Positions 1 through 64,000 of a stretch of 64,000 bases of DNA are shown here, piece after piece. The stretch's first letter is position 1; each line of letters begins with the position of its first letter. The position numbers were made by a program, and so were the translations under genes. The notes beneath the pieces are model-generated. The model saw nothing but the letters and a program-made list of their open reading frames with translations. It was not told the origin of the DNA and ran no database searches. The stretch is taken from contig NZ_FNBH01000004.1 of assembly GCF_900102265.1 (NCBI RefSeq), forward strand, positions 186,001-250,000, read 5' to 3'. Source of the stretch: Epilithonimonas hungarica. GTDB lineage: Bacteria > Bacteroidota > Bacteroidia > Flavobacteriales > Weeksellaceae.

Positions 1-2529
1 TCCTTTTCATCAACCAATGAGATCAAAAAGACAAATGAATTCTCAAAAAAATATTCAAAACCTTTTGAAGCAACGCCGGCTTCTGTTAATTGGCCATTGA
101 TTGCTGATGTTACGACCAAATCTTTGGAGGGTAATCTGGAGTCTGGTCTGGTCTATCCAACAGCTGTATTGAAAACCGAAGTCAACTCAAAAGTTGATTT
201 CACCGGCGACGGAATAGTTGATAGCAATATCGATTTCTATCAATATAGTGGAACCAGCAATAGCTGGACTGGAACAGGAAGTACAACTGTCATCGATGAA
301 ACCAAATACGTACAGTTTGATGTCAATGCAACTAATGGCGGAACCTTTACGATTAACAGAGTAGAAGCTTTGGTGGGAGGTGCTGGAACAAGTAATATGT
401 ATTATCAGGCATTTTACAGTTTGAATGCAGATTTCTCAGACAGGGTCCAGATCAAAAGTGCGACGCAGTTAACGCCGAGCGGCAAAGCACAAACATTGGA
501 TGTGACGCTTGCAACCTCTGTAGTGATTTCGGGAAGCCAGAAATTCTACCTCAGATTTTATCCTTATCTGGCATCTGCTACTACCGGAAAACAATTTGCA
601 CTTAGGAATGTGAAGATCTCCGGAATTATGGAAGGTGATGTTGCCAATCCGGCAACGGTTTCTACTACTGCAGTTTCATCTATCTCAACAACAACAGCTA
701 AAACCGGCGGAACTATTTCCAGCAACGGTGGTGGAGCAATATCGGAAAGTGGAGTGGTTTGGAGCACGAATCAGAATCCAACAATTGCAGATTTGAAAAC
801 TACCGAGAATGCAACTTCCGGCCCTTATATAAGTTCTTTAACCAGTTTATTGCCAAATACGACATATTACGTTCGAGCTTATGCAACCAATTCAGCAGGA
901 ACATCCTACGGTTCTCAGGTAAGTTTTACGACTTTGGCAAGTATTGTTGCGCCAGCAGTTACAACAACGTCGCAATCCCAGGTTACCAACAAATCTTTTG
1001 TGGTTTCGGGGAATGTTACTGATTGGGGCGGAGCAGATGTTACAGACAGAGGCATTGTCTGGTCAAAAACGGAAACAGCGCCAAGCCTGGATAATGCAAC
1101 CAAAGTATCGACAGGTTCTGGCTTGGGGACTTTTTCTTCTTACGTTTATGGTGTTAGTCCTTCAACTCTTTATTATGTAAGAACATTTGCGACCAATTCA
1201 GCAGGAACATCTTACGGCAGTACAGCAACGGTTACAACAAAAGCAACTGACCCAGACGTCATCAGAACTATTGCCAAAGATGGGTCGGGGGATTATACAA
1301 CGGTTCAGGCGGCTTTTGATGCAGTTCCGGATAATTATACGGGCAGATGGATCATTCATATCAAACCAGGAACTTATACAGAAAGGCCGACACTTTTGGC
1401 TGCAAAATCAAACGTATTCTTAATTGGGGATGATGCTGCCACAACAATTATTACCAATAATATCTCTGCAGGCGACATCAATCCCGATACAGGTTTGGCC
1501 TACGGAACATCGCTTTCGCAGACAATGGCGATTTTCGGAAGTGATTTTACAGCTTCAAAAATTACCATTGCCAATACTTTTGTGAACTCAACAGCTAATA
1601 CACAGGTCAATTCCCAGACACAAGCTGTTGCGCTTAAAACGCAAGGTGACCGCCAGGCTTTCTACGATTGCAGGGTCCTAGGTTATCAGGATACGTATTT
1701 AGGAAACAGTATTGGTAGGGCCTATTTCAAAAACTCTTATATAGAAGGTAATGTGGATTTCATTTTCGGAAGACAGACTGTGGTTTTCGACCATTGTACA
1801 ACCTATATCAATCGTAATAATAGTGTTGTAACAGCGCCATCAACAGAATCGACGACGAAATTCGGGTTTGTTTTCCTGGATTGTAATTTGACAGTTCCTG
1901 CCGCTGGAACAGCTGACTTTAACGGTGCAACGATCAGTAATTTCCATTTTGGAAGAGCTTGGCAGAATACACCAAAATCTGCTTTCATCAGATGTGAAAC
2001 GCCTTCTATGCTCAATCCAACGGGTTGGACAACACCGATCAATGGAGTGATTCCTGTGACTTTTGTAGAATACGGAAATACGGGGGACGGAGCAACGCCA
2101 GAGAGATTGGCTCAGAGAGCGAATGGAGGAGTGGTCTTGTCGCAAGCGGAATCTTTGCCTTATACGATTTCAAATGTTTTCAAAAAAGATACAGACCCGT
2201 CATTTTTATTCGATTGGATGCCGGAATCTTCTATTAATATCGATTTTGAGACTTTAGCGGTAAACAATATCAAAGGAAACAAAACCTTGGTTTACCCAAA
2301 TCCTTTCTCTGACCAAGTGACGATTGCTTATGATTTGAAATCGAATTCGGATATTACAGTTATGATCTACGATGTCAATGGAAGAATTGTGAAAAACATC
2401 AAGAAATCGAATGAAAAATCAGGACAGAAAGAATTAGTGATTCCTACAACTGATTTGAAATCAGGTGTTTATTTCTATACTTTGAAAAATGACACTGAGC
2501 AGACAAACGGAAAACTGATCAAAAACTAG
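1..2529 (+). CDS. Secreted modular pectinesterase (CE8), 5' end outside the window
   Basis: The frame is open from base 1, so the N-terminus, perhaps with a pectate lyase domain, lies upstream. Numbered from base 1, the protein has a beta-sandwich region (about 33-215), two FN3-like repeats (about 217-313 and 315-416, each with a TYYVRAYATNSAGTSYG-type core), a right-handed beta-helix pectin methylesterase domain (about 420-738), and a type IX sorting domain (about 763-842, VYPNPFSDQVTI to KLIKN). Catalytic motifs are present: QDTYLG near 563, GNVDFIFG near 583 and GRAW near 651. It should de-esterify homogalacturonan after export by T9SS. A LacI-type regulator follows. The TTG at 97 is not a believable start because coding continues upstream. 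Confidence 0.93.
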   Translation, partial: SFSSTNEIKKTNEFSKKYSKPFEATPASVNWPLIADVTTKSLEGNLESGLVYPTAVLKTEVNSKVDFTGDGIVDSNIDFYQYSGTSNSWTGTGSTTVIDETKYVQFDVNATNGGTFTINRVEALVGGAGTSNMYYQAFYSLNADFSDRVQIKSATQLTPSGKAQTLDVTLATSVVISGSQKFYLRFYPYLASATTGKQFALRNVKISGIMEGDVANPATVSTTAVSSISTTTAKTGGTISSNGGGAISESGVVWSTNQNPTIADLKTTENATSGPYISSLTSLLPNTTYYVRAYATNSAGTSYGSQVSFTTLASIVAPAVTTTSQSQVTNKSFVVSGNVTDWGGADVTDRGIVWSKTETAPSLDNATKVSTGSGLGTFSSYVYGVSPSTLYYVRTFATNSAGTSYGSTATVTTKATDPDVIRTIAKDGSGDYTTVQAAFDAVPDNYTGRWIIHIKPGTYTERPTLLAAKSNVFLIGDDAATTIITNNISAGDINPDTGLAYGTSLSQTMAIFGSDFTASKITIANTFVNSTANTQVNSQTQAVALKTQGDRQAFYDCRVLGYQDTYLGNSIGRAYFKNSYIEGNVDFIFGRQTVVFDHCTTYINRNNSVVTAPSTESTTKFGFVFLDCNLTVPAAGTADFNGATISNFHFGRAWQNTPKSAFIRCETPSMLNPTGWTTPINGVIPVTFVEYGNTGDGATPERLAQRANGGVVLSQAESLPYTISNVFKKDTDPSFLFDWMPESSINIDFETLAVNNIKGNKTLVYPNPFSDQVTIAYDLKSNSDITVMIYDVNGRIVKNIKKSNEKSGQKELVIPTTDLKSGVYFYTLKNDTEQTNGKLIKN

Positions 2530-2555
2530 AACGATTTAAATTTTCATAATACAGG

Positions 2556-2587
2556 AGCCGTTTTCATTTCGGTGAAGCGGCTTTTTT
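2556..2587 (+). terminator. Rho-independent terminator after the pectinesterase gene
   Basis: AGCCG and CGGCT arms, extended by TTTCA/TGAA pairs, are followed by a run of six T. It lies 27 bp after the stop codon. Confidence 0.75.
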
Positions 2588-2705
2588 ATAGAAAATATGA
2601 AATGCGGACACTGAAAAAAAGATATCAAAAGATTTTGATTCCAAAAGCAGTTGTGACAGGTATTATTTATATATTTACAACGACCAAATATTCATCAAAG
2701 GATAT

Positions 2706-3737
2706 ATGACGAAAAAAAACACGACGATATATGACATTTCCAAAAAACTGAATGTGAGTGTGGCGACTGTTTCCAGAGCGCTAAACAATCATCCAAGAAT
2801 CAGTCAGGAAACCAAAGAGCTGGTAATGGCTGCTGCCAGGGAAATGAATTATAAACAGAATAATCTTGCAAAAGCGCTCAAAAGTGGTGAGACAAAAACC
2901 GTAGGTGTCATTGTTCCTTACATTAATACCAATTTCTTCTCATCTGTCATCAGAGGTTTGGAAGAAGAACTGTCTCCACACGGGTATCATGTGATCATAT
3001 GCCAAAGTCATGAAGATGCTGCGATAGAAAAGAAACAGCTCAATACTTTGCTGAATACGCAAGTTGACGGTATTTTTATTTCAATTTCCAGAAATACTTC
3101 TGATATGGAGTATATCAAGAAAATTCTGGCAACTACAAACACACCGATCATATTCTTCGATAGAAAGAAAGATATTCCGGGAATCAGTACAATTACGATT
3201 GATGACCACAAGGGTGCTTTTATGGCGACGGAACATCTTATAAATCAAGGTTATAAAAATATTTGTCATTTTTCGGGAGATCAGAATCTGGAGATCTATC
3301 AGAACCGTCTTAATGGTTATATCGATGCGCTTAAAGCTAATGACCTACCTGTCGTCAAAGAAAATATCATTAATACAGGAAGTTCCATTGAAGAAGGAAT
3401 AAGTGCAGTGAAAAACCTCTGGAAACGTAAGATAAAACCTGATGCTATTTTCTCTGCTTCAGATTTTACGGCGCTTGGAGCTTGTAAGGAATTTAAGAAT
3501 CTTAAGGTTAAGATTCCTGAAGATATTGGTGTGATCGGTTTTAGTAATGAGCCATTTACCCAATTTATGGAATTGTCAATCAGTTCTGTGGACCAAACGC
3601 CGGTTGTGATGGGGAAGATAGCCGGAAATGTTTTTCTGGAAAGGATAAAAGATAACTCATCAGGGATCAGCATCGAGAAGAAACTGGTGCTTTCACCAAC
3701 GCTCCATATTAGACAATCATCTAGCAGAAAAAAATAA
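2706..3737 (+). CDS. LacI-family transcriptional regulator
   Basis: This 343-residue protein has an N-terminal LacI helix-turn-helix (TIYDISKKLNVSVATVSRAL, residues 7-26), the hinge region, and a periplasmic-binding-protein-like effector domain (about 60-340, starting KTVGVIVPYINTNFF). Length is typical of the family. It is a cytoplasmic DNA-binding regulator that would respond to a sugar or sugar derivative. Its position directly after a pectinesterase gene suggests control of pectin or uronate use, but no operator or ligand can be read from the sequence. A strong hairpin terminator follows its stop codon. Confidence 0.93.
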   Translation: MTKKNTTIYDISKKLNVSVATVSRALNNHPRISQETKELVMAAAREMNYKQNNLAKALKSGETKTVGVIVPYINTNFFSSVIRGLEEELSPHGYHVIICQSHEDAAIEKKQLNTLLNTQVDGIFISISRNTSDMEYIKKILATTNTPIIFFDRKKDIPGISTITIDDHKGAFMATEHLINQGYKNICHFSGDQNLEIYQNRLNGYIDALKANDLPVVKENIINTGSSIEEGISAVKNLWKRKIKPDAIFSASDFTALGACKEFKNLKVKIPEDIGVIGFSNEPFTQFMELSISSVDQTPVVMGKIAGNVFLERIKDNSSGISIEKKLVLSPTLHIRQSSSRKK

Positions 3738-3765
3738 AAACTCCCAATTTTGGGAGTTTTTATTT
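3736..3765. terminator. Bidirectional terminator between the lacI-type and DUF2807 genes
   Basis: An AAAAACTCCCA / TGGGAGTTTTT stem with a short loop starts inside the stop codon of the upstream gene. A and T tracts on both sides let it serve the convergent genes. Confidence 0.85.
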
Positions 3766-3785
3766 TAACTTTTTATTAGAGACAA

Positions 3786-4451
3786 TTATTTGTAATTGAT
3801 TTTTCCCCCAACCACTTTTTTATCGTTTTTGGTTTTTGGATCTCCATAAACATCAATCACGCCGCCGGCCCTGGTTGTGGCTGTAACAGATTCGGAGGCA
3901 TAAACAGAAGCTTGACCGCCTGCGTTGGTTGTGATACTTGTGATATTTGTTTTCAGGTTTTGTCCGTCATATTGTCCACCCGTATTTACAACTACAGATT
4001 GGGAATCTGCTTCACCAGATAGTTTCAATGAACCTCCGGTATTGACTTTTCCTTCAACTACACTTGCATCTACATTCAGATTGATCTGTGAACCTTCATT
4101 AGAGGTTACCTGGAGTTTAGAGGCTTTCAAAGCATCGTTAGAATTAATAACAGCTCCTTGGCTTGCCTGGATATTGTTGATGTTTTTATAATATAGAACC
4201 ACTTTTACATCGTCACCTTGCAGAAGTTTCAGTGTTTTCATTCTTACCTTCAGCTCGTTTCCGGAGTTTACAAATTCTATATCATCTGATTTGGAGCCAC
4301 TTAGTTCCGCTTTGTAAGAAGAGGAGGAAACTAGCTCTACAGGTATTTTATCAAATACCTTCAACGAGGTAAAAGCACCTACATCTTTGGTTTGGGCGAA
4401 TGACAACTGAGACAACAGAAATACAGACGCAGCTACAATTGTATGTTTCAT
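3786..4451 (-). CDS. Secreted DUF2807 (head GIN domain) protein
   Basis: A 221-residue protein with a Sec signal peptide (MKHTIVAASVFLLSQLSFAQ) followed by one DUF2807-type beta-helical domain: 'FTSLKVFDKIPVELV', repeated 'LKVRMKTL', 'LQVTSNEGSQINLNV' and 'VVVNTGGQYDGQNL' strands rich in Asn, Gly and Ser. The family is common in Bacteroidetes and is exported to periplasm or surface; its biochemical role is not established. The gene is alone, convergent with the LacI gene, and transcribed away from the S41 protease gene. Confidence 0.85.
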   Translation of the reverse strand: MKHTIVAASVFLLSQLSFAQTKDVGAFTSLKVFDKIPVELVSSSSYKAELSGSKSDDIEFVNSGNELKVRMKTLKLLQGDDVKVVLYYKNINNIQASQGAVINSNDALKASKLQVTSNEGSQINLNVDASVVEGKVNTGGSLKLSGEADSQSVVVNTGGQYDGQNLKTNITSITTNAGGQASVYASESVTATTRAGGVIDVYGDPKTKNDKKVVGGKINYK

Positions 4452-4570
4452 AATTTTTTCGATTTATGTCTCAATAACAAAATCAAAACCACTTTATGTT
4501 AGAATATGTTAAAGTTGGAGTACGTCCGTCTCTTTATAATGTAAAAACCTTAAATTTAATTTTATTAATT

Positions 4571-6118
4571 ATGAGAAAGGCTCAATATCTGTTTCTATTT
4601 ATCATTCTAATGTCTTGTCAATCTGTCAAGAAGAATAATCTGTTTTTAGAAAAAAAGATACCTGTGTCACAACTTAAGAGAGATGTCGATTTTACTTATG
4701 ATAAACTTAAGAGATTCCATCCGGAGCTTTACTGGTATATATCAAAGACTGATCTGGACCATAAGTTTGACAGTTTGAAAACGAGTTTCACAAAACCATT
4801 GACGCCCAATGAGTTTTATTTTCAGTTCTCTCCGGTCATTGCAAGCATCAATGAGGGGCATCTTAGGCTGAAAGCTATTCCCAGGAAATATACCAAAGCA
4901 GAGCAAAAGGCGTTCAAGACCAAAAGGCCATTATTTGCATTGATGGATTACCAGGTTGTTGGTGACAAGATGTTTGTGAAAGAGAATAGGGAAAATGTTA
5001 AGAATATCAAAGTAGGGACAGAAATCCTGAAGATCAATGATGAAAATGTATCTGACCTGATCAGGAAATACAGAAAGCTTTATAGCTCGGACGGGAAGAA
5101 CCAGACCTTTCAAAAGTATTTTATGAATCTTTCTTTTTTCAATTATTACACCTTGGAAAAAGGTTATCTGGACAGCGTTAACTTGCAGACGAGATACGAT
5201 AATGTCATTTCTGATGTTTTTATTAAAAGACAAAAGAAAACAGATCAGCAAGTAGATATAGATAAGGTAAAACCGAAAATAACCACTGTCCAAAAAGTGC
5301 AGGATTATGATGCCAGCTCAAAGACCTACAACAGAGATCTAAAATTCCTAAAGACAGATAGCAGCATAGCATATATCAAAGTGAAAACCTTTTCGGCAAC
5401 ACTTGCTAAGAAATTCTATAAAGAGACTTTTGCGGAGATCAAGGATGCGAAGTCAGATTATCTGATCTTGGATATTCGGGATAATCTGGGCGGGTCGCTT
5501 TCTGAGATCAATACCTTGTACTCCTACCTTACAGATAAAGAATTTACACTGATCAAATCCCCCGAGATGACCTCCAGGACATCAGGTCTTCATCAGAATT
5601 ATTTTCGAGGACAGAATGTGCTTTCTTCCATTTTCAGTGCGGTAGGTTATCCGTTTTTCCTGGCAGGGAACTACCTTTTGTCTTCCAAAAAAGAAGGTCG
5701 GTATTACTTCCGTGAATTCGCATCCAAGCCTACGAAACCTAAAAAAGATGCATTCCGAGGCAAGATCTACGTTTTGGTCAATGGTGGAAGTTTCTCGGCA
5801 TCGTCCATCATTTCTGCCAAGTTGAAGTATGAAAAAAGAGCACTGATCATCGGTGAAGAAACAGGCGGCGCGAATGATGGAACTGTAGCTGGAGTGAACA
5901 ATACTGTAACCTTGCCCCATTCCAAACTTGCTCTTCCCATAGGGCTTTTCCTTATCCGCCCGAATATCGAATTCGATAATAATAATAGAGGTGTGATGCC
6001 TAATATAGAGGTGGAGCCCAACTTTGGCGATCTGTCTGGCTGCGAAGAAGATAAGATGATGAAATGGGTTTTAGATGATATAGCTTTCCGAAATTCTATT
6101 GTAGGGAAAGCAAAGTGA
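4571..6118 (+). CDS. S41-family peptidase, lipoprotein
   Basis: The start at 4571 gives MRKAQYLFLFIILMSCQS, a lipoprotein signal with Cys as acylation site, so I prefer it to the in-frame ATG at 4496, which adds 25 residues before the signal. The mature protein is about 500 residues with a tail-specific protease domain: IAYIKVKTFSA, DYLILDIRDNLGGS, then VLVNGGSFSASS carrying the likely nucleophilic Ser (near residue 406), and EETGGANDG. It should be a membrane-anchored periplasmic or outer-membrane serine protease acting on C-terminal ends of proteins. Substrate unknown. The endonuclease V gene begins 22 bp downstream. Confidence 0.88.
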   Translation: MRKAQYLFLFIILMSCQSVKKNNLFLEKKIPVSQLKRDVDFTYDKLKRFHPELYWYISKTDLDHKFDSLKTSFTKPLTPNEFYFQFSPVIASINEGHLRLKAIPRKYTKAEQKAFKTKRPLFALMDYQVVGDKMFVKENRENVKNIKVGTEILKINDENVSDLIRKYRKLYSSDGKNQTFQKYFMNLSFFNYYTLEKGYLDSVNLQTRYDNVISDVFIKRQKKTDQQVDIDKVKPKITTVQKVQDYDASSKTYNRDLKFLKTDSSIAYIKVKTFSATLAKKFYKETFAEIKDAKSDYLILDIRDNLGGSLSEINTLYSYLTDKEFTLIKSPEMTSRTSGLHQNYFRGQNVLSSIFSAVGYPFFLAGNYLLSSKKEGRYYFREFASKPTKPKKDAFRGKIYVLVNGGSFSASSIISAKLKYEKRALIIGEETGGANDGTVAGVNNTVTLPHSKLALPIGLFLIRPNIEFDNNNRGVMPNIEVEPNFGDLSGCEEDKMMKWVLDDIAFRNSIVGKAK

Positions 6119-6140
6119 TTTAACATGTAAAAAACTATTA

Positions 6141-6650
6141 ATGCTATTAGCTTTAGACGTACACTACCGAGAAGAAGAAGCGAAAGTGGTTGGTGTATTA
6201 TTTCATTGGGAAGATGCAGTTCCACAGGATGTCATAATAGAATATATTGATGATGTTGAAGAGTATATTCCCGGTCAATTCTACAAAAGAGAGTTGCCCT
6301 GTCTAATGAAAATCATAGAGAAATTGGATATTGGTCAACTTGAAGCTATTATTGTGGATGGTCATATTTATGTGGATAATGATCGTAATTATGGACTTGG
6401 AGGTAGGCTCTATGAAGTTTTAGAAAATAAGACCCCGATTATCGGTGTTGCGAAAACTACATTCTATAATAATGAAACCATAACAGAAATAAAAAGGGGC
6501 AAAAGTAATAATCCTTTGTATATTTCTGCGATTGGGATAGATTTATCTATTGTCAGCCAAAAGATACTTGATATGTATGGCGGTTTTAGAATCCCGAATA
6601 TCCTTAAAACATTAGACCAGATTACAAAAAATGATAGTAATTCAAAATAA
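6141..6650 (+). CDS. Endonuclease V family protein
   Basis: The 169-residue protein has the order of endonuclease V motifs: ALDVHY near the N-terminus (first Asp), YIPGQFYKRELP (family PG-F..RE-P motif, with Glu), AIIVDGHIYVDNDRNYGLGGRL (second metal-binding Asp), and PIIGVAKTTF. The family cleaves DNA or RNA near deoxyinosine or inosine. It is clearly shorter than the usual 220-or-so residue bacterial enzyme: the N-terminal segment before the first Asp is almost absent and the DGHG..HPR motif is altered to DGHIYVDNDR, so activity may differ. It may be co-transcribed with the S41 protease gene. Confidence 0.75.
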   Translation: MLLALDVHYREEEAKVVGVLFHWEDAVPQDVIIEYIDDVEEYIPGQFYKRELPCLMKIIEKLDIGQLEAIIVDGHIYVDNDRNYGLGGRLYEVLENKTPIIGVAKTTFYNNETITEIKRGKSNNPLYISAIGIDLSIVSQKILDMYGGFRIPNILKTLDQITKNDSNSK

Positions 6651-6773
6651 TTATCTTATTGCTCTGGATGATCTTCTTTCTCACTCGAGAATACAGACTT
6701 CAAATAAAAACCATATCTCTCAAATTCAGTCAATCTCCAACCCAAACTCTGCCTAATTGTCAAAAAAGCAGAA

Positions 6774-6790
6774 TTGGCAAAGGAATTGAA
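6774..6790 (+). promoter_or_regulatory. Sigma-54-like -24/-12 element upstream of grpE
   Basis: TTGGCA, six bases, then TTGAA, with the GG to G spacing of a sigma-54 promoter (GG-N10-GA rather than GC). It lies 27 bp before the grpE ATG. The same arrangement occurs before the ytxH-like gene at 33650. Confidence 0.45.
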
Positions 6791-6816
6791 AAAACTATCC
6801 TGTAAAATATTAGATA

Positions 6817-7356
6817 ATGGACGAAAACAAAGATATACACGAAGAAAACCTGAATACCGAAACACAACAACCTGAAACGACAGAAACAGAAAATCAGGAA
6901 AATGTGTCACAACAGCCGACTCCAGAAGAACTTTTGGCAGAAGAAAAAGACAGATATATCCGTCTTTATGCAGAATTTGAAAACTATAAGAAAAGAACTT
7001 TGAAAGAAAAGAATGAGTTCTATCTTTATGCATCAAAAGATCTTATGACATCTATGTTAGGTGTTTTGGATGACTTCGAGAGAGCAATTAAAGAAATCTC
7101 CAAAAATGGTAATGAGGATGATTTGAAAGGCGTTGAATTGATCTATCAAAAATTCAGAAATAAATTGGTTGAGAAAGGTCTTAAACCAATCGAAGTGAAT
7201 GCTGGAGATGTTTTCAATGTAGATTTCCACGAAGCTATCACGCAGATTCCTTCACCTACACCGGAACTGAAAGGGAAAATCGTAGATGTGATAGAAACAG
7301 GATATCAGCTTCATGACAAAGTGATCAGATTTGCTAAAGTTGTGACCGGAAATTAA
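6817..7356 (+). CDS. grpE: Nucleotide exchange factor GrpE
   Basis: A 179-residue protein with an acidic, disordered N-terminus rich in Glu, Thr and Gln (1-45), a long helix (DRYIRLYAEFENYKKRTLKEK, where the family signature begins), and the beta-domain ending GKIVDVIETGYQLHDKVIRFAKVVTGN, matching the C-terminal GrpE signature. It releases ADP from DnaK during chaperone cycling in the cytoplasm. dnaJ follows 67 bp later on the same strand, so the two probably form a heat-shock operon. dnaK is not in this window. Confidence 0.97.
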   Translation: MDENKDIHEENLNTETQQPETTETENQENVSQQPTPEELLAEEKDRYIRLYAEFENYKKRTLKEKNEFYLYASKDLMTSMLGVLDDFERAIKEISKNGNEDDLKGVELIYQKFRNKLVEKGLKPIEVNAGDVFNVDFHEAITQIPSPTPELKGKIVDVIETGYQLHDKVIRFAKVVTGN

Positions 7357-7423
7357 TTTAGAAATTTAGAAAAGATATTAGATAATAGATTGCGGGTCAA
7401 TCAAGATATATCAATCATCAATT

Positions 7424-8542
7424 ATGAGTAAGCGAGATTATTACGAAGTTTTAGAAATATCCAAATCAGCAAGCGCTGACGAAATAAAGAAAGCCTACAG
7501 AAAAATGGCTATCAAATATCACCCGGACAAAAACCCAGGTGATAAAGAAGCTGAGGAGAAATTTAAAGAAGCCGCAGAAGCCTATGAAGTTCTGAGTGAT
7601 GATAACAAAAAAGCGAGATATGACCAATACGGGCACGCTGGTGTAGGCGGTGCAGCCGGAGGCGGAGGTTTCGGCGGATTTGGTGGCGGAATGAATATGG
7701 AGGATATCTTCAGCCAGTTCGGCGATATCTTCGGAGGTGGATTTGGTGGCGGAGGTGGCCAAAGACAACAGCAATCTCGTGGTTCTAATCTGAGAATCCG
7801 TATCAAACTGAATCTCGAAGAGATGATCAACGGAACTCAAAAAACTGTTAAAGTCAAGAAAATGAAGTTGGCTGCAGGTGTGACCTCAAAGACTTGCCCA
7901 ACTTGTCACGGTAGTGGTGTTCAGGTCAAGGTCATGAATACCATGTTCGGCCAGATGCAGACGCAGACGACTTGTGGAACTTGCCAGGGTGTTGGTAAAG
8001 TTGCAGATAAAATTCCGTCCGGAGCTAATGCTCAAGGTCTTATCAAAGAAGAGGAAGAAATAACCATCAACATACCTGCTGGAGCTAGAGACGGGATCCA
8101 ACTGAATGTAAGAGGAAAAGGAAACGATGCGCCACTTGGTGGAACGCCAGGCGATCTGCTTGTGGTGGTTGAGGAAGAGGCGGATAAGACTATCAAGCGT
8201 GAAGGCGACAATCTTCATCAGGAATTATATATATCTTTTGCAGAAGCGGCTTTGGGAACAACTAAGGAAATTAACGTAGTTGGTGGAAAGGTGAAGATCA
8301 AAGTGGATGAAGGAACGCAATCCGGGAAAATCCTGAGATTGGCCGGAAAAGGTCTTCCAAACATCGAAGGTTATGGCGGAAAAGGCGATATGTTTGTTCA
8401 CATCAATGTATGGACACCTCAAAAGCTGACGAAAGAACAAAAAGAATTTTTCAAAAGCCAAATGGAAAACGGTGATATGAACGCCGAACCAACCGGGAAA
8501 GAAAAGACATTCTTTGACAAAGTAAAAGATATGTTCAACTAA
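7424..8542 (+). CDS. dnaJ: Chaperone DnaJ with a reduced zinc domain
   Basis: This 372-residue protein has a J domain (3-66, with HPD in YHPDKN), a Gly/Phe-rich linker (about 70-115), a cysteine region, and two C-terminal substrate-binding domains. Only two CxxCxGxG motifs exist (CPTCHGSG near 157 and CGTCQGVG near 184). The first and fourth motifs of the canonical four are replaced by [11 protein letters not shown] and PSGANAQG segments. The same reduced layout is, as I recall, found in other flavobacterial DnaJ proteins, so it looks like a lineage trait rather than damage. It stimulates DnaK ATPase and delivers clients. Confidence 0.96.
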
Positions 8543-8551
8543 GTATAAATG

Positions 8552-8584
8552 AAAGAGACTTAAAATTTTAAGTCTCTTTTTTTA
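8552..8584. terminator. Bidirectional terminator between dnaJ and mntR
   Basis: AAAGAGACTTAAA / TTTAAGTCTCTTT stem followed by T-rich sequence on the + strand, with A-rich sequence on the left, between convergent genes. Confidence 0.85.
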
Positions 8585-9229
8585 TTTTACAAGCAATCTA
8601 TCACAAACCGTCTTACTAAAATTCTCTTCCTGATTGTTATAAAAAACTTTCATCGATTGGTCAAAATCTTCTTTTTGTAAAACCTTGATAATAGTTCCTA
8701 GACTAAGATTTCTTTTGTTGAGAAAATTCAGGAATTCTTCAGAAGAAGTTGTTACGGAAGCTAATTCAACTGTTTCATTCTCTTTGCATTTACTGAGTTT
8801 TTTAAGTTCAGGTTGGATAACATTCCCATCTTTGTCCGGGATTGGTTCGCCGTGTGGGTCCACTTTTGGGTAATTCAGGATTTCGTCCATTTTGTCAAAA
8901 AAAACATCGGAATGGATGTGTTCCAATTGTTCTGCGATCTCGTGGACATTTTCCCAACCGAATCCCATTTTTTCTACCAAAAACATTTCTGTTAATCGGT
9001 GTTTCCTTACAATAAGTGATGCTTCTTTTTTTCCGGATTCCGTAAGTTTGATTGGCTTATAAGATTCATATTTTACCCAATTTTTATCTGCAAACTTCTT
9101 GACCATACTGTTTACAGACGGCATCTTGATATTGAGTTGACGGCTCAGATCATTCACGGAAACTTCATCATTCTCATTCACAAGATGATAAAGAGCTTTT
9201 AGATAATTTTCCTCAGTTAAAGAATTCAT
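8582..9229 (-). CDS. mntR: DtxR/MntR-family metal-dependent repressor
   Basis: A 215-residue protein: winged HTH (LTEENYLKALYHLVNENDEVSVNDLSRQLNIKMPSVNSMVKK split over 4-45), metal-binding and dimerisation domain (KHRLTEMFLVEKMGFGWENVHEIAEQLEHI, with His and Glu ligands), and a C-terminal FeoA/SH3-like domain (about 150-215). The family represses manganese or iron uptake when metal is bound. A near-identical operator candidate lies in its own promoter (9249-9264) and at the Nramp transporter gene near 57.6 kb, which supports a manganese role and autoregulation. It could respond to iron instead; residues visible here do not settle this. Confidence 0.9.
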   Translation of the reverse strand: MNSLTEENYLKALYHLVNENDEVSVNDLSRQLNIKMPSVNSMVKKFADKNWVKYESYKPIKLTESGKKEASLIVRKHRLTEMFLVEKMGFGWENVHEIAEQLEHIHSDVFFDKMDEILNYPKVDPHGEPIPDKDGNVIQPELKKLSKCKENETVELASVTTSSEEFLNFLNKRNLSLGTIIKVLQKEDFDQSMKVFYNNQEENFSKTVCDRLLVK

Positions 9230-9233
9230 ATGT

Positions 9234-9264
9234 CAAAATTAATAAAAAGTTAGATAATACTAAA
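9234..9264 (-). promoter_or_regulatory. mntR promoter with overlapping MntR-type operator
   Basis: On the minus strand a TAATTTTG -7 box (9234-9241) sits 4 nt before the ATG, implying a leaderless mRNA. Just upstream, 9249-9264 reads GTTAG, six bases, CTAAA on the plus strand. Read on the minus strand it matches 13 of 16 bases of the mntH operator candidate. Confidence 0.65.
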
Positions 9265-9318
9265 CTTGAATCTAACAATTTAATCTTGTGTTTAATTTTA
9301 TCTTGATCGATAATTCAA

Positions 9319-9326
9319 TAACTTTG
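9319..9326 (+). promoter_or_regulatory. -7 box candidate for the threonine aldolase-like gene
   Basis: TAACTTTG fits TAnnTTTG and lies 25 nt before the ATG at 9352. No convincing -33 element is visible. Confidence 0.4.
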
Positions 9327-9351
9327 ATTCTTTAAAAAAGAAGTAGAAATA

Positions 9352-10383
9352 ATGAAGAAATATTCTTTCAAGAACGATTATTCGGAAGGTTGTCATCCCA
9401 ATATTTTAGAAGCATTGATCAAAACAAATCTTGTTCAGCAAAACGGTTACGGTTATGACGAATATTCCGATCAAGCCAGAGAATTGATCAAACAAAAAAT
9501 GAATCATCAAAATGCTGATATTCATTTTATAAGTGGCGGAACTCAGGCTAATCTTTTAGTTATTTCTTCAATTCTTCGTCCTCACGAGAGTGTTGTCTCT
9601 GCAGAAACCGGACATATTTTCACCAATGAAACCGGAGCGATAGAAGCAACTGGACACAAGGTTCACGGACTTGTTACGGAAGACGGAAAACTAACACCGG
9701 AACATATTCAATCGGTTTTAGATACGCATACGAATAAGCCTCATCAGGTCAAACAAAAACTCGTTTATGTTTCTAACTCTACAGAAGTCGGAACGATTTA
9801 TATTAAGAAAGAATTACAGGAATTGTCCGCATTTTGCAAAGCCAATGATCTATATCTTTTTATGGATGGAGCAAGATTGGGACAAGCTTTGACTTCTGAG
9901 ATCAATGACTTGACATTGGAAGATATTGCCAGCTTAACCGACGTTTTTTATTTGGGAGGAACAAAAAATGGCGCTTTGTTGGGAGAAGCCATTATCATAA
10001 CCAATGATAAACTGAAAGAAGAATTCGGATTTCATATCAAGCAAAAAGGTGCAATGTTGGCAAAAGGAAGATTGTTGGGCATTCAGTTTCTGGAATTGAT
10101 GAAGAATGATCTCTATTTCGATTTAGCAAAGCATTCCAACGTTCAGGCAATGAAGATCAAATCTGCTTTTCAGAACAAAGGCTTTCAGTTTCTGTCTGAT
10201 ACATTTACCAACCAGATCTTCCCGATCTTGAATAATTCGCAAATCGAAAAACTGTCAGAAAACTTTGATTTCTATATATGGAAAAAGATCGATGAAGAGA
10301 ATTCTGCAATCCGACTGATCACATCCTGGGCCACTTCTGATGAGGTTGTGGAAGAATTCATTGGTGAAGTATCATTATTATAA
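9352..10383 (+). CDS. Threonine aldolase-like PLP enzyme
   Basis: The 343-residue sequence follows the beta-eliminating lyase/threonine aldolase family: FISGGTQANLLVISSIL, AETGHIFTNETGAIEATGHKV, LVYVSNSTEVGTIY, LFMDGARLGQAL, and the PLP-binding segment YLGGTKNGALLGEA, where Lys should form the Schiff base. Such enzymes cleave L-threonine or allo-threonine to glycine and acetaldehyde; some relatives act on other beta-hydroxy amino acids, so substrate is inferred. It is cytoplasmic. An AraC regulator gene starts 12 bp after its stop, suggesting a two-gene operon. Confidence 0.85.
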   Translation: MKKYSFKNDYSEGCHPNILEALIKTNLVQQNGYGYDEYSDQARELIKQKMNHQNADIHFISGGTQANLLVISSILRPHESVVSAETGHIFTNETGAIEATGHKVHGLVTEDGKLTPEHIQSVLDTHTNKPHQVKQKLVYVSNSTEVGTIYIKKELQELSAFCKANDLYLFMDGARLGQALTSEINDLTLEDIASLTDVFYLGGTKNGALLGEAIIITNDKLKEEFGFHIKQKGAMLAKGRLLGIQFLELMKNDLYFDLAKHSNVQAMKIKSAFQNKGFQFLSDTFTNQIFPILNNSQIEKLSENFDFYIWKKIDEENSAIRLITSWATSDEVVEEFIGEVSLL

Positions 10384-10395
10384 TTTTTAATACAG

Positions 10396-11247
10396 ATGGT
10401 CATCGATTATAAAAAAATTGACTTGTTCGGAAAACAATTTATCCAAAAGGTAGTACTGCTACCGCCTTTTGATTTTACTTTCCCGGTTGCGGAGCAAGCT
10501 TGTTTTTTGTATATGTTGGAAGGGGAAATGCAATATCAATCGAATGACCATCATGTTGATATTCCTACGAAGCATTCTTTGTTGCTGAACTGTATAAACT
10601 CCGGAAAAGAGATCCACGAAACAAGATCTATTGAAAAAGGTGAAATTGTGATCGTTACTTTTCATCCGGATATTTTGAAAAGAATTTATGACAAGGAGCT
10701 TCCGCCCATATTTCAATCAAATAATAAAGTAAGCAATCAATCAAGCGAAAAAATAAATAATGATTTTTTGATTCAAAAATATATCGAGGGACTGTTGTTT
10801 TATTTTGATAATCCCTCTTTGGTAAATGATGAGATTTTGATCTTAAAACTAAAAGAGATCATCCTTTTGCTATCCCAAACACAAAATGCCGAAACCGTAC
10901 AAGTCATATTATCCCAACTTTTCTCACCGATTACCTATTTCTTCAAACAAATCATAGAGGCTAATTTGTTTTCACAAATTGGAATCGAGGAATTGGCAAA
11001 CAAGGCCAATTTGAGTCTTTCTTCCTTTAAGCGGGAATTTAAAAAAATATATAAAGATTCTCCAGCCAATTATATCAAAAATAAGAGGTTAGAAAGGGCG
11101 GCCGAGTTACTGTCGATATCCAATGAGCGTATTACAAGTATCGCTTTTGATTGTGGATTCAATGATTTGGCCAATTTCACCAAAAGCTTTCATCACAAAT
11201 ATGGTATTACGCCGACAAACTTTCGCCTGACCCGAATTTCCAAATAA
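10396..11247 (+). CDS. AraC-family transcriptional regulator
   Basis: A 283-residue protein with an N-terminal cupin-like ligand domain (about 10-120) and a C-terminal double HTH (about 180-283): IGIEELANKANLSLSSFKREFKK, then RITSIAFDCGFNDLANFTKSFHHKYGITPTNFR, the usual AraC signature. It is cytoplasmic, with no signal peptide or membrane segment. It follows the threonine aldolase-like gene closely and may regulate it or the downstream membrane protein. The inducer cannot be inferred. Confidence 0.9.
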   Translation: MVIDYKKIDLFGKQFIQKVVLLPPFDFTFPVAEQACFLYMLEGEMQYQSNDHHVDIPTKHSLLLNCINSGKEIHETRSIEKGEIVIVTFHPDILKRIYDKELPPIFQSNNKVSNQSSEKINNDFLIQKYIEGLLFYFDNPSLVNDEILILKLKEIILLLSQTQNAETVQVILSQLFSPITYFFKQIIEANLFSQIGIEELANKANLSLSSFKREFKKIYKDSPANYIKNKRLERAAELLSISNERITSIAFDCGFNDLANFTKSFHHKYGITPTNFRLTRISK

Positions 11248-11285
11248 TTGACCTTATTTCCAAAGCCATTCTGTTTTTTGAATCG

Positions 11286-11312
11286 CAATTTTGCAATGTC
11301 AATAGTGACATT
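11286..11312 (+). promoter_or_regulatory. Promoter-like box plus 18-bp inverted repeat
   Basis: CAATTTTG (11286-11293), one base off the TAnnTTTG consensus, is followed directly by AATGTCA, ATAG, TGACATT (11295-11312), a perfect 7-bp inverted repeat. It sits 18 bp before the next ATG, a good place for a repressor. Confidence 0.4.
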
Positions 11313-11330
11313 CAATTTTAAAATTAGATT

Positions 11331-11816
11331 ATGGGATTATCAATTCTGGGAATTTTTCACACATTTATAGGTCTTGTCGCAATTGTTGCAGCAATTATAG
11401 GATTTACAAGAAATGGCAAAATAGACCTTGCTCAAATTACAGGGAAAGTCTATTTTTATTTTACACTCGTCACATCGTTGACAGCTTTGGGATTATCAAA
11501 ACACGGGGGATTCAATCCGGGGCATGTCTTCGCACTTTTCATAGTACTTCTGATTTTGGCAGCTTACTTTTTATATTATAAAAAACAGGAAAGCAAAAGG
11601 GCGCGTTTTTTTGAGAATTTCCTTCTTTCCTTCAGCTTTTTCTTATCACTAATTCCTACTGTGAACGAAACCTTTACCCGAGTTCCAATTGGTCATCCTT
11701 TAGCAAAAGCTCCTACAGATCCAATTGTTGGACAGACGCTGCTGGCACTTTTTGTTCTGTTTTTGATAGGCTCTATTTTTCAATTCAGAATGCAGAAGAA
11801 AATTAATAAGATTTAA
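11331..11816 (+). CDS. Integral membrane protein, DUF2306-like
   Basis: A 161-residue hydrophobic protein with four predicted transmembrane stretches: LGIFHTFIGLVAIVAAIIGF (5-24), VYFYFTLVTSLTALGL (40-55), GHVFALFIVLLILAAYFLYY (65-84) and TLLALFVLFLIGSIFQF (134-150). A His sits in several segments (FHTF, GHVF, GHPL), as in DUF2306-type inner-membrane proteins. Function is not known. An inverted repeat lies in front of the gene, so it may be separately regulated from the AraC gene upstream. Confidence 0.65.
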   Translation: MGLSILGIFHTFIGLVAIVAAIIGFTRNGKIDLAQITGKVYFYFTLVTSLTALGLSKHGGFNPGHVFALFIVLLILAAYFLYYKKQESKRARFFENFLLSFSFFLSLIPTVNETFTRVPIGHPLAKAPTDPIVGQTLLALFVLFLIGSIFQFRMQKKINKI

Positions 11817-11822
11817 ATAAAA

Positions 11823-11844
11823 AAACTCCCAAATCTGGGAGTTT
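11823..11844. terminator. Bidirectional terminator between the membrane protein gene and lgt
   Basis: AAACTCCCA / TGGGAGTTT stem with a 4-base loop, flanked by A and T runs, between convergent genes. The stem core is the same as in the terminator at 3736. Confidence 0.85.
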
Positions 11845-11849
11845 AATTT

Positions 11850-13121
11850 TTATACAGTTGTTCCTTCTTTCGGAAGTTTGAACTTTTTAGAATAGATCAT
11901 TATAATTAATCCGGCAACCATAAACGGGATACTCAAAACCTGACCTGTATTAAGTCCTGCAAAATGAATGATCTCGTCGCCTTGTGGCTCTTTCAGGAAT
12001 TCTACAAAGAAACGGATGGCCCAGAGAATAATGAAGAATAACCCAAATAACCAGCCTTGCTGATATTTTTTGTCTGTTTTTTTATACAAAAACCAAAGCA
12101 AGAAAAAAAGACAAACATAACCAAATGCTTCAAAAAGCTGTGTAGGATAACGTGGAATAGTTACGCCATATTCAGAACTTTGCTGAGGGAAAAGGATGGC
12201 GAAAGGAGAATTCGGGTCAACCGGTTTTCCTAGGATCTCAGAATTGAAAAAATTTCCCATTCTCACAAAGGCACCACCGGAAGCAACTACGATTCCTATT
12301 CTGTCATAGACCCAAAGTGGATTTTTCTTGATAATTTTCAAACTGTAATATAAAGTAGTTGCAATCACCATAATCGCGGCACCGTGACTTGCCAAACCGG
12401 AAAATCCTGTGAAATGCAGACCGCCTTTTGTACTGATTGGTAAGAAAACACTTAAGAAATCTTCTTTGAACAATTCTGGCTGATAGAAAATGACATGTCC
12501 CAGTCTTGCGCCAAGAATAGTTCCTACCAATGTCCAAGTGAAAAATGGCTCTAGATATTTCTCATCTACACCATCGATCTTGAAGATTTTTGCCATTATA
12601 AAATACCCCAATCCAAAAGCAAAAATGAACATTAAACTATAAAAATGAAGCATTACTGGGCCTAATTTGATTCCTTTTACTGGATCCCAGATCTTGAAAC
12701 TCGTTTCCAGTTCTACTTGGTCAGTTGGTTTCAAAACCGTATTCGATTTCAAAAGATATTTGAAATTTTCAATATTTTTCTGTTCCAATGTCGCATCAAC
12801 AGGCTTGAGATCCTTATCCAAAAATTGAAATTTATTACTCTTGAAAGATTCTAAAATATTCTGGATACTGCTAAGATGTTCTGCAGATTCTGGGGTAATA
12901 TTATCTTCATTTAGAATGATCAACTCATTATTAACGTTTTTGGAAACTTGATTAATTAAAGAATCTGTTCTTTGGGTAGCGAAGATTTTCACTGCAACAG
13001 TTTCCTTGTTATTGATCTTCAATGTTCCGTCTGAAAACGCACTGGAAACATTTTGTGAAGAAAACAGTTGGAAAATTCCTGCGAAAAGAATTAGATAAAA
13101 TCTAAGAAAAATATGGTTCAT
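11850..13121 (-). CDS. lgt: Prolipoprotein diacylglyceryl transferase with N-terminal extension
   Basis: Lgt transfers diacylglycerol from phosphatidylglycerol to the lipobox Cys of prolipoproteins in the inner membrane. The Lgt core spans about 140-423: FKIWDPVKGIKLGPVMLHFYSL, GARLGHVIFY, GLASHGAA, and the signature VRMGNFFNSEI with its essential Arg and Asn. The protein is 423 residues, while family members usually have about 260-300. The extra 135 or so residues begin with a signal-peptide-like segment (MNHIFLRFYLILFAGIFQLF) and a soluble, probably periplasmic region I cannot assign. No Met lies near the normal Lgt start, so the extension appears genuine. yidD is just upstream. Confidence 0.93.
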   Translation of the reverse strand: MNHIFLRFYLILFAGIFQLFSSQNVSSAFSDGTLKINNKETVAVKIFATQRTDSLINQVSKNVNNELIILNEDNITPESAEHLSSIQNILESFKSNKFQFLDKDLKPVDATLEQKNIENFKYLLKSNTVLKPTDQVELETSFKIWDPVKGIKLGPVMLHFYSLMFIFAFGLGYFIMAKIFKIDGVDEKYLEPFFTWTLVGTILGARLGHVIFYQPELFKEDFLSVFLPISTKGGLHFTGFSGLASHGAAIMVIATTLYYSLKIIKKNPLWVYDRIGIVVASGGAFVRMGNFFNSEILGKPVDPNSPFAILFPQQSSEYGVTIPRYPTQLFEAFGYVCLFFLLWFLYKKTDKKYQQGWLFGLFFIILWAIRFFVEFLKEPQGDEIIHFAGLNTGQVLSIPFMVAGLIIMIYSKKFKLPKEGTTV

Positions 13122-13133
13122 TGATAATTGATT

Positions 13134-13370
13134 TTAGTGTTGTTTTGGCGGCACGGGATCATAACCTTCGCCTCCCCAAGGATGGCAGCTCGCTATTCTT
13201 TTCATTGCCAGCCAGCTTCCTTTTAAAAGCCCATGGACTTTCAAAGCTTCCAAAGTATAATGTGAACAGGTAGGATCATATCTGCAATTCTTTCCCAGCC
13301 AAGGCGAGATAGCAAGTTGATAAAATTTTATCAAGACCACAATTGGAAAAGTGAGAATCCTGTTTAGCAT
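13134..13370 (-). CDS. yidD: Membrane protein insertion efficiency factor YidD
   Basis: The 78-residue protein from the ATG at 13370 begins [18 protein letters not shown] and carries the YidD core [22 protein letters not shown], then [12 protein letters not shown], both diagnostic with conserved Cys. YidD is a small inner-membrane-associated helper of YidC-dependent insertion. The in-frame upstream ATG at 13433 is rejected because the promoter box at 13388-13395 lies between the two. lgt starts 12 bp downstream, indicating an operon. Confidence 0.9.
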
Positions 13371-13387
13371 TTTGATTTTTACTAATG

Positions 13388-13416
13388 CAAAAATAATAGA
13401 AAAAACATAATGCAAA
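13388..13416 (-). promoter_or_regulatory. yidD-lgt promoter
   Basis: On the minus strand a TATTTTTG -7 box (13388-13395) and a TTTG -33 element (13413-13416) are separated by 17 bp. They give a short leader before the yidD ATG. Confidence 0.6.
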
Positions 13417-13431
13417 TCAAATTTAACCAAC

Positions 13432-13447
13432 AATAACAGTTGTTATT
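13432..13447. promoter_or_regulatory. Inverted repeat in the yidD/MFS intergenic region
   Basis: AATAACA, GT, TGTTATT forms a 7-bp inverted repeat between the divergent genes. It may be an operator; no regulator gene is adjacent. Confidence 0.3.
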
Positions 13448-13581
13448 TTTAAGTTAGCTCCATTTGCTTCTCTTTTTATCAGAGCGGGCTTGATGAAGAT
13501 TAATTGAATTGTTTTAATGTTAATCAAATTTAAACTATTGTTTAAATCAATGATACAATTATAGATTTTGTAATATTAAAA

Positions 13582-13613
13582 TTTGAATTTAATTGATAAA
13601 ATCTTGATTTTTG
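13582..13613 (+). promoter_or_regulatory. Promoter of the MFS transporter gene
   Basis: TTTG (13582-13585) and GATTTTTG (13606-13613) are 20 bp apart, matching the Bacteroidetes -33/-7 pattern with one mismatch. The -7 box ends 4 nt before the ATG, so the mRNA is probably leaderless. Confidence 0.5.
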
Positions 13614-13617
13614 CAAA

Positions 13618-14769
13618 ATGGATAAGAGAATACTTCCGCTAGCATTGGGCGGCTTGGGGTTAGGAACAACAGAATTTGTGATAATGGGACTTTTGCCGGA
13701 CGTGGCAGAATCTCTTAAAATATCAATACCACAGGCGGGACATTTGATTTCTTCTTATGCATTTGGGGTTGTCGTTGGTGCTCCTATTTTGATCGGTTAC
13801 GCAGCCAAATATCCACCAAAGAAAATCCTTATTTTCTTGATGATCGCTTTCACATTGTTCAACGCACTTTCTGCTTTCTCCAATGATTATTACTCAATGA
13901 TGGCCATCAGATTCTTGGCAGGACTTCCTCACGGTGCATTTTTCGGAGTAGGAACTGTGGTTGCTACACGTTTGGCGAAACCCGGGAAACAAGCGCAAAG
14001 TATTGCAATGATGTTTACAGGACTGACTTTGGCAAATTTGGCCATGGTTCCTTTTGTTACCTGGTTGGGTCATCAATTAACTTGGAGGTATGCTTTCGGG
14101 GTTGTTGCTATTATTGGATCAATTACAATTCTGGGACTTAAATTTCTACTTCCTGCAATGAACAGTTTACGAACAACAACTTTGAAGAAAGAACTGGAAT
14201 TCTTCAAAACCGCTAAGGCTTGGCATATCATCGCAATTACGGCTGTAGGATTTGGAGGGTTGTTCGCTTGGTTCAGTTATATCACACCTTTGATGACGAA
14301 TGTTTCAAAATTCTCAACAGATTTCATCGCCTATATTATGATTTTGGCAGGTGCTGGGATGGTTGTCGGTAATTTTCTTGGCGGAATATTAGCAGATAAG
14401 ATGCGTCCGGCTTTGGCTGCTGCAATACTTCTAAGCGCAATGATTTTGGCTTTGCTTGGTGTTTTCTTTTTCTCAGAAAATCAAACCATTTCCTTGATCT
14501 TGACATTCATTTGTGGTGTATTATCAATGTCGGTGGGAACACCTGTGAATATTATGATGCTGCGTTCTGCAAAAAACTCTGAAATGATGGCAGCTGCTTT
14601 TATGCAGGCCGCTTTCAATATAGGGAATTCTGTAGGGGCACTTTTTGGTGGATTTCCGTTGGAGTTTGGGTTGTCCTATAATTATCCTTCTTTGGTTGGC
14701 GCAGGTTTGGCCGGACTTGGATTCTTGCTTTGCCTTGCTTTTATCAAGAAATACAAACCTGTTATTTAG
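13618..14769 (+). CDS. MFS transporter, AraJ/sugar-efflux type
   Basis: A 383-residue, 12-helix major facilitator protein. The N-terminal half has LALGGLGLGTTEFVIMGLLPDVAESL and RFLAGLPHGAFFGVGTVVA, typical of the AraJ/YdhP drug or arabinose efflux group. The second half has GGILADKMRP between helices. The family exports sugars, drugs or purine analogues by proton antiport; the substrate here is unknown. An inverted repeat lies about 170 bp upstream, and its 3' end overlaps the convergent alkB gene by 8 bp. Confidence 0.88.
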   Translation: MDKRILPLALGGLGLGTTEFVIMGLLPDVAESLKISIPQAGHLISSYAFGVVVGAPILIGYAAKYPPKKILIFLMIAFTLFNALSAFSNDYYSMMAIRFLAGLPHGAFFGVGTVVATRLAKPGKQAQSIAMMFTGLTLANLAMVPFVTWLGHQLTWRYAFGVVAIIGSITILGLKFLLPAMNSLRTTTLKKELEFFKTAKAWHIIAITAVGFGGLFAWFSYITPLMTNVSKFSTDFIAYIMILAGAGMVVGNFLGGILADKMRPALAAAILLSAMILALLGVFFFSENQTISLILTFICGVLSMSVGTPVNIMMLRSAKNSEMMAAAFMQAAFNIGNSVGALFGGFPLEFGLSYNYPSLVGAGLAGLGFLLCLAFIKKYKPVI

Positions 14770-15376
14770 ATTTATCAATAGTTCTGAAAGTCAGACTGAT
14801 TCTTGGCTTAATGATTCTAGTTGTCGTTGGTAATCTGTGAAGCCAGAATTTCTGAGTGGTATCTTTCATCATCAAAAGACTTCCGTGTTCAAGAATAAGA
14901 GAAATCAATTCTTTTGTCGTTTTATGCTTGAAGTTGAATTTTCTCTCAGCTCCAAAACTCACAGAACTTATGGCACCATTATCTTTCAGATCCTTTTCGC
15001 CATCGCTATGATAGGCCATTCCTTCGGAACCGTCATGATAGAGATTCAGTAAGCAGGAATTGAAACTTTCTCCGCTTACATTCTCAATTTTTTCTTTGAT
15101 TTCAAGGAGTGTTTTGTTCCAGTGCAAAGCTGTTTTTGTCCTTCCGGAATAAGTATAACTGAATTCTTCATGCCCATACCAGGCAACTTTTCTTTTGGTT
15201 TCAATTAGTTTTCCGAAGATAACAGCTTCATCACTTTTCCATTCGATTTCGGTCATTAGTTTTTTGAAATAATTATTTGCTTCTTCTTCGGAAAAAATTT
15301 TTCCATAGTAGGAAGTTGTTCCGTCGTAAGGCAGAATATTTTCAATGATTTCAAACTGGTCGTCAAAAAGGCTCAT
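14762..15376 (-). CDS. alkB: AlkB-type 2-oxoglutarate dioxygenase
   Basis: The 204-residue protein shows the AlkB fold: NLYHDGSEGMAYHSDGEKDL contains the HxD iron ligands (His-Ser-Asp), FWLHRLP supplies the distal His, and RIIKPRISLTFR the 2-oxoglutarate-binding Arg. It oxidatively removes alkyl groups from 1-methyladenine and 3-methylcytosine in DNA or RNA. Its size and the missing N-terminal extension resemble the short AlkB/ALKBH2-like group common in Bacteroidetes. The start codon overlaps the stop of the upstream lipoprotein gene by one base, suggesting translational coupling. Confidence 0.9.
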   Translation of the reverse strand: MSLFDDQFEIIENILPYDGTTSYYGKIFSEEEANNYFKKLMTEIEWKSDEAVIFGKLIETKRKVAWYGHEEFSYTYSGRTKTALHWNKTLLEIKEKIENVSGESFNSCLLNLYHDGSEGMAYHSDGEKDLKDNGAISSVSFGAERKFNFKHKTTKELISLILEHGSLLMMKDTTQKFWLHRLPTTTRIIKPRISLTFRTIDKSK

Positions 15377-15828
15377 TATTTGGTTTCGTCAAAATTATCG
15401 TAGTAAGTAAGGTCTTTGGTTATTTTCCCATTCTTGATGGTAAAAATCGTACAAATCGGAAGTTCAAATTTTGAATTGTCAGGGGCTGTTCCAGTTGAAA
15501 CGAATTCTACAATCATATTCTTATCTCCGGAAACGTAAATTTGTTTTATTTCATCTTTCAGGTCTGGGAAAATCTGATTCAGTTCAGAATATTTTTTAAT
15601 AAAATCTTGCCTGCTCTGTTTCACTATTCCAGTTCCTAAGCTTGGGTCTTTGAATTCTGCATTTTCAATATATAGTTCTGAAAGCTCTTTCCATTTGTGA
15701 GCATTGAACAATTCGAAATATTGCTGTACCAACTGCTCATTCTCTGTGTTTTTTTCACAAGAAGATTTGCAGCAGGCGATCAGAAAGAAACTTATTAATA
15801 AAAAAAACAAAGATTTGATGCTTTTCAT
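15376..15828 (-). CDS. NTF2/SnoaL-like lipoprotein
   Basis: A 150-residue protein with a lipoprotein signal (KSLFFLLISFFLIACC) and an NTF2-like domain: QLVQQYFELFNAHKWKELSELYIENAEFKDPSLG, then IVEFVSTGTAPDNSKFELPICTIFTIKNGKI. Related domains bind small ligands or act as isomerases, but no catalytic residues can be assigned. It is probably anchored to a membrane facing the periplasm. It overlaps alkB by one base in the same operon, an unexpected pairing for a DNA repair gene. Confidence 0.8.
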   Translation of the reverse strand: MKSIKSLFFLLISFFLIACCKSSCEKNTENEQLVQQYFELFNAHKWKELSELYIENAEFKDPSLGTGIVKQSRQDFIKKYSELNQIFPDLKDEIKQIYVSGDKNMIVEFVSTGTAPDNSKFELPICTIFTIKNGKITKDLTYYDNFDETK

Positions 15829-15916
15829 TTGGATCGGTTTGGTGACTAATTTACAATTTTACATTGAAATTGGAGAAGTTTAGCCTTTCCTTTTTTAGAG
15901 TCTTAGCTATAATCCG

Positions 15917-15924
15917 TATTTTTG
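15917..15924 (+). promoter_or_regulatory. hisS -7 box
   Basis: TATTTTTG matches the TAnnTTTG consensus 42 nt before the hisS ATG at 15967. Confidence 0.55.
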
Positions 15925-15966
15925 CACGCGATTATTATTTATCAAACCTCATTTATCAAATATCAA

Positions 15967-17598
15967 ATGAAGCCGAGCTTAGCAAAAGGGACAAGAGATT
16001 TTACTGCGAAAGAAGTTTCCAGGAGAAAATATATCATCAATATCTTACAGAATAATTTCGAATTGTTTGGATTTCAGCCTTTGGAAACACCAAGTTTCGA
16101 AAACCTTTCTACGTTGACAGGGAAGTATGGAGAGGAAGGTGATAGATTGATTTTTAAAATCCTTAATTCTGGTAATTATCTGAAAAATTCTAAAAATTTA
16201 CTTTATCAAGATTACAGAGATTTGATAAATGAATATTTTTTTAATATATATGAAAAATTAGTTAAGAATGAAATTTCAATCGATAATTTGGAGAAAGAAA
16301 AATTTGGGTTTAATACGATTTTAGATGGAGTCAATAAGGCTGGAATCCGATTGTCCAAAGGAATGATGAAATTTGTGGAGTCTGGATTAAGTAAAAGAAT
16401 TTTCTTGGATGAAAATAATTTTGTTGATAAAAATCAATTGTTAAACAATATTGCTTTAGAATTTGGAGTATCAAACAATTCTATAACAGTTCCATCTGAT
16501 TCAGACTTATTAACAAAATATATCTCTGAAAAGGCACTTCGTTACGATCTAACCGTACCTTTTGCGAGATTCGTCGCAATGAACCAAGGACAATTGGCTT
16601 TCCCTTTCAAACGTTATCAGATCCAACCGGTTTGGCGTGCAGATCGGCCGCAGAAAGGGAGATTCAGAGAATTTTATCAATGCGATGCGGATGTCGTTGG
16701 AAGTACAAGCCTTTGGCAGGAAGTGGAATTGCTTCAATTGTATTTCAAATCATTCAAAGATTTGAAATTGTCTGTTTCTGTTCATATCAATAACAGAAAA
16801 ATCCTTTCAGGAATTGCAGAATATGCAGGAATTGCTGACCAATTGATTGATTTTACAGTAGCACTTGACAAACTGGATAAAATTGGAAAAGATGGCGTGA
16901 CAAAAGAAATGCTGGAAAAAGGAATCTCGGAAGAAGCGATTTCAAAATTAGATTTCCTTTTTGATCAGACCAATGATGCACTTGAGAATCTATTAAACTT
17001 AAAAGAAAAATTTGCTGGAAACGAAACCGGGCTGAGAGGAGTAGAAGAACTGGAGTTTGTGATCAGTAATGCATTATCTCTCGGCATAGATTCCCAAAAC
17101 CTCGTTTTTGATATTACTCTAGCAAGAGGATTGGATTATTATACAGGTGCCATCTTCGAAGTGAAAGCTGATGAAGTTGCAATGGGTTCCATAGGTGGAG
17201 GTGGACGTTATGATAATTTGACGGAAGTTTTCGGTGTGAAAGATGTTCCCGGAATTGGCATTTCTTTCGGGCTGGACAGGATCTATCTTGTGATGGAGGA
17301 ATTAGGGATTTTCCCAGAAGATTCGGAAGTCAGAGTAAAATATCTTTTTGCCAATTATGGTGAAAAAGAATCTATCGAAGCTTTGAAATTGATTTCTGAA
17401 CTTAGAGATAAAAATATTTCTGCCGAACTTTATCCTGAAGCCTCTAAATTGAAAAAGCAGTTTGCTTATGCTGAAAAAAAAGGAATTGAAAACCTTGTTT
17501 TTTTAGGTGAACAAGAAATAAAAGACCAAACTGTCACGGTCAAAGATCTTGTTTCCGGTGAGCAAAGGTCTTTGAAAATAGAAGAATTTTTAAAATAA
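15967..17598 (+). CDS. hisS: Histidyl-tRNA synthetase with a long insertion
   Basis: The 543-residue class II synthetase starts [20 protein letters not shown]. Motif 2 region [34 protein letters not shown], the histidine-binding [15 protein letters not shown] and motif 3 region [18 protein letters not shown] are intact, as is the anticodon domain (from about 450). Between [18 protein letters not shown] and [15 protein letters not shown] there are about 115 residues (72-186), where relatives have about 20. The insertion is Asn/Lys/Ile-rich and visibly AT-richer than its flanks. The start at 15967 is chosen because residues before it are not family-like and sit on the promoter. Confidence 0.96.
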
Positions 17599-17607
17599 AA
17601 TTTATTA

Positions 17608-19380
17608 TTATAACAATCCGTGAAGTCTTTCTAAAGGAGAAAAGTTACCGCCGTTATTATTTTCGAGCTCTTTTTTCCTTTTTCGAATGAAGTCTGTAGG
17701 ACGGATACCATTGATCTCATAAAAAAGATCTGAAAAATTTTGTCGAGACGCGATGCCACATTCCTTTGCCAAGGTATCTATGGTGTAATTGAGATAGATG
17801 CTCTTCTCAAACATAAGTCTCGTAATGTATCTGATTCTTAAGTCACCCAGATACTTATTGAAGTTCATTCCTTTTTGCTCATTGATGACGTTGGATAGAT
17901 AATTTGTATTCGTATCCATTTGAATGGCAAGCTTTTGTATTGTAAGACCTTTTTGGGTAAATTGTTTTTTCTCTTCGAAGGATTGCAGTTTTCTTAACAG
18001 GTCTCTTTTTATGGCTGCCGCAATTTGAGTTTTTTTCTCATCCAAAGAGTCAGAGGCTAGAATGGCGACAGGCGAAGTTCTTGTGGTCGTGTTTTCTGAA
18101 CTTACATAGCTGTTATTCTTCATCTTATCTTCCAAAAGAAGATATTTGCTAAGTGTATCTTTTTCCTTTTTGTATTTTTTGTTTAGAATAAAGACGATGA
18201 TACCTCCTGAAATAAATAAAGCGGCAATCAGGAATCCTCCCCAGGTATTTGCAGTTTCTAGCCTTCCTTTTTCTTCTATGAGTGTATTTGTGTCGTATTC
18301 GCGGTGGATCTTCAAAGAAAGATAGGCAAAGTCTCTGGAAATAATACTGTCTGCTTTCAATAACTGTGTTGTATAGAAAAGTTGCTTTTCATGGTCTTTA
18401 TTTATTTTATAATGATTGATGAGCAATTCATAATTTTCTCTCAGTTCGGGAAGTATAAAATCATGTTTTGTAAAAATGGAATCGGTCTTTTTAAAATAAG
18501 AGATTGCTTTTTCTTCATCTTTAAGAGCGAGATAGCTTTTACCAATATAAAAATAATCCAAAGATATCCATGCGAAATCATCCTTGATCAAACCCAAGGA
18601 TTCGTTCAGATAATCAATTGCAGAGGTGTATTTATTATTATTATATTCAGAAAGGCCTTTGCTCTTTAAAAAATAACTTCTTTCCAATAAAAAGTCTTTA
18701 TCATTAAAGGTTTTTAAAAGGCCAATATCTATAAGTGAGTCTGTTTTTTTTGTATCCTTTAGATTCATGTAGCAAATCACCATCTGATGTAAGCTATTGA
18801 TATACCCCTTTTTATTATTGAATCTTTGAGATTCGTGTGATGTTTTGTCGTTGGATTCTGCCTCAAAATAGGACACGCAATTTTTGAAAAGCTCTAAAGC
18901 TTCCTCATGGTAACCTAAATAATTTTTGACAACACCAAGATGGTAAGAAACTTTGTTTTTTAAGTAGAGGTCTCGGGTGTCTTTAGAATATTTGTATGCC
19001 ATCAGATATTCATCCAATGCAGGTTTGTATTTTCTGTAATTGGCGTAGTATACACTCCCTTTCAAGACATAGGCCGTTGCGATCCTGTTATCATTTGAAG
19101 ATTTATATGCGGCATCTAGACAGCTGTCTGCATATTTCAATTTTTTATCCAAAGACTTGGAATAGTAAACAGCATCACGATAACCCTGGAAAAGTTCTAG
19201 GTCTCTTTTTTCTGCTTTTGCATTTTTGATATAGGAATTTAAGTATTGAAAAGCACGACCATCATCTTCAGGAAAAATGCTGTATTTTTTTCTTAATATC
19301 TCATAGTTTTTGGGGCTAGTGTCTTCTGAAAAAACATAGCTGGAAAATAGCAGAAATATGATCAAGAAAAAATTCTTCAT
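17608..19380 (-). CDS. Membrane-spanning TPR-AraC regulator (cassette A)
   Basis: A 590-residue protein with a signal peptide (MKNFFLIIFLLFSSYVFS), a TPR-rich region (about 30-370), one transmembrane helix (GGFLIAALFISGGIIVFIL, 381-399), a linker, and a cytoplasmic AraC-type HTH (about 478-568; TIDTLAKECGIASRQNFSDLF, then NGIRPTDFIRKR). The layout places TPRs in the periplasm and HTH in the cytoplasm, a one-protein transmembrane sensor-regulator. A close paralogue is at 45940-47724; both have DFAW..DYFYIGKSYLA and FILPELRENYELLI. It is divergent from a tiny lipoprotein gene. The ATG at 19413 is rejected because it overlaps the promoter box. Confidence 0.9.
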   Translation of the reverse strand: MKNFFLIIFLLFSSYVFSEDTSPKNYEILRKKYSIFPEDDGRAFQYLNSYIKNAKAEKRDLELFQGYRDAVYYSKSLDKKLKYADSCLDAAYKSSNDNRIATAYVLKGSVYYANYRKYKPALDEYLMAYKYSKDTRDLYLKNKVSYHLGVVKNYLGYHEEALELFKNCVSYFEAESNDKTSHESQRFNNKKGYINSLHQMVICYMNLKDTKKTDSLIDIGLLKTFNDKDFLLERSYFLKSKGLSEYNNNKYTSAIDYLNESLGLIKDDFAWISLDYFYIGKSYLALKDEEKAISYFKKTDSIFTKHDFILPELRENYELLINHYKINKDHEKQLFYTTQLLKADSIISRDFAYLSLKIHREYDTNTLIEEKGRLETANTWGGFLIAALFISGGIIVFILNKKYKKEKDTLSKYLLLEDKMKNNSYVSSENTTTRTSPVAILASDSLDEKKTQIAAAIKRDLLRKLQSFEEKKQFTQKGLTIQKLAIQMDTNTNYLSNVINEQKGMNFNKYLGDLRIRYITRLMFEKSIYLNYTIDTLAKECGIASRQNFSDLFYEINGIRPTDFIRKRKKELENNNGGNFSPLERLHGLL

Positions 19381-19410
19381 TATAATAATTATCTCAATCA
19401 TTTGTGTCCT

Positions 19411-19418
19411 CAAAAATA
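19411..19418 (-). promoter_or_regulatory. -7 box for the cassette A regulator
   Basis: On the minus strand the sequence is TATTTTTG, 30 nt before the chosen ATG at 19380. Confidence 0.55.
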
Positions 19419-19521
19419 CGGAAATATGAAATATGTTTGAGAAATTTTTAATAAAAAAACGTTATGATAAGTAAACTGTTAATAGTGAATTTAATTAATT
19501 GTAAATCAATAATTTAAATAT

Positions 19522-19543
19522 GTCCTTATTTATGAATTAGGAC
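19522..19543. promoter_or_regulatory. 22-bp inverted repeat, candidate operator A
   Basis: GTCCT and AGGAC arms enclose TATTTATGAATT, which is itself partly symmetric. Sixteen of 22 positions match the repeat at 47892-47913 in the same position of cassette B. It lies between the divergent regulator and small lipoprotein genes, about 65 bp upstream of the latter's likely transcription start. Confidence 0.6.
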
Positions 19544-19597
19544 GTCAAGATTTCCAAATCGAGACCATATATATTTTTATAAACGGCCTTTTGCGCA

Positions 19598-19605
19598 TAC
19601 TTTTG
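19598..19605 (+). promoter_or_regulatory. -7 box for the cassette A small lipoprotein gene
   Basis: TACTTTTG matches TAnnTTTG and lies 68 nt before the ATG at 19674. Confidence 0.55.
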
Positions 19606-19673
19606 CCATGTATTTCAAATGAAATATTTTTTAAACCGACTCATTTTAATAAACATTAAACATCATTTATATC

Positions 19674-19907
19674 ATGAAAAAATTTATTTCCATTTTAGCG
19701 ATTGCTGTTATTACTACAAGCTTCATTTCTTGCCGACAAGAAGACGAGACCGCTGACATACAAGAGAATGTTACACAACAAAATATAAATCTTAGAAAAA
19801 CAGGCGATTCTGCGCAGGTAGGCACGGCTACTAATGCTACAACTTCTGCAGCTGCTGCACCAGAATTAGATCCGGATCCACCAGTGAGAGATGGAACTAG
19901 ATGGTAG
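19674..19907 (+). CDS. Small lipoprotein or peptide precursor (cassette A)
   Basis: The 77-residue product has a lipoprotein-type signal (MKKFISILAIAVITTSFISC, Cys 20 as acylation site), then RQEDETAD, a Gln/Asn/Thr/Ala-rich disordered middle, and the C-terminus DPDPPVRDGTRW. Cassette B has a 73-residue equivalent with SCREND and DPPPKNGHQW, also ending in Trp before the stop. Apart from these two ends the sequences have diverged, which suggests that signal and tail are the functional parts. I do not recognise a known family. It is the obvious candidate ligand or partner of the divergent TPR regulator. That role is inferred from context. Confidence 0.75.
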   Translation: MKKFISILAIAVITTSFISCRQEDETADIQENVTQQNINLRKTGDSAQVGTATNATTSAAAAPELDPDPPVRDGTRW

Positions 19908-19960
19908 TCTGGCGACAACCTTTTATAATTAATAGAAACATTCATTATTTGCATTTTATA

Positions 19961-19992
19961 TCTGCCTCATTTCTTTTGAGAATTGGGGCAGA
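19961..19992 (+). other. Stem-loop between the two + genes of cassette A
   Basis: TCTGCC / GGCAGA arms extended by imperfect pairs form a long hairpin with no T-run after it. It may be a processing or attenuation element controlling the ratio of the small lipoprotein to the downstream protein. Confidence 0.5.
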
Positions 19993-20092
19993 CTATAAAA
20001 TAAGGTTCATTCGATTCAGTATTGTACTGGTAACGAACATAAAATAAGATCGAGAAACAGTATAAGCTTCACGTTCTGAAAAAACTAATTTT

Positions 20093-20923
20093 ATGAAAAC
20101 GATATATTTCTTAATTTTTGGTTTGTTATTTATCAATATCAAGTCACAGATTGGAATAAATACACAGAAACCTTTAGCTAATCTAGAGGTACATAAATCT
20201 TCACTGCTCACAATTCCAGACGGTATTATACCGCCGAGAACTACAGCAGACTCACTTAAAATGAAAGATCAGCTCTATGGTCCACCCCAAAACGGTGCAT
20301 TTATCCATATTGTTGCCCCACTAGCTTCACCTGCGTCCCCCAAAACTCAGAATATGACAAGTTCTGGTTACTATATCTATGATGCACATTATACGCATGC
20401 AGATAAAAATACGAAAGGGCTTTGGAAAAAAATGTTCAGCGATCCTAGTGCTTTTGCCGCAAAGGGAGTGTCTGGATTATCATTGGTAAGTTCGGGGACG
20501 GAATTTTTGGGTTCTGATTTTAAGATTCTTCAATTCAATGCCCAGTTGGAACAAGAGATGGGGCAGGAATTCGTAAAAGATAACCAATATGTAGTTCCAG
20601 AAACTGGACTTTATGCCATTAACTATTCTCTTAGATTCGGAGATGGACTGACCAAAGATGTTCCAGCTTCTGCAAAGCCTGGTCTGGCGATTTCCAGAAC
20701 TTCAGATGCCGGGAAGGTACCTACATTATTAGATCATGTTTTATTAGCAAATGGTACAATTCCTGTCATCGCAACCAAAGTTTCTTTAACAGAAGGTCGT
20801 ATTGATCATATTTATAATCTGAAAACGGGTGAAAAACTTAATTTCGGCGTTGTAACAGGTGGTATGGATCTTTCGGTTTTAGGAGATATTTCTACAGAGA
20901 TTTCAATTTATAAAATAAGATAA
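20093..20923 (+). CDS. Secreted C1q-like protein (cassette A)
   Basis: A 276-residue protein with a signal peptide (MKTIYFLIFGLLFINIKSQ), then IGINTQKPLANLEVHKS, the N-terminal pattern common in flavobacterial surface proteins. The C-terminal half looks like a C1q/TNF-type jelly roll: YVVPETGLYAINYSLRFGDGL, then LNFGVVTGGMDLSVLGDISTEISIYKIR. No T9SS sorting domain is seen. Cassette B carries a protein of the same plan. The role may be as a surface or secreted effector of the divergent regulator. Confidence 0.75.
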   Translation: MKTIYFLIFGLLFINIKSQIGINTQKPLANLEVHKSSLLTIPDGIIPPRTTADSLKMKDQLYGPPQNGAFIHIVAPLASPASPKTQNMTSSGYYIYDAHYTHADKNTKGLWKKMFSDPSAFAAKGVSGLSLVSSGTEFLGSDFKILQFNAQLEQEMGQEFVKDNQYVVPETGLYAINYSLRFGDGLTKDVPASAKPGLAISRTSDAGKVPTLLDHVLLANGTIPVIATKVSLTEGRIDHIYNLKTGEKLNFGVVTGGMDLSVLGDISTEISIYKIR

Positions 20924-20928
20924 TCATT

Positions 20929-21045
20929 ATGTCAAAATTCAATAACTTAATAGTAGTAAAATTAGTTGCCATCATTTTGTTTGTTTTGAAAATGTTTTTT
21001 GGCGAAGAGATATTCCGAAAAAGACCGGACTACGAAAATAACTGA
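20929..21045 (+). CDS. Possible 38-residue membrane peptide
   Basis: An ATG 6 bp after the C1q-like gene opens a 38-codon frame: a hydrophobic stretch (LIVVKLVAIILFVLKMFF) followed by a charged tail (GEEIFRKRPDYENN). The tight spacing and membrane-like profile favour translation, but a hairpin-like sequence (GACCGG / CCGGGC and T-run) overlaps its 3' end, and cassette B has no counterpart. Confidence 0.4.
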   Translation: MSKFNNLIVVKLVAIILFVLKMFFGEEIFRKRPDYENN

Positions 21046-21148
21046 TTTTTTCCGGGCTTTCTTTTTTTGGATTTGTTGACAATGGGGTGCAGATGCAAGA
21101 TGTCTAACAAAAAATGATTCTTAAAAGTCAGATTAGAAAAAGTATCTG

Positions 21149-21156
21149 TATTTTTG
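21149..21156 (+). promoter_or_regulatory. -7 box for the CvfB-like gene
   Basis: TATTTTTG, 16 nt before the ATG at 21173. Confidence 0.55.
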
Positions 21157-21172
21157 CAGGAAATTCAATTTT

Positions 21173-21997
21173 ATGAAGCCCGGACAAACTCAAACTCTTA
21201 CGATATCTGAAAAAATATCTTCAGGATACATTCTGCGAGATGACAATGGCGAAAAAGCCTTTATTCAAAAGGTCTTTGCCGACGATTCTTGGGAAGTGGG
21301 CAGAGAAGTGGAAGTTTTTGTTTATCAGGAAGAAGGTAATCTGAAGGCAACAACAGAAAAAGCCAACGCAGAGATAGGCGAATTTGCTGTAATGACCTGC
21401 GTACAAAGTCTGCCGACAGGAGCTTTTATGGATTGGGGAATCATCAAGGATCTTTTTATCCCCTACAAGCAACAAAAATCAAAAATAATAGAAGGTAAAC
21501 GTTACTTAGTATATGTTTACATTGATGAGGCAACAGGATTAATTACCGGGACAACCAAATTCAAACGTAATCCACAATATGAGGATCTACCTCTTAAGAA
21601 TGGAGACAAAGTAGATCTTATCATGATGAACGAGTCTGAATTGGGATGGAATGTCGTTATCAATAAACAATACATCGGATTGATCTATGCTTCCGATGTT
21701 TTCAAAAAATTATATCCTTTATCTGAAGAGACTGGTTATATCAAAACGATCCGCGAAGATGGTAAAATAGATGTTACGCTTCAGCCACAAGGCTTTGAAA
21801 ACGTAGACGAATTCAAACAAAAAGTCATAGACAAGCTCAACGATAACTACGGACTTCTTTATCTTTCAGACAAATCTACGCCGGACGAGATCAAAGATGA
21901 GCTCGGAATGAGCAAAAAGAACTTCAAAAAAGCGATAGGAAGTCTTTATAAAGATAAAGTGATCGAAATTTTGGAGGATAAGATCAGATTGTTGTAA
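21173..21997 (+). CDS. S1-domain RNA-binding protein, CvfB/YitL-like
   Basis: The 274-residue protein has tandem S1-type OB folds (SEKISSGYILRDDNGEKAFI; GEFAVMTCVQSLPTGAFMDWGIIKDLFIPY; GYIKTIREDGKIDVTLQPQG) and a C-terminal winged helix (about 225-274: LLYLSDKSTPDEIKDELGMSKKNFKKAIGSLY). This arrangement matches the CvfB family, which binds RNA and affects virulence regulators in staphylococci. A general role in RNA metabolism is likely here. It is a single gene with its own promoter. Confidence 0.88.
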   Translation: MKPGQTQTLTISEKISSGYILRDDNGEKAFIQKVFADDSWEVGREVEVFVYQEEGNLKATTEKANAEIGEFAVMTCVQSLPTGAFMDWGIIKDLFIPYKQQKSKIIEGKRYLVYVYIDEATGLITGTTKFKRNPQYEDLPLKNGDKVDLIMMNESELGWNVVINKQYIGLIYASDVFKKLYPLSEETGYIKTIREDGKIDVTLQPQGFENVDEFKQKVIDKLNDNYGLLYLSDKSTPDEIKDELGMSKKNFKKAIGSLYKDKVIEILEDKIRLL

Positions 21998-22090
21998 TTC
22001 ACCGTGTCAATTATCAGATTTCCGAAACTTATTTTATATAATTGTTTTTCATTGGAATCGTTTTTGTTTAAAAAGACGAAATAAAAGCTA

Positions 22091-22990
22091 ATGAAAAAAA
22101 TTCTCATAAGTGGTGCAACAGGACTTGTTGGCAAAAAACTCTCCCGAAAATTATACGAACGAGGTTATCAAGTTGAAACTCTGGTTCGTTCCAAATCGAG
22201 GAAACCCGACTTCAAATCATACATTTGGGATTATGAGAATGGGTTTCTGGAAGAGGGCGCGTTGGATAATACATATATTTTCATTCATTTGGCAGGAGCA
22301 CCGATCAGCAATCGTTGGACGGGATCTTACAAAAAAAAGATCTACACAAGTAGGATAAATTCTGCACAGTTTATTTACGAACAGATGCAGGAACAAAATA
22401 TCCACCCCGAAGCAGTTATTTCGTCTTCTGCTGTTGGGTTTTATGGGCAGGTCACATCAGGACATATTTTCTCGGAAGAAGATCTGCCGGCAGAAGATTT
22501 CTTAGGAAAAGTTTGTAATGATTGGGAGCAGAAAGCTTTGCAATTTCAGAATTTGGGAAGCAGAGTTGTGCGAGTTAGAACTGCAACCGTTTTATCTGAA
22601 AAAGGAGGTGCATTGGAAGTCTTCAGAAAACCGATTGATTTTAATTTTGGCTCAGTATTGGGAACAGGTCAACAGTACGTTCCCTGGATCCATATCGATG
22701 ACCTCGTAGATATCTATTTCAAAGCTGTGGAAGATGTTGCTATGAATGGTTCATACAACGCTTCAGCACCGGATTTTATAACTAACGAGATCTTAACTAA
22801 AAAATTAGCTTCTCATCTTCATAAAAGGATATGGTTGCCTAACATTCCAAAATTTTTAATAAAAGCAATTTTGGGCGAAATGTCAGTTTTAGCTTTGGAA
22901 GGAAGCCGTATTTCTTCCAGAAAAATTGAAGACCTAGGCTTCAAATTCAAATATAGTCATCTGGATTCCGCATTATCTGATATTCTTTAA
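22091..22990 (+). CDS. TIGR01777-family SDR epimerase
   Basis: A 299-residue extended short-chain dehydrogenase: NAD(P)-binding Rossmann motif ILISGATGLVGKKLSRKL, FIHLAGAPISNRWTGSYKKKI, the SSAVGFYG segment, and a C-terminal DUF1731-like region (LPNIPKFLIKAILGEMSVLALEGSRISSRKIEDLGFKF). The group includes YfcH; its substrate is unknown. Cytoplasmic. No close neighbour shares its strand as an obvious operon. Confidence 0.9.
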   Translation: MKKILISGATGLVGKKLSRKLYERGYQVETLVRSKSRKPDFKSYIWDYENGFLEEGALDNTYIFIHLAGAPISNRWTGSYKKKIYTSRINSAQFIYEQMQEQNIHPEAVISSSAVGFYGQVTSGHIFSEEDLPAEDFLGKVCNDWEQKALQFQNLGSRVVRVRTATVLSEKGGALEVFRKPIDFNFGSVLGTGQQYVPWIHIDDLVDIYFKAVEDVAMNGSYNASAPDFITNEILTKKLASHLHKRIWLPNIPKFLIKAILGEMSVLALEGSRISSRKIEDLGFKFKYSHLDSALSDIL

Positions 22991-23162
22991 TTAATTTGAT
23001 TTGTTGGTTATTTCGGCTATTTTACTCTATTTTTGTGGAGTTCTGGAAACTATAGACCGAATTAAAATTGGATATTATTTGATTTTATCAACTTTATTTT
23101 AATTATTGTAGCTTCAAGAAAAGTTTTGAGAGAAAAAAATCAAATAGTTAAAAAAATCATCA

Positions 23163-23708
23163 ATGAAACTTACAGAAGAAAACCAGGAAAAGCTTTCTGT
23201 TTTAGAAAAGATTGCGAACGGAATCATTTGGTGGGTAGGTTCTATCCAGTCATTGGTTTTCCATACGATCTTTTTTATTGTCTGTTTTGCATTGCCTATT
23301 TTCAATATTGTAGAGTTCGAGCATATGTTGCTGGTACTTACTACAGTTGTCTCTTTAGAAGCTATTTATTTGGCTATTTTCATTCAAATGTCAGTGAACA
23401 AAAGTTCTGAACATATCGAGGATCTGAAAGAAGATGTGAATGAGATCCAAGAAGATATTGATGAGATCCAGGAAGATATTGATGAGATCCAGGAAGATAT
23501 TGAAGAGATCCAAGAAGACGTAGAGGAGATTCAGGAAGATGTTGAGGAGATCAGCGAGGACGAGGACAACGAAGACCACAGCGAACGCGCCAGGACCGTA
23601 ATGTTGAAAAGTAAGGTTACCAATAACAAAAACGACATCAAAAACCTGAAAGACAAGATCAAAGAACTGGAAGGTTTGATAGAAAGTCTAAAAAAAGAAG
23701 AGGAATAA
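23163..23708 (+). CDS. DUF1003-like membrane protein with heptad-repeat coiled coil
   Basis: The 181-residue protein has two transmembrane helices (about 25-45 and 52-77; SLEAIYLAIFIQMSVNK resembles DUF1003 proteins), then an acidic coiled coil of repeated EIQEDID/EIQEDVE heptads, and a charged helical tail rich in Lys and Asn. The repeats come from a 21-bp tandem repeat in the DNA. Function is unknown. The long acidic coil may hold the protein in oligomers or set distance to a partner. A low-affinity iron permease-like assignment is possible but fits less well. Confidence 0.7.
   Translation: MKLTEENQEKLSVLEKIANGIIWWVGSIQSLVFHTIFFIVCFALPIFNIVEFEHMLLVLTTVVSLEAIYLAIFIQMSVNKSSEHIEDLKEDVNEIQEDIDEIQEDIDEIQEDIEEIQEDVEEIQEDVEEISEDEDNEDHSERARTVMLKSKVTNNKNDIKNLKDKIKELEGLIESLKKEEE
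23442..23567 (+). repeat. 21-bp tandem repeat coding for coiled-coil heptads
   Basis: Five near-identical 21-bp units and a sixth divergent one. Units start GAGATCCA(A/G)GAAGAT and encode EIQED plus two residues. Copy number could vary by slippage without changing frame. Confidence 0.9.
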
Positions 23709-23834
23709 ATTTAGTTAAAAGCAAGTTGTATTCGTTATTACCATTACAAGAAAAAGAAAAAATCAAAAGTATTCTTTTCATAGCGCTTTTAGATTTTAGA
23801 CAAAGTTAATTTATTCCATCAATTATAGATACAA

Positions 23835-23863
23835 AAAAGCAAGACCAAAAAAGTCTTGCTTTT
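23835..23863. terminator. rpoD terminator
   Basis: AAAAGCAAGAC / GTCTTGCTTTT stem with a 7-base loop, 25 bp past the rpoD stop. It has A/T tracts on both sides and may also serve the convergent upstream gene. Confidence 0.85.
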
Positions 23864-23887
23864 AAAATCATTCGATGAATGAAAATC

Positions 23888-24754
23888 TTATTTACCAAGG
23901 TAAGATTTCAAGATCTTACTTCTTGTGTTATGTTTCAATCTTTTGATTGCTTTTTCTTTGATCTGGCGAACTCTTTCTCTCGTAAGGTCAAAAGTTTCAC
24001 CGATCTCTTCCAAAGTCATCGGGTGTTTTCCGTTCAATCCGAAATATAATCTTACAAGATCAGCTTCTCTTGGTGTCAAAGTTTGAAGTGCTCTTTCTAT
24101 CTCGATCTGTAGAGATTCCAGCATTAGGTCTTTATCAGGACTTGGAGATTCACCGGAACGCAAAACGTCATATAGGTTAGAATCTTCACCTTCCACAAGT
24201 GGCGCATCCATAGATAAGTGACGACCGCTGTTTTTCATAGATTCCTTGATGTCCTCCTCGCTCATATCCAGAACTTCTGCCAGCTCTTCCGGAGAAGGCG
24301 GCCTTTCGTTCTCTTGCTCCAGGTGAGCGTAAGCCTTGTTGATCTTGTTGATAGAACCAATCTTATTCAAAGGTAATCTTACAATTCTCGACTGTTCAGC
24401 CAGTGCTTGCAAGATCGACTGACGAATCCACCAAACAGCATAAGAGATGAATTTGAAACCTCTCGTTTCATCATATCTTTTTGCCGCTTTCATCAGACCA
24501 AGATTTCCTTCGTTGATGAGATCCGGAAGAGAAAGACCTTGATTCTGATACTGTTTAGAAACCGAAACCACGAAACGTAAGTTAGCTTTGATCAGTTTTT
24601 CAAGAGCAGCTCTGTCACCGGCACGGATTCTCTGGGCCAGATCTACCTCTTCGTCAGCGGTGATCAATTCAACTTTTCCGATCTCTTGCAGATACTTGTC
24701 TAGTGATGCGGTTTCCCTGTTGGTAACCTGTTTTGTAATCTTTAATTGTCTCAT
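23888..24754 (-). CDS. rpoD: Primary sigma factor RpoD/SigA, short Bacteroidetes form
   Basis: A 288-residue sigma-70: region 1.2 ([27 protein letters not shown]), region 2 ([36 protein letters not shown]), region 3 ([18 protein letters not shown]) and region 4 ([44 protein letters not shown]). Region 1.1 and the non-conserved insert are absent, as in the housekeeping sigma of Bacteroidetes that reads TTTG/TAnnTTTG promoters. It directs RNA polymerase to most promoters in this window. Confidence 0.97.
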
Positions 24755-24882
24755 TATAAAAACCTCATTCTATTAGGTTGCATTATATTATACGATCATA
24801 ACTTGCAAAAGGTTACAAAAATTTTCCTTTTTTCATATTTATATTAGATTTTAACGCTTTTTAAAACATATTAATACAATTT

Positions 24883-25015
24883 GGGCGTGCCCCGTTTTTC
24901 CCAATGCTTTTCCCAATACCAAAAACGGGTCGGTCTGCGGGCAGTCGCTTCCCTATGGAAAACTTTGCAAAGTTTCCCATAGGGAGAGCTTCAACAATGC
25001 CCTTCGCCCTCACGC
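24883..25015. repeat. GC-richer structured intergenic element (REP-like)
   Basis: The 437-bp gap between rpoD and gldD has no gene, but 24883-25015 stands out in base composition and folding. GGGCG at its left end pairs with CGCCC at its right end. Inside are a CCCGTTTTT / AAAAACGGG stem (24891-24929) and a 17-bp stem with one mismatch (24951-24984, CCCTATGG to CCATAGGG). It contains no transposase. It resembles the dispersed GGGCGT-type elements I recall from flavobacterial genomes. A reading frame across it is accidental. Confidence 0.6.
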
Positions 25016-25179
25016 ATTTGCAATTCAGCGTTTGTAAAACGTTTTCTCAATCTGCTGTGAACTTTGGAACAATACATCATTTTAACCAATCCAATTCACA
25101 ATTAATCCCATTTCTCTGTAAATCAATCATTCTTAACAAAATTTTGGGAATCAAAATTCTCAGTATCAATTCTAATTGT

Positions 25180-25187
25180 TATTTTTG
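25180..25187 (+). promoter_or_regulatory. gldD -7 box, leaderless
   Basis: TATTTTTG ends 4 nt before the gldD ATG, so transcription should begin at or next to the start codon. Confidence 0.6.
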
Positions 25188-25191
25188 CCGG

Positions 25192-25749
25192 ATGTTAAAA
25201 AATCTGTTCAGACTTTTTATTGGACTCACCTTGTTTTCCTGTGGCAAAGAACCCATTCCGAAGCCAAAAGGAGACCTTCGCCTGGAATATCCTGATCCCA
25301 AATATTTGAGATTTGATTCGCCTTGCAATTATTCTTTCGACTATTCGGATTTTTCGCGAGTAGAGAATGCCAAGGAAAATTGCTGGTATTATGTCAACTA
25401 TCCAAAGATGAAGGCGAAGATTTTCCTCACTTACTTTCCTATCAAAAATGATTTTCCACTTCATGTGAAAGAAGTAGAAAAGATGGTTTATGAACATACC
25501 ATAAAAGCAAGCTCTATCGATACCAAATTTTTCCAATATCCGGAGAAAAAAGTATATGGGAATTTTTATGTTTTGAAAGGTCAAACGGCATCCAATGTCC
25601 AATTTTTTGTGACGGACAGTACAAGGCATTTCGTAACAGGAAATCTGTATTTCAACTCCCGCCCAAGACCAGACTCATTGGGGCCGGCCATCGATTATGT
25701 CAAAAGAGACCTTCTCCACATGATAGATTCCTTTGAATGGAAAAAATAG
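25192..25749 (+). CDS. gldD: Gliding motility lipoprotein GldD
   Basis: The 185-residue product from the ATG at 25192 has a lipoprotein signal (LFRLFIGLTLFSC) followed by a GldD sequence: PKPKGDLRLEYPDPKYLRF, CWYYVNYPKMKAKIFLTYFPI, EHTIKAS, and NVQFFVTDSTRHFVTGNLYFNSRPRPDS. GldD is required for gliding and T9SS function in Flavobacterium. The longer frame from 24904 is rejected because it runs through the structured element and promoter. gldE, often next to gldD, is not adjacent here. Confidence 0.93.
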   Translation: MLKNLFRLFIGLTLFSCGKEPIPKPKGDLRLEYPDPKYLRFDSPCNYSFDYSDFSRVENAKENCWYYVNYPKMKAKIFLTYFPIKNDFPLHVKEVEKMVYEHTIKASSIDTKFFQYPEKKVYGNFYVLKGQTASNVQFFVTDSTRHFVTGNLYFNSRPRPDSLGPAIDYVKRDLLHMIDSFEWKK

Positions 25750-25900
25750 TTTGGAGTTGGAAGATTTTTCAATTCGAAAAAAATAAAATTAAAAAATAAA
25801 AACCTCGGACATCGGTCTTCTGGTTTCTGACAAAATATAAAATAATAAAACAAAAACTTCGGGCGTCCATCATCGGACATCGGACATAAAAACTTAAAAT

Positions 25901-26821
25901 ATGAAATTACTAGCAGTAGGAACTGTAGCATTTGATGCCATCGAAACACCTTTTGGGAAAACAGATAAAATCCTTGGAGGAGCAGCCACTTTTATTGGTT
26001 TGGCGGCTTCTGCTTTGGATACAGAAGTGAGCCTGGTCTCTGTGATCGGAGGCGATTTCCCTCAGGAATATCTTGATATGTTGACATCCAAGAATATCAA
26101 TGTTGATGGAGTAGAGGTTGTAAAAGATGGCAAAACTTTCTTCTGGAGCGGGAAATATCATAATGACCTTAATTCCAGAGATACATTGGTTACGGAGCTC
26201 AATGTTTTGGCGGATTTTGACCCAAAAGTTCCAGAGCATTCTTCAGAGGCAGAGGTTCTTTTGTTAGGGAATCTGGATCCTGTTGTACAGCTTTCAGTTC
26301 TGGAGAGAATGAAAACACAGCCGAAATTAGTAATTCTTGATACTATGAACTTCTGGATGGATATTGCTTGGGATAATCTAATGAAAGTAATTGCCAAGAC
26401 TGATGTGATTACAATCAACGATGAAGAAGCAAGACAACTTTCAGGAGAATATTCTCTTATGAAAGCAGCTAAGAAGATCCACGAATTGGGACCAAAATAT
26501 GTGATCATCAAAAAAGGGGAACATGGCGCATTGCTTTTCCACGAAGGAAAAGTGTTTGCAATTCCTGCTTTGCCACTTGAGGAAGTTTTTGATCCGACCG
26601 GAGCTGGTGATACTTTTGCCGGAGGATTTGCTTCATATCTTACCAAGAAAGGCGATTTCAGTTTCGAGAGTATGAAAACCGCTATTATTGTTGGTAGCGC
26701 AATGGCCTCTTTCACGGTTGAGAAATTCGGGACAGAAAGAATCCAGGCGGTTACAAAAGAAGAATTGAGCGAAAGAATTCATCAATTTAAAGAACTGACT
26801 TCTTTCGAGTCCGTAATATAA
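25901..26821 (+). CDS. PfkB-family sugar or nucleoside kinase
   Basis: The 306-residue ribokinase-fold protein has a sugar-binding glycine region (LGGAATFIGLAASAL), the central NDEEARQLSGEY segment and the C-terminal PfkB signature DPTGAGDTFAGGFASYL with the catalytic Asp. Substrate could be ribose, adenosine, fructose or another sugar; the sequence resembles Bacteroidetes proteins annotated only as PfkB kinases. Upstream DNA carries short CGGACATC-type repeats. A foldase gene follows, 56 bp after the stop. Confidence 0.92.
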   Translation: MKLLAVGTVAFDAIETPFGKTDKILGGAATFIGLAASALDTEVSLVSVIGGDFPQEYLDMLTSKNINVDGVEVVKDGKTFFWSGKYHNDLNSRDTLVTELNVLADFDPKVPEHSSEAEVLLLGNLDPVVQLSVLERMKTQPKLVILDTMNFWMDIAWDNLMKVIAKTDVITINDEEARQLSGEYSLMKAAKKIHELGPKYVIIKKGEHGALLFHEGKVFAIPALPLEEVFDPTGAGDTFAGGFASYLTKKGDFSFESMKTAIIVGSAMASFTVEKFGTERIQAVTKEELSERIHQFKELTSFESVI

Positions 26822-26877
26822 TTTAACTTAATCAAAATTTATCACTCAAAAAGGTGTTATAAATTAAAATATACAAA

Positions 26878-28707
26878 ATGAAGAAGATTTTTTTTCCTGT
26901 TGTCCTAGCTTCACAAATGGTCTTTTCCCAATATCTTATCGTGGGTAATGATAGTATCTCCGTAAAAGATTACATGAGAGAGAATAAATATGGACTGGAG
27001 AATTCTGGCCCGGACAAATCTGTGAACTCTACAGTAGAATTTTTGCTATTGCAACAGTTGGCAAAAGAAAAGAAAGCCGATACGCTTAATTTTTTTGTGA
27101 ACACTGTAAATCAGAAATTATCAGAACTAAGAGAGCAAAAATTCTATCCAAAGAATTTGATCGATCCGTTGTTACAGGATTTTGTGAGATCCAGCAACAA
27201 TGAGATCCAGGTTTTACTTTTCATAAAGGAGAAAAAAGCGGACGATAAAACGGATTACAAAGCGCTTTATAATGAAGTGAAGAGCGGGAAAATGAAGATG
27301 GAGGACTTTTTGGCAAAAAACGCCAATCCGGAAGCTGGTAAAGCATTTTATGTAAAACCGGGAATGCTGGATTACGAACTCTACCAACAAGTAAAGAATA
27401 CACCAGTTAATTCTTACACTACATTTATCGATAAACCGAATGTCGTGGCTTTTGCAAAAGTTGTGAATACAAGACCAAGTCTCGGGTATATGATCTTTGG
27501 TGTTTTGACAATTCCAAATGATGCAAATTATGAAACGACAAAAGCCAAGATCTATAAAGAATTAGAATCTGGGAAGAAATTTCAGGAGGTCGTAAAAGAA
27601 TTTGGAGCAACTGAAGATGAGAAGAAATCTGGAGGCGCTGTAATGGGATCTCCGATTTTACCGGATGATGTTTATAATGCTTTGAAAGGCCAGAAAAAAG
27701 ATTATTATACCAAAGTGCCGATTTTGTTCAACGACAAATATTTCATTTTCAATATTTATAACCTTGAGCCTTATGTGCTTACTGATGCAAATAGGTCTTT
27801 CTTCCAGAAAGAAATGCTATCGACCAGTTATGGGGAGGAGATGACAGAAAAATTGACAGACTGGCTAAAAACTCAGAATAAATATACAGAAACAGCAAAT
27901 CTTGCGGAGATCAAAAAATCCTACCAGAACTATTTGAATCCAAAAGACCCAAAAGAAGTTCTTTTCACTTACGGAAAAAACAAAGTAACCTATGAGGACC
28001 TGAAAAAAGCAATAGATTCCCAGTACAAGAACCTTGAACAGATGCCAAGCAATCAATGGTCGGACCTTGTAAGCTACCAGGCCATGCAGTATGTGCTAGG
28101 GAATTATGCCAGAAGTTTTGAAGATCTACCAGAGATAAAACCTGAATTGGATGAACTGAAGAAAAATCTTTACTCAGAATATATCTTCTCAGAATACCTT
28201 AAGAATGAGGTCAAGAATAATCCTCAACTTTATACCCAGTATTATAATGAGAACAAATCCAAGTTTGTTTGGGAAAAGAGAGCTGTTTCCAGAGTAGCGG
28301 TTGTTTCTGATCCCAAACTGGTAAAGGATGTAGAGAAAGAGCTAAAGGATCCTAAAAAATGGGAAGCACTCAAAACAAAATATAAAGATCTGGTAAACGA
28401 TAAAAATCAGGTCTTGGTTCATTTTGAGGAGGGAAAAGTCCAAGAATCAGCTGATATTTTCAAAAAACATAATGTACCATTCAAAAAAGGGACATTCCTT
28501 ACCAAAATTGGAGAGAGGGATGTAATTGTTACCATCGATGAGCTTTTGCCGGAGCAACAGATGACCCAAGCAGAAGCAGAGCCGGAAATGGATGATGCTG
28601 TTACTGAAAAATTACTCCAAAAAACCATCGCGGATCAACGTAAAAAAACAAAAGTTGAAATTCAGCCTGCTTTTATGCAAGAACTGAATAAAAATTTTAA
28701 GAAATAA
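26878..28707 (+). CDS. Periplasmic PpiC-type peptidyl-prolyl isomerase
   Basis: A 609-residue exported protein with signal peptide (MKKIFFPVVLASQMVFSQ). N-terminal SurA/PrsA-like chaperone helices come first, then two parvulin-type units (about 100-200 and 205-300, including GYMIFGVLTIPNDA and KKSGGAVMGSPILPDDVYNAL), then a long C-terminal region with another degenerate parvulin-like part. It should assist folding of periplasmic and outer-membrane proteins. A SurA-like gene follows 65 bp downstream, so the pair likely cooperate. Confidence 0.85.
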   Translation: MKKIFFPVVLASQMVFSQYLIVGNDSISVKDYMRENKYGLENSGPDKSVNSTVEFLLLQQLAKEKKADTLNFFVNTVNQKLSELREQKFYPKNLIDPLLQDFVRSSNNEIQVLLFIKEKKADDKTDYKALYNEVKSGKMKMEDFLAKNANPEAGKAFYVKPGMLDYELYQQVKNTPVNSYTTFIDKPNVVAFAKVVNTRPSLGYMIFGVLTIPNDANYETTKAKIYKELESGKKFQEVVKEFGATEDEKKSGGAVMGSPILPDDVYNALKGQKKDYYTKVPILFNDKYFIFNIYNLEPYVLTDANRSFFQKEMLSTSYGEEMTEKLTDWLKTQNKYTETANLAEIKKSYQNYLNPKDPKEVLFTYGKNKVTYEDLKKAIDSQYKNLEQMPSNQWSDLVSYQAMQYVLGNYARSFEDLPEIKPELDELKKNLYSEYIFSEYLKNEVKNNPQLYTQYYNENKSKFVWEKRAVSRVAVVSDPKLVKDVEKELKDPKKWEALKTKYKDLVNDKNQVLVHFEEGKVQESADIFKKHNVPFKKGTFLTKIGERDVIVTIDELLPEQQMTQAEAEPEMDDAVTEKLLQKTIADQRKKTKVEIQPAFMQELNKNFKK

Positions 28708-28744
28708 TTATAATTAAAAATAGAGCAAAATTGGCTGATAATTC

Positions 28745-28752
28745 TAATTTTG
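28745..28752 (+). promoter_or_regulatory. -7 box for the SurA-like gene
   Basis: TAATTTTG, 20 nt before the ATG at 28773; the SurA-like gene may be transcribed separately from the gene upstream. Confidence 0.5.
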
Positions 28753-28772
28753 CACCTTAATAAACAATAATA

Positions 28773-30149
28773 ATGTCAAAATACACTAAATGTCTTTTTT
28801 TATTGTCGGTATTTGTTTTCCTTTTTAGTGGAAAATTGTCTGCACAATTACAAAAAGGTCAGCTTATAGATGGTATCGCAGCCGTAATTGGTGACGAGAT
28901 CGTTCTGGAATCTGACATAGAGGATCAAGCGAACTATGCTAAACAGCAAGGCGCCAATGTCGGGGATAAATGTGATTTTATGGAAAGTATCCTGAATAAC
29001 AAATTGCTGATCTATGAAGCAAAAAAGGATACGCTTATAGAAAACAGGTCTGCTGCTATAAAAGAAATGGCAGGTAATAAGTATACCCAGATCTTGGGAC
29101 AGTTCCCAGATGAGAAAGCAATGCTGGCGGCGTATAAATTCAGAACCAGCTATGAGATGAAAAACGCGATCGAGAAGATCGATGCAGATAATTATTACGG
29201 GCAGGCAAAGTACGGACGTATTACGGATAAAGCGGATGTGACGCCTAATGAAGTGACAGATTTTTATAATCAATTCAAATTCCAACTTCCGAATGTGAAG
29301 GATGAGGTATCACTTTCTAAGATCAGTATCTATCCGAAATTAACTGATGCCCATAAAAAAGAGATCATTGACAAACTGAATAAGATCAAGCAGGATATAA
29401 AAGGTGGAGAGACCTTTGAGAATATGGCAAGAATTTATTCTGAGGATGAAGGTTCTGCCGCTGTTGGAGGCCTTTATAAGAATATCAATACAGGCCAGAT
29501 GGTAAAGCCGTTCGAAGCTGCTGCCCTTAATCTTCAGGAAGGCGATTTATCAGATCCTGTAGAGTCTGAGTTTGGTTATCACTTGATTCAATTGGTAAAG
29601 AGAAATGGTAAAAAGTATGATGCCAGACATATTCTGATAAAAAGTACACCGAATGCAGAAGAACTTACGGCTGCTAAAAAAGAATTAGATAGCATCAGGA
29701 CATTGATCATGGATAAAAAAATCAGCTTCAAAGATGCAGCTTATAAATTCTCAGATGATAAGAGCAACAAATTCAGTGCAGGTGTTATCGCTAATAATAG
29801 CGATGGATCGGATAAATTGGAAAAATTAGGATTAGACCCTACGATCTCTTATCAGATCGCTGGCCTTAAAAAAGGTGATATTACAGATCCATTCCAGCAA
29901 GAAGATTCTCAGAAAAGAAAAATGATCACTATCATTCAGGTAAATGATATCATAGATGCACACCAATTAGAGTTATCTACTGACTACGAAAGAATCAAGG
30001 ATATGGCTCTAAACAAGAAGAAAAATGAAATTGTGGAAAAATGGGTGAATAATAAGATACCTTCCATTTTTATTTCCATTGATAACAAATATAAAGACTG
30101 TAAGTTCCATAGCAATTGGCTGAAAAGCTCTGTAGTGGAAACTAAATGA
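28773..30149 (+). CDS. surA: SurA-like periplasmic chaperone/isomerase
   Basis: The 458-residue protein has a signal peptide, a SurA N-terminal segment (QLIDGIAAVIGDEIVLESDIEDQANYA), and two parvulin domains: VSLSKISIYPKLTD..FENMARIYSEDEGSAAVGGLY and ARHILIKSTPNAEE..FKDAAYKFSDDKSNKFSAG. It should escort outer-membrane proteins, T9SS parts and TonB receptors across the periplasm. A strong terminator follows. Confidence 0.9.
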   Translation: MSKYTKCLFLLSVFVFLFSGKLSAQLQKGQLIDGIAAVIGDEIVLESDIEDQANYAKQQGANVGDKCDFMESILNNKLLIYEAKKDTLIENRSAAIKEMAGNKYTQILGQFPDEKAMLAAYKFRTSYEMKNAIEKIDADNYYGQAKYGRITDKADVTPNEVTDFYNQFKFQLPNVKDEVSLSKISIYPKLTDAHKKEIIDKLNKIKQDIKGGETFENMARIYSEDEGSAAVGGLYKNINTGQMVKPFEAAALNLQEGDLSDPVESEFGYHLIQLVKRNGKKYDARHILIKSTPNAEELTAAKKELDSIRTLIMDKKISFKDAAYKFSDDKSNKFSAGVIANNSDGSDKLEKLGLDPTISYQIAGLKKGDITDPFQQEDSQKRKMITIIQVNDIIDAHQLELSTDYERIKDMALNKKKNEIVEKWVNNKIPSIFISIDNKYKDCKFHSNWLKSSVVETK

Positions 30150-30170
30150 TAATCAATTTTAAAAAAAAAC

Positions 30171-30199
30171 AAAAGGATGGGCGTTTGCTCATCCTTTTT
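30171..30199 (+). terminator. surA terminator
   Basis: AAAAGGATG / CATCCTTTT stem, with a G-T pair in the inner part, followed by T residues. It begins 21 bp after the stop. Confidence 0.85.
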
Positions 30200-30223
30200 A
30201 GTTTGTAATAATTTTTTTTCTAC

Positions 30224-30262
30224 CCAAAAAGAGACCTCACAATTTTAAATTGGAGGCCTATA
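30224..30262 (-). terminator. pyrH-frr terminator
   Basis: On the minus strand, a CCTCCAATTT / AAATTGTGAGG stem with one bulge is followed by TCTCTTTTT. It lies 25 bp after the frr stop. Confidence 0.75.
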
Positions 30263-30286
30263 CTTTTTAATGTAAAATCTATAGAA

Positions 30287-30841
30287 TTAAACCTTTAAGA
30301 TCTCAGCTTCTTTTACTTTCAGATGTTCGTCAGCTTTTTTCACATAAGCATCTGTAAGGTCTTGGATATCTTTTTCAACCCCTTTTATAAGGTCTTCTGC
30401 TACGCCATCCAGTCTTTTTAGTTCTTTGTTACCTTCCTGCCTTGCGTTTCTGATGGTCACCTTTGTCTGGTCGGTTTCGCCTTTTGCTTGTCTTGCCAAT
30501 TCACGTCTTCTTTCTTCCGTCAAAGGAGGAACATTAATGATGATCACATCACCATTGTTAGACGGTGCAAATCCAAGGTTTGAGTTCACTATTCCTTTTC
30601 CGATGGCACCAAGAGCTGTTCTGTCCCAAGGTTGGATAGAAAGCGTCATTGCATCTACTACAGACACGTTCGCAACCTGACTAAGTGGAGTCGGAGCCCC
30701 GTAATATTCTACCATTACATCCTGAACCATAGATGTGGAGGCACGTCCGGCCCTGATCTTTTGAAAAGCGTGTTCCAAATGCTTGATTGCAGCATCCATC
30801 TCTTGCTTTACCGATGCTACAATGAGTTCTAATTCTTCCAT
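30287..30841 (-). CDS. frr: Ribosome recycling factor
   Basis: The 184-residue protein from the ATG at 30841 (MEELELIVASVKQEMDAAIKHLEHAFQKIRAGRAS) matches RRF: helices I-III and domain II (GAPTPLSQVANVSV; IQPWDRTALGAIGKGI; PPLTEERRRELARQAKG). With EF-G it splits post-termination ribosomes. The in-frame upstream ATG at 30871 is rejected because RRF proteins start near MEE. It follows pyrH in an operon, a widely conserved order. Confidence 0.97.
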   Translation of the reverse strand: MEELELIVASVKQEMDAAIKHLEHAFQKIRAGRASTSMVQDVMVEYYGAPTPLSQVANVSVVDAMTLSIQPWDRTALGAIGKGIVNSNLGFAPSNNGDVIIINVPPLTEERRRELARQAKGETDQTKVTIRNARQEGNKELKRLDGVAEDLIKGVEKDIQDLTDAYVKKADEHLKVKEAEILKV

Positions 30842-30947
30842 TGTATATTTAAAATTTGATAATTGACACATTTATTTAGTTCAAAGTTCGAGATTTAAAA
30901 TTCAAATTTGGAATATTTCCGACTTCTGACTTCTGACCTCTGACTTT

Positions 30948-31655
30948 TTATACATTGACAAGTGTTCCGATAATTTCGCCGTCCACAAGTTTTTCCAGAT
31001 TACCTTCTTTGTTCATATCAAAGACGATAATTGGCAACTTGTTTTCATGACTTAAGGTAAAGGCTGTCATATCCATTACTTTAAGGTTTTTCTCAAACAC
31101 TTCATCAAATGACAAGCTGTTGAATTTCACCGCATCTGCATTTTTCTCAGGATCACTGTCATAGATCCCGTCCACTCTTGTTCCTTTTAGGATAACATCT
31201 GCATCTATTTCGATTGCTCTAAGGGTGGCCGCTGTATCTGTAGTGAAATATGGATTACCTGTTCCTGCTCCAAAGATCACGACCCTTCCTTTTTCAAGAT
31301 GGCGGACCGCTTTTCTTTTGATGAAAGGTTCGGCAACTTTGTCCATTTCTATGGCAGATTGCAATCTTGTAATGATCCCGGCATCTTCCAAAGCACCTTG
31401 TAGCGCCATTCCGTTGATCACTGTTGCAAGCATTCCCATATAATCTCCCTGGACTCTGTCCATGCCTTTTGCAGCACCGGCCAATCCTCTGAAAATATTA
31501 CCGCCTCCAATTACGATTGCAACTTCGCAACCCTTATCGACTACTTTTTTGATCTCTACTGCATATTCTTTCAGTCTATCATTGTCAATACCATATTGGC
31601 GTTCTCCCATAAGTGCTTCACCACTTAGTTTCAGAAGGATTCTTTTATATTTCAT
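30948..31655 (-). CDS. pyrH: UMP kinase
   Basis: The 235-residue protein has all PyrH motifs: [63 protein letters not shown] and [17 protein letters not shown]. It phosphorylates UMP to UDP and is usually feedback-inhibited by UTP. frr lies 106 bp downstream in the same direction; the gap contains a TCTGACT-type heptamer repeat. The leader is about 75 nt and has two CCTGATAA direct repeats. Confidence 0.98.
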
Positions 31656-31738
31656 TATTTTGTTGTTACTTTTCTTAGTTTATCAGGTCGAATGCCTCTT
31701 ATCAGGCAAATTCAAATTTATTTTAAATTTTGACTGTG

Positions 31739-31746
31739 CAAATATA
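31739..31746 (-). promoter_or_regulatory. pyrH-frr -7 box
   Basis: On the minus strand the sequence is TATATTTG. It predicts a leader of about 75-80 nt before the pyrH ATG. Confidence 0.5.
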
Positions 31747-31816
31747 ATGAAAGCAAAAGAATTACGTTAATGAAAAAGATAGTAGTGTAAAAATTTTGAT
31801 TAGTATCAAAATAGAT

Positions 31817-31824
31817 TATTTTTG
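31817..31824 (+). promoter_or_regulatory. porQ -7 box
   Basis: TATTTTTG. The first in-frame TTG (31822) lies inside this box and so cannot be the start. Confidence 0.55.
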
Positions 31825-31842
31825 CAAAGCCAAGACATAGTG

Positions 31843-32838
31843 TTGAAGAAGTTTTACTCCATTTTTTTTCTCATAATTTTCAAAGTGGTTTTTTCCCAGA
31901 CAGGAACCACCGTTTACCAGTTCCTTAATATTCCGATTTCTCCGAGACAAGCCGTTTTGGGAGATGCTATATCTGTTCGGGATTATGATGTGAACTTTAC
32001 AGCTGCCAATCCAGCTTTGATGAACCTGGAAATGGATAAAATGTTATCTGTAAACTATGCTTCTTATCTCGCAGATACAAAGATTGGGAGCATTAGCTAT
32101 GTCCGTGATTTGGAATATGGCCATTTGGTCTCATTCAATGCAAGATATATGGATTATGGTTCTATGCCCAGGACCGATGAAAGTTCTAATATCAATGGTG
32201 ATTTCTCTGCAATGGATGCATCTGTAGGATTGGGTTATGCTTATCAATTTGAAGATGATTGGACAATCGGGATGAATGTAAATTATGTGACCTCCAAGAT
32301 CGATACTTATTCATCTTCTGCCATTACAGCTAATGCCGGAGTTACCTATTATTTTGATAAGACAAATGAAACACTGGCCCTGGTTTTTCGTAATTTCGGT
32401 TATCAGATCAGGCCTTATAATGGTGTAAGAGAAAGGCTACCTTTCCGTGTAGACCTTGGTTATACTAAGATCTTGAATGAGTTTCCTGCTGCTTTTACCA
32501 TTACAGCCCACGATCTGCAGGAGTTCAATATTTCTCCGGATACCGATATCAATGGACAGCCTACAAAATTCGGTAGAAAAGTTTTAGACCATTTGTCTTT
32601 GGGAGCAGAGTTGTTTCCTGGTCAGGCTTTTAATATTAGGGTCGGTTACAATGTGAAAAGAGGAGGGGATTTGGCTGTTCTGGACCAGAGAAATTTTACA
32701 GGATTATCTGCTGGATTCAGCATCAAGATCTCTTCTTTCAGGTTCGACTATTCTCATATGCGTTATCACAATGCTTCTAATGTCAATATGCTTGGTCTTA
32801 CGATGGATCTTGTAGAACTTGGAGGAAATAGGAGATAA
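31843..32838 (+). CDS. porQ: Type IX secretion system protein PorQ
   Basis: No ATG precedes the signal peptide. TTG at 31843 gives MKKFYSIFFLIIFKVVFSQ, a good signal, with GTG at 31840 as alternative. The 331-residue mature region is PorQ-like: YQFLNIPISPRQAVLGDAISVRDYDVNFTAANPALM, then beta-barrel strands ending in GLTMDLVELGGNRR. PorQ belongs to the PorV/FadL-like outer-membrane group; with PorZ it is implicated in attachment of T9SS cargo. cmk follows about 106 bp downstream, an order common in Bacteroidetes. Confidence 0.9.
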   Translation: MKKFYSIFFLIIFKVVFSQTGTTVYQFLNIPISPRQAVLGDAISVRDYDVNFTAANPALMNLEMDKMLSVNYASYLADTKIGSISYVRDLEYGHLVSFNARYMDYGSMPRTDESSNINGDFSAMDASVGLGYAYQFEDDWTIGMNVNYVTSKIDTYSSSAITANAGVTYYFDKTNETLALVFRNFGYQIRPYNGVRERLPFRVDLGYTKILNEFPAAFTITAHDLQEFNISPDTDINGQPTKFGRKVLDHLSLGAELFPGQAFNIRVGYNVKRGGDLAVLDQRNFTGLSAGFSIKISSFRFDYSHMRYHNASNVNMLGLTMDLVELGGNRR

Positions 32839-32932
32839 AGAAAGATTCTAGAGAAAGTATTGAGGGTCAGTATTTAAAGAATTAAATTTCTAGGTCAAAC
32901 AAATTCTTTAATGTCGAGATGTCAAAATTTTT

Positions 32933-32940
32933 TAATTTTG
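32933..32940 (+). promoter_or_regulatory. cmk -7 box, leaderless
   Basis: TAATTTTG ends 4 nt before the cmk ATG. Confidence 0.6.
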
Positions 32941-32944
32941 CAGC

Positions 32945-33622
32945 ATGACAAAAAAGCCGGTAATCGCAATAGACGGATTTTCATCTACAGGGAAAAGTTC
33001 TATTTCTAAGATCATTGCAAAAAAATTGGGTCTTATTCATATGGATACAGGTGCACTTTATAGAGGTGTGACCTATTTTGCTATTCAGAATTGTACAGAT
33101 GAAAATAAAAATGTAGATATGGAAAGATTGATTGCCAGTCTTCCAAAGATCAACCTTGAATTTCAGAACGTTGATGGCGAACTCCAATTGTTCCTTAATG
33201 GGAAGAATATTAATAAGGAGATCAGATTCCCACAGGTTTCGGACAATGTAAGCCAGGTAGCAAAAGAGGCTGCTGTGAGAAATTTTCTACTGAAAACCCA
33301 ACGGGACATTGCTAAAAAAGGTGGTGTAATCATGGATGGAAGAGATATCGGTACAGTTGTCCTTCCAAATGCCGATTACAAATTTTTTATGACAGCAAGT
33401 CAGGATGAACGTGCCAGAAGACGTTTTCTGGAATTGGAATTGGCAGGCGAAAAAACCGATATTGAAACAGTAAAGAAAAATCTCATCTCAAGAGACAAAA
33501 TTGACAGTGAAAGAGAGGTCTCTCCCCTTAAACAGGCTGATGATGCCATTCTTATAGACAATACAAATATCAATAGAGAAGAAACGATAGAGCTGATTTT
33601 GTCCTATATCAAAAAGTTTTAA
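32945..33622 (+). CDS. cmk: Cytidylate kinase
   Basis: A 225-residue P-loop kinase: PVIAIDGFSSTGKSSISKIIA (Walker A GFSSTGKSS), MDTGALYRGVTY, GGVIMDGRDIGTVVLPNADYKFFMTAS and a RRFLEL lid. It converts CMP or dCMP to the diphosphate. It lies between porQ and the envelope-stress-like trio. Confidence 0.98.
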   Translation: MTKKPVIAIDGFSSTGKSSISKIIAKKLGLIHMDTGALYRGVTYFAIQNCTDENKNVDMERLIASLPKINLEFQNVDGELQLFLNGKNINKEIRFPQVSDNVSQVAKEAAVRNFLLKTQRDIAKKGGVIMDGRDIGTVVLPNADYKFFMTASQDERARRRFLELELAGEKTDIETVKKNLISRDKIDSEREVSPLKQADDAILIDNTNINREETIELILSYIKKF

Positions 33623-33649
33623 CAAAATTTTAAGAAGTTTATTTTTTCT

Positions 33650-33666
33650 TTGGCATTTTAGTTGTA
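33650..33666 (+). promoter_or_regulatory. Sigma-54-like -24/-12 element upstream of the YtxH gene
   Basis: TTGGCA, six bases, TTGTA, with GG-N10-GT spacing. It has the same layout as the grpE element at 6774 and lies 51 bp before the ATG. Confidence 0.45.
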
Positions 33667-33716
33667 AATTTAGAATTATCAAATCGAAATTTTAAATTAA
33701 CTAAAAATTATAAATA

Positions 33717-34094
33717 ATGTCAAAAAAATCAAATTCAGCAGCAATATTAGCTGCATTGCTAGCAGGAGCAGCTACAGGCGTAGTTCTAGGATTGCTTTAT
33801 GCGCCAGAAGAAGGTAAGGAAACCAGAAAAAAAATCAGAGATAAGGCAAATGACCTAAAAGATAAAGCTGTAGACGAATATGGCAAAAAATCTGAAAAAG
33901 TAAAAGATAAATACTCGGAAGTTTCCCACAATGTAAAGGACAAGTACCAATCTTTATCTTCAACTTTCAAAGAAACGGCTCAAAATGTAGCTTCAACCGT
34001 GAAAGACAGTTATGATAAGTACAAAGATCAGATCGTTTCAAAAACTTCTGATGTTGTAAAAGATGTAGAGACCGAATTGGATGGTTTGAAATAA
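33717..34094 (+). CDS. YtxH-domain protein
   Basis: A 125-residue protein with one N-terminal transmembrane helix (AILAALLAGAATGVVLGLLYAP, ending in the YtxH motif APEEGKETRKKI) and a Lys/Asp-rich amphipathic helical tail with repeated VKDKY and KDKA units, reminiscent of LEA-like proteins. YtxH proteins are linked to general or envelope stress. Two small genes follow with similar membrane character, and a sigma-54-like element precedes it. Confidence 0.88.
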   Translation: MSKKSNSAAILAALLAGAATGVVLGLLYAPEEGKETRKKIRDKANDLKDKAVDEYGKKSEKVKDKYSEVSHNVKDKYQSLSSTFKETAQNVASTVKDSYDKYKDQIVSKTSDVVKDVETELDGLK

Positions 34095-34113
34095 TAACTT
34101 ATCAAATAGCTAT

Positions 34114-34148
34114 AAAAAAAGGAATTTAGTTTCTAAGTTCCTTTTTTT
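34114..34148 (+). terminator. Terminator after the YtxH gene
   Basis: AAAAAAAGGAA / TTCCTTTTTTT arms with an AT-rich loop. Some readthrough into the next two genes is plausible. Confidence 0.75.
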
Positions 34149-34186
34149 GTAAATAAAAGTGTAATTTTATATTTAACAAGAGTCTT

Positions 34187-34495
34187 ATGATTGATATTAT
34201 AAAAGATTATACAACCAAGCGATTGGACCTTCTCAAGTTGCAGTTTACAGAGAAATCTTCATTGTCTGCTGGCATCATCGCATTTCTTTCTATTGTATTG
34301 ATCGCATTTTCGTTCTTTATCATTCTTTTCAATTTTGGAATTGCGTTTCTTATTGGGCAGTCTTTAGGTAATGTTGCGTATGGATTTTTGATTGTTGCCG
34401 GATTTTATTTTCTATTGATGTTGATCGTTATTTTCTTGAAGAAAAAAATTGTGACATCTATAGCAAATCAGGTAATAGAATTTTTAAAACATTAA
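34187..34495 (+). CDS. Holin-like (Phage_holin_3_6 type) membrane protein
   Basis: A 102-residue protein with an amphipathic N-terminal helix (DIIKDYTTKRLDLLKLQFTEKSS) and two transmembrane helices (AGIIAFLSIVLIAFSFFIILF and VAYGFLIVAGFYFLLMLIVIFL). This fits the holin-X/DUF1469 group, which despite its name is common in chromosomes next to YtxH-like genes. No phage genes are near. Its stop is 4 bp from the next start. Confidence 0.75.
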   Translation: MIDIIKDYTTKRLDLLKLQFTEKSSLSAGIIAFLSIVLIAFSFFIILFNFGIAFLIGQSLGNVAYGFLIVAGFYFLLMLIVIFLKKKIVTSIANQVIEFLKH

Positions 34496-34499
34496 AATT

Positions 34500-34994
34500 A
34501 TGGCAACCAACTACAATAATCTGGAAGAGCTTAGAAATCAGAAAAAACTCCTGAAACACGAGATCGGAGAACTCGAAGATATTATTACTTTCAAAAGTAA
34601 GAAAGAAAGTCTGGGAGTTTTGACCCATGGTTTTACAGACAAGTTCTTGAAAGAAACAAAAGATGAGGATGGTGATACTTCTCTCGCTCTCGATACTCAG
34701 AATATTATGAGGGAAATATCTTCCGGGATCAAAGAATCTGCTTCTAAAAAAAATATTCTTGGTTTGGCCAATGATAGTTTACAATCAGGATTGCTGGAGA
34801 ATACAATAAAAATGGGTGTTGTATCTTTGGTAGGTAATTTTGCGAAAAAAAGTGTGATGAATAAAAATTGGAAAAGAAAAGTAATTGGTTTGGCATTGGT
34901 ATATGTTGCACCCTATGCCCTGCGATTTATCAGAAAAAAGCTAGATGACTATCAAAAGAATAAAACAGCCTCTAGCCTCGAGAAACTGATCTGA
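34500..34994 (+). CDS. Hypothetical protein of the YtxH/holin-like trio
   Basis: A 164-residue protein with an N-terminal coiled-coil-like helix (NLEELRNQKKLLKHEIGELEDIITF), a polar middle, and a hydrophobic C-terminal segment (KVIGLALVYVAPYALRFIRKKL). I do not recognise a named family. The 4-bp gap to the holin-like gene implies co-translation and a joint role at the inner membrane, probably in stress. Confidence 0.7.
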   Translation: MATNYNNLEELRNQKKLLKHEIGELEDIITFKSKKESLGVLTHGFTDKFLKETKDEDGDTSLALDTQNIMREISSGIKESASKKNILGLANDSLQSGLLENTIKMGVVSLVGNFAKKSVMNKNWKRKVIGLALVYVAPYALRFIRKKLDDYQKNKTASSLEKLI

Positions 34995-35022
34995 AATTTA
35001 TTAATGTAGAGCAGAGGGCAGT

Positions 35023-35751
35023 TTATTTTTTAGAAAAAATCTCTCCTAGGATGATTCCGGCGGACATGGATACGTTCAAACTTTCCGTGGATTGATTTTT
35101 CCCGAATCTTGGGATTGTGATCATTTTTGAAATAAGATTTTCTGTAGAAGCTCGCAGTCCGTTTCCTTCATTCCCAAATATCAATGAGAATTTTTCCGGA
35201 AATTCGATTTTATATATGTTTTCCCCATTCATATCCGTCCCCAGGGTCGGATATTGATATGTTGATAGATATTCTTCCAGATCTGTGTAGCAAACATTTA
35301 CCCTTAGAAAGGATCCCATCGTTGCTTGTATGACTTTTGGGTTATAAACATCTACTGTATCGTTGCTGCAAATGATCTGTTCTATCCCGAACCAGTCCGC
35401 CAGCCTTATGATCGTTCCAAGATTTCCCGGGTCCTGAATGCCGTCTAATATCAATTGAATGGAAACGTCTTTTAATATTTTATTCTCTGGGATCTTACAA
35501 ACCGCGACAGAATCTTTCGGATGTTGAAGAAAACTTATTTTTTTTAGCTCGTTGGGCAAGATTTTTTCGATTTCTTCCGTTTTAAAAGATAAATTTTCAG
35601 GATTTACGGAGTACAGATTTTCAATTTCATAATCAGAATCTGGTAGTTCTTTTATGATTTTATTACCTTCAACTAAAAACAAATTGTATTTTTGCCTGTA
35701 TTTCTTTTTGTCCAGAGATTGTATAGTCTTTATAGTATGAGCCGTAAGCAT
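35023..35751 (-). CDS. TrmH/SpoU-family RNA 2'-O-methyltransferase
   Basis: From the ATG at 35751 the 242-residue protein shows a SpoU substrate-binding N-domain (IKTIQSLDKKKYRQKYNLFLVEGNKII) and the knotted methyltransferase domain: LILDGIQDPGNLGTIIRLADWFGI, then FSLIFGNEGNGLR and IPRFGKNQSTESLNVSMSAGIILGEI. It methylates ribose in rRNA or tRNA; the target is not certain. Its start region overlaps that of divergent tamL by 15 bp, and the tamL promoter lies within its coding sequence. Confidence 0.92.
   Translation of the reverse strand: MLTAHTIKTIQSLDKKKYRQKYNLFLVEGNKIIKELPDSDYEIENLYSVNPENLSFKTEEIEKILPNELKKISFLQHPKDSVAVCKIPENKILKDVSIQLILDGIQDPGNLGTIIRLADWFGIEQIICSNDTVDVYNPKVIQATMGSFLRVNVCYTDLEEYLSTYQYPTLGTDMNGENIYKIEFPEKFSLIFGNEGNGLRASTENLISKMITIPRFGKNQSTESLNVSMSAGIILGEIFSKK
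35687..35694 (+). promoter_or_regulatory. tamL -7 box inside the methyltransferase gene
   Basis: TATTTTTG, 42 nt before the tamL ATG, is located within the antisense coding region. Confidence 0.55.
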
Positions 35752-38319
35752 ATCAACAAATATTTTCAAAAGTATCATATATTTTATTATTCCACAATTT
35801 TAAGTGTGTTTTTGTATGCCTGTAATGTGACAAAAAAAGTACCCGATGGAGAGTATCTGCTTACAAAGAACAAATTCGAATATACCGATGGACAATTACT
35901 TTCGGATGAGATCCCGGATCTAGTTGCCCAAAAACCCAATAAAAAAACTCTGTTTGCCGTACCTCTGGGATTGATTCTCTATAATAAGGCTAATCCTAAG
36001 TATGATACCATCCTGAAAGAATATATGACCTATCCGAGTGAGATGAGAAATCAGAAACTCAGAGATTCTCTTTTCAGAAAATACGAACATCCGGAATTTG
36101 TGGGACGAAACCTTTTTTGGAATCGATTTTTTCATACGGTTGGAGAGGCTCCCGTTATATATAGCGATGCTAAAACAAAACAAAGTGCTAAGAGTATTAA
36201 TAATAAGCTGATCAACAAAGGATATTGGGATGCGGAAGTTAAAACCAATGTGAAAAAAGATTCTGCAGGTAAAAAAGCGGAGGTCAGCTATATCATTACT
36301 CATAAAGATCCTACTTATATCAAGGATTATTTTTATAATATACCAGATCAGAATATCAGAGGTCTGTATGAATTCCAATTCCATAAAAGTTTCGTTAAAA
36401 AAGGACAGATCCTGGATGAAAGTGTTCTTGAAAAGGAGATCACCAGAATCAATAATCAAATGAAAGAGGAGGGGTACTATAAATTCAACAATGATAATCA
36501 GGATATCTATTTTGTTGCAGATTCTTTGCATGGTAGAAAAAATGTTCCGGTTGTGATGAATATCATTAGAGATTCTCTTAATACACCCTACAGAAAATCG
36601 ACAATTGGTAAAATTACAGTTGCAGTGGCAAGGAATATCAATGATGTCAACAAGCTTCCTTTGAAGGATAGTTTGAGAGGGATCAATATTTTGAGGAAAG
36701 ATACAGCGTATTCTGTGAATTCTCTATGGTTGCCAATTATTTTAAAACCTGGCGAGGTCTATAAACAGACCAATTTGGATCTTACCAGAAAGAATCTCAT
36801 TGCAATGAATAATTTTACTATACTGAAAGCTTCCGACGATTTTAGAAAAGGGTCAGATAGTATTATAGATGTGGAATATGTTTTAAGTCCATTACGAAAA
36901 TATGAGTTCAATATTGCCACTGATCTGCATTATTCTCAAATCCTGAATTTCGGTTTTTCACCATCTGTCGATCTTACATCCAGGAATATATTTGGTGGGG
37001 CGGAAAACCTGACGACAAGTTTTTCCGGTATCATAGGAACAACAAAAGATCCTAAAAACCCGGATGCGTTTTTCAATGCCTACGAATTATCTGCTCAAAC
37101 ATCTCTTCAGTTTCCGAGATTGTTGGTTCCATTCAGGAAATATTATAAATGGGTCCCAAAAAAATATTCCCCGATAACGAGTGTAAATCTGGGAGCCTCT
37201 GTGCAAAATAATATCGGATTGGGCAGGATCAACTTCAATGCAGGGCTTAATTACTTTGCCAATGTGGATAATGGAAGGATTCAGCATAAATTGACACTTT
37301 TCAATACACAGCTGAGTTTGACACAGAACAAAGATAAATATTATGATTATTTCCCTGCGGAAGATGTTATCAGGCAGGCTGTTTTTGGTTGGTATGAAGA
37401 TGTCCATCCAGATGTAAATACAAATAACTATTCTTATGACCAGATCTCTAAAATGATCATTAATGACCAGGCATTTTTGTCATCTATTTCTTCAGAGAAT
37501 CAAGATATAATCAATGCTTTCAGACAATCATTGATCAATAAGGACAGACAAACTCAGGATGTTATCATTTCTTCAATCATCTATAATTTTACATATAACG
37601 AAATAGGGAAAAAAGACTACACAAATCCGATGTTTTTTAGTGGAAAAGTAGAATTTGCGGGAAATACGCTTAACCTTCTTTCTCGTAGGGAACACGAGGA
37701 TGGAGTGGTTTCGGGTAATTCTAAAACAATTTTCAAGATCCCGTTTTCGCAGTTTATAAAATTTGACCTTGATTTCAAAAAATATTTCAGCTTCTTTAAT
37801 GATAGAGCTAAGCCTCACACATTGGCATTTCGTCAGTTTGTAGGGATTGGGATTCCATATGGGAATTCTTCTTCCATGCCTTTTGTCAGGTCATATTTCA
37901 ATGGTGGTGCTTATGATATCAGGGCTTGGGTTGCTTTCGGAGGATTGGGGCCTGCCGATTCCCAATTGGATGAAAGAGTACGTTCTTATGCTATGGACAA
38001 TGTGAAACTCACAACCAGTATAGAGTATCGCCTTCCACTTACTGATATGTTCGAAGCAGCAGTTTTTACAGATGCAGGTAATATTTGGGGACTTAAGGAT
38101 AATGGATTTGGCGATCAGTTCAAGTTCAGAAAATTTATTAGTCAAATGGGAATCGGGAGTGGTTTTGGATTGAGAATCAATATTGCCTATGTTAATCTTA
38201 GATTGGACATGGCTTATAAAGTGCATGATCCTAATAAACCGGAAGGAAGCCGGTGGGTGATCAATAAAATAAAACCGTTGCAGCCTACCGTTAACTTTGC
38301 GATTGGCTATCCTTTCTAA
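35737..38319 (+). CDS. tamL: BamA/TamA-family outer-membrane lipoprotein, TamL-like
   Basis: The 860-residue protein from ATG 35737 has a lipoprotein signal ending SVFLYAC, POTRA-like regions (for example INKGYWDAEVKTNVKKD and ITRINNQMKEEGYYKFNND), then an Omp85 barrel with FNGGAYDIRAWVAFGGLGPADSQLD and a final strand PTVNFAIGYPF. Lipid-anchored TamA homologues (TamL) occur in Bacteroidetes and are thought to work with TamB in outer-membrane assembly. The SRPBCC gene follows 15 bp downstream. The first in-frame TTG at 35692 overlaps the promoter and is not used. Confidence 0.9.
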   Translation: MSRKHINKYFQKYHIFYYSTILSVFLYACNVTKKVPDGEYLLTKNKFEYTDGQLLSDEIPDLVAQKPNKKTLFAVPLGLILYNKANPKYDTILKEYMTYPSEMRNQKLRDSLFRKYEHPEFVGRNLFWNRFFHTVGEAPVIYSDAKTKQSAKSINNKLINKGYWDAEVKTNVKKDSAGKKAEVSYIITHKDPTYIKDYFYNIPDQNIRGLYEFQFHKSFVKKGQILDESVLEKEITRINNQMKEEGYYKFNNDNQDIYFVADSLHGRKNVPVVMNIIRDSLNTPYRKSTIGKITVAVARNINDVNKLPLKDSLRGINILRKDTAYSVNSLWLPIILKPGEVYKQTNLDLTRKNLIAMNNFTILKASDDFRKGSDSIIDVEYVLSPLRKYEFNIATDLHYSQILNFGFSPSVDLTSRNIFGGAENLTTSFSGIIGTTKDPKNPDAFFNAYELSAQTSLQFPRLLVPFRKYYKWVPKKYSPITSVNLGASVQNNIGLGRINFNAGLNYFANVDNGRIQHKLTLFNTQLSLTQNKDKYYDYFPAEDVIRQAVFGWYEDVHPDVNTNNYSYDQISKMIINDQAFLSSISSENQDIINAFRQSLINKDRQTQDVIISSIIYNFTYNEIGKKDYTNPMFFSGKVEFAGNTLNLLSRREHEDGVVSGNSKTIFKIPFSQFIKFDLDFKKYFSFFNDRAKPHTLAFRQFVGIGIPYGNSSSMPFVRSYFNGGAYDIRAWVAFGGLGPADSQLDERVRSYAMDNVKLTTSIEYRLPLTDMFEAAVFTDAGNIWGLKDNGFGDQFKFRKFISQMGIGSGFGLRINIAYVNLRLDMAYKVHDPNKPEGSRWVINKIKPLQPTVNFAIGYPF

Positions 38320-38334
38320 ATCCAATATTTTACA

Positions 38335-39369
38335 ATGCGTCTTTTCAAATTTATAATCATTATATCCTTTTGTCTGTTCGGTATCTATTCTATTTCTATG
38401 AATTTTGTGGATGAGAGTAAAAATTTCACCCATCAATCAGAGATAGATTATCCTGTGGATAAAGTTTTTCCTCAGTTCAACAATCTTCAGAATTTTACCA
38501 CGTGGAATGATTATTTCACAGGAAAGAAAGATCTGAATTTTACCTATTTTACACCTTATGAAGGAATTGGAAGTGCAATGAAATATTCTGACAAGGATAA
38601 TGGAGAATTTGGCGATTTTTTTATTCGTTATTCCAACCCCAATCGTACGCTTCGTTATCAGCTTTTCGATGGGGAGAATGATAATCCTTATTTGATAGAC
38701 GTCAAATTTACAGCGACAGGTAATAAGACCAGAATGCTTTGGAATGTGCAAACTCCCAAAAGAAGCTATCTTGAAAGGTCTCTGAACTTAGTTGCCGAAG
38801 ATTTTTTTGTTGAGAATATTGATAAAAGCATGAAAAATCTTTATCAGTTATTAGGGAACAAAGTAGATAAAGATCAGAAGCTGGCATCTGTGAAGTATGA
38901 TAGCCTGATGATCGAAAATAGAGAAGGGGGATTGCTATTAGGCGTTAATGTGAGTACAAGGAACACAAAAGATATACTTTTCAAAAACGTCATTATGAAT
39001 CATGGTAAGGTTCTGAATTTTGTGCGGTCTGATCTTGGTAAAAAAGATGATGAATTCGGTGCGCCCGTATTGCTTATAAATCCTTCCAATCTAAAAGATA
39101 AGGAGGTTTCCTACTTCTATGGTGTCCCATTGCCAAAAAGAGTTGCCGTAAGCGATAATAATTTCAATTTTCAAACCGTGAATGCTTCCAAGGTCTATGT
39201 GATGTATTACCAAGGAAATTATAACAATAGGGTCAAAAATATACAGCAACTGTTAAAACAGGCAAAAAAAGACACCTTGAGAAACGGGCTTCTTATAGAA
39301 GAGTTTCTTGAAGATCCAACTGAAAATCAAGACGTAAAGCTTAAACTATCCTTGCCAGTTTTCCGATAG
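38335..39369 (+). CDS. SRPBCC/GyrI-like domain protein
   Basis: A 344-residue protein with one N-terminal transmembrane helix (FIIIISFCLFGIYSISM), an SRPBCC (polyketide-cyclase-like) ligand-binding domain (DYPVDKVFPQFNNLQNFTTWNDYF onward, to about 165) and a GyrI-like effector-binding domain (about 180-344). The combination is known from membrane-tethered proteins in Bacteroidetes without a defined role. It is likely co-transcribed with tamL. Confidence 0.8.
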   Translation: MRLFKFIIIISFCLFGIYSISMNFVDESKNFTHQSEIDYPVDKVFPQFNNLQNFTTWNDYFTGKKDLNFTYFTPYEGIGSAMKYSDKDNGEFGDFFIRYSNPNRTLRYQLFDGENDNPYLIDVKFTATGNKTRMLWNVQTPKRSYLERSLNLVAEDFFVENIDKSMKNLYQLLGNKVDKDQKLASVKYDSLMIENREGGLLLGVNVSTRNTKDILFKNVIMNHGKVLNFVRSDLGKKDDEFGAPVLLINPSNLKDKEVSYFYGVPLPKRVAVSDNNFNFQTVNASKVYVMYYQGNYNNRVKNIQQLLKQAKKDTLRNGLLIEEFLEDPTENQDVKLKLSLPVFR

Positions 39370-39377
39370 ATGAATCT

Positions 39378-39400
39378 GATAAATATCACGTATATTTATC
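39378..39400. promoter_or_regulatory. 23-bp inverted repeat upstream of sucA
   Basis: GATAAATAT, CACGT, ATATTTATC: perfect 9-bp arms, 42 bp before the sucA -7 box. It could be an operator; as a terminator it lacks a T-run. Confidence 0.45.
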
Positions 39401-39442
39401 GCAATAAATCATTACATTTAATGCTGATCAACAAAAATTTAG

Positions 39443-39450
39443 TAATTTTG
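39443..39450 (+). promoter_or_regulatory. sucA -7 box
   Basis: TAATTTTG, 45 nt before the sucA ATG. Confidence 0.5.
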
Positions 39451-39495
39451 TTGGCAATTATTTAAAATTAAAATTTTAACAGATAATCTGTAATA

Positions 39496-42306
39496 ATGGA
39501 TAAATTTTCATTTCTAAATGCCGTACATGCTCAGTTAATTGATGATATGTACGAGCAGTACAAAAAATACCCGGATGCTCTCGAACCTTCTTGGAAAGCA
39601 TTTTTTCAAGGTTTCGATTTCGCTTTAGAAAATTATAGCGAAGATACAGAGGTTACAGCAGCATCTACTGGTTCTGCACCTGTTCAATATGCTCAGCAAG
39701 CTGTTACAAACAACGCGGTTTCAGAAGATATCACAAAAGAATTCAAAGTTGTAAATCTGATTGAAGCTTATCGCTCGAGAGGACACCTTTTTACAAAAAC
39801 CAATCCTGTAAGAGAAAGAAGACATTACTTTCCAACACTTGATATAGAAAATTTCGGATTGTCTAAGGACGATCTTAATAAAAAATTCAATTCTGCGACA
39901 CAAACCGGGATGCCAGGTCCTGCAACTTTGCAAGAGATCATTACACATCTTCAGAACATTTATTGTGATTCTATCGGTGTGGAGTATATGCATATCCAGA
40001 ATGTAGAAGAGAAAAAATGGATCATGGAATGGGTGAACGTCAACGAAAACCATCCAAATCTTTCTGCTCAGGAAAAAACAGAAATCCTTTTCAAACTGAA
40101 TCAGGCAGTTGCCTTTGAAAATTACCTTCATACAAAATTTGTTGGTCAAAAACGTTTCTCGCTGGAAGGTGGAGAATCTTTGATTCCTGCACTAGACCAA
40201 TTGATTACCCGTTCTTCACAATTAGGTGTTGATGAGGTTGTTCTTGGTATGGCTCACAGAGGACGTCTGAATGTTCTGACCAATATTTTCCAGAAGTCTT
40301 ACAAACAGATTTTCTCAGAATTTGAAGGGAAAGAATTCGAAGAGGATGTTTTCTCTGGAGATGTTAAATATCACTTGGGTTCTTCCAAGAAAATCACAAC
40401 TGCAAACGGAGAAGAAGTAAGAATTAATTTAACTCCGAATCCATCACACTTAGAAACTGTTGCAGCGCTTGTAGAAGGAATCTGCAGAGCAAAAGTTGAC
40501 AATACTTACAGAGACGATTATTCCAAAGTTTTGCCAATTGTGATTCACGGTGATGGTGCAATTGCTGGGCAAGGTATCGTTTATGAGATTGCTCAGATGA
40601 TGAATCTTGAAGGTTACAGAACAGGTGGAACAGTTCACATTGTTGTAAACAATCAGGTTTCTTTCACAACCAATTATATGGATGCTAGGTCTTCTGTTTA
40701 TTGTACAGATATTGCAAAAGTAACGGATTCTCCGGTGATGCACATTAATGCAGATGATGTAGAAGCTGTGGTTCATGCGATTAGATTTGCCGCAGATTTC
40801 CGTGCTAAATTTGGTAAGGATGTATATATCGACCTTTTAGGTTATAGAAAATATGGTCACAACGAAGGTGATGAGCCAAGATTTACACAACCAAATCTTT
40901 ATAAATTAATTTCAAAACACCCGAATCCAAGAGAGATCTATAAAGACCTTTTAATCAAGGAAAATGTAGTTTCTGATGAGGTTTTGAAGAAAATGGAGCA
41001 GGAGTTCAAAGCTCTGCTTGATGAAAACTTTGATGCTTCCAAAGAAATCGAAAGGAATACGATGGACATCTTTATGAAAGATGACTGGACAGATTTCCCA
41101 ATTGGAGGTAAAGGTGCCGTTGCACAATCTGATGTTGATACGAAATACGATTTAGAAAAATTAAAAGAATTAGCAATCAAGATTTCTACGCTTCCCGGAG
41201 ATAAGAAATTCATTAATAAAATTACCCGTCTTTTCGAGAATAGAGTCAAGATGGTAGAAAATAATTCTTTGGATTGGGCAGTAGGAGAGTTGTTAGCTTA
41301 TGCAACACTTTTGACCGAAGGTTACAATGTAAGAATTTCCGGAGAAGATGTAGAAAGAGGAACATTCTCTCACCGTCACGCTGTTGTGAAAACAGAAGAT
41401 ACAGAGGAAGAATACATTCCGCTTCGTCACGTTAACGAGCAGAGATTTGATGTTTACAATTCTCACTTGTCAGAATATGGAGTTTTAGGCTATGACTATG
41501 GTTATGCTATGGCTGCACCTAAAACATTGACAATTTGGGAAGCTCAATTTGGTGATTTTACCAATGGAGCTCAAATCATTGTTGACCAATATTTGGTTGC
41601 TGCCGAAGAAAAATGGAAGATCCAAAACGGATTGGTAATGATGTTGCCTCACGGTTCGGAAGGGCAAGGTGCAGAGCATTCTTCTGCTAGACTTGAGAGG
41701 TTCTTGACACTTTGTGCTAATGAAAATATCATTGTTGCAAACATTACTTCTCCTGCCAACTATTTCCACTTGTTGAGAAGACAGATGAAATTCGGATTCA
41801 GAAAACCATTGGTTATTATGACACCGAAATCTCTATTGAGACATCCGAAAGTAGTTTCTCCATTGGAAGACCTTGCAAACGGTAGCTTCCAGCCAGTTTT
41901 GGATGACCCGACTGCTGATGCTGCAAAAGTTGAAAGAGTGGTACTTTGTACAGGTAAATTATATTATGATCTATTAGCTAAAAAAGAAGAAATCAATGAT
42001 GATAAAGTAGCTTTGGTAAGATTAGAGCAGGTTTATCCATTGGATTTTGAAAAAATCAATTCAATCTTTGATAAATATAAAAACAAGAAAGAATTGATCT
42101 GGGCTCAGGAAGAACCTGAAAATATGGGTGCCTGGAGCTTCATTCTCAGAAACTTCAGAGATACAGGTATTCAGATTATTTCTCCGGTTGCAAGTGGAAC
42201 ACCAGCGCCAGGAAGTCACAAGATGTTTGAGAAAAACCAGACCAAAATTATCAATTCGGTTTTTCAGTGTAATGATGAACCTGCAAAAAGACCCGTAACG
42301 GCTTAA
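39496..42306 (+). CDS. sucA: 2-Oxoglutarate dehydrogenase E1
   Basis: The 936-residue thiamine diphosphate enzyme begins [35 protein letters not shown], the conserved E1o N-terminus. It has [42 protein letters not shown] with the ThDP/Mg motif, and in the second half [18 protein letters not shown]1o decarboxylates 2-oxoglutarate and passes succinyl groups to E2. sucB follows 61 bp downstream. Confidence 0.98.
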
Positions 42307-42367
42307 TAAAATTAATAAACTAAGAATAACAGTTTCGGCTGTTCTGAAATTAAAAACAATTATTAGT

Positions 42368-43606
42368 ATGTCAATATTAGAAATGAAAGTTCCTTCACCG
42401 GGAGAATCAATCACAGAAGTTGAAATTGCAACGTGGTTAGTCCAAGACGGTGATTACGTAGAAAAAGACCAGCCGATTGCAGAAGTAGATTCTGATAAGG
42501 CAACTTTGGAACTTCCTGCTGAGCAAAGTGGAATCATTACTTTGAAAGCAGAAGAAGGAGAAGTGGTACAAGTTGGTCAGGTGGTTTGTCTTATCGATAT
42601 GGATGCTGCAAAACCTGCAGGAAGCGCTGCTCCAGCTGAAACACCAAAAGAAGAACCAAAAACGGAAGTTAAAAAAGAAGAGCCTGCTCCGGTAAAAGCA
42701 GAAACTCCAAAAGTTGAAACTTATGCTGCTCAAACACCTTCTCCTGCTGCTAAAAAAATCCTCGACGAGAAAGGAATTGCTCCAAGCCAGGTAACTGGTA
42801 CAGGTAGAGATGGCAGAATCACAAAAGATGATGCTGTAACAGCTTCTGTTCCTGCAATGGGAAGTGCACCAGCTGGTGGAAACAGAGCTCAAACAACTAC
42901 AAAACTTTCAGTTCTTAGAAGAAAGATTGCTGCAAGATTGGTTTCTGTTAAAAATGAAACGGCGATGTTGACAACTTTCAACGAGGTTGATATGTCAGAA
43001 ATCTTCAGAATCAGAAAACAATACAAAGAAGAATTCGCTGCAAAACACGGGATTGGACTTGGATTTATGTCTTTCTTTACGAAAGCTGTAACGAGAGCAT
43101 TGAAACTTTATCCGGACGTAAATGCTTCTATCGACGGTGATTTCAAAATCAATTACGACTTTGCAGATATTTCTATCGCAGTTTCCGGACCAAAAGGTTT
43201 GATGGTTCCTGTTCTTAGAAATGCAGAAAATATGACTCTTAGAGGTGTTGAAGCTAACATCAAAGATTTGGCAACTAAAGTTAGAGATGGAAAAATCACT
43301 GTTGACGAAATGACTGGTGGTACTTTCACTATTACAAATGGTGGAACTTTCGGTTCTATGATGTCAACGCCGATTATCAATCCTCCTCAATCTGCAATCT
43401 TGGGAATGCACAACATTATCCAAAGACCAGTTGCGGTTGACGGACAAGTTGTTATCAGACCAATGATGTATGTTGCAATGTCTTATGACCACAGAATCAT
43501 CGATGGTAAAGAATCTGTAGGTTTCTTGGTTGCTGTGAAAGAAGCGATTGACAATCCGGTAGAATTCCTAATGGATGGAGACGAAAGAAAAGCTTTAGAA
43601 TTGTAA
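42368..43606 (+). CDS. sucB: 2-Oxoglutarate dehydrogenase E2 (dihydrolipoyl succinyltransferase)
   Basis: The 412-residue protein has a lipoyl domain (1-75, [14 protein letters not shown] with the lipoylated Lys), a Pro/Ala/Lys linker, a peripheral subunit-binding domain ([31 protein letters not shown]), and the catalytic core with the final active-site motif [10 protein letters not shown]. It transfers succinyl groups to CoA. A terminator follows, so sucA-sucB is a complete operon; E3 is not in the window. Confidence 0.98.
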
Positions 43607-43627
43607 GAGATTACAATCAAGATATTT

Positions 43628-43654
43628 AAAGAGAGCAATTTTGCTCTCTTTTTT
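43628..43654 (+). terminator. sucAB terminator
   Basis: AAAGAGAGCAA / TTGCTCTCTTT stem followed by six T. Confidence 0.9.
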
Positions 43655-43682
43655 ATTATATTTAATTTCAAAATTTAATTTT

Positions 43683-44141
43683 ATGGAATGCTTTGAATTA
43701 CCGATTTATAAAAAATCTCAAGAAATTTTTAATGTCCTTGAAACTATTACAAGTTTGTTTCCAGAAGATAATGAATATTTGCAGAGCATCAAAGGGAATT
43801 TACTTGGAGATATTATGCTAATTCAAGCCAAAATTTGCGGAGCTGAAGCTGTGAAGCTTTATGATATTAAAATGGAGAATGCTACAATCATCAGAAAAGC
43901 AGCAAGAGATATTTTTGTTGGAGGAAATACTTTGGAACATTTTGGTTTTTCTGATTCGAAATATTATAGGTTAGTGAGAAACTTAATTGAAGAATTCAGA
44001 CTTTTATTTATTGATTGGATTTCTGGATTTAATCCAAAACACTACACTGTTGACAATTGGGGTTTGTTTAATCCGGTGGGAATTTCTCCAGACCATATTC
44101 AGAGTGATGACGAACTTGATTTTTTAGATGAAGATGAATAA
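43683..44141 (+). CDS. Hypothetical helical protein
   Basis: From ATG 43683 the 152-residue product starts MECFELPIYKKSQEIFNVLETITSLFP, followed by mostly helical segments and a strongly acidic end (DDELDFLDEDE). The first 120 residues resemble a four-helix bundle of the S23-like type, but the match is weak. No signal peptide. It stands between sucB and dnaX. Function unknown. Confidence 0.65.
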   Translation: MECFELPIYKKSQEIFNVLETITSLFPEDNEYLQSIKGNLLGDIMLIQAKICGAEAVKLYDIKMENATIIRKAARDIFVGGNTLEHFGFSDSKYYRLVRNLIEEFRLLFIDWISGFNPKHYTVDNWGLFNPVGISPDHIQSDDELDFLDEDE

Positions 44142-44280
44142 TTCTTACATTCTTTGTTGAGTTTTACGCCTTTGGGAACTTTAAAATATTTTCAATAATT
44201 AATAAAATCTTTGCGGACTTTGCGTTCAAAAAATATTCTCACAAAAACAAAAACCATTTCCAAAATTCACAATTAATCCT

Positions 44281-44288
44281 TACTTTTG
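44281..44288 (+). promoter_or_regulatory. dnaX -7 box, leaderless
   Basis: TACTTTTG ends 4 nt before the dnaX ATG. Confidence 0.6.
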
Positions 44289-44292
44289 AGCA

Positions 44293-45375
44293 ATGGAAAA
44301 TTTCATCGTATCTGCACGCAAGTACCGTCCGCAAGAGTTTGACACTGTTGTTGGACAATCTCACGTTACCGATACTTTGGAACACGCTATCGACGAAAGC
44401 CAACTTGCCCAGGCATTGCTTTTCTGCGGACCAAGAGGTGTGGGTAAAACCACTTGTGCCAGAATCTTAGCGAGAAAGATCAATGAAAAATCCGGCGCTG
44501 CGGATGATGATGGATTTGCATTTAACATTTATGAATTAGATGCGGCTTCCAACAACTCTGTGGATGACATCAGAGAATTGATAGACCAGGTTAGGTTTGC
44601 GCCTCAGGTCGGAAAATATAAAGTTTATATTATCGATGAGGTTCATATGTTGTCTCAGGCTGCTTTCAATGCTTTCCTGAAAACTTTGGAAGAACCGCCG
44701 GCACATGCAATCTTCATCCTTGCGACGACTGAGAAACACAAAATCATTCCAACAATTCTTTCCAGATGTCAAATCTATGATTTCAAAAGAATCACGATAG
44801 AAGATATTCAGGAGCATCTTAGAAAAATTGCTGAAAAGGAAAGTATCACCTACGAAGATGATGCGTTGTACTTAATTGCCCAAAAAGCTGATGGCGCATT
44901 GAGAGATGCTTTATCAATTTTTGATAGGTTGAGCACATTTTCTCAAAAGAATATTACTCTAGAAAAAGCTGCAGAAGTTCTCAATATTTTGGATTATGAC
45001 CAATATCTGAAAATTGTCGATTTAGCAAAAGAAAACGATATTCCTGGTGTTTTAACGACTTTTGATGAAATTGTTAAAAAAGGATTTGACCCACATATTT
45101 TCATTGCTGGATTAGGGAATCATTTCCGCGACCTTATGATGGCCCAGAATCCTAAAACTTTGAACTTGATTGAAGTTGGTGAAAGAACGAAATCCAAATT
45201 CGCTGAACAATCTCAAAAATGGTCAGCTCAACAATTGATTGACGGAATCGAGATTTGTAATTTTGCTGACATCAATTATAAAAATTCCAAAAATCCAAGA
45301 TTGACTGTTGAGATTGCATTGATGCAATTATCAAGTCTCACTGCAGGTTTGGAAGCTAAAAAAAAAAGTTCTTAA
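44293..45375 (+). CDS. dnaX: DNA polymerase III gamma-like subunit (zero-frame dnaX product)
   Basis: The 360-residue zero-frame product is a clamp-loader AAA+ ATPase: RPQEFDTVVGQSHVTDTL, Walker A GPRGVGKTTCARIL, ELDAASNNSVDDIRELI, Walker B YIIDEVHMLS, and sensor-1 ILATTEKHKIIPTILSRCQ. The four-Cys zinc module between Walker A and DAASNN is replaced by NEKSGAADDDGFAFN, as I recall for other flavobacteria. The frame ends two codons after a run of ten A, while the -1 frame stays open for another 208 codons, so this is likely the short form of a recoded gene. Confidence 0.95.
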   Translation: MENFIVSARKYRPQEFDTVVGQSHVTDTLEHAIDESQLAQALLFCGPRGVGKTTCARILARKINEKSGAADDDGFAFNIYELDAASNNSVDDIRELIDQVRFAPQVGKYKVYIIDEVHMLSQAAFNAFLKTLEEPPAHAIFILATTEKHKIIPTILSRCQIYDFKRITIEDIQEHLRKIAEKESITYEDDALYLIAQKADGALRDALSIFDRLSTFSQKNITLEKAAEVLNILDYDQYLKIVDLAKENDIPGVLTTFDEIVKKGFDPHIFIAGLGNHFRDLMMAQNPKTLNLIEVGERTKSKFAEQSQKWSAQQLIDGIEICNFADINYKNSKNPRLTVEIALMQLSSLTAGLEAKKKSS

Positions 45376-45401
45376 TATTAGCCCCGCTTCTTGAAGCTAA
45401 T
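45358..45401 (+). promoter_or_regulatory. A10 slippery run and downstream stem-loop (dnaX recoding site)
   Basis: GCT is followed by ten A (45358-45367), then GTTC. In the zero frame the A AAA AAA heptamer is followed by AGT TCT TAA. About 10 nt downstream, ATTA/TAAT (45377-45401) and GCTTC-TT-GAAGC (45386-45397) can form a stem-loop, the usual layout for -1 frameshifting. Confidence 0.65.
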
Positions 45402-45992
45402 TTAATTTCCGATAATAAACCTGTTTCTACCGAAACAAAAGTTCAGGCTGAGCCAAAACCAGAGCCTGCAAAATCTATTTTTGAAGAACCAAAGAAGGTG
45501 ATTCAAAAAGCTTCTGAGCCGATTGCTAAAACTAATTCTGGTTCCAAATTCAGTATAAAAGCAGCTTTAGAAAAGAAAGAAGAGATAGAAAAGGACAAAT
45601 TTGCGGAAGTTAAAGATGAGAATCTTCCTTCCAATCATTTTTCACAAACGGACATTGATAGAGAATGGGGGATTTTTCTAAAGAATATTGCTAAAACCAA
45701 TACTTTGGCGTATAATGCAATCAATACTTTTAAATTAGAAAAATCAGACGAACATCAGATCACTGTCAAATATTCTTCCGAAACAGCAAAAGGAGAGTTT
45801 GACAGATTAAGCCCCGAATTCTTTAACCATTTCAAACACAAGGTCAACAACTTCAAGATTGAAATAGAATATCAAACGGATCTGTCTATTAAAAAAGAAG
45901 TGATGACCAAACGGAAAATATTCGAAAAATTTGTAGAGATCAATCCTCTTTTGAAAGATTTAGACGACTTGATGAGGTTTGATTTGACATAA
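45366..45992 (+). CDS. dnaX: dnaX tau-like C-terminal extension, read in the -1 frame
   Basis: Reading from AAG at 45366 in the -1 frame is open for 208 codons: a hydrophobic entry (KFLILAPLLEA), a Pro/Glu/Lys-rich linker, and a globular part (DIDREWGIFLKNIAKTNTLAYNAINTF, then ETAKGEFDRLSPEFFNHFK) ending LLKDLDDLMRFDLT. It has no ATG and no sensible start of its own (GTG 45498 falls inside the linker). The full product would be about 566 residues. It would be expected to contact DnaE or DnaB as tau does. A sequencing indel in the A run is the alternative. The last 53 bp overlap the convergent regulator gene. Confidence 0.8.
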   Translation, partial: KFLILAPLLEANLISDNKPVSTETKVQAEPKPEPAKSIFEEPKKVIQKASEPIAKTNSGSKFSIKAALEKKEEIEKDKFAEVKDENLPSNHFSQTDIDREWGIFLKNIAKTNTLAYNAINTFKLEKSDEHQITVKYSSETAKGEFDRLSPEFFNHFKHKVNNFKIEIEYQTDLSIKKEVMTKRKIFEKFVEINPLLKDLDDLMRFDLT

Positions 45993-47724
45993 GCTGAATC
46001 TTATTAAATTTTGGGAAATTCCTGCAATTTATTTTCATATCCTGTTGTCTTTTTTTAATAAAGTCAGTAGGTCTTATTCCATTGATCTCCATAAAGAGAT
46101 TAGAAAAATTGGTTCTAGAAGCAATACCACATTTCTCGGCTAAAGTTTCTATTTTGTAGTTGAGAAAAACCTTGTCATTATATAACTTATTGGTAATATA
46201 GTTAATGCGAAGTTCTCCGAGGTACCTGTTGAAATTAACACCTTTATATTCATTGATTATTTGCGAAAGATAAGTTGAATTGGTATTTAATTTATTTGCT
46301 AGTTTATTGATAGTCAGCCCGTACTCAATAAAACCGTGCCTTTCCTCAAAACTTTGTAATTTTTTAAGGATGTTGTTTACCATTGTTTCATTTAATACGG
46401 ATTTGTCCTCATCTTTTATTTTTGTAATAGATCGTGTAGATGGCAGATATGAATAATTGATAATCTTTTCCTCTAGGATCTTATAGTTCAACTTGATTTT
46501 CTGCTCGTTTTTGAGTCTTATTATAATACATGTTACAAGGCTAATTGCTAATATGATCAATCCTGCAATGATCTGTATTCCCCAGGAGGTCACTTTTTCT
46601 AATTTTTCCTTTTCATCAAGTAATGTTTTTGTGTCATACTCTTTGTGGATAGTTGAAGAAAGGTATGCGAAATCTTTTGAAATAAGCTGGTCTGCTCTCA
46701 GGAGTTGTTTGGTGTAATATAATTCTTTTGAGTTATTTTTTTCATTTTTATAATGATAAATAAGTAATTCGTAGTTCTCTCTTAATTCCGGAAGAATAAA
46801 ATTATGTTTGTTGAAAACAGAATCTACTTTTTGAAAATAAAGTAATGCTTTCTGAGGTTTATTAATAGCTAAATATGACTTGCCGATATAAAAATAATCT
46901 ACTGTTGCCCATGCAAAATCATTGATCTTCACAATTGGAGGTAAGGATTTTTTTAATGAAGCCAATGCACTTTGATAGTCTTTCTTCCGAAATTCCGAAA
47001 TTCCTTTTTCTTTTAAGAAATATCCATATTCCTGAGAAAAATCTCTGTCATTCTTTGTTCGCAGCAAACCCGTTATTATTAGGGAATCAACAGAATTATA
47101 TCTTTTCAGATTTCTTTGACATACTATTATTCTGTGCAAGGTGTTGTAATATCCTTTTTTGTTGTTAAAGATTATATTAGGGTGAGCTTTTTCCTGTAAT
47201 TTTTTAAAGAAAAAACTATTCGCTTTTTGAAAGTGTGCCAATGCAGAATCATAATATCCCAGATGGCTCTTCACAACTCCAAGATGATAGAGAATCTCAT
47301 TTTTCAGATAATCATCCTTTGAGTCTTTGGAGTATTGATAAGCTTTTAGATATTCCTCAAGTGCAGGTTTGTATTTTTTATAATTGAAATAATAGATGAC
47401 CCCCTTCCCAAGATAAGCATCACTGATCAGATCATTGTTCTTGGTCAATAGACTTGCCATGATCGTGCTGTCGGCATATATTAATTTCTGCTTTTCTGAA
47501 GAGGAATAAAATACAGCATCTTCGTAGCCTTGTGCCAATTGTTTATTGTTGTTTTCTTTTTTTGCAAGATATATGTAATTATTGAGGTATTTGAAAGCTC
47601 GAACATCATTTTCCGGATAATTTTCATAATTCTTTTTGATATTGTAGTAATTACTGAATTCTTCTTTTTGAGAATAGTATATCCCAAAAAAGAAGCATGT
47701 TATTAAAAAACAAACTTTTTTCAT
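45940..47724 (-). CDS. Membrane-spanning TPR-AraC regulator (cassette B)
   Basis: The 594-residue paralogue of the 17608-19380 gene has a signal peptide (MKKVCFLITCFFFGIYYSQ), TPR units (YKPALEEYLKAYQYSKDS; YDSALAHFQKANSFF; PQKALLYFQKVDSVF), a transmembrane helix (IIAGLIILAISLVTCIII, about 385-403) and a C-terminal AraC HTH (ETLAEKCGIASRTNFSNLF; NGIRPTDFIKKR). It shares long identical stretches with copy A, for example FILPELRENYELLI. Its last 16 or so residues come from antisense to the dnaX end and have no counterpart in copy A, suggesting loss of an earlier stop. Confidence 0.9.
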   Translation of the reverse strand: MKKVCFLITCFFFGIYYSQKEEFSNYYNIKKNYENYPENDVRAFKYLNNYIYLAKKENNNKQLAQGYEDAVFYSSSEKQKLIYADSTIMASLLTKNNDLISDAYLGKGVIYYFNYKKYKPALEEYLKAYQYSKDSKDDYLKNEILYHLGVVKSHLGYYDSALAHFQKANSFFFKKLQEKAHPNIIFNNKKGYYNTLHRIIVCQRNLKRYNSVDSLIITGLLRTKNDRDFSQEYGYFLKEKGISEFRKKDYQSALASLKKSLPPIVKINDFAWATVDYFYIGKSYLAINKPQKALLYFQKVDSVFNKHNFILPELRENYELLIYHYKNEKNNSKELYYTKQLLRADQLISKDFAYLSSTIHKEYDTKTLLDEKEKLEKVTSWGIQIIAGLIILAISLVTCIIIRLKNEQKIKLNYKILEEKIINYSYLPSTRSITKIKDEDKSVLNETMVNNILKKLQSFEERHGFIEYGLTINKLANKLNTNSTYLSQIINEYKGVNFNRYLGELRINYITNKLYNDKVFLNYKIETLAEKCGIASRTNFSNLFMEINGIRPTDFIKKRQQDMKINCRNFPKFNKIQLMSNQTSSSRLNLSKED

Positions 47725-47891
47725 CTTGTCGAGTGTTTATGGGGATTAATTTTCTGTATTAAACTAACTAAAATTATGCTAAAAAAACGGAAGAAAGGTT
47801 TTTCATTTCTTTAAATAAAATAAAATAATTGCTGTATTTATTTACATATAAATCAATTGATTAAGTATTGTCAATCATATTAATTAATGCG

Positions 47892-47913
47892 TGCTTATTC
47901 CTAAATAAGCACA
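47892..47913. promoter_or_regulatory. 22-bp inverted repeat, candidate operator B
   Basis: GTGCTTATT, CCTA, AATAAGCAC: perfect 9-bp arms, 90 bp before the small lipoprotein gene. It matches 16 of 22 positions of the repeat at 19522-19543. Confidence 0.65.
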
Positions 47914-48003
47914 ACGATGGTTTTTATGCTTGCATATTGTCACCTAAATTCGGTGTCAGAATTCTAATATAAACCGGCCGGGATAACCTTTAAATCTAAA
48001 ATT

Positions 48004-48225
48004 ATGAATAAGATTATCTCAACAATTTCAATTTTAATAGTTATGGTCACAATGCACTCTTGTAGAGAAAATGATGTTGACCTTCCAGCAGAAAACAGCA
48101 ACATGTCAGAAAACAGTTCTGTTTTTCAAAGAACTAATGATAGTATACAAGCACCAGATAGTTTGGATCTCGCAAACCAGCCATTGCCTGGAGATCCACC
48201 TCCTAAGAATGGGCACCAATGGTAA
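48004..48225 (+). CDS. Small lipoprotein or peptide precursor (cassette B)
   Basis: The 73-residue product has a lipoprotein-type signal (MNKIISTISILIVMVTMHSC), RENDVDLPAE, an Asn/Ser/Asp-rich middle, and the C-terminus PLPGDPPPKNGHQW before the stop. It is equivalent in size, position and both ends to the cassette A protein at 19674, although the middle is not alignable. No known family recognised. The divergent TPR-AraC gene is the likely partner. Confidence 0.75.
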   Translation: MNKIISTISILIVMVTMHSCRENDVDLPAENSNMSENSSVFQRTNDSIQAPDSLDLANQPLPGDPPPKNGHQW

Positions 48226-48231
48226 AAACGA

Positions 48232-48266
48232 GTTATAATCATATCTGATGATTTTTATGATATAAC
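48232..48266 (+). other. Stem-loop between the two + genes of cassette B
   Basis: GTTATAATCATA / TATGATATAAC arms with one bulge, just after the small lipoprotein stop and without a T-run. It occupies the same place as the 19961-19992 hairpin of cassette A. Confidence 0.45.
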
Positions 48267-48402
48267 TAAAAAATCAACAGATAAAAATACCAATTATAAT
48301 AAAGAACCAATGAGTCCCGGAATATTTAAGTTCTGTGATCCGATTTAACAACTATAGAGACTTTATTTTTTGCCTTTAAAATAACTTTTTAACTCATATG
48401 AC

Positions 48403-49131
48403 ATGGAAAATAGAATTCGCATATTCGTGATTTCATTATTATCGAATATCATATTTGCACAAGTAGGGATTAATACAAGTGATCCCAAAGCTACATTGGA
48501 CATCAATGGAAATCTGAAAATTCGGGATGTGACCAATATACCTTCAGTAAGTAGCAATCATACTTTTTTGGTAAGAGATAAGACGACTACAACCGGAGAC
48601 TATGAAATAAAAGAAATTAATTCTGATATTTTGGTAACCGGTAATGCTAATGCGTATTATGCTTCAAAAAGCGGCTCTTGGTCACTTTTGAATCTAGCAA
48701 TCGGAGGTTCTTGGTATAAGATCAATTTAACGGGAGCAACCGATACCAAATTAGGAAATACGGCTTTGTTCAACAGTGGCGTATATACGGCTCCCCAAGC
48801 AGGGATATATGCAATTAACTACGAATTCCAATTAGCTTCTGGTGTAGATATAGAAATATTGGGAGGTAAGAAATTAGGAATATTAAAGAATAATGTGGTG
48901 TGGGATGAGAAACTTTTTGATGCGGTAAGGGTTGCTATAGATGTGCCTTTAGTTCTTACTCTTACACTTGCTGCACTTCCTGTTACATCAACCTCTCTCA
49001 ATTCTTTGGTGCAGCTTGGTGTTGGAGATACGATTACATTTGCCGTTAATACTTCAGGAGTTTTACCAGCTAATTTAGGGGTTTTGACCAATGCCAAGGT
49101 GAATGTCTATATTTATAAAATCTCCAATTAA
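48403..49131 (+). CDS. Secreted C1q-like protein (cassette B)
   Basis: A 242-residue protein with signal peptide (MENRIRIFVISLLSNIIFAQ), then VGINTSDPKATLDINGNLKIRD, the same N-terminal surface-protein pattern as in cassette A, and a C1q-like C-terminal region (GVYTAPQAGIYAINYEFQLAS, ending AKVNVYIYKISN; cassette A ends TEISIYKIR). No T9SS sorting domain. It is followed by a terminator, closing the cassette. Confidence 0.75.
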   Translation: MENRIRIFVISLLSNIIFAQVGINTSDPKATLDINGNLKIRDVTNIPSVSSNHTFLVRDKTTTTGDYEIKEINSDILVTGNANAYYASKSGSWSLLNLAIGGSWYKINLTGATDTKLGNTALFNSGVYTAPQAGIYAINYEFQLASGVDIEILGGKKLGILKNNVVWDEKLFDAVRVAIDVPLVLTLTLAALPVTSTSLNSLVQLGVGDTITFAVNTSGVLPANLGVLTNAKVNVYIYKISN

Positions 49132-49207
49132 TATTAAATTATTTTCTTATAAGCTTAAAACACAGTCAGATTCTAAGAAGATGCAAATGTTGAATTAAAT
49201 TTATTAG

Positions 49208-49232
49208 AGCAGGGGACTTCCCTGCTTTTTTG
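49208..49232 (+). terminator. Terminator of cassette B
   Basis: AGCAGGG / CCCTGCT stem followed by a T run, 76 bp after the C1q-like gene. Confidence 0.85.
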
Positions 49233-49284
49233 TTTTTTTAAGTGCTTTATAAAATTGATCTTAAAGATTTATAAATTTAATGAC

Positions 49285-49523
49285 TTGTAGTTTCACATTA
49301 ATTTATATATTTGTTCAAGATTTCTCCGATAAAGGAGAACTAATATTAATCAAACAAGCTAAATATCCTTTTAGTAAAGGATTTACAAGAATGGAATCGA
49401 GCAAATTTCCATATTTCGCAACTACAGCATCTGTCTTTTATTGGGACGGATCGTTTAGCTTTTTTGGAACTTATCACAGAAATTTCAGAAACTATTACCG
49501 ATTTTATTGGTTTGGCTAACTAA
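49285..49523 (+). pseudogene. Promoter followed by a start-less short reading frame
   Basis: The 538-bp gap between cassette B and the DAHP synthase gene contains a good promoter: TTG (49285-49287) and TATATTTG (49306-49313), 18 bp apart. After it comes a small TTCTCC / GGAGAA hairpin (49322-49339). The frame 49350-49523 encodes 57 plausible residues (ending LITEISETITDFIGLAN) but has stops before it and no ATG. It may be a decayed gene fragment, or coding with an unusual start. An overlapping 79-codon ATG frame (49280-49519) has aromatic-rich, unconvincing composition. Confidence 0.3.
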
Positions 49524-49669
49524 ATTTCTTTCTCAAAAAACTACGGAAATATTCAATTTTCCGTGACTCATTTAAAACTTTAAACGTTATTTTTTTGGAA
49601 AAGAATTATAAATCAAGATTTATAACAGATATACTATTGAATTAATTTAAAATATATAAAATTAGAAAT

Positions 49670-50749
49670 ATGAACCTTAATGAATTGAAGAACGATTGGA
49701 TCCAAGATTTTGCAAATCCAATGATTATCGCAGGACCTTGTAGCGCTGAAAGTGAATCTCAAATGTTGGAGACGGCAAAAAGACTGAAAGAAAGTAATGC
49801 AGAGATCTCTGCTTTCCGCGCAGGAATCTGGAAACCGAGAACAAAACCGAATGGTTTCGAAGGAGTAGGCGTGATAGGCCTTAATTGGCTGAAAAAAGTA
49901 AAAGAAGAATTCGGATTCAAAACAGCAACCGAAGTTGCGAATGCACACCATGTTTTTGCGGCATTGGAAGCGGATGTTGATATTCTTTGGATAGGTGCTC
50001 GTTCTACGGTTAATCCATTTACAGTTCAGGAAATTGCCCAAGCTTTAAGAGGTACAAATAAGCCAGTTTTGGTTAAAAATCCAGTGAACCCAGATCTGGC
50101 ACTTTGGATTGGTGCCTTGGAAAGGCTATTAGGTCAAGGTGTGGAAAATATAGGCGCAATTCACAGAGGTTTCTCAACTTATCAAAAAACCAAATACCGA
50201 AATATCCCGAACTGGCAAATTGCTTTGGATTTTAAAAATCAATTTCCAAATATCCCATTATTCATTGATCCTTCACATATTTGCGGAAACAGAACTGGTT
50301 TGGCGGGCGTTGCCCAGGAGGCATTTAATGTTGGTTACCAAGGTGCTATCATAGAAAGCCACTGTGATCCGGATAACGCCTGGAGTGATGCTGCCCAGCA
50401 GATCACGCCTGAAGTTTTGGCTGAAATGATTAATAATCTCCAAGTTCGTAACTCTGATATTTCAGGATACGAAGATGAGATGGGAAAACACAGAACGCTG
50501 ATCAGTGATATGGATTTCCAGTTGATTGAACTTTTATCTCAAAGAATGAAGGTTTCTGAAAAAATAGGAAAACTTAAAAAAGAGAATAACATTGCTATTT
50601 TTCAACCGGAACGTTGGAAGATAATCACAGAATATGCTACTCAGAAAGCTTTTGAAACAGGAATGTCGCAAGAATTCATAGAAAAAGTCTTCAAGGCGAT
50701 CCATGAAGAAAGTATCGAGGTCCAAAATCATATTATGATTGATAAATGA
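49670..50749 (+). CDS. Bifunctional DAHP synthase/chorismate mutase
   Basis: The 359-residue protein joins a KDSA-like type I-beta DAHP synthase (1-255: PMIIAGPCSAESESQM, FRAGIWKPRTKPNGFEG, TEVANAHHV, LVKNPVNPDLALWIGALERL, FIDPSHICGNR) to an AroQ-type chorismate mutase (about 265-355: MGKHRTLISDMDFQLIELLSQRMKVSEKIGKLKKENNIAIFQPERW). It supplies the first step of the shikimate pathway and chorismate to prephenate conversion. Prephenate or Tyr/Phe feedback through the mutase domain is known for such fusions. Terminator follows. Confidence 0.95.
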   Translation: MNLNELKNDWIQDFANPMIIAGPCSAESESQMLETAKRLKESNAEISAFRAGIWKPRTKPNGFEGVGVIGLNWLKKVKEEFGFKTATEVANAHHVFAALEADVDILWIGARSTVNPFTVQEIAQALRGTNKPVLVKNPVNPDLALWIGALERLLGQGVENIGAIHRGFSTYQKTKYRNIPNWQIALDFKNQFPNIPLFIDPSHICGNRTGLAGVAQEAFNVGYQGAIIESHCDPDNAWSDAAQQITPEVLAEMINNLQVRNSDISGYEDEMGKHRTLISDMDFQLIELLSQRMKVSEKIGKLKKENNIAIFQPERWKIITEYATQKAFETGMSQEFIEKVFKAIHEESIEVQNHIMIDK

Positions 50750-50762
50750 TCTTTCTAATGAG

Positions 50763-50793
50763 AAAAAAGAAGCTAATTATTAGCTTCTTTTTT
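50763..50793. terminator. Terminator after the DAHP synthase/chorismate mutase gene
   Basis: AAAAAAGAAGCTAA / TTAGCTTCTTTTTT stem, 14 bp long with a 3-base loop. Confidence 0.9.
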
Positions 50794-50815
50794 GTAGATG
50801 CTAATTTTAAATTTC

Positions 50816-50823
50816 TAAATTTG
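50816..50823 (+). promoter_or_regulatory. rsgA -7 box
   Basis: TAAATTTG; a TTTG 21 bp upstream (50791-50794) fits the -33 position. It partly overlaps the preceding terminator tail. Confidence 0.55.
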
Positions 50824-50845
50824 CCAAACACTAAAATTCTACTGT

Positions 50846-51772
50846 TTGAAAGGAATCATCATCAAATCCACAGGAAGCTGGTATCAGGTTTTGGAATTTG
50901 AAACAAAACAAATTTTTGAGGCCAGGATCCGCGGAAAATTCAAATTAATAAAAACGCGGCTTACCAACCCATTGGCAGTAGGCGACGAGGTGGAATTTTC
51001 TTTGGAACAAGATGATGTTGCTTGGATTACCAAGATTTTTCCGAGAAGAAATTATCTCATCAGAAAATCAGTAAATCTTTCCAAGGAAGCGCATATCATC
51101 GCTTCTAATGTAGATATTGCCTGTTTCATCTATACTTTGAAATTTCCTGAAACTTCTTTAGGTTTTCTTGATCGGTTTTTGGCTTGCTGTGAAGCATATA
51201 ATATTTCACCTTTGATATTATTCAATAAAATGGATACTTTGAATGATGAAGAAAGGGAGATCGTAGAAAACATAGAAGCAATGTATCAGAATATCGGTTA
51301 CGATACGTTGAACATTTCTTCTTACACAAAGCTCAATCTTAATTTTTTAATTGATAGAATTCAAGATAAAACGTCTGTTTTCTTCGGACATTCCGGCTGC
51401 GGTAAATCAACATTGGTGAATGCTTTGCAACCGGATTTACATATCAGAACAGGTGAGATATCAGAATCTGTACTGAAGGGAAAGCATACCACAACATTTG
51501 CTCAGATGCATTTTTGGGATTTTGGCGGTTCGGTTATCGATACGCCGGGAGTCAGGGAATTTGCGATGATAGATGTTGAGAAAGAGGAGATTCAGCATTA
51601 TTTTCCAGAGATTTTCCAAAAAGGCAGAGATTGCAAATATCATAATTGTATGCACATCAACGAACCAAAATGTGCGGTTATAGAAAGTCTGGAAACCGGA
51701 GAGATAGAAGAGACCAGGTATATTACTTATCTCAAACTGATGGAAGAGGCGGAAGAAATGAATCAAAAATAA
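50846..51772 (+). CDS. rsgA: Ribosome small subunit-dependent GTPase RsgA
   Basis: A 308-residue circularly permuted GTPase with an OB fold (1-70), G4 LILFNKMD, G1 FFGHSGCGKSTLVNAL, G3 DTPGVREF, and a C-terminal zinc knuckle (CKYHNCMHINEPKC). It checks late 30S maturation. There is no ATG; TTG at 50846 gives MKGIIIKSTGSWYQV, which aligns with the family N-terminus. No in-frame ATG lies between the promoter box and this codon. Confidence 0.95.
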   Translation: MKGIIIKSTGSWYQVLEFETKQIFEARIRGKFKLIKTRLTNPLAVGDEVEFSLEQDDVAWITKIFPRRNYLIRKSVNLSKEAHIIASNVDIACFIYTLKFPETSLGFLDRFLACCEAYNISPLILFNKMDTLNDEEREIVENIEAMYQNIGYDTLNISSYTKLNLNFLIDRIQDKTSVFFGHSGCGKSTLVNALQPDLHIRTGEISESVLKGKHTTTFAQMHFWDFGGSVIDTPGVREFAMIDVEKEEIQHYFPEIFQKGRDCKYHNCMHINEPKCAVIESLETGEIEETRYITYLKLMEEAEEMNQK

Positions 51773-51807
51773 AAATCCCACAAAAGTTAATTTGTAGGAT
51801 TTTTTTA
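51770..51807. terminator. Bidirectional terminator between rsgA and the porin gene
   Basis: AAAAATCC-ACAAA / TTTGT-GGATTTTT stem with a mismatch, between convergent genes. Confidence 0.7.
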
Positions 51808-51822
51808 TAAATATTGGGGATG

Positions 51823-53253
51823 TTAGAATTTCCAACCCAGTGTAACAAAGAAATTACTTCTGGTACTTTTAACTTTTGAGACAGCTTCTGCGTTACTTAA
51901 CAATTCTGTCCCATTTGGAGAATAATAGCCGGAAGAATATGTTCCTTCAGGTGTAGTTATTAGTTTACCAAACAGAAATGGACTAGAATATGTTGATGTT
52001 ATATTCTGATAAGAAGCATCTATATAGAAAGCTTTGAAATCATAACCGATACCAGCACCGATGATATTTCTTTTACCAACAAAAAGATTGGAATAGGATT
52101 GATTGGAAGTACTGCCATTATCATTATAGCTAAGCGTTGACATATTATCAAAACTATTTCCCTGGTAAGCATATCCACCTCTTAGACGAAAATCCATAAT
52201 TCTGTATTCTGCACCAACTCTGACTTCTGATGAGCTCTTATAGGTCTCTTTGAAGAAATCATTGAGCTCAGCTTCAGCATCTCCGTATTCTTTATATTTT
52301 GGTTTTGTAATTCCCTGGATGAAGTCTACATTCAATGCAAAGTTCTTACTCGGAACAAAAGCAGCACTGATGCTTGCTTTCATAGGTGTGGATAGTTTTC
52401 TATCTTCATAGAATCTGTCATAATAGTTATCATTAAGATAATATTCGTTGTAATATCTATCCATATTCCACCAAGTAGGTGTTTCTATCGCAGCACCTAC
52501 TCTGAACTGATTGCTTAGTTTTGCAATAACTCCAATATTGGCTGAAAACCCATCGGCTTTTTCTTCGAAATCTGTAAATTGTTTATCAAATCTTATTGAA
52601 CTATTTCCATTTCCAAAGTTGGCAGAATCGTATTGATTGATATAAGAATTATGGAAATTAAGCCCTACACCAAAATATAATCTGTTGTCATAATTGGCAC
52701 CAACAGTAAAACTGGTTTTGGAAATATCACCGTATCTATCGTACCAATGTCCTGCTAATGTGTAATTTGAAGAATTGATGGTTTCAGTTGGAGTACTTGC
52801 AATTTGAATATTCTGGTTCCCTTGAGATTCTACATAATTATCTATAGATTGTGTAGAATAATTGATTCCGATGTTGACAAATTTCCACTTAGAGTTTGTA
52901 TCACCAAGATTTATTGTTAATACACCACCACTATTGTTAAGGTCTGTTTTGTTGATCGTATAATTTGATGAATTACCACCAAAAGTTGTCTTATTTTTAT
53001 TACTATTGATTCCAAGAGTGAGATTGACATCGCTAGCAATAAAAACCCCAATGCCGGCAGGGTTTACGCTTGCCGAGGAAATATCACCTCCTAAAGCTCC
53101 CATCGATCCTGCCATCGAATTATATTTGGCAGTTCCATTAATTGGATTTCCCGAATAAACATCAACAGTATTTGTAATCACCGATACATCCTGAGCCTTG
53201 AAATAAACAACAGAAATAGGGATGCTTAACAGTAATAAAGTCTTTTTTATCAT
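51823..53253 (-). CDS. FadL/OmpP1-like outer-membrane transport protein
   Basis: The 476-residue protein has a signal peptide (MIKKTLLLLSIPISVVYFKA), the hatch-like N-terminal sequence of the family (KYNSMAGSMGALGGDISSASVNPAGIGVFIASDVN), many amphipathic beta strands and an outer-membrane C-terminus ending in FVTLGWKF. Related proteins import hydrophobic compounds such as fatty acids or aromatics. The ligand is unknown. The Gly/Trp-rich lipoprotein gene lies 34 bp upstream on the same strand, suggesting co-transcription. Confidence 0.88.
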   Translation of the reverse strand: MIKKTLLLLSIPISVVYFKAQDVSVITNTVDVYSGNPINGTAKYNSMAGSMGALGGDISSASVNPAGIGVFIASDVNLTLGINSNKNKTTFGGNSSNYTINKTDLNNSGGVLTINLGDTNSKWKFVNIGINYSTQSIDNYVESQGNQNIQIASTPTETINSSNYTLAGHWYDRYGDISKTSFTVGANYDNRLYFGVGLNFHNSYINQYDSANFGNGNSSIRFDKQFTDFEEKADGFSANIGVIAKLSNQFRVGAAIETPTWWNMDRYYNEYYLNDNYYDRFYEDRKLSTPMKASISAAFVPSKNFALNVDFIQGITKPKYKEYGDAEAELNDFFKETYKSSSEVRVGAEYRIMDFRLRGGYAYQGNSFDNMSTLSYNDNGSTSNQSYSNLFVGKRNIIGAGIGYDFKAFYIDASYQNITSTYSSPFLFGKLITTPEGTYSSGYYSPNGTELLSNAEAVSKVKSTRSNFFVTLGWKF

Positions 53254-53287
53254 TTTAATATGAAATATTATATTTTAAAATCAATGA

Positions 53288-54355
53288 TTATCTTCTTCCG
53301 CCACCACCGGATCTCATTCCACCGCCTCCAGAAGAACCACCAGATCTCATTCCACCTCCAGAATTGAAGCCTCCTGAGTTACCTCCTGATCTTGTAGGTG
53401 CGTTATAAGAATCATTTCTGAAACCTCCGTTGTTTTGTTGAGTTCTTATGTTGCTGTTGTTAGGGTAATTGGAAGGATTTCTGGTTCCGCCATTATTAGG
53501 ATAAGAATTTCTTATTCCCCCATTGTTTGGGTATTGTCTTACGCCCCCATTGTTGATAATATTTGGATTTCTTCCACTTCCGGCATTATTAGGAATTCTA
53601 ATATTGTTGTTATTTCTAATACTTCCGTTATTAATTCCCGCAATACGTTGAGGCGTTCTTAATCCGCCGGTACTGTTTATTCCTCTAAGTCCGTTATTTC
53701 TACCTTGAGGTATCATTCCACTTAATCTGCTGCCATTAGCCCCAGATCTGTGGTATACAGGTCTATAATAGCCATTTCCATAATATGGATAACCGTAGAA
53801 TCCGCCATAATAGCCTCCCCAGCCACCATAGCCATATCCCCAGAATGGATCATAAAAACCTCCCCAGCCCCAAGGTGAATAGAATGAGCTTCCCCATCCC
53901 CAACCGAAGCCCATGCCCCAGCCAAAAGAATTGAAGCCGCCGTTCCAGCCCCAGCCATAGTTAGGATAGCCCCAGCCACCCCAGCCGAAACCTCCGCCCC
54001 AGCCCCAATTATTAAAACTGGTATAGTTGGTTTCTGATCCTGTGAAAGTTCCCCAGTCAGAATCGCTGCTTAGGCTATATCTATTTTGTTGCTCCTGAAT
54101 GTTTTGTTGATTGTTGTCATAAAGACTTGGGTAAGTATCTTGATAGTTATAATAATCATCAACTTGGTTACCATAATTACCAGAATATGAACCCGCAGGA
54201 AGAGAATCTTTGTTCGGGTCATAATATACACCATCGGTTTCTGAATAACCCCCGGTATAAATTACACAAGAAGTCAAAAGAAAGCTGCTGGAAATCAATA
54301 TCAAACCTTTTGATTTGATGAAATTGATTAAGCTTGTATTGTTGATATTTTTCAT
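53288..54355 (-). CDS. Gly/Trp/Tyr-rich lipoprotein with Asn-rich repeat tail
   Basis: From ATG 54355 the 355-residue protein has a lipoprotein signal (GLILISSSFLLTSC), a short polar region, a low-complexity middle made of GWG, GGF and YGG units (about 115-205), an Asn/Arg-rich region with repeated YPNNGG(I/T)RN units (about 255-320), and a Gly/Ser/Arg tail (GGGMRSGG). The 17-residue longer form from 54406 is less likely. Probably an exposed or periplasmic structural lipoprotein. Function unknown. It precedes the FadL-like gene. Confidence 0.8.
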   Translation of the reverse strand: MKNINNTSLINFIKSKGLILISSSFLLTSCVIYTGGYSETDGVYYDPNKDSLPAGSYSGNYGNQVDDYYNYQDTYPSLYDNNQQNIQEQQNRYSLSSDSDWGTFTGSETNYTSFNNWGWGGGFGWGGWGYPNYGWGWNGGFNSFGWGMGFGWGWGSSFYSPWGWGGFYDPFWGYGYGGWGGYYGGFYGYPYYGNGYYRPVYHRSGANGSRLSGMIPQGRNNGLRGINSTGGLRTPQRIAGINNGSIRNNNNIRIPNNAGSGRNPNIINNGGVRQYPNNGGIRNSYPNNGGTRNPSNYPNNSNIRTQQNNGGFRNDSYNAPTRSGGNSGGFNSGGGMRSGGSSGGGGMRSGGGGRR

Positions 54356-54378
54356 TTTATGAGAAGTATTAAGTTTCC

Positions 54379-54386
54379 TATATTTG
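54379..54386 (+). promoter_or_regulatory. -7 box candidate for proS
   Basis: TATATTTG; it would give a leader of about 110 nt before the proS ATG. Confidence 0.35.
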
Positions 54387-54503
54387 CATTTCTTAAACGA
54401 AACCAAATTTTATACCATTTAAATTGTTTAAATACGTGTAAAATTAGGCTTTTTATTTAGATTAAGAAAAGTTAAAAAAGTTAAAATCATATCAAAAAAA
54501 TTT

Positions 54504-55979
54504 ATGGCAAAATTAACATCAAGAGCAGAAGATTATAGCAAATGGTATAATGAATTGGTTGTTAAAGCAGATTTAGCAGAGAATTCTGGCGTGAGAGGAT
54601 GTATGGTTATCAAACCTTATGGTTACGCAATTTGGGAAAAAATGCGTGACGAAATGGACAAAAAGTTCAAAGAAACTGGACATCAGAACGCTTATTTCCC
54701 TCTTTTTGTTCCCAAAAGCCTGTTTGAAGCTGAAGAAAAAAATGCAGAAGGTTTTGCCAAAGAATGTGCTGTGGTCACACATTACAGACTGAAAACTGAT
54801 CCAAACAATCCGGGCAAGCTAATTGTAGATCCTGAAGCAAAATTGGAAGAAGAGCTGATCGTACGCCCAACTTCTGAAGCAATTATTTGGAATACTTATA
54901 AAAACTGGATCCAATCATATAGGGATCTGCCGATTTTGATCAATCAATGGGCGAATGTTGTAAGATGGGAAATGAGAACAAGATTATTCCTTAGAACTGC
55001 CGAATTCCTTTGGCAAGAAGGGCATACTGCTCATGCTACAAAAGATGAGGCAATAGAAGAAACTGAAAAAATGATTGAAGTTTATGCAAAATTTGCAGAA
55101 GACTTCATGGCAATTCCGGTTATCAGAGGCATCAAATCGCCTTCAGAAAGATTCGCCGGGGCGGATGAGACATACTGTATAGAAGCTATGATGCAAGACG
55201 GAAAAGCATTACAGGCTGGAACGTCGCATTTCCTTGGTCAGAATTTTGGAAAAGCTTTCGATGTGAAATTTACTACAAAAGAAGGTAAAATAGAGCATGC
55301 CTGGGGAACATCTTGGGGAACATCTACAAGATTGATGGGAGCATTGATCATGACCCACTCAGATGATTTAGGTTTGGTTTTGCCGCCAACTTTGGCACCA
55401 ATCCAGGTTGTGATCGTTCCAATTTTCAAAGGAGAGGAGCAATTGGCTCAAATCAGTGATGTGGCTTTGGATATCCAAGCTAAATTGAGAGCAAAAGGAA
55501 TTTCTGTGAAATTTGATAATGATACCCAGAACAAGCCAGGTTGGAAATTTGCCGAATATGAATTGAAGGGTGTTCCGTTGAGAATTGCAATGGGACCAAG
55601 AGATCTAGAAAATAGAACAGTTGAATTGGCAAGACGCGATAATCTGACAAAAGAGTCTGTTTCAATTGATGGGTTGGAGAATTATATCGAAGAATTGCTT
55701 CAAACGATCCAAAAAGATATTTATACCAAAGCTTTGACCTACAGAGAAGAAAATATTACGAAAGTTGATTCTTACGAGGAATTCAAAAAAGTTTTGGAAG
55801 AAAAAGGAGGTTTTATCCTTGCCCATTGGGACGGAACCGAGGAAGAAGAAGAGCAGATCAAGCAGGAAACAAAGGCAACTATCAGATGTATTCCTTTGAA
55901 TAATGAATTGGAAGATGGTGTATCTTTGATATCTGGAAAGCCATCCAAACAAAGAGTTGTGTTTGCAAAAGCTTATTAA
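54504..55979 (+). CDS. proS: Prolyl-tRNA synthetase
   Basis: The 491-residue enzyme is of the archaeal/eukaryotic-like class: no editing insertion, with [54 protein letters not shown], motif 2 [26 protein letters not shown], motif 3 region [24 protein letters not shown], the anticodon domain, and a C-terminal domain. It charges tRNA-Pro in the cytoplasm. It has its own terminator. Confidence 0.98.
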
Positions 55980-56000
55980 ACTTAATTTTATTAATACTTT

Positions 56001-56027
56001 AAATCCGGAGATTTTCTTCGGATTTTT
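56001..56027 (+). terminator. proS terminator
   Basis: AAATCCG / CGGATTT stem followed by TT, 22 bp after the stop. Confidence 0.75.
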
Positions 56028-56172
56028 CGTTATTATTAATAATGTTTATTTAAAATAGTCATAGAAAGTTAAATATCATTCTGTTAAAGTTTTATTAAAA
56101 TTATTAATAATGAAATGATGTGGATTAATATTTGGTAATATTACAAATATCAATCACAAAAAATAAACTATT

Positions 56173-57501
56173 ATGTCAATCAACTTAGTCGACCTGATCA
56201 AAGGTCAATTGGGACCGGAAACGGTTTCCCAAACAGCTACTCAACTTGGGGAAAGTGAGTCAGGGATTTCAAAAGCTATTTCAGCTTTATTGCCTGCCGT
56301 CATTGGAGGTTTTGCTAATAACAATACGCAATCAGAACTTTTCAGCACCGTAAAGGAAGCATCCTCTTCTGGGGTTCTTTCTAATCTTTTACAGAATTTG
56401 AATGGAACGGATTCTGTGATTTCCAAGATCTTGAGTTTGATTTTCGGAGATGGAGATAAGCTTGCTGCTATCACAAATTCGGTTTCTTCTTATGCTGGAA
56501 TTAAAAATGAATCTACAAATTCGCTATTAAATCTTGTTACTGGAGCAACTGCTGGAACTTTAGGGAAATATGCTGTGGATCACAACCTGGATGTTTCATC
56601 TTTCGGAAATCTGTTGGGCGAGCAAAAAGGATTCTTATCTTCCATATTACCAGCAGGATTTAGTTTTGCATCTTTAGGTTTGGGGAATTGGTTTGGAACA
56701 ATGGACGCAGAAGCAATAAATGTAGTTCCTGAACCCTTACAAACACCCATTGCTGATGTAAATCCAGTAACACCTATCACGGAAGAGCCTGTGGTAACAG
56801 AAACTCCAAAAATTGATGTAACGAGAAGTGGAACAACTCACGAAATTGTTTCTCATAATGACTCTGGAGGAAGTATCTGGAAATGGTTATTGCCATTACT
56901 TTTATTGTTGCTTTTAGGATGGTTTTTCTGGAAACAATGTAATAAAAAGGCAGAGCCTGCACCAGTTGCTACAACCGTTGATTCTACCACAATTGTAGTT
57001 GATTCTACCAATTCTGCTGGAAATACGGTGGGCACGACTAGGGAAACTTTGGTTGTAACGTTGCCAAGTGGAAAAACTTTACAGGCTTACAAAGGTGGAA
57101 TAGAAGACCAGATCGTTAATTTCCTTAAATCTGATGAATACAAAAATGCAACAGAAGCTCAGCTTAAAGAAAAATGGTTTAATTTTGATAATCTTAATTT
57201 CGAATTCGGTAAAGCAGTTTTGACACCAGAGTCCCAAGTTCAATTGGATAATCTTAAATTAATTCTTGCAGAGTTTCCAGATGCTAAAATAAGAATAGGA
57301 GCTTATACAGATAAAAAAGGTGACGAAACTGTAAATTTGAAATTGTCAGGGGAAAGAGCTAACGTTGTAAAGTCTTCGCTTAATTCCCCACAGGTTTTGG
57401 AAGCGGAAGGCTATGGTTCCAAATTTGCCAAAGTTCCTGCTGAAGCAACCGATAAAGAAAGAGAATCTGACAGAAAAACAGCTGTAAGATTTACAAAGTG
57501 A
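56173..57501 (+). CDS. DUF937-OmpA fusion protein
   Basis: The 442-residue protein has a DUF937 domain (1-150: INLVDLIKGQLGPETVSQTATQLGESESGISKAISALLPAVIGG), a linker with many Pro and Thr, one transmembrane helix (IWKWLLPLLLLLLLGWFFW, about 236-254), and a C-terminal OmpA-like peptidoglycan-binding domain (FNFDNLNFEFGKAVLTPESQVQLDNLKLIL; IGAYTDKKGD; LSGERANVVKSSL). It lacks a signal peptide, so the DUF937 part is likely cytoplasmic and the OmpA part periplasmic. Family role not established. Confidence 0.88.
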   Translation: MSINLVDLIKGQLGPETVSQTATQLGESESGISKAISALLPAVIGGFANNNTQSELFSTVKEASSSGVLSNLLQNLNGTDSVISKILSLIFGDGDKLAAITNSVSSYAGIKNESTNSLLNLVTGATAGTLGKYAVDHNLDVSSFGNLLGEQKGFLSSILPAGFSFASLGLGNWFGTMDAEAINVVPEPLQTPIADVNPVTPITEEPVVTETPKIDVTRSGTTHEIVSHNDSGGSIWKWLLPLLLLLLLGWFFWKQCNKKAEPAPVATTVDSTTIVVDSTNSAGNTVGTTRETLVVTLPSGKTLQAYKGGIEDQIVNFLKSDEYKNATEAQLKEKWFNFDNLNFEFGKAVLTPESQVQLDNLKLILAEFPDAKIRIGAYTDKKGDETVNLKLSGERANVVKSSLNSPQVLEAEGYGSKFAKVPAEATDKERESDRKTAVRFTK

Positions 57502-57524
57502 AAATTATAATTTCGAATTAATAT

Positions 57525-57550
57525 AAACTGCCGATATTTGGCAGTTTTTT
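57525..57550 (+). terminator. Terminator after the DUF937-OmpA gene
   Basis: AAACTGCC / GGCAGTTT stem, 7-base loop, then T run. Confidence 0.85.
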
Positions 57551-57560
57551 TATTGTCTTA

Positions 57561-57608
57561 TTGCGGGTTAAGAAAAGTATTGTTAAATTTGTTAGTCTAA
57601 TCTAACAA
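57561..57608 (+). promoter_or_regulatory. mntH promoter and MntR-type operator
   Basis: TTG (57561-57563) and TAAATTTG (57584-57591), 20 bp apart, match -33/-7 elements. A perfect inverted repeat TTGTTAG, TCTAAT, CTAACAA (57589-57608) overlaps the -7 box and transcription start, a classic repressor position. It matches 13 of 16 core bases of the site in the mntR promoter. Confidence 0.75.
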
Positions 57609-57618
57609 TGAAACTTAT

Positions 57619-58953
57619 TTGAATAATTCTGATATCAATAAAGGCTGGAGAAAAGGTAAAAGTTCGAACTCCCTTCAAGAAGTTTTTTCCAGTATCAATG
57701 TTCCGGAAAATGCAAGTTCTTGGAAAAAATTTATGGCTTATGTAGGGCCAGGGTTACTAGTTGCTGTTGGTTATATGGATCCCGGAAACTGGGCGACAGA
57801 TATTGCTGGAGGAGCACAGTTTGGATATACTCTTTTATCCGTAATTTTAATATCGAATCTATTTGCGATTGTTCTGCAGCATTTGTCTGTTAAATTGGGC
57901 GTTGTTGCCGAGCGGGATCTGGCGCAGGCTTGCAAAGATCATTTTCACCCGAGTATTAATTTTGTTCTTTGGATCTTTTGTGAGATTGCAATTGCAGCCT
58001 GTGATCTGGCAGAGGTTATTGGTTCAGCAATTGCACTTAATCTATTATTCGGGATTCCGTTGAGCGTTGGAGTTGTGATTACGGTAATAGACGTTTTTCT
58101 GATTCTATTCTTACAATCCAGAGGTTTTAGATATATAGAGAGTATTGTTGGAGGATTGATATTTGTGATTTTTGCATCTTTCCTTTATGAGATCATTCTC
58201 AGCAAACCGAATATTTTTCCACTTTTGGAAGGATTGATTCCAAAGAAAGAGATCATAACGAATCCATCAATGCTTTATATTGCAATAGGGATTTTGGGGG
58301 CTACCGTGATGCCTCATAATCTTTATCTGCACAGTAGTATCGTGCAGACCCGAAATTATCCAAGAACAAAAGAAGGTAAAAAAGAAGCTTTGAAGTTTGC
58401 AAGTTGGGACAGTAGTCTTTCTTTGATGTTAGCCTTTTTCATTAATGCTGCGATTTTGATCATTTCTGCGGCCACTTTCCATACTTCTGGAAATAAAGAT
58501 GTCGCTGATATCAACGATGCCTATATGTTGTTAACACCGCTTTTGGGAACTACTTTGGCGAGTGTTTTCTTTGGAATTGCATTGCTGGCTTCTGGACAGA
58601 ATTCTACTTTGACAGGAACTTTGGCTGGTCAGATCGTAATGGAAGGCTTTCTGAATATCAGACTAAAACCTTGGGTTCGAAGATTGATCACTAGACTAAT
58701 TGCTATTATACCAGCATTAATTATTTCAATCCTTTATGGTGAAAAAGGAACTGCGGATTTATTGGTTTTCAGTCAGGTTATTCTGTCCATGCAATTGAGT
58801 TTTGCGGTTGTTCCACTTGTGATGTTCACTGGAAGCAGGGTCAAAATGGGTGAGTTTGCCAATAAAATGTGGCTCAAAGTTTTGGCTTGGACAATCAGTG
58901 GGATTATTATCATTTTGAATCTCTATCTTCTGAAAGAAACGCTTTTCGCTTAA
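57619..58953 (+). CDS. mntH: Nramp-family manganese transporter MntH
   Basis: A 444-residue, 11-helix transporter with the Nramp motifs GYMDPGNWATDIAGGAQFGY (DPGN metal-binding residues), CEIAIAACDLAEVIGSAIAL, GILGATVMPHNLYLHSS (MPH motif) and GQNSTLTGTLAGQIVMEGFL. It imports Mn(II), and possibly Fe(II), with protons. The frame has no ATG before the conserved region except Met at 57733. TTG at 57619 is the best start. An ATG at 57608 is out of frame and would end after four codons. An MntR-type operator overlaps the promoter. Confidence 0.93.
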   Translation: MNNSDINKGWRKGKSSNSLQEVFSSINVPENASSWKKFMAYVGPGLLVAVGYMDPGNWATDIAGGAQFGYTLLSVILISNLFAIVLQHLSVKLGVVAERDLAQACKDHFHPSINFVLWIFCEIAIAACDLAEVIGSAIALNLLFGIPLSVGVVITVIDVFLILFLQSRGFRYIESIVGGLIFVIFASFLYEIILSKPNIFPLLEGLIPKKEIITNPSMLYIAIGILGATVMPHNLYLHSSIVQTRNYPRTKEGKKEALKFASWDSSLSLMLAFFINAAILIISAATFHTSGNKDVADINDAYMLLTPLLGTTLASVFFGIALLASGQNSTLTGTLAGQIVMEGFLNIRLKPWVRRLITRLIAIIPALIISILYGEKGTADLLVFSQVILSMQLSFAVVPLVMFTGSRVKMGEFANKMWLKVLAWTISGIIIILNLYLLKETLFA

Positions 58954-58975
58954 TTCAAAAACATTATAAAAAAAC

Positions 58976-59007
58976 AAAAAACCGGAATTTTTGAAGTCCG
59001 GTTTTTT
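58976..59007. terminator. Bidirectional terminator between mntH and the transaldolase gene
   Basis: AAAAAACCGGA / TCCGGTTTTTT stem between convergent genes. Confidence 0.85.
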
Positions 59008-59028
59008 GTTTTTTATAATATTAAGCGT

Positions 59029-59682
59029 TTATCCTAATTTTTTAGAATCTGCTACAAACTGGGCTAACCCGGAGTCTGTAAGTGGATGCTTAAGTAGATT
59101 AAGTATTGATGGGAGAGGGGATGTGATCACGTCCGCTCCGATCTTAGCACAATTGATGATGTGCATAGGGCTTCTGATAGATGCGGCAAGAATTTCTGTA
59201 TCAAACATATAATTGTCGTAAATGGTTCTGATCTCTTCAATCAAATTAAGGCCATCAACAGAAATATCATCCAATCTTCCTAGGAACGGAGAAACATAAG
59301 TTGCGCCGGCTTTTGCCGCTAACAATGCTTGTCCTGCTGAGAAAATAAGCGTGCAGTTGGTTTTGATTCCTTTGTCAGAAAAATATTTAAGGGCTTTTAC
59401 ACCATCCTTGATCATTGGGATCTTTACCACGATTCTTTCGTGAAGGGCTGCCAATTCATCGCCTTCTTTGATCATTTCCTCGTAAGTTGTAGAAAGAACC
59501 TCTGCAGAAACATCGCCGTCAGAAATATTACAGATATCAACATAATGTTGATTGATAGCTTCTTTTCCTGAGATTCCTTCTTTTGCCATTAGGGAAGGAT
59601 TGGTAGTAACGCCGTCTAGAATTCCAAGATCTTGTGCTTCTCTGATCTGGTCCAGATTGGCTGTGTCGATAAAAAATTTCAT
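59029..59682 (-). CDS. Transaldolase, short TalC/FSA-like class
   Basis: The 217-residue protein matches the small transaldolase/fructose-6-phosphate aldolase group: [42 protein letters not shown] (Schiff-base Lys), [32 protein letters not shown], and [10 protein letters not shown]. It transfers dihydroxyacetone units in the non-oxidative pentose phosphate pathway, or acts as an aldolase. Sequence alone does not decide between the two. The gene is alone between two terminators. Confidence 0.93.
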
Positions 59683-59740
59683 ATATAGAATTTTATAAAA
59701 TTATTTGTAAATATATCATTTTAATTAGCATAGGAAAAAT

Positions 59741-59764
59741 AAAAAAAGAAGCCCAAAGGCTTCT
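59741..59764 (-). terminator. Terminator after the gyrA-TPR operon
   Basis: AGAAGCC / GGCTTCT stem with a 4-base loop; on the minus strand it is followed by seven T. Confidence 0.85.
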
Positions 59765-59771
59765 GTGAAAT

Positions 59772-61151
59772 TTATTTTAATGCTGTTTCTTTAGCTTTGA
59801 ATTCGTTATACTTAGCTGTGTTTTGTGTGGTCATGTACATTCCTTTCAGAAGGCTTACTACTTCTTTGTTGCTAGGATTTTGTTCATAAAGCTTTTCTGC
59901 ATAAGGAAGTGCTTTTTGGAATCTTGCTCTTCTTTGCTCCAGAACTTTGTTTGCCTCATCGATTTTACCAGCCTTTTTCAAATCTCTATAAGAGTTGATT
60001 GCTGCTTCATCTTCTCCAATGATGGCAAAAACAAGATTGTTAAGTGCATCCGGATATTTAGGATCTATTTCTATCAATTTCTTGAAAGTGGATTCTGTTT
60101 CTGCTTGTTTGCTAGGATCCTTGCTAAGCATTACTCCAAGGTTGTAAAGGCTCTCTTTATCATTTGGATTGCTAGCTATTTTAGCCTTTAGGTTGCTTAC
60201 AAACTGATCTGTTTTCCCGGATTTGAAGTAAGAATTGCTTTGCGTTTGGGCAAGGCTTTTATTTGCAGGAAATTTTTTAAGACCTTCAGTTGCAATGGCT
60301 GCCGCCTCATCATATTTCTGTTGTTCAAATAATAATGATGCTGTCACATCATAAAGTTCTTCTTGCTTGCTAGGTGTTGTTTCTGTTTTGAAATCAGAAT
60401 AACCAGCGCCATCCGGTGTCTTTTTATATAGATCAAATGCGGCTTTGTCAAGAGTTTCCTTCTCTCCAGCTTTGTTCTTTGCAGTATAAATAGTTTCTAC
60501 ACCTGTATAGCCTGATTTGATCAAAGACTCAAGGATTTCTATAGATTGTGCTTTTTTATCCGGAGTTTGGGCATAAGCTACTCCTGCATAATACAAAAGA
60601 TTTTTGTTGTCTTCACCTGCAGCTTTGAACAAGTAATAAGTTTCAGCAAATTTGTCTCCGGCAACATCAAATTTTTTCTCATTGTAACTTGTTGTTGCTG
60701 TTTGATTCGCTTTTCTCAAAAGAGGATCGATAGCCTGTCTTAATTTGTCTCCCAGGGCAGGCGAGTATTTTTCCTGTTTCAAAGAGAGACCGGCGCCGAA
60801 TTTATCTGCAGATTCTTTTCCTATGAAATAAACTTTATTCTTTTCGGCATCTTTTCCTGTGAAAATTTGCTCCTTGCCTAAAGATGAAATTTTTGCAAGA
60901 TATTCCGCTCCTTCTGTGTTTTTTCCGGATTTAAGTAATGAAAATCCTTTTGCATAATAATATTGCTCAAGAACGGAAGGTTCCAACAAATAGGTTTTAT
61001 CACCAAAAATACCTTCTGCTTTTGATATTTCTGAATTAGCAGTTGAAAGATCACCTGAATCAACTGCTTTTACAGCATTAGCGATTTCTTTTTTCTGGGC
61101 AGATACTAATGCTACAGATAAAACTGCTAAACTTAAAATTAATCTTTTCAT
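59772..61151 (-). CDS. Periplasmic tetratricopeptide-repeat protein
   Basis: A 459-residue protein with a signal peptide (MKRLILSLAVLSVALVSAQ) and TPR-like repeats spread through the length, clearest at KQEELYDVTASLLFEQQKYDEAAAIATEGLKKFPAN and DKESLYNLGVMLSKDPSKQAETESTFKKLIEIDPKYPDALNNL. Likely a periplasmic scaffold. Related proteins are common in Bacteroidetes without assigned function. It begins 17 bp after gyrA ends, so the two are co-transcribed, an unexpected partner for a gyrase. Confidence 0.85.
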   Translation of the reverse strand: MKRLILSLAVLSVALVSAQKKEIANAVKAVDSGDLSTANSEISKAEGIFGDKTYLLEPSVLEQYYYAKGFSLLKSGKNTEGAEYLAKISSLGKEQIFTGKDAEKNKVYFIGKESADKFGAGLSLKQEKYSPALGDKLRQAIDPLLRKANQTATTSYNEKKFDVAGDKFAETYYLFKAAGEDNKNLLYYAGVAYAQTPDKKAQSIEILESLIKSGYTGVETIYTAKNKAGEKETLDKAAFDLYKKTPDGAGYSDFKTETTPSKQEELYDVTASLLFEQQKYDEAAAIATEGLKKFPANKSLAQTQSNSYFKSGKTDQFVSNLKAKIASNPNDKESLYNLGVMLSKDPSKQAETESTFKKLIEIDPKYPDALNNLVFAIIGEDEAAINSYRDLKKAGKIDEANKVLEQRRARFQKALPYAEKLYEQNPSNKEVVSLLKGMYMTTQNTAKYNEFKAKETALK

Positions 61152-61168
61152 ATGTTAATTTTTATTTT

Positions 61169-63763
61169 TTATTCGTTATCATTATCAGAAGATTCTTCGG
61201 TATTTTCATTTTCAGGATTTCCCGGATTTTCTTCTGCTTGAGATTGATCTACTGTTGTTTCAGTGTTATTGTCATCATTTTCAAGGCCTTCTTCATTTTC
61301 ATCTTCTACATCTCTATCCATTTCAACTTTGGCGATAGCTGCGATTTCGTCCTTAGTTTTAAGGTTGATGACCTTCACACCCTGAGTGTTTCTACCCATC
61401 ACACGCATCTCGTTCATATTCATTCGGATGGCAACACCGGATTTGTTGATGATCATTAATCCATCTTCGTCTGTTACGCTTTGAATAGCGATCAGGTTTC
61501 CAGTTTTTTCGGTAATGTTAAGCGTAATCACACCTTTTCCTCCACGGTTTGTCACTCGGTAGTCTTCAACCGCCGTTCTCTTACCATAACCTCTTTCAGA
61601 AACTACTAGAACAGTATCATTTTCCAAATCGTTAACAACAATCATTCCGATTACTTCATCGTTGTCTTCAAGGGAAATACCTCTTACGCCAATTGAGCTT
61701 CTACCAACTGCTCTTGCCTTTTCCTCAGGGAAACGGATACATTTTCCATTTTTAGTAGCTATCATGATCTCAGAATTTCCGTCTGTCAATCTTGCGCCTA
61801 ATAATGCATCATTGTCACGAATCTCAATGGCATTGACACCGTTTGTTCTTGGTCTTGAATAAGCTTCTAATGAAGTTTTTTTGATGGTCCCGTTTTTGGT
61901 GATCATCACAACATTCATCTGGTTGATGTATTCCTGATTTTTAAGGTCTTTTGTTCTGATGTAAGCCTTGATCTTATCATCAGGTTCGATGTTGATCAGG
62001 TTTTGAACAGCTCTTCCTTTTGCTGTTTTGGAACCTTCCGGAACTTCGAAAACTCTCAGCCAGAAACATTTTCCTTTTTCTGTGAAGAATAAAAGGTATT
62101 CGTGGTTGGTTGCCGTTACGATATATTCTAAGAAATCTTCATCTCTTGTAGTTGCGGCTCTGTTTCCTACACCACCTCTGGATTGTACCTTATATTCTGA
62201 AAGAAGCGTTCTTTTGATATAGCCTGCGTGAGAAATCGTAAGAACTACTTTTTCGTCCGGGATGATATCCTCAATAGAGAACTCTCCACCAGAATAGTCG
62301 ATTTCTGAACGTCTCTCATCACCATATTTTTCTTTGATCTCAAGAAGTTCATCTTTGATGATCTGGTAACGTCTTGGTTCGTTTGTAAGAATATCTTCCA
62401 GGTCTTTTATCAAGGCCATGATCTCTTCATACTCCGCACGGATCTTGTCCAATTCCATTCCCGTAAGACGAGCCAAACGAAGATCTAGAATTGCCTGGGC
62501 CTGGATCTCGGAAAGTTCAAATTCCGTAATTAATCCTTCTTTTGCAGCAGCAGGGTTTTCACTGTGACGGATGATTGCAATCGCTCTGTCAAGAGAATCC
62601 TGCGTTCCGATCACTTTCATAAAGCCTTCGAGAATGTGGGCTCTTTCTTTGGCTTTTCTTAGTTCGTATTCTGTTCTTCTTACGATCACTTCGTGACGGT
62701 GGTCTACGAAATGATGAATAAGGTTCTTCAAGTTCAACTGCTCCGGTCTTCCTTTGACTAGTGCAATGTTATTCACTGAAAAAGAAGTTTGTAGAGAGGT
62801 ATATTTATATAAAAGATTCAATACGACATTTGGTATCGCATCATTCTTTAATTCATAAACGACTCTTAATCCGTTTCTGTCAGATTCGTCACGGATCTCA
62901 TAGATTCCAGGAAGTTTTTCGTCTTTTACCAATTCGGCAGTTCTGGCGATCATTTCTGCCTTGTTCACTTGATAAGGAACTTCTGTTACGATGATCGCAT
63001 TTCTGTTTCCAATTTCTTCGAAACCAACTTTTGCTCTTAGAACAATACGCCCTCTTCCTGTATGGAAAGCATCACGAACACCATCGTAACCATATATGAT
63101 TCCGCCCGTAGGGAAGTCTGGCGCGATGATATGCTTCATCAATTCATCGATCGTAATTTCTTTGTCATCGATATAAGCGCATATTGCATCTATACTTTCA
63201 GATAAATTATGGGGCGCCATATTGGTCGCCATACCAACAGCAATTCCGGAGGTTCCGTTTACCAAAAGGTTTGGGACTCTGGTAGGCAGAACGGTAGGTT
63301 CTTGCAAAGAGTCGTCAAAGTTATTTTGAAAATCAACGGTATCTTTATCAAGGTCGGCAAGGATCTCATCAGATATTTTTTTTAGTCTTGCTTCCGTGTA
63401 ACGCATTGCTGCCGGCGGATCGCCATCCATTGACCCAAAATTTCCCTGTCCATCAACTTGTTCGTAACGCAAACTCCATGGTTGCGCCATCCTTACCATT
63501 GCATCATAAACCGAGCTGTCGCCGTGTGGGTGATATTTACCTAAAACGTCTCCAACGATTCTCGCGGATTTCAAATGTTTTCTGTTAGAAAATACATTGA
63601 GGCCATACATACCGTAAAGAACACGTCTGTGTACGGGTTTCAGTCCGTCTCTTACATCTGGTAAAGCTCTTGATACAATTACCGACATCGAATAATCGAT
63701 ATAGGAGGTTCTCATTTCGTCAACAATGTTGATTGGTATTAACCTTTCTCCTTCCTTATGCAT
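61169..63763 (-). CDS. gyrA: DNA gyrase subunit A
   Basis: The 864-residue protein starts [52 protein letters not shown] and has the catalytic Tyr in [12 protein letters not shown], followed by six beta-pinwheel repeats and the GyrA-box-like TNRGGKG. The quinolone-determining segment reads [17 protein letters not shown]; Ser and Asp at the classical resistance positions are wild type. The last 50 residues form a very acidic tail ([16 protein letters not shown] and beyond). With GyrB it introduces negative supercoils. Confidence 0.97.
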
Positions 63764-63911
63764 AAATATTTTTAATTTATTGTAAATCAGAAATCTACAT
63801 TAGATTCTGACCTGTTGAGTTTTTCTGTTTTTTATAACGGGCTAATTTACAAAAAAAAACCGATTTTTGCATTCTGAATTTATCAACATTAATCATAAAA
63901 AAATAAAAAAT

Positions 63912-64000
63912 ATGAGCATCCTTAGCGTTACATTCCACACGACAGAAGATAGAATAGAAGAGTGGGATATCTATGTAGAAAATGATCTGCATCAAATGGT
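63912..64000 (+). CDS. DUF4286-like protein, 3' end outside the window
   Basis: The ATG at 63912 opens a frame that continues to the window edge: MSILSVTFHTTEDRIEEWDIYVENDLHQMV. This resembles the DUF4286 ferredoxin-like family of Bacteroidetes. Only 29 codons are visible, so the assignment is tentative. It is divergent from gyrA; the 148-bp gap between them holds only AT-rich sequence and a GATTTTTG near-match to a -7 box. Confidence 0.6.
   Translation, partial: MSILSVTFHTTEDRIEEWDIYVENDLHQM

Follow-up and report, generated by a model that had tools for sequence, protein, structure and literature searches.

The two cassettes in the 64,000-nucleotide stretch of the Epilithonimonas hungarica genome analysed here (the window) are copies of a unit of two genes, one for a regulator composed of signal peptide, TPR domain, TM segment and AraC domain, the other for a divergently oriented lipoprotein of 65–85 aa. 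We consider it rather probable that, in a self-contained switch, the periplasmic TPR domain recognizes the short C-terminal tail of this lipoprotein as its ligand.

Gene arrangement and age of the cassettes

Cassette B (45,940–49,131) repeats the layout of cassette A (17.6–20.9 kb), as the original prediction had stated with correct coordinates. Its regulator gene lies on the minus strand (45,940–47,724; 594 aa; an open reading frame with Pfam TPR_2 at 2.7e-8 and HTH_18 at 2.2e-8, the latter above cut-off in B and just under it in A). On the plus strand follow the small lipoprotein gene (48,004–48,225; 73 aa; recognized by open reading frame, alignment and pN/pS) and a third gene (48,403–49,131; 242 aa), which appears to encode a secreted C1q/TNF-like jelly-roll protein as variable cargo. 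The counterparts in A are a regulator on the minus strand (17,608–19,413, likely ATG start at 19,380) and, on the plus strand, a small lipoprotein (19,674–19,907; 77 aa) and a third gene of the same family as that of B (20,093–20,923; 276 aa). As had been noted, the regulators are homologous, with 52% identity over residues 4–573 (51% in the multiple alignment), and the small proteins share signal peptide and tail and have otherwise diverged (28% identity overall); the third genes are 23% identical. The expectation that a conserved regulator with a diverging small partner would recur as repeated pairs, with more of them in the genome, was confirmed by one further pair, three altogether, whose regulator (contig C3, 71,921–73,597) has its own divergent lipoprotein with DPPVKHGGHW near the C-terminal end. 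A profile search of the genome with the small gene (E ≤ 0.001) retrieved three full-length genes, and two partial matches in larger proteins that cover the first 27–48 profile positions only.

The idea of a three-gene module had to be given up in favour of the pair as core, because at seven of 19 A-type loci the C1q-like gene is missing while the small gene is kept, and in other clades it is replaced; depending on the locus the third gene is C1q-like, MauE, radical SAM or an OMP barrel. Third gene B matched no Pfam family above cut-off, and a jelly-roll C1q fold is predicted for it from an AlphaFold2 model (mean pLDDT only 68.9), for which the top Foldseek matches were C1q, TNF-family and BclA domains (E about 1e-5).

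With types assigned by tree, tail and neighbours, the A-type copy was present in 19 and the B-type copy in 10 of 23 Epilithonimonas genomes. The same neighbour gene was found beside A-type copies in 18 of 19 cases (17 by pattern, L120 by reading) and beside B-type copies in nine of 10 (eight by pattern, one on the split contig L271). Close A- and B-type copies are both present in Epilithonimonas caeni DSM 17710. A recent local duplication is contradicted by these conserved neighbours in other species, and A and B are therefore old paralogs.

Structure and relatives of the regulator

Regulator B begins with a predicted signal peptide (helix 2–19), followed by a TPR solenoid (about residues 41–345), a long helix (331–423) containing one TM segment as read from the sequence (about 380–402) and a C-terminal AraC-type HTH (446–567), all modelled by AlphaFold2 with a mean pLDDT of 87.8. 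Solved AraC domains match the HTH. Sequence comparison relates the TPR part to RapF/RapJ (E 1e-6 to 2e-4), and structure comparison to peptide-bound TPRs (APPBP2-degron, Z 24.9; NprR-NprX, 22.8; Rap-pheromone, 22.6), but many other TPR proteins tie with these, and function cannot be read from a common fold. Of 71 copies in the genus the 64 longest measure 557–605 aa, shorter ones being broken or cut.

Eighteen TPR-AraC proteins of the genome matched at E ≤ 1e-5, namely the three paired regulators and 15 distant paralogs, whose similarity to regulator B extends over the HTH and a portion of the TPRs. In a six-frame scan of the 14 stretches (11–18 kb) around these 15 regulators no signal-peptide protein with the tail was found, the one match being spurious and lacking a credible signal peptide. 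Each of the five stretches that were read (L020–L024) holds a neighbour with what we take to be a type IX-like C-terminus.

The small lipoprotein and its tail

Small lipoprotein B consists of a signal peptide with lipobox MHSC, a weakly constrained middle and the tail DPPPKNGHQW at its C-terminus (48,193–48,222, plus strand), the candidate ligand; the corresponding tail of A is DPDPPVRDGTRW (19,869–19,904, plus strand). The signal peptide was judged by inspection to be of the lipoprotein type, and together with signal peptide and TM segment of the regulator this lipobox argues for a common compartment of both partners. Over 53 aligned rows Cys20, Pro66 and Trp73 are invariant, and the tail pattern, roughly D-P-P-x5-6-W, occupies the C-terminal 9–12 residues. 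The 53 proteins of the genus are 65–85 aa long; some from Chryseobacterium with two tails exceed 100 aa.

Whole-protein pN/pS was 0.43 in 12 A-type and 0.46 in five B-type orthologs, by which measure the small ORFs evolve like genuine genes under purifying selection. This constraint is concentrated in the tail, with 0.11 against 0.58 in the middle for the A-type and 0.09 against 0.52 for the B-type (five orthologs). The proposal that specificity resides in the middle was consequently rejected, because the middle drifts, and the constrained, clade-specific part is the tail. Counted back from Trp, the first two residues track the regulator tree, on which they change 19 and 20 times compared with means of 62 and 56 after shuffling (99 sequences). 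The protein ends at Trp or continues with Lys/Arg in 63 of 66 cases (L111 scored as ending at Trp on account of a second Trp). At seven of 80 named loci the tail occurs twice in one lipoprotein (six of nine proteins listed with two motifs, and L208; L092, L198 and L111 were spurious).

Distribution of the pair

A divergent lipoprotein gene directly neighbours the regulator at 58 of 71 loci of the genus, that is at 53 found automatically and at L090, L092, L096, L110 and L128, added by reading; the 53-row alignment omits four of 57 automatic picks (L092, L125, L128 and L129). Two of the loci counted as misses are L125, where the lipoprotein is present with a diverged tail, and L063, at a contig end with its partner on another contig (L271). 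At 51 of the 53 automatic loci the lipoprotein lies 250–340 bp from the regulator start. Among named loci the pair was present at 66 of 80, with L187 and L198 recovered, and L185 (contig start) and L189 (small gene apparently frameshifted) counted as misses. One small gene was seen without a regulator (L272).

In the family, the regulator was found in 238 of 296 genomes and 18 of 33 genera, where at most four candidates per genome were scored and copies per genome are hence lower bounds. Pair formation by independent joining, named beforehand as the refuting outcome, is not what was found, since regulator and small gene occur together across the family. From the order 79 genomes were drawn, 15 of them with a regulator at E ≤ 1e-60, eight of these belonging to the own family. 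At the 17 such loci fetched (10 outside the family, seven more distant ones inside) no Trp-tailed small lipoprotein was found; L297 has a small lipoprotein ending in VPPPRK. Instead of a small lipoprotein, L281–L284, all four outside the family, have a lipoprotein-like protein of 229–246 aa. Seven of 72,556 plasmid records matched; in one of them (Bergeyella porcorum, 40% identity) the match covers at least 80% of the query.

Intergenic elements

Upstream of small gene B lies the palindrome GTGCTTATT-CCT-AAATAAGCAC (47,891–47,912, plus strand), a candidate operator of regulator B, near-identical at six of six B-type loci examined and without a second site in the genome when up to two mismatches were allowed. 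At a distance of 32 bp past it follows TAAATTCG (47,945–47,952, plus strand), which resembles the Bacteroidota -7 element TAnnTTTG; similar elements appear in the intergenic alignments of other clades. A leader element, CAGAATTCTAAT..CCGGCCGGGATAA (47,957–47,986, plus strand), precedes the small gene; it is kept in several clades, was not seen in A and has one exact match in the genome. The candidate operator of regulator A is the palindrome GTCCTTATTTATGAATTAGGAC (19,522–19,543, plus strand), after which a related site is located (19,549–19,565); in the alignment of 19 A-type loci its right half is at least 90% conserved, whereas the left half is variable. Like the tails, the palindromes differ by clade. 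No Rfam match to a known RNA element up to E 1 was obtained within 45,900–49,600.

Covariation and regulators without partner

Covariation of small protein and TPR domain, which the original prediction had proposed to test, was sought by distance correlation and not found beyond shared ancestry, because tail distance, although it increases with regulator distance, tracks the HTH (rho 0.51) better than the TPR (rho 0.36; partial correlation given HTH 0.01). For the middle region the correlation with the TPR was 0.38 (partial 0.13).

In a post hoc comparison of few lineages, the partnerless regulators L117, L118 and L123 differ at six of 16 polar TPR positions that are conserved elsewhere, the similarly diverged partnered L128, L127 and L119 at none or one of 15. 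Both groups overlap, however, as the partnered L107 differs at four and L112–L115 at three of 18 positions, and among partnerless copies L116 at none of 16, L125 and L093 at two and L122 at three. The B-type loci L067, L068 and L093 have kept the regulator (incomplete in L068), and a small gene was not found there. Of 14 conserved polar residues in the TPR domain, 13 are retained in all of eleven Chryseobacterium regulators without local partner, and the 14th is also changed in the partnered sister clade; no loss of TPR residues was thus detected in this clade (mean deviation 0.033 versus 0.035 in the sister clade). When a partner was sought elsewhere in these 11 genomes, 16 matches to the small gene were obtained in 10 of them, of which 15 adjoin their own regulator and the last (L307) shows neither tail nor regulator. 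The retained residues speak against a simple reading.

Proposed switch and alternative readings

In the switch that we propose, the small gene would give rise to a Sec-exported lipoprotein whose C-terminal 9–12 residues are the signal, and we infer that the TPR solenoid, facing the periplasm which the lipoprotein has to cross, binds this tail. The one TM helix would relay binding to the AraC domain on the cytoplasmic side. This domain may occupy the palindrome just upstream of the small-gene promoter, so that the pair would control its own ligand and the downstream cargo gene, here for a secreted C1q/TNF-like protein. Tails and palindromes differ by clade, and therefore several copies could run in parallel. 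Activation in a feed-forward loop appears likelier to us than its opposite, and so does cleavage that would set the tail free by proteolysis as a short peptide, although the lipid anchor speaks for tethering instead. A further-reaching version, peptide signalling peculiar to Weeksellaceae in which lipoprotein propeptides shed short Trp-ended peptides to periplasmic TPR-TM-AraC receptors, with one private channel per clade, several per genome and unpartnered receptors listening in, is possible and for the time being doubtful.

Less probable still is a tethered sentinel or brake, where the anchored lipoprotein reports its own trafficking or holds the regulator off, with the tail docked on the TPR and neither release nor cell-cell signal. 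In Escherichia coli, NlpE and RcsF are lipoproteins that report on their own trafficking. The lipobox-like Cys is kept throughout the alignment, and 76 of 101 unique lipoproteins carry at least two acidic residues at +2 to +7, loosely like the Bacteroidetes surface-export signals described in PMC5080379, so that the export state could be sensed. They are, however, without the C-X-K-(D/E)2 pattern given there for Capnocytophaga; two tail copies per protein and the Trp-Lys/Arg boundary are not readily explained, nor are clade-specific tails, as a uniform tail would do for a trafficking sensor.

We regard it as improbable that the lipoprotein is a mere regulated product (natural-product precursor, small surface protein or cargo anchor) and that the TPR senses something else. 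The TPR residues kept in the eleven partnerless regulators would fit, and the peptide might be a substrate of the radical SAM enzymes encoded downstream at L081 and L094; yet none of the genes read around A and B encodes a radical SAM enzyme, the small gene persists where the C1q-like gene is absent and beside many unrelated cargos, and tail identity follows the regulator tree. That an ordinary TPR-AraC regulator governs an adjacent surface protein and the small ORF is spurious or unimportant is hardly credible, even with 15 distant paralogs beside which no such partner was found, as it is already contradicted by purifying selection on the small gene, its invariant Cys, Pro and Trp, and the conserved upstream region.

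Comparison with known systems

The proposed switch resembles the RRNPPA systems of Firmicutes (Rap-Phr, NprR-NprX, PlcR-PapR) in that the gene of a TPR receptor with similar solenoid adjoins that of a small exported protein with a conserved C-terminal peptide, in several paralogous pairs per genome and with tandem peptide repeats in some propeptides, 1–4 of which are given for Rap/Phr in two accounts (PMC11343458, PMC5199041). According to PMC10075063, RRNPPA propeptides measure 10–100 aa and are Sec-exported, receptors comprise 250–500 aa with peptide-binding TPRs, both genes are direct neighbours, and the mature peptide is re-imported and bound in the cytoplasm. Propeptide size and direct neighbourhood agree with the 53 small proteins and 58 of 71 loci of the genus, whereas the receptors (557–605 aa) are larger. 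They also differ by signal peptide and TM segment, by the expected periplasmic position of their TPRs and by an AraC HTH at the C-terminus; the partner is a lipoprotein, and the host a Gram-negative member of Weeksellaceae. The predicted topology argues against re-import and cytoplasmic peptide binding, and the best reading, by analogy, is a switch that would work like an RRNPP pheromone system, yet is not a member.

One-component regulators of the ToxR/CadC type combine a periplasmic sensor, one TM helix and a cytoplasmic DNA-binding domain in one chain. The regulator shares this plan, but in reversed order, with the sensor at the N-terminus after a signal peptide and the AraC HTH at the C-terminus, and its sensor consists of TPRs with a dedicated lipoprotein partner.

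No published description of the regulator-lipoprotein pair was found in the literature searched, the scope of which excluded preprints and many subscription papers. If the tail is the ligand, Bacteroidota would possess a genetically encoded signal-receptor family, readable from sequence, with dozens of natural pairs on which specificity could be examined, and as the clades differ in tail, receptor and palindrome alike, these would be a ready test set for the insulation of parallel channels. The combination of TPR receptor and exported peptide would then also exist in the Gram-negative envelope, where the peptide would be read in the periplasm without re-import.

Results

Gene layout and copy number

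Cassette B, one of two like gene sets in the window, consists of a regulator gene on the minus strand (45940-47724), a small lipoprotein ORF (48004-48225, plus strand) and a third gene (48403-49131, plus strand). The coordinates of the original prediction were correct, as was the gene order, orientation and spacing shared with cassette A (regulator 17608-19413, small ORF 19674-19907, third gene 20093-20923). Conserved regulators and diverging small partners were likewise confirmed, with 52% versus 28% identity between A and B; the third genes share 23%. Among the best 80 of 143 confirmed loci, Epilithonimonas caeni was the closest named relative at the cassette B locus (93% identity). The adjoining dnaX-like gene (44293-45992) lies in two frames, broken at a run of ten A followed by G (45358-45368), and because E. 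caeni (L130) displays the identical run and frame split, programmed slippage is suggested, as known for dnaX elsewhere.

Further copies had been anticipated in this 3.96 Mb genome, and one additional pair was found, three in all. Regulator B as query gave 18 matches (E<=1e-5), only three of which reached about 50% identity to it: A, B itself and C3:71,921-73,597 on another contig. The latter is likewise paired with a divergently transcribed lipoprotein gene, whose product has a similar tail (roughly D-P-P-x5-6-W at the C-terminus); next comes a different gene of 463 aa with no Pfam match. A profile search for the small protein returned three full-length copies, and a six-frame scan of 14 stretches with the other 15 regulators revealed no tail-bearing small partner.

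Pairing across relatives

A close regulator was present in 23 of 23 genus genomes at 71 places, our three copies and 68 further fetched loci, and at 58 of these the divergently oriented neighbour encodes a lipoprotein that bears the tail or an evident variant of it. Among the 13 misses is L063, which lies at a contig end and whose partner was located on another contig. Regulator and lipoprotein starts were 251-497 bp apart in 53 automatically found genus loci, and within 250-340 bp in 51 of them. When one genome per species was scanned, the partner occurred in 66 of 80 named loci (the best 80 of 143 confirmed). In the family-level search, 238 of 296 genomes, from 18 of 33 genera, carried the regulator; this is a count of regulators, with the partner looked at in a minority of those genomes. 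Genes downstream of the pair vary (C1q-like, MauE membrane, HTTM/DoxX, radical SAM, outer-membrane barrels, ABC transporter), and while the small gene was kept in all 19 loci of the regulator A clade (A-type), the C1q-like gene was absent from seven. The supposed three-gene module is thus not upheld; the unit is the pair of regulator and lipoprotein.

A second small conserved protein of about 55 aa (SG-x-WE..SKG..MPxYCG..W) was observed downstream of the lipoprotein in L299 (1787), L304 (1740), L156, L168, L175 and L186, its gene preceding the MauE-type gene where the latter was seen. L272 (3790-3990) comprises a small gene and a MauE-type gene with the regulator absent; its small protein is identical in sequence to that of L078 in another species, which suggests transfer.

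The small lipoprotein and its tail

Cys20, Pro66 and Trp73 were invariant in 53 aligned small-protein rows. Over 281 pairs with closely related regulators, mean similarity was 0.78 in the tail, 0.63 in the signal peptide and 0.30 in the middle. Specificity had been expected in the middle region; its pN/pS of 0.58 (12 A-type) and 0.52 (five B-type), versus 0.11 and 0.09 in the tail, argues against this. Of 100 unique proteins (101 less one without the motif; L111 was miscounted), 34 terminate at Trp and 66 run past it, 63 of the latter with Lys or Arg as next residue; at seven of the 80 named loci a single protein carries the tail twice.

The residues before Trp track the regulator tree, with 19 changes at the first (mean of 500 shuffles 62) and 20 at the second (56). 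Tail distance correlated with TPR distance (Mantel 0.36, reached by 0 of 500 permutations) and more strongly with that of the HTH domain (0.51); once HTH distance was controlled for, the TPR value was 0.01. Regulator and lipoprotein therefore share a history, and no special covariation of TPR and tail was detected by Mantel and partial Mantel tests.

At L273 (3923-4135) and L297, where the TPR-AraC regulators are more distant, the divergently transcribed lipoproteins lack the Trp tail and finish in PIPPPRR or VPPPRK, a tail of a second kind. Outside the family, at L281-L284, the gene divergent from the regulator encodes a lipoprotein-like protein of 229-246 aa, the tail being absent at all four loci.

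The regulator

The regulator comprises a signal peptide, a TPR solenoid, one TM helix and an AraC HTH, the C-terminus matching AraC domains by sequence. Because of the signal peptide and basic residues after the TM helix, the TPRs are predicted to be periplasmic. The TPR part matched RapF and RapJ by sequence (E 1e-6 to 2e-4). The AlphaFold2 model (81 sequences, mean pLDDT 87.8) reached its highest Z-scores with APPBP2 with degron (Z 24.9, rmsd 3.8, 317 aligned), NprR-NprX (Z 22.8, rmsd 4.8, 302 aligned) and Rap with pheromone (Z 22.6, rmsd 4.9, 314 aligned); since LGN and further TPR proteins scored equally or close behind, the comparison speaks for a suitable fold and not for a function.

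Eleven regulators of a Chryseobacterium clade (L148, L151, L152, L153, L160-L163, L167, L169, L174) have no local lipoprotein partner and keep the conserved TPR residues; they are possibly unpartnered receptors. Among 16 conserved polar TPR positions, partnerless L117, L118 and L123 were changed at six (K55, S86, N187 and E232 in all three), whereas partnered L128, L127 and L119, of similar divergence, were changed at 0-1 of 15. Counter-cases are partnered L107 (4 of 18) and L112-L115 (3 of 18), and partnerless L116 (0 of 16), so that a link between partner loss and polar residue change is suggestive only.

Control region

Upstream of the small gene, A-type and B-type palindromes differ. GTGCTTATTnnnAAATAAGCAC was present at all six B-type loci examined (right arm variant in L069) and occurred once in the genome at <=2 mismatches; the palindrome of the 19 A-type loci has a variable left half, and other clades carry further palindromes, of uneven clarity, at about the same position. 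Downstream follows what we take, from the consensus, to be a -7-like element, and between it and the small-gene start codon a leader element, CAGAATTCTAAT..CCGGCCGGGATAA (47957-47986), conserved in B and several clades and not seen in A; its palindrome centres vary (CCGGCCGG, CCGGCGCCGG, CCGACGTCGG, CCGGTACCGG).

Discussion

The simplest reading, which we consider somewhat favoured, is that the pair forms a ligand-receptor switch. Receptor and lipoprotein would be expected in the same compartment. Apart from its tail, no part of the mature lipoprotein is strongly conserved, and this tail is particular to each clade and present twice in some proteins; in addition, a putative regulator site lies at the partner's promoter. 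The tail would be either freed as a pheromone or tethered as a sentinel or brake.

The closest parallel to the tail-bearing lipoprotein is found in RRNPP propeptides, for which one to four repeats (PMC11343458) and divergence through intragenic duplication (PMC5199041) are described. The published RRNPP survey took in complete Firmicutes genomes only (PMC10075063), and a term search in two more RRNPPA papers (PMC9765709, PMC12700828) gave no mention of Bacteroidetes. In the literature as searched, no published description of the pair was found. Receptor size does not fit RRNPPA and the predicted location argues against membership, which would place the pair outside it. We see in it a pair that would act in the manner of TPR-peptide signalling systems and has a different construction.
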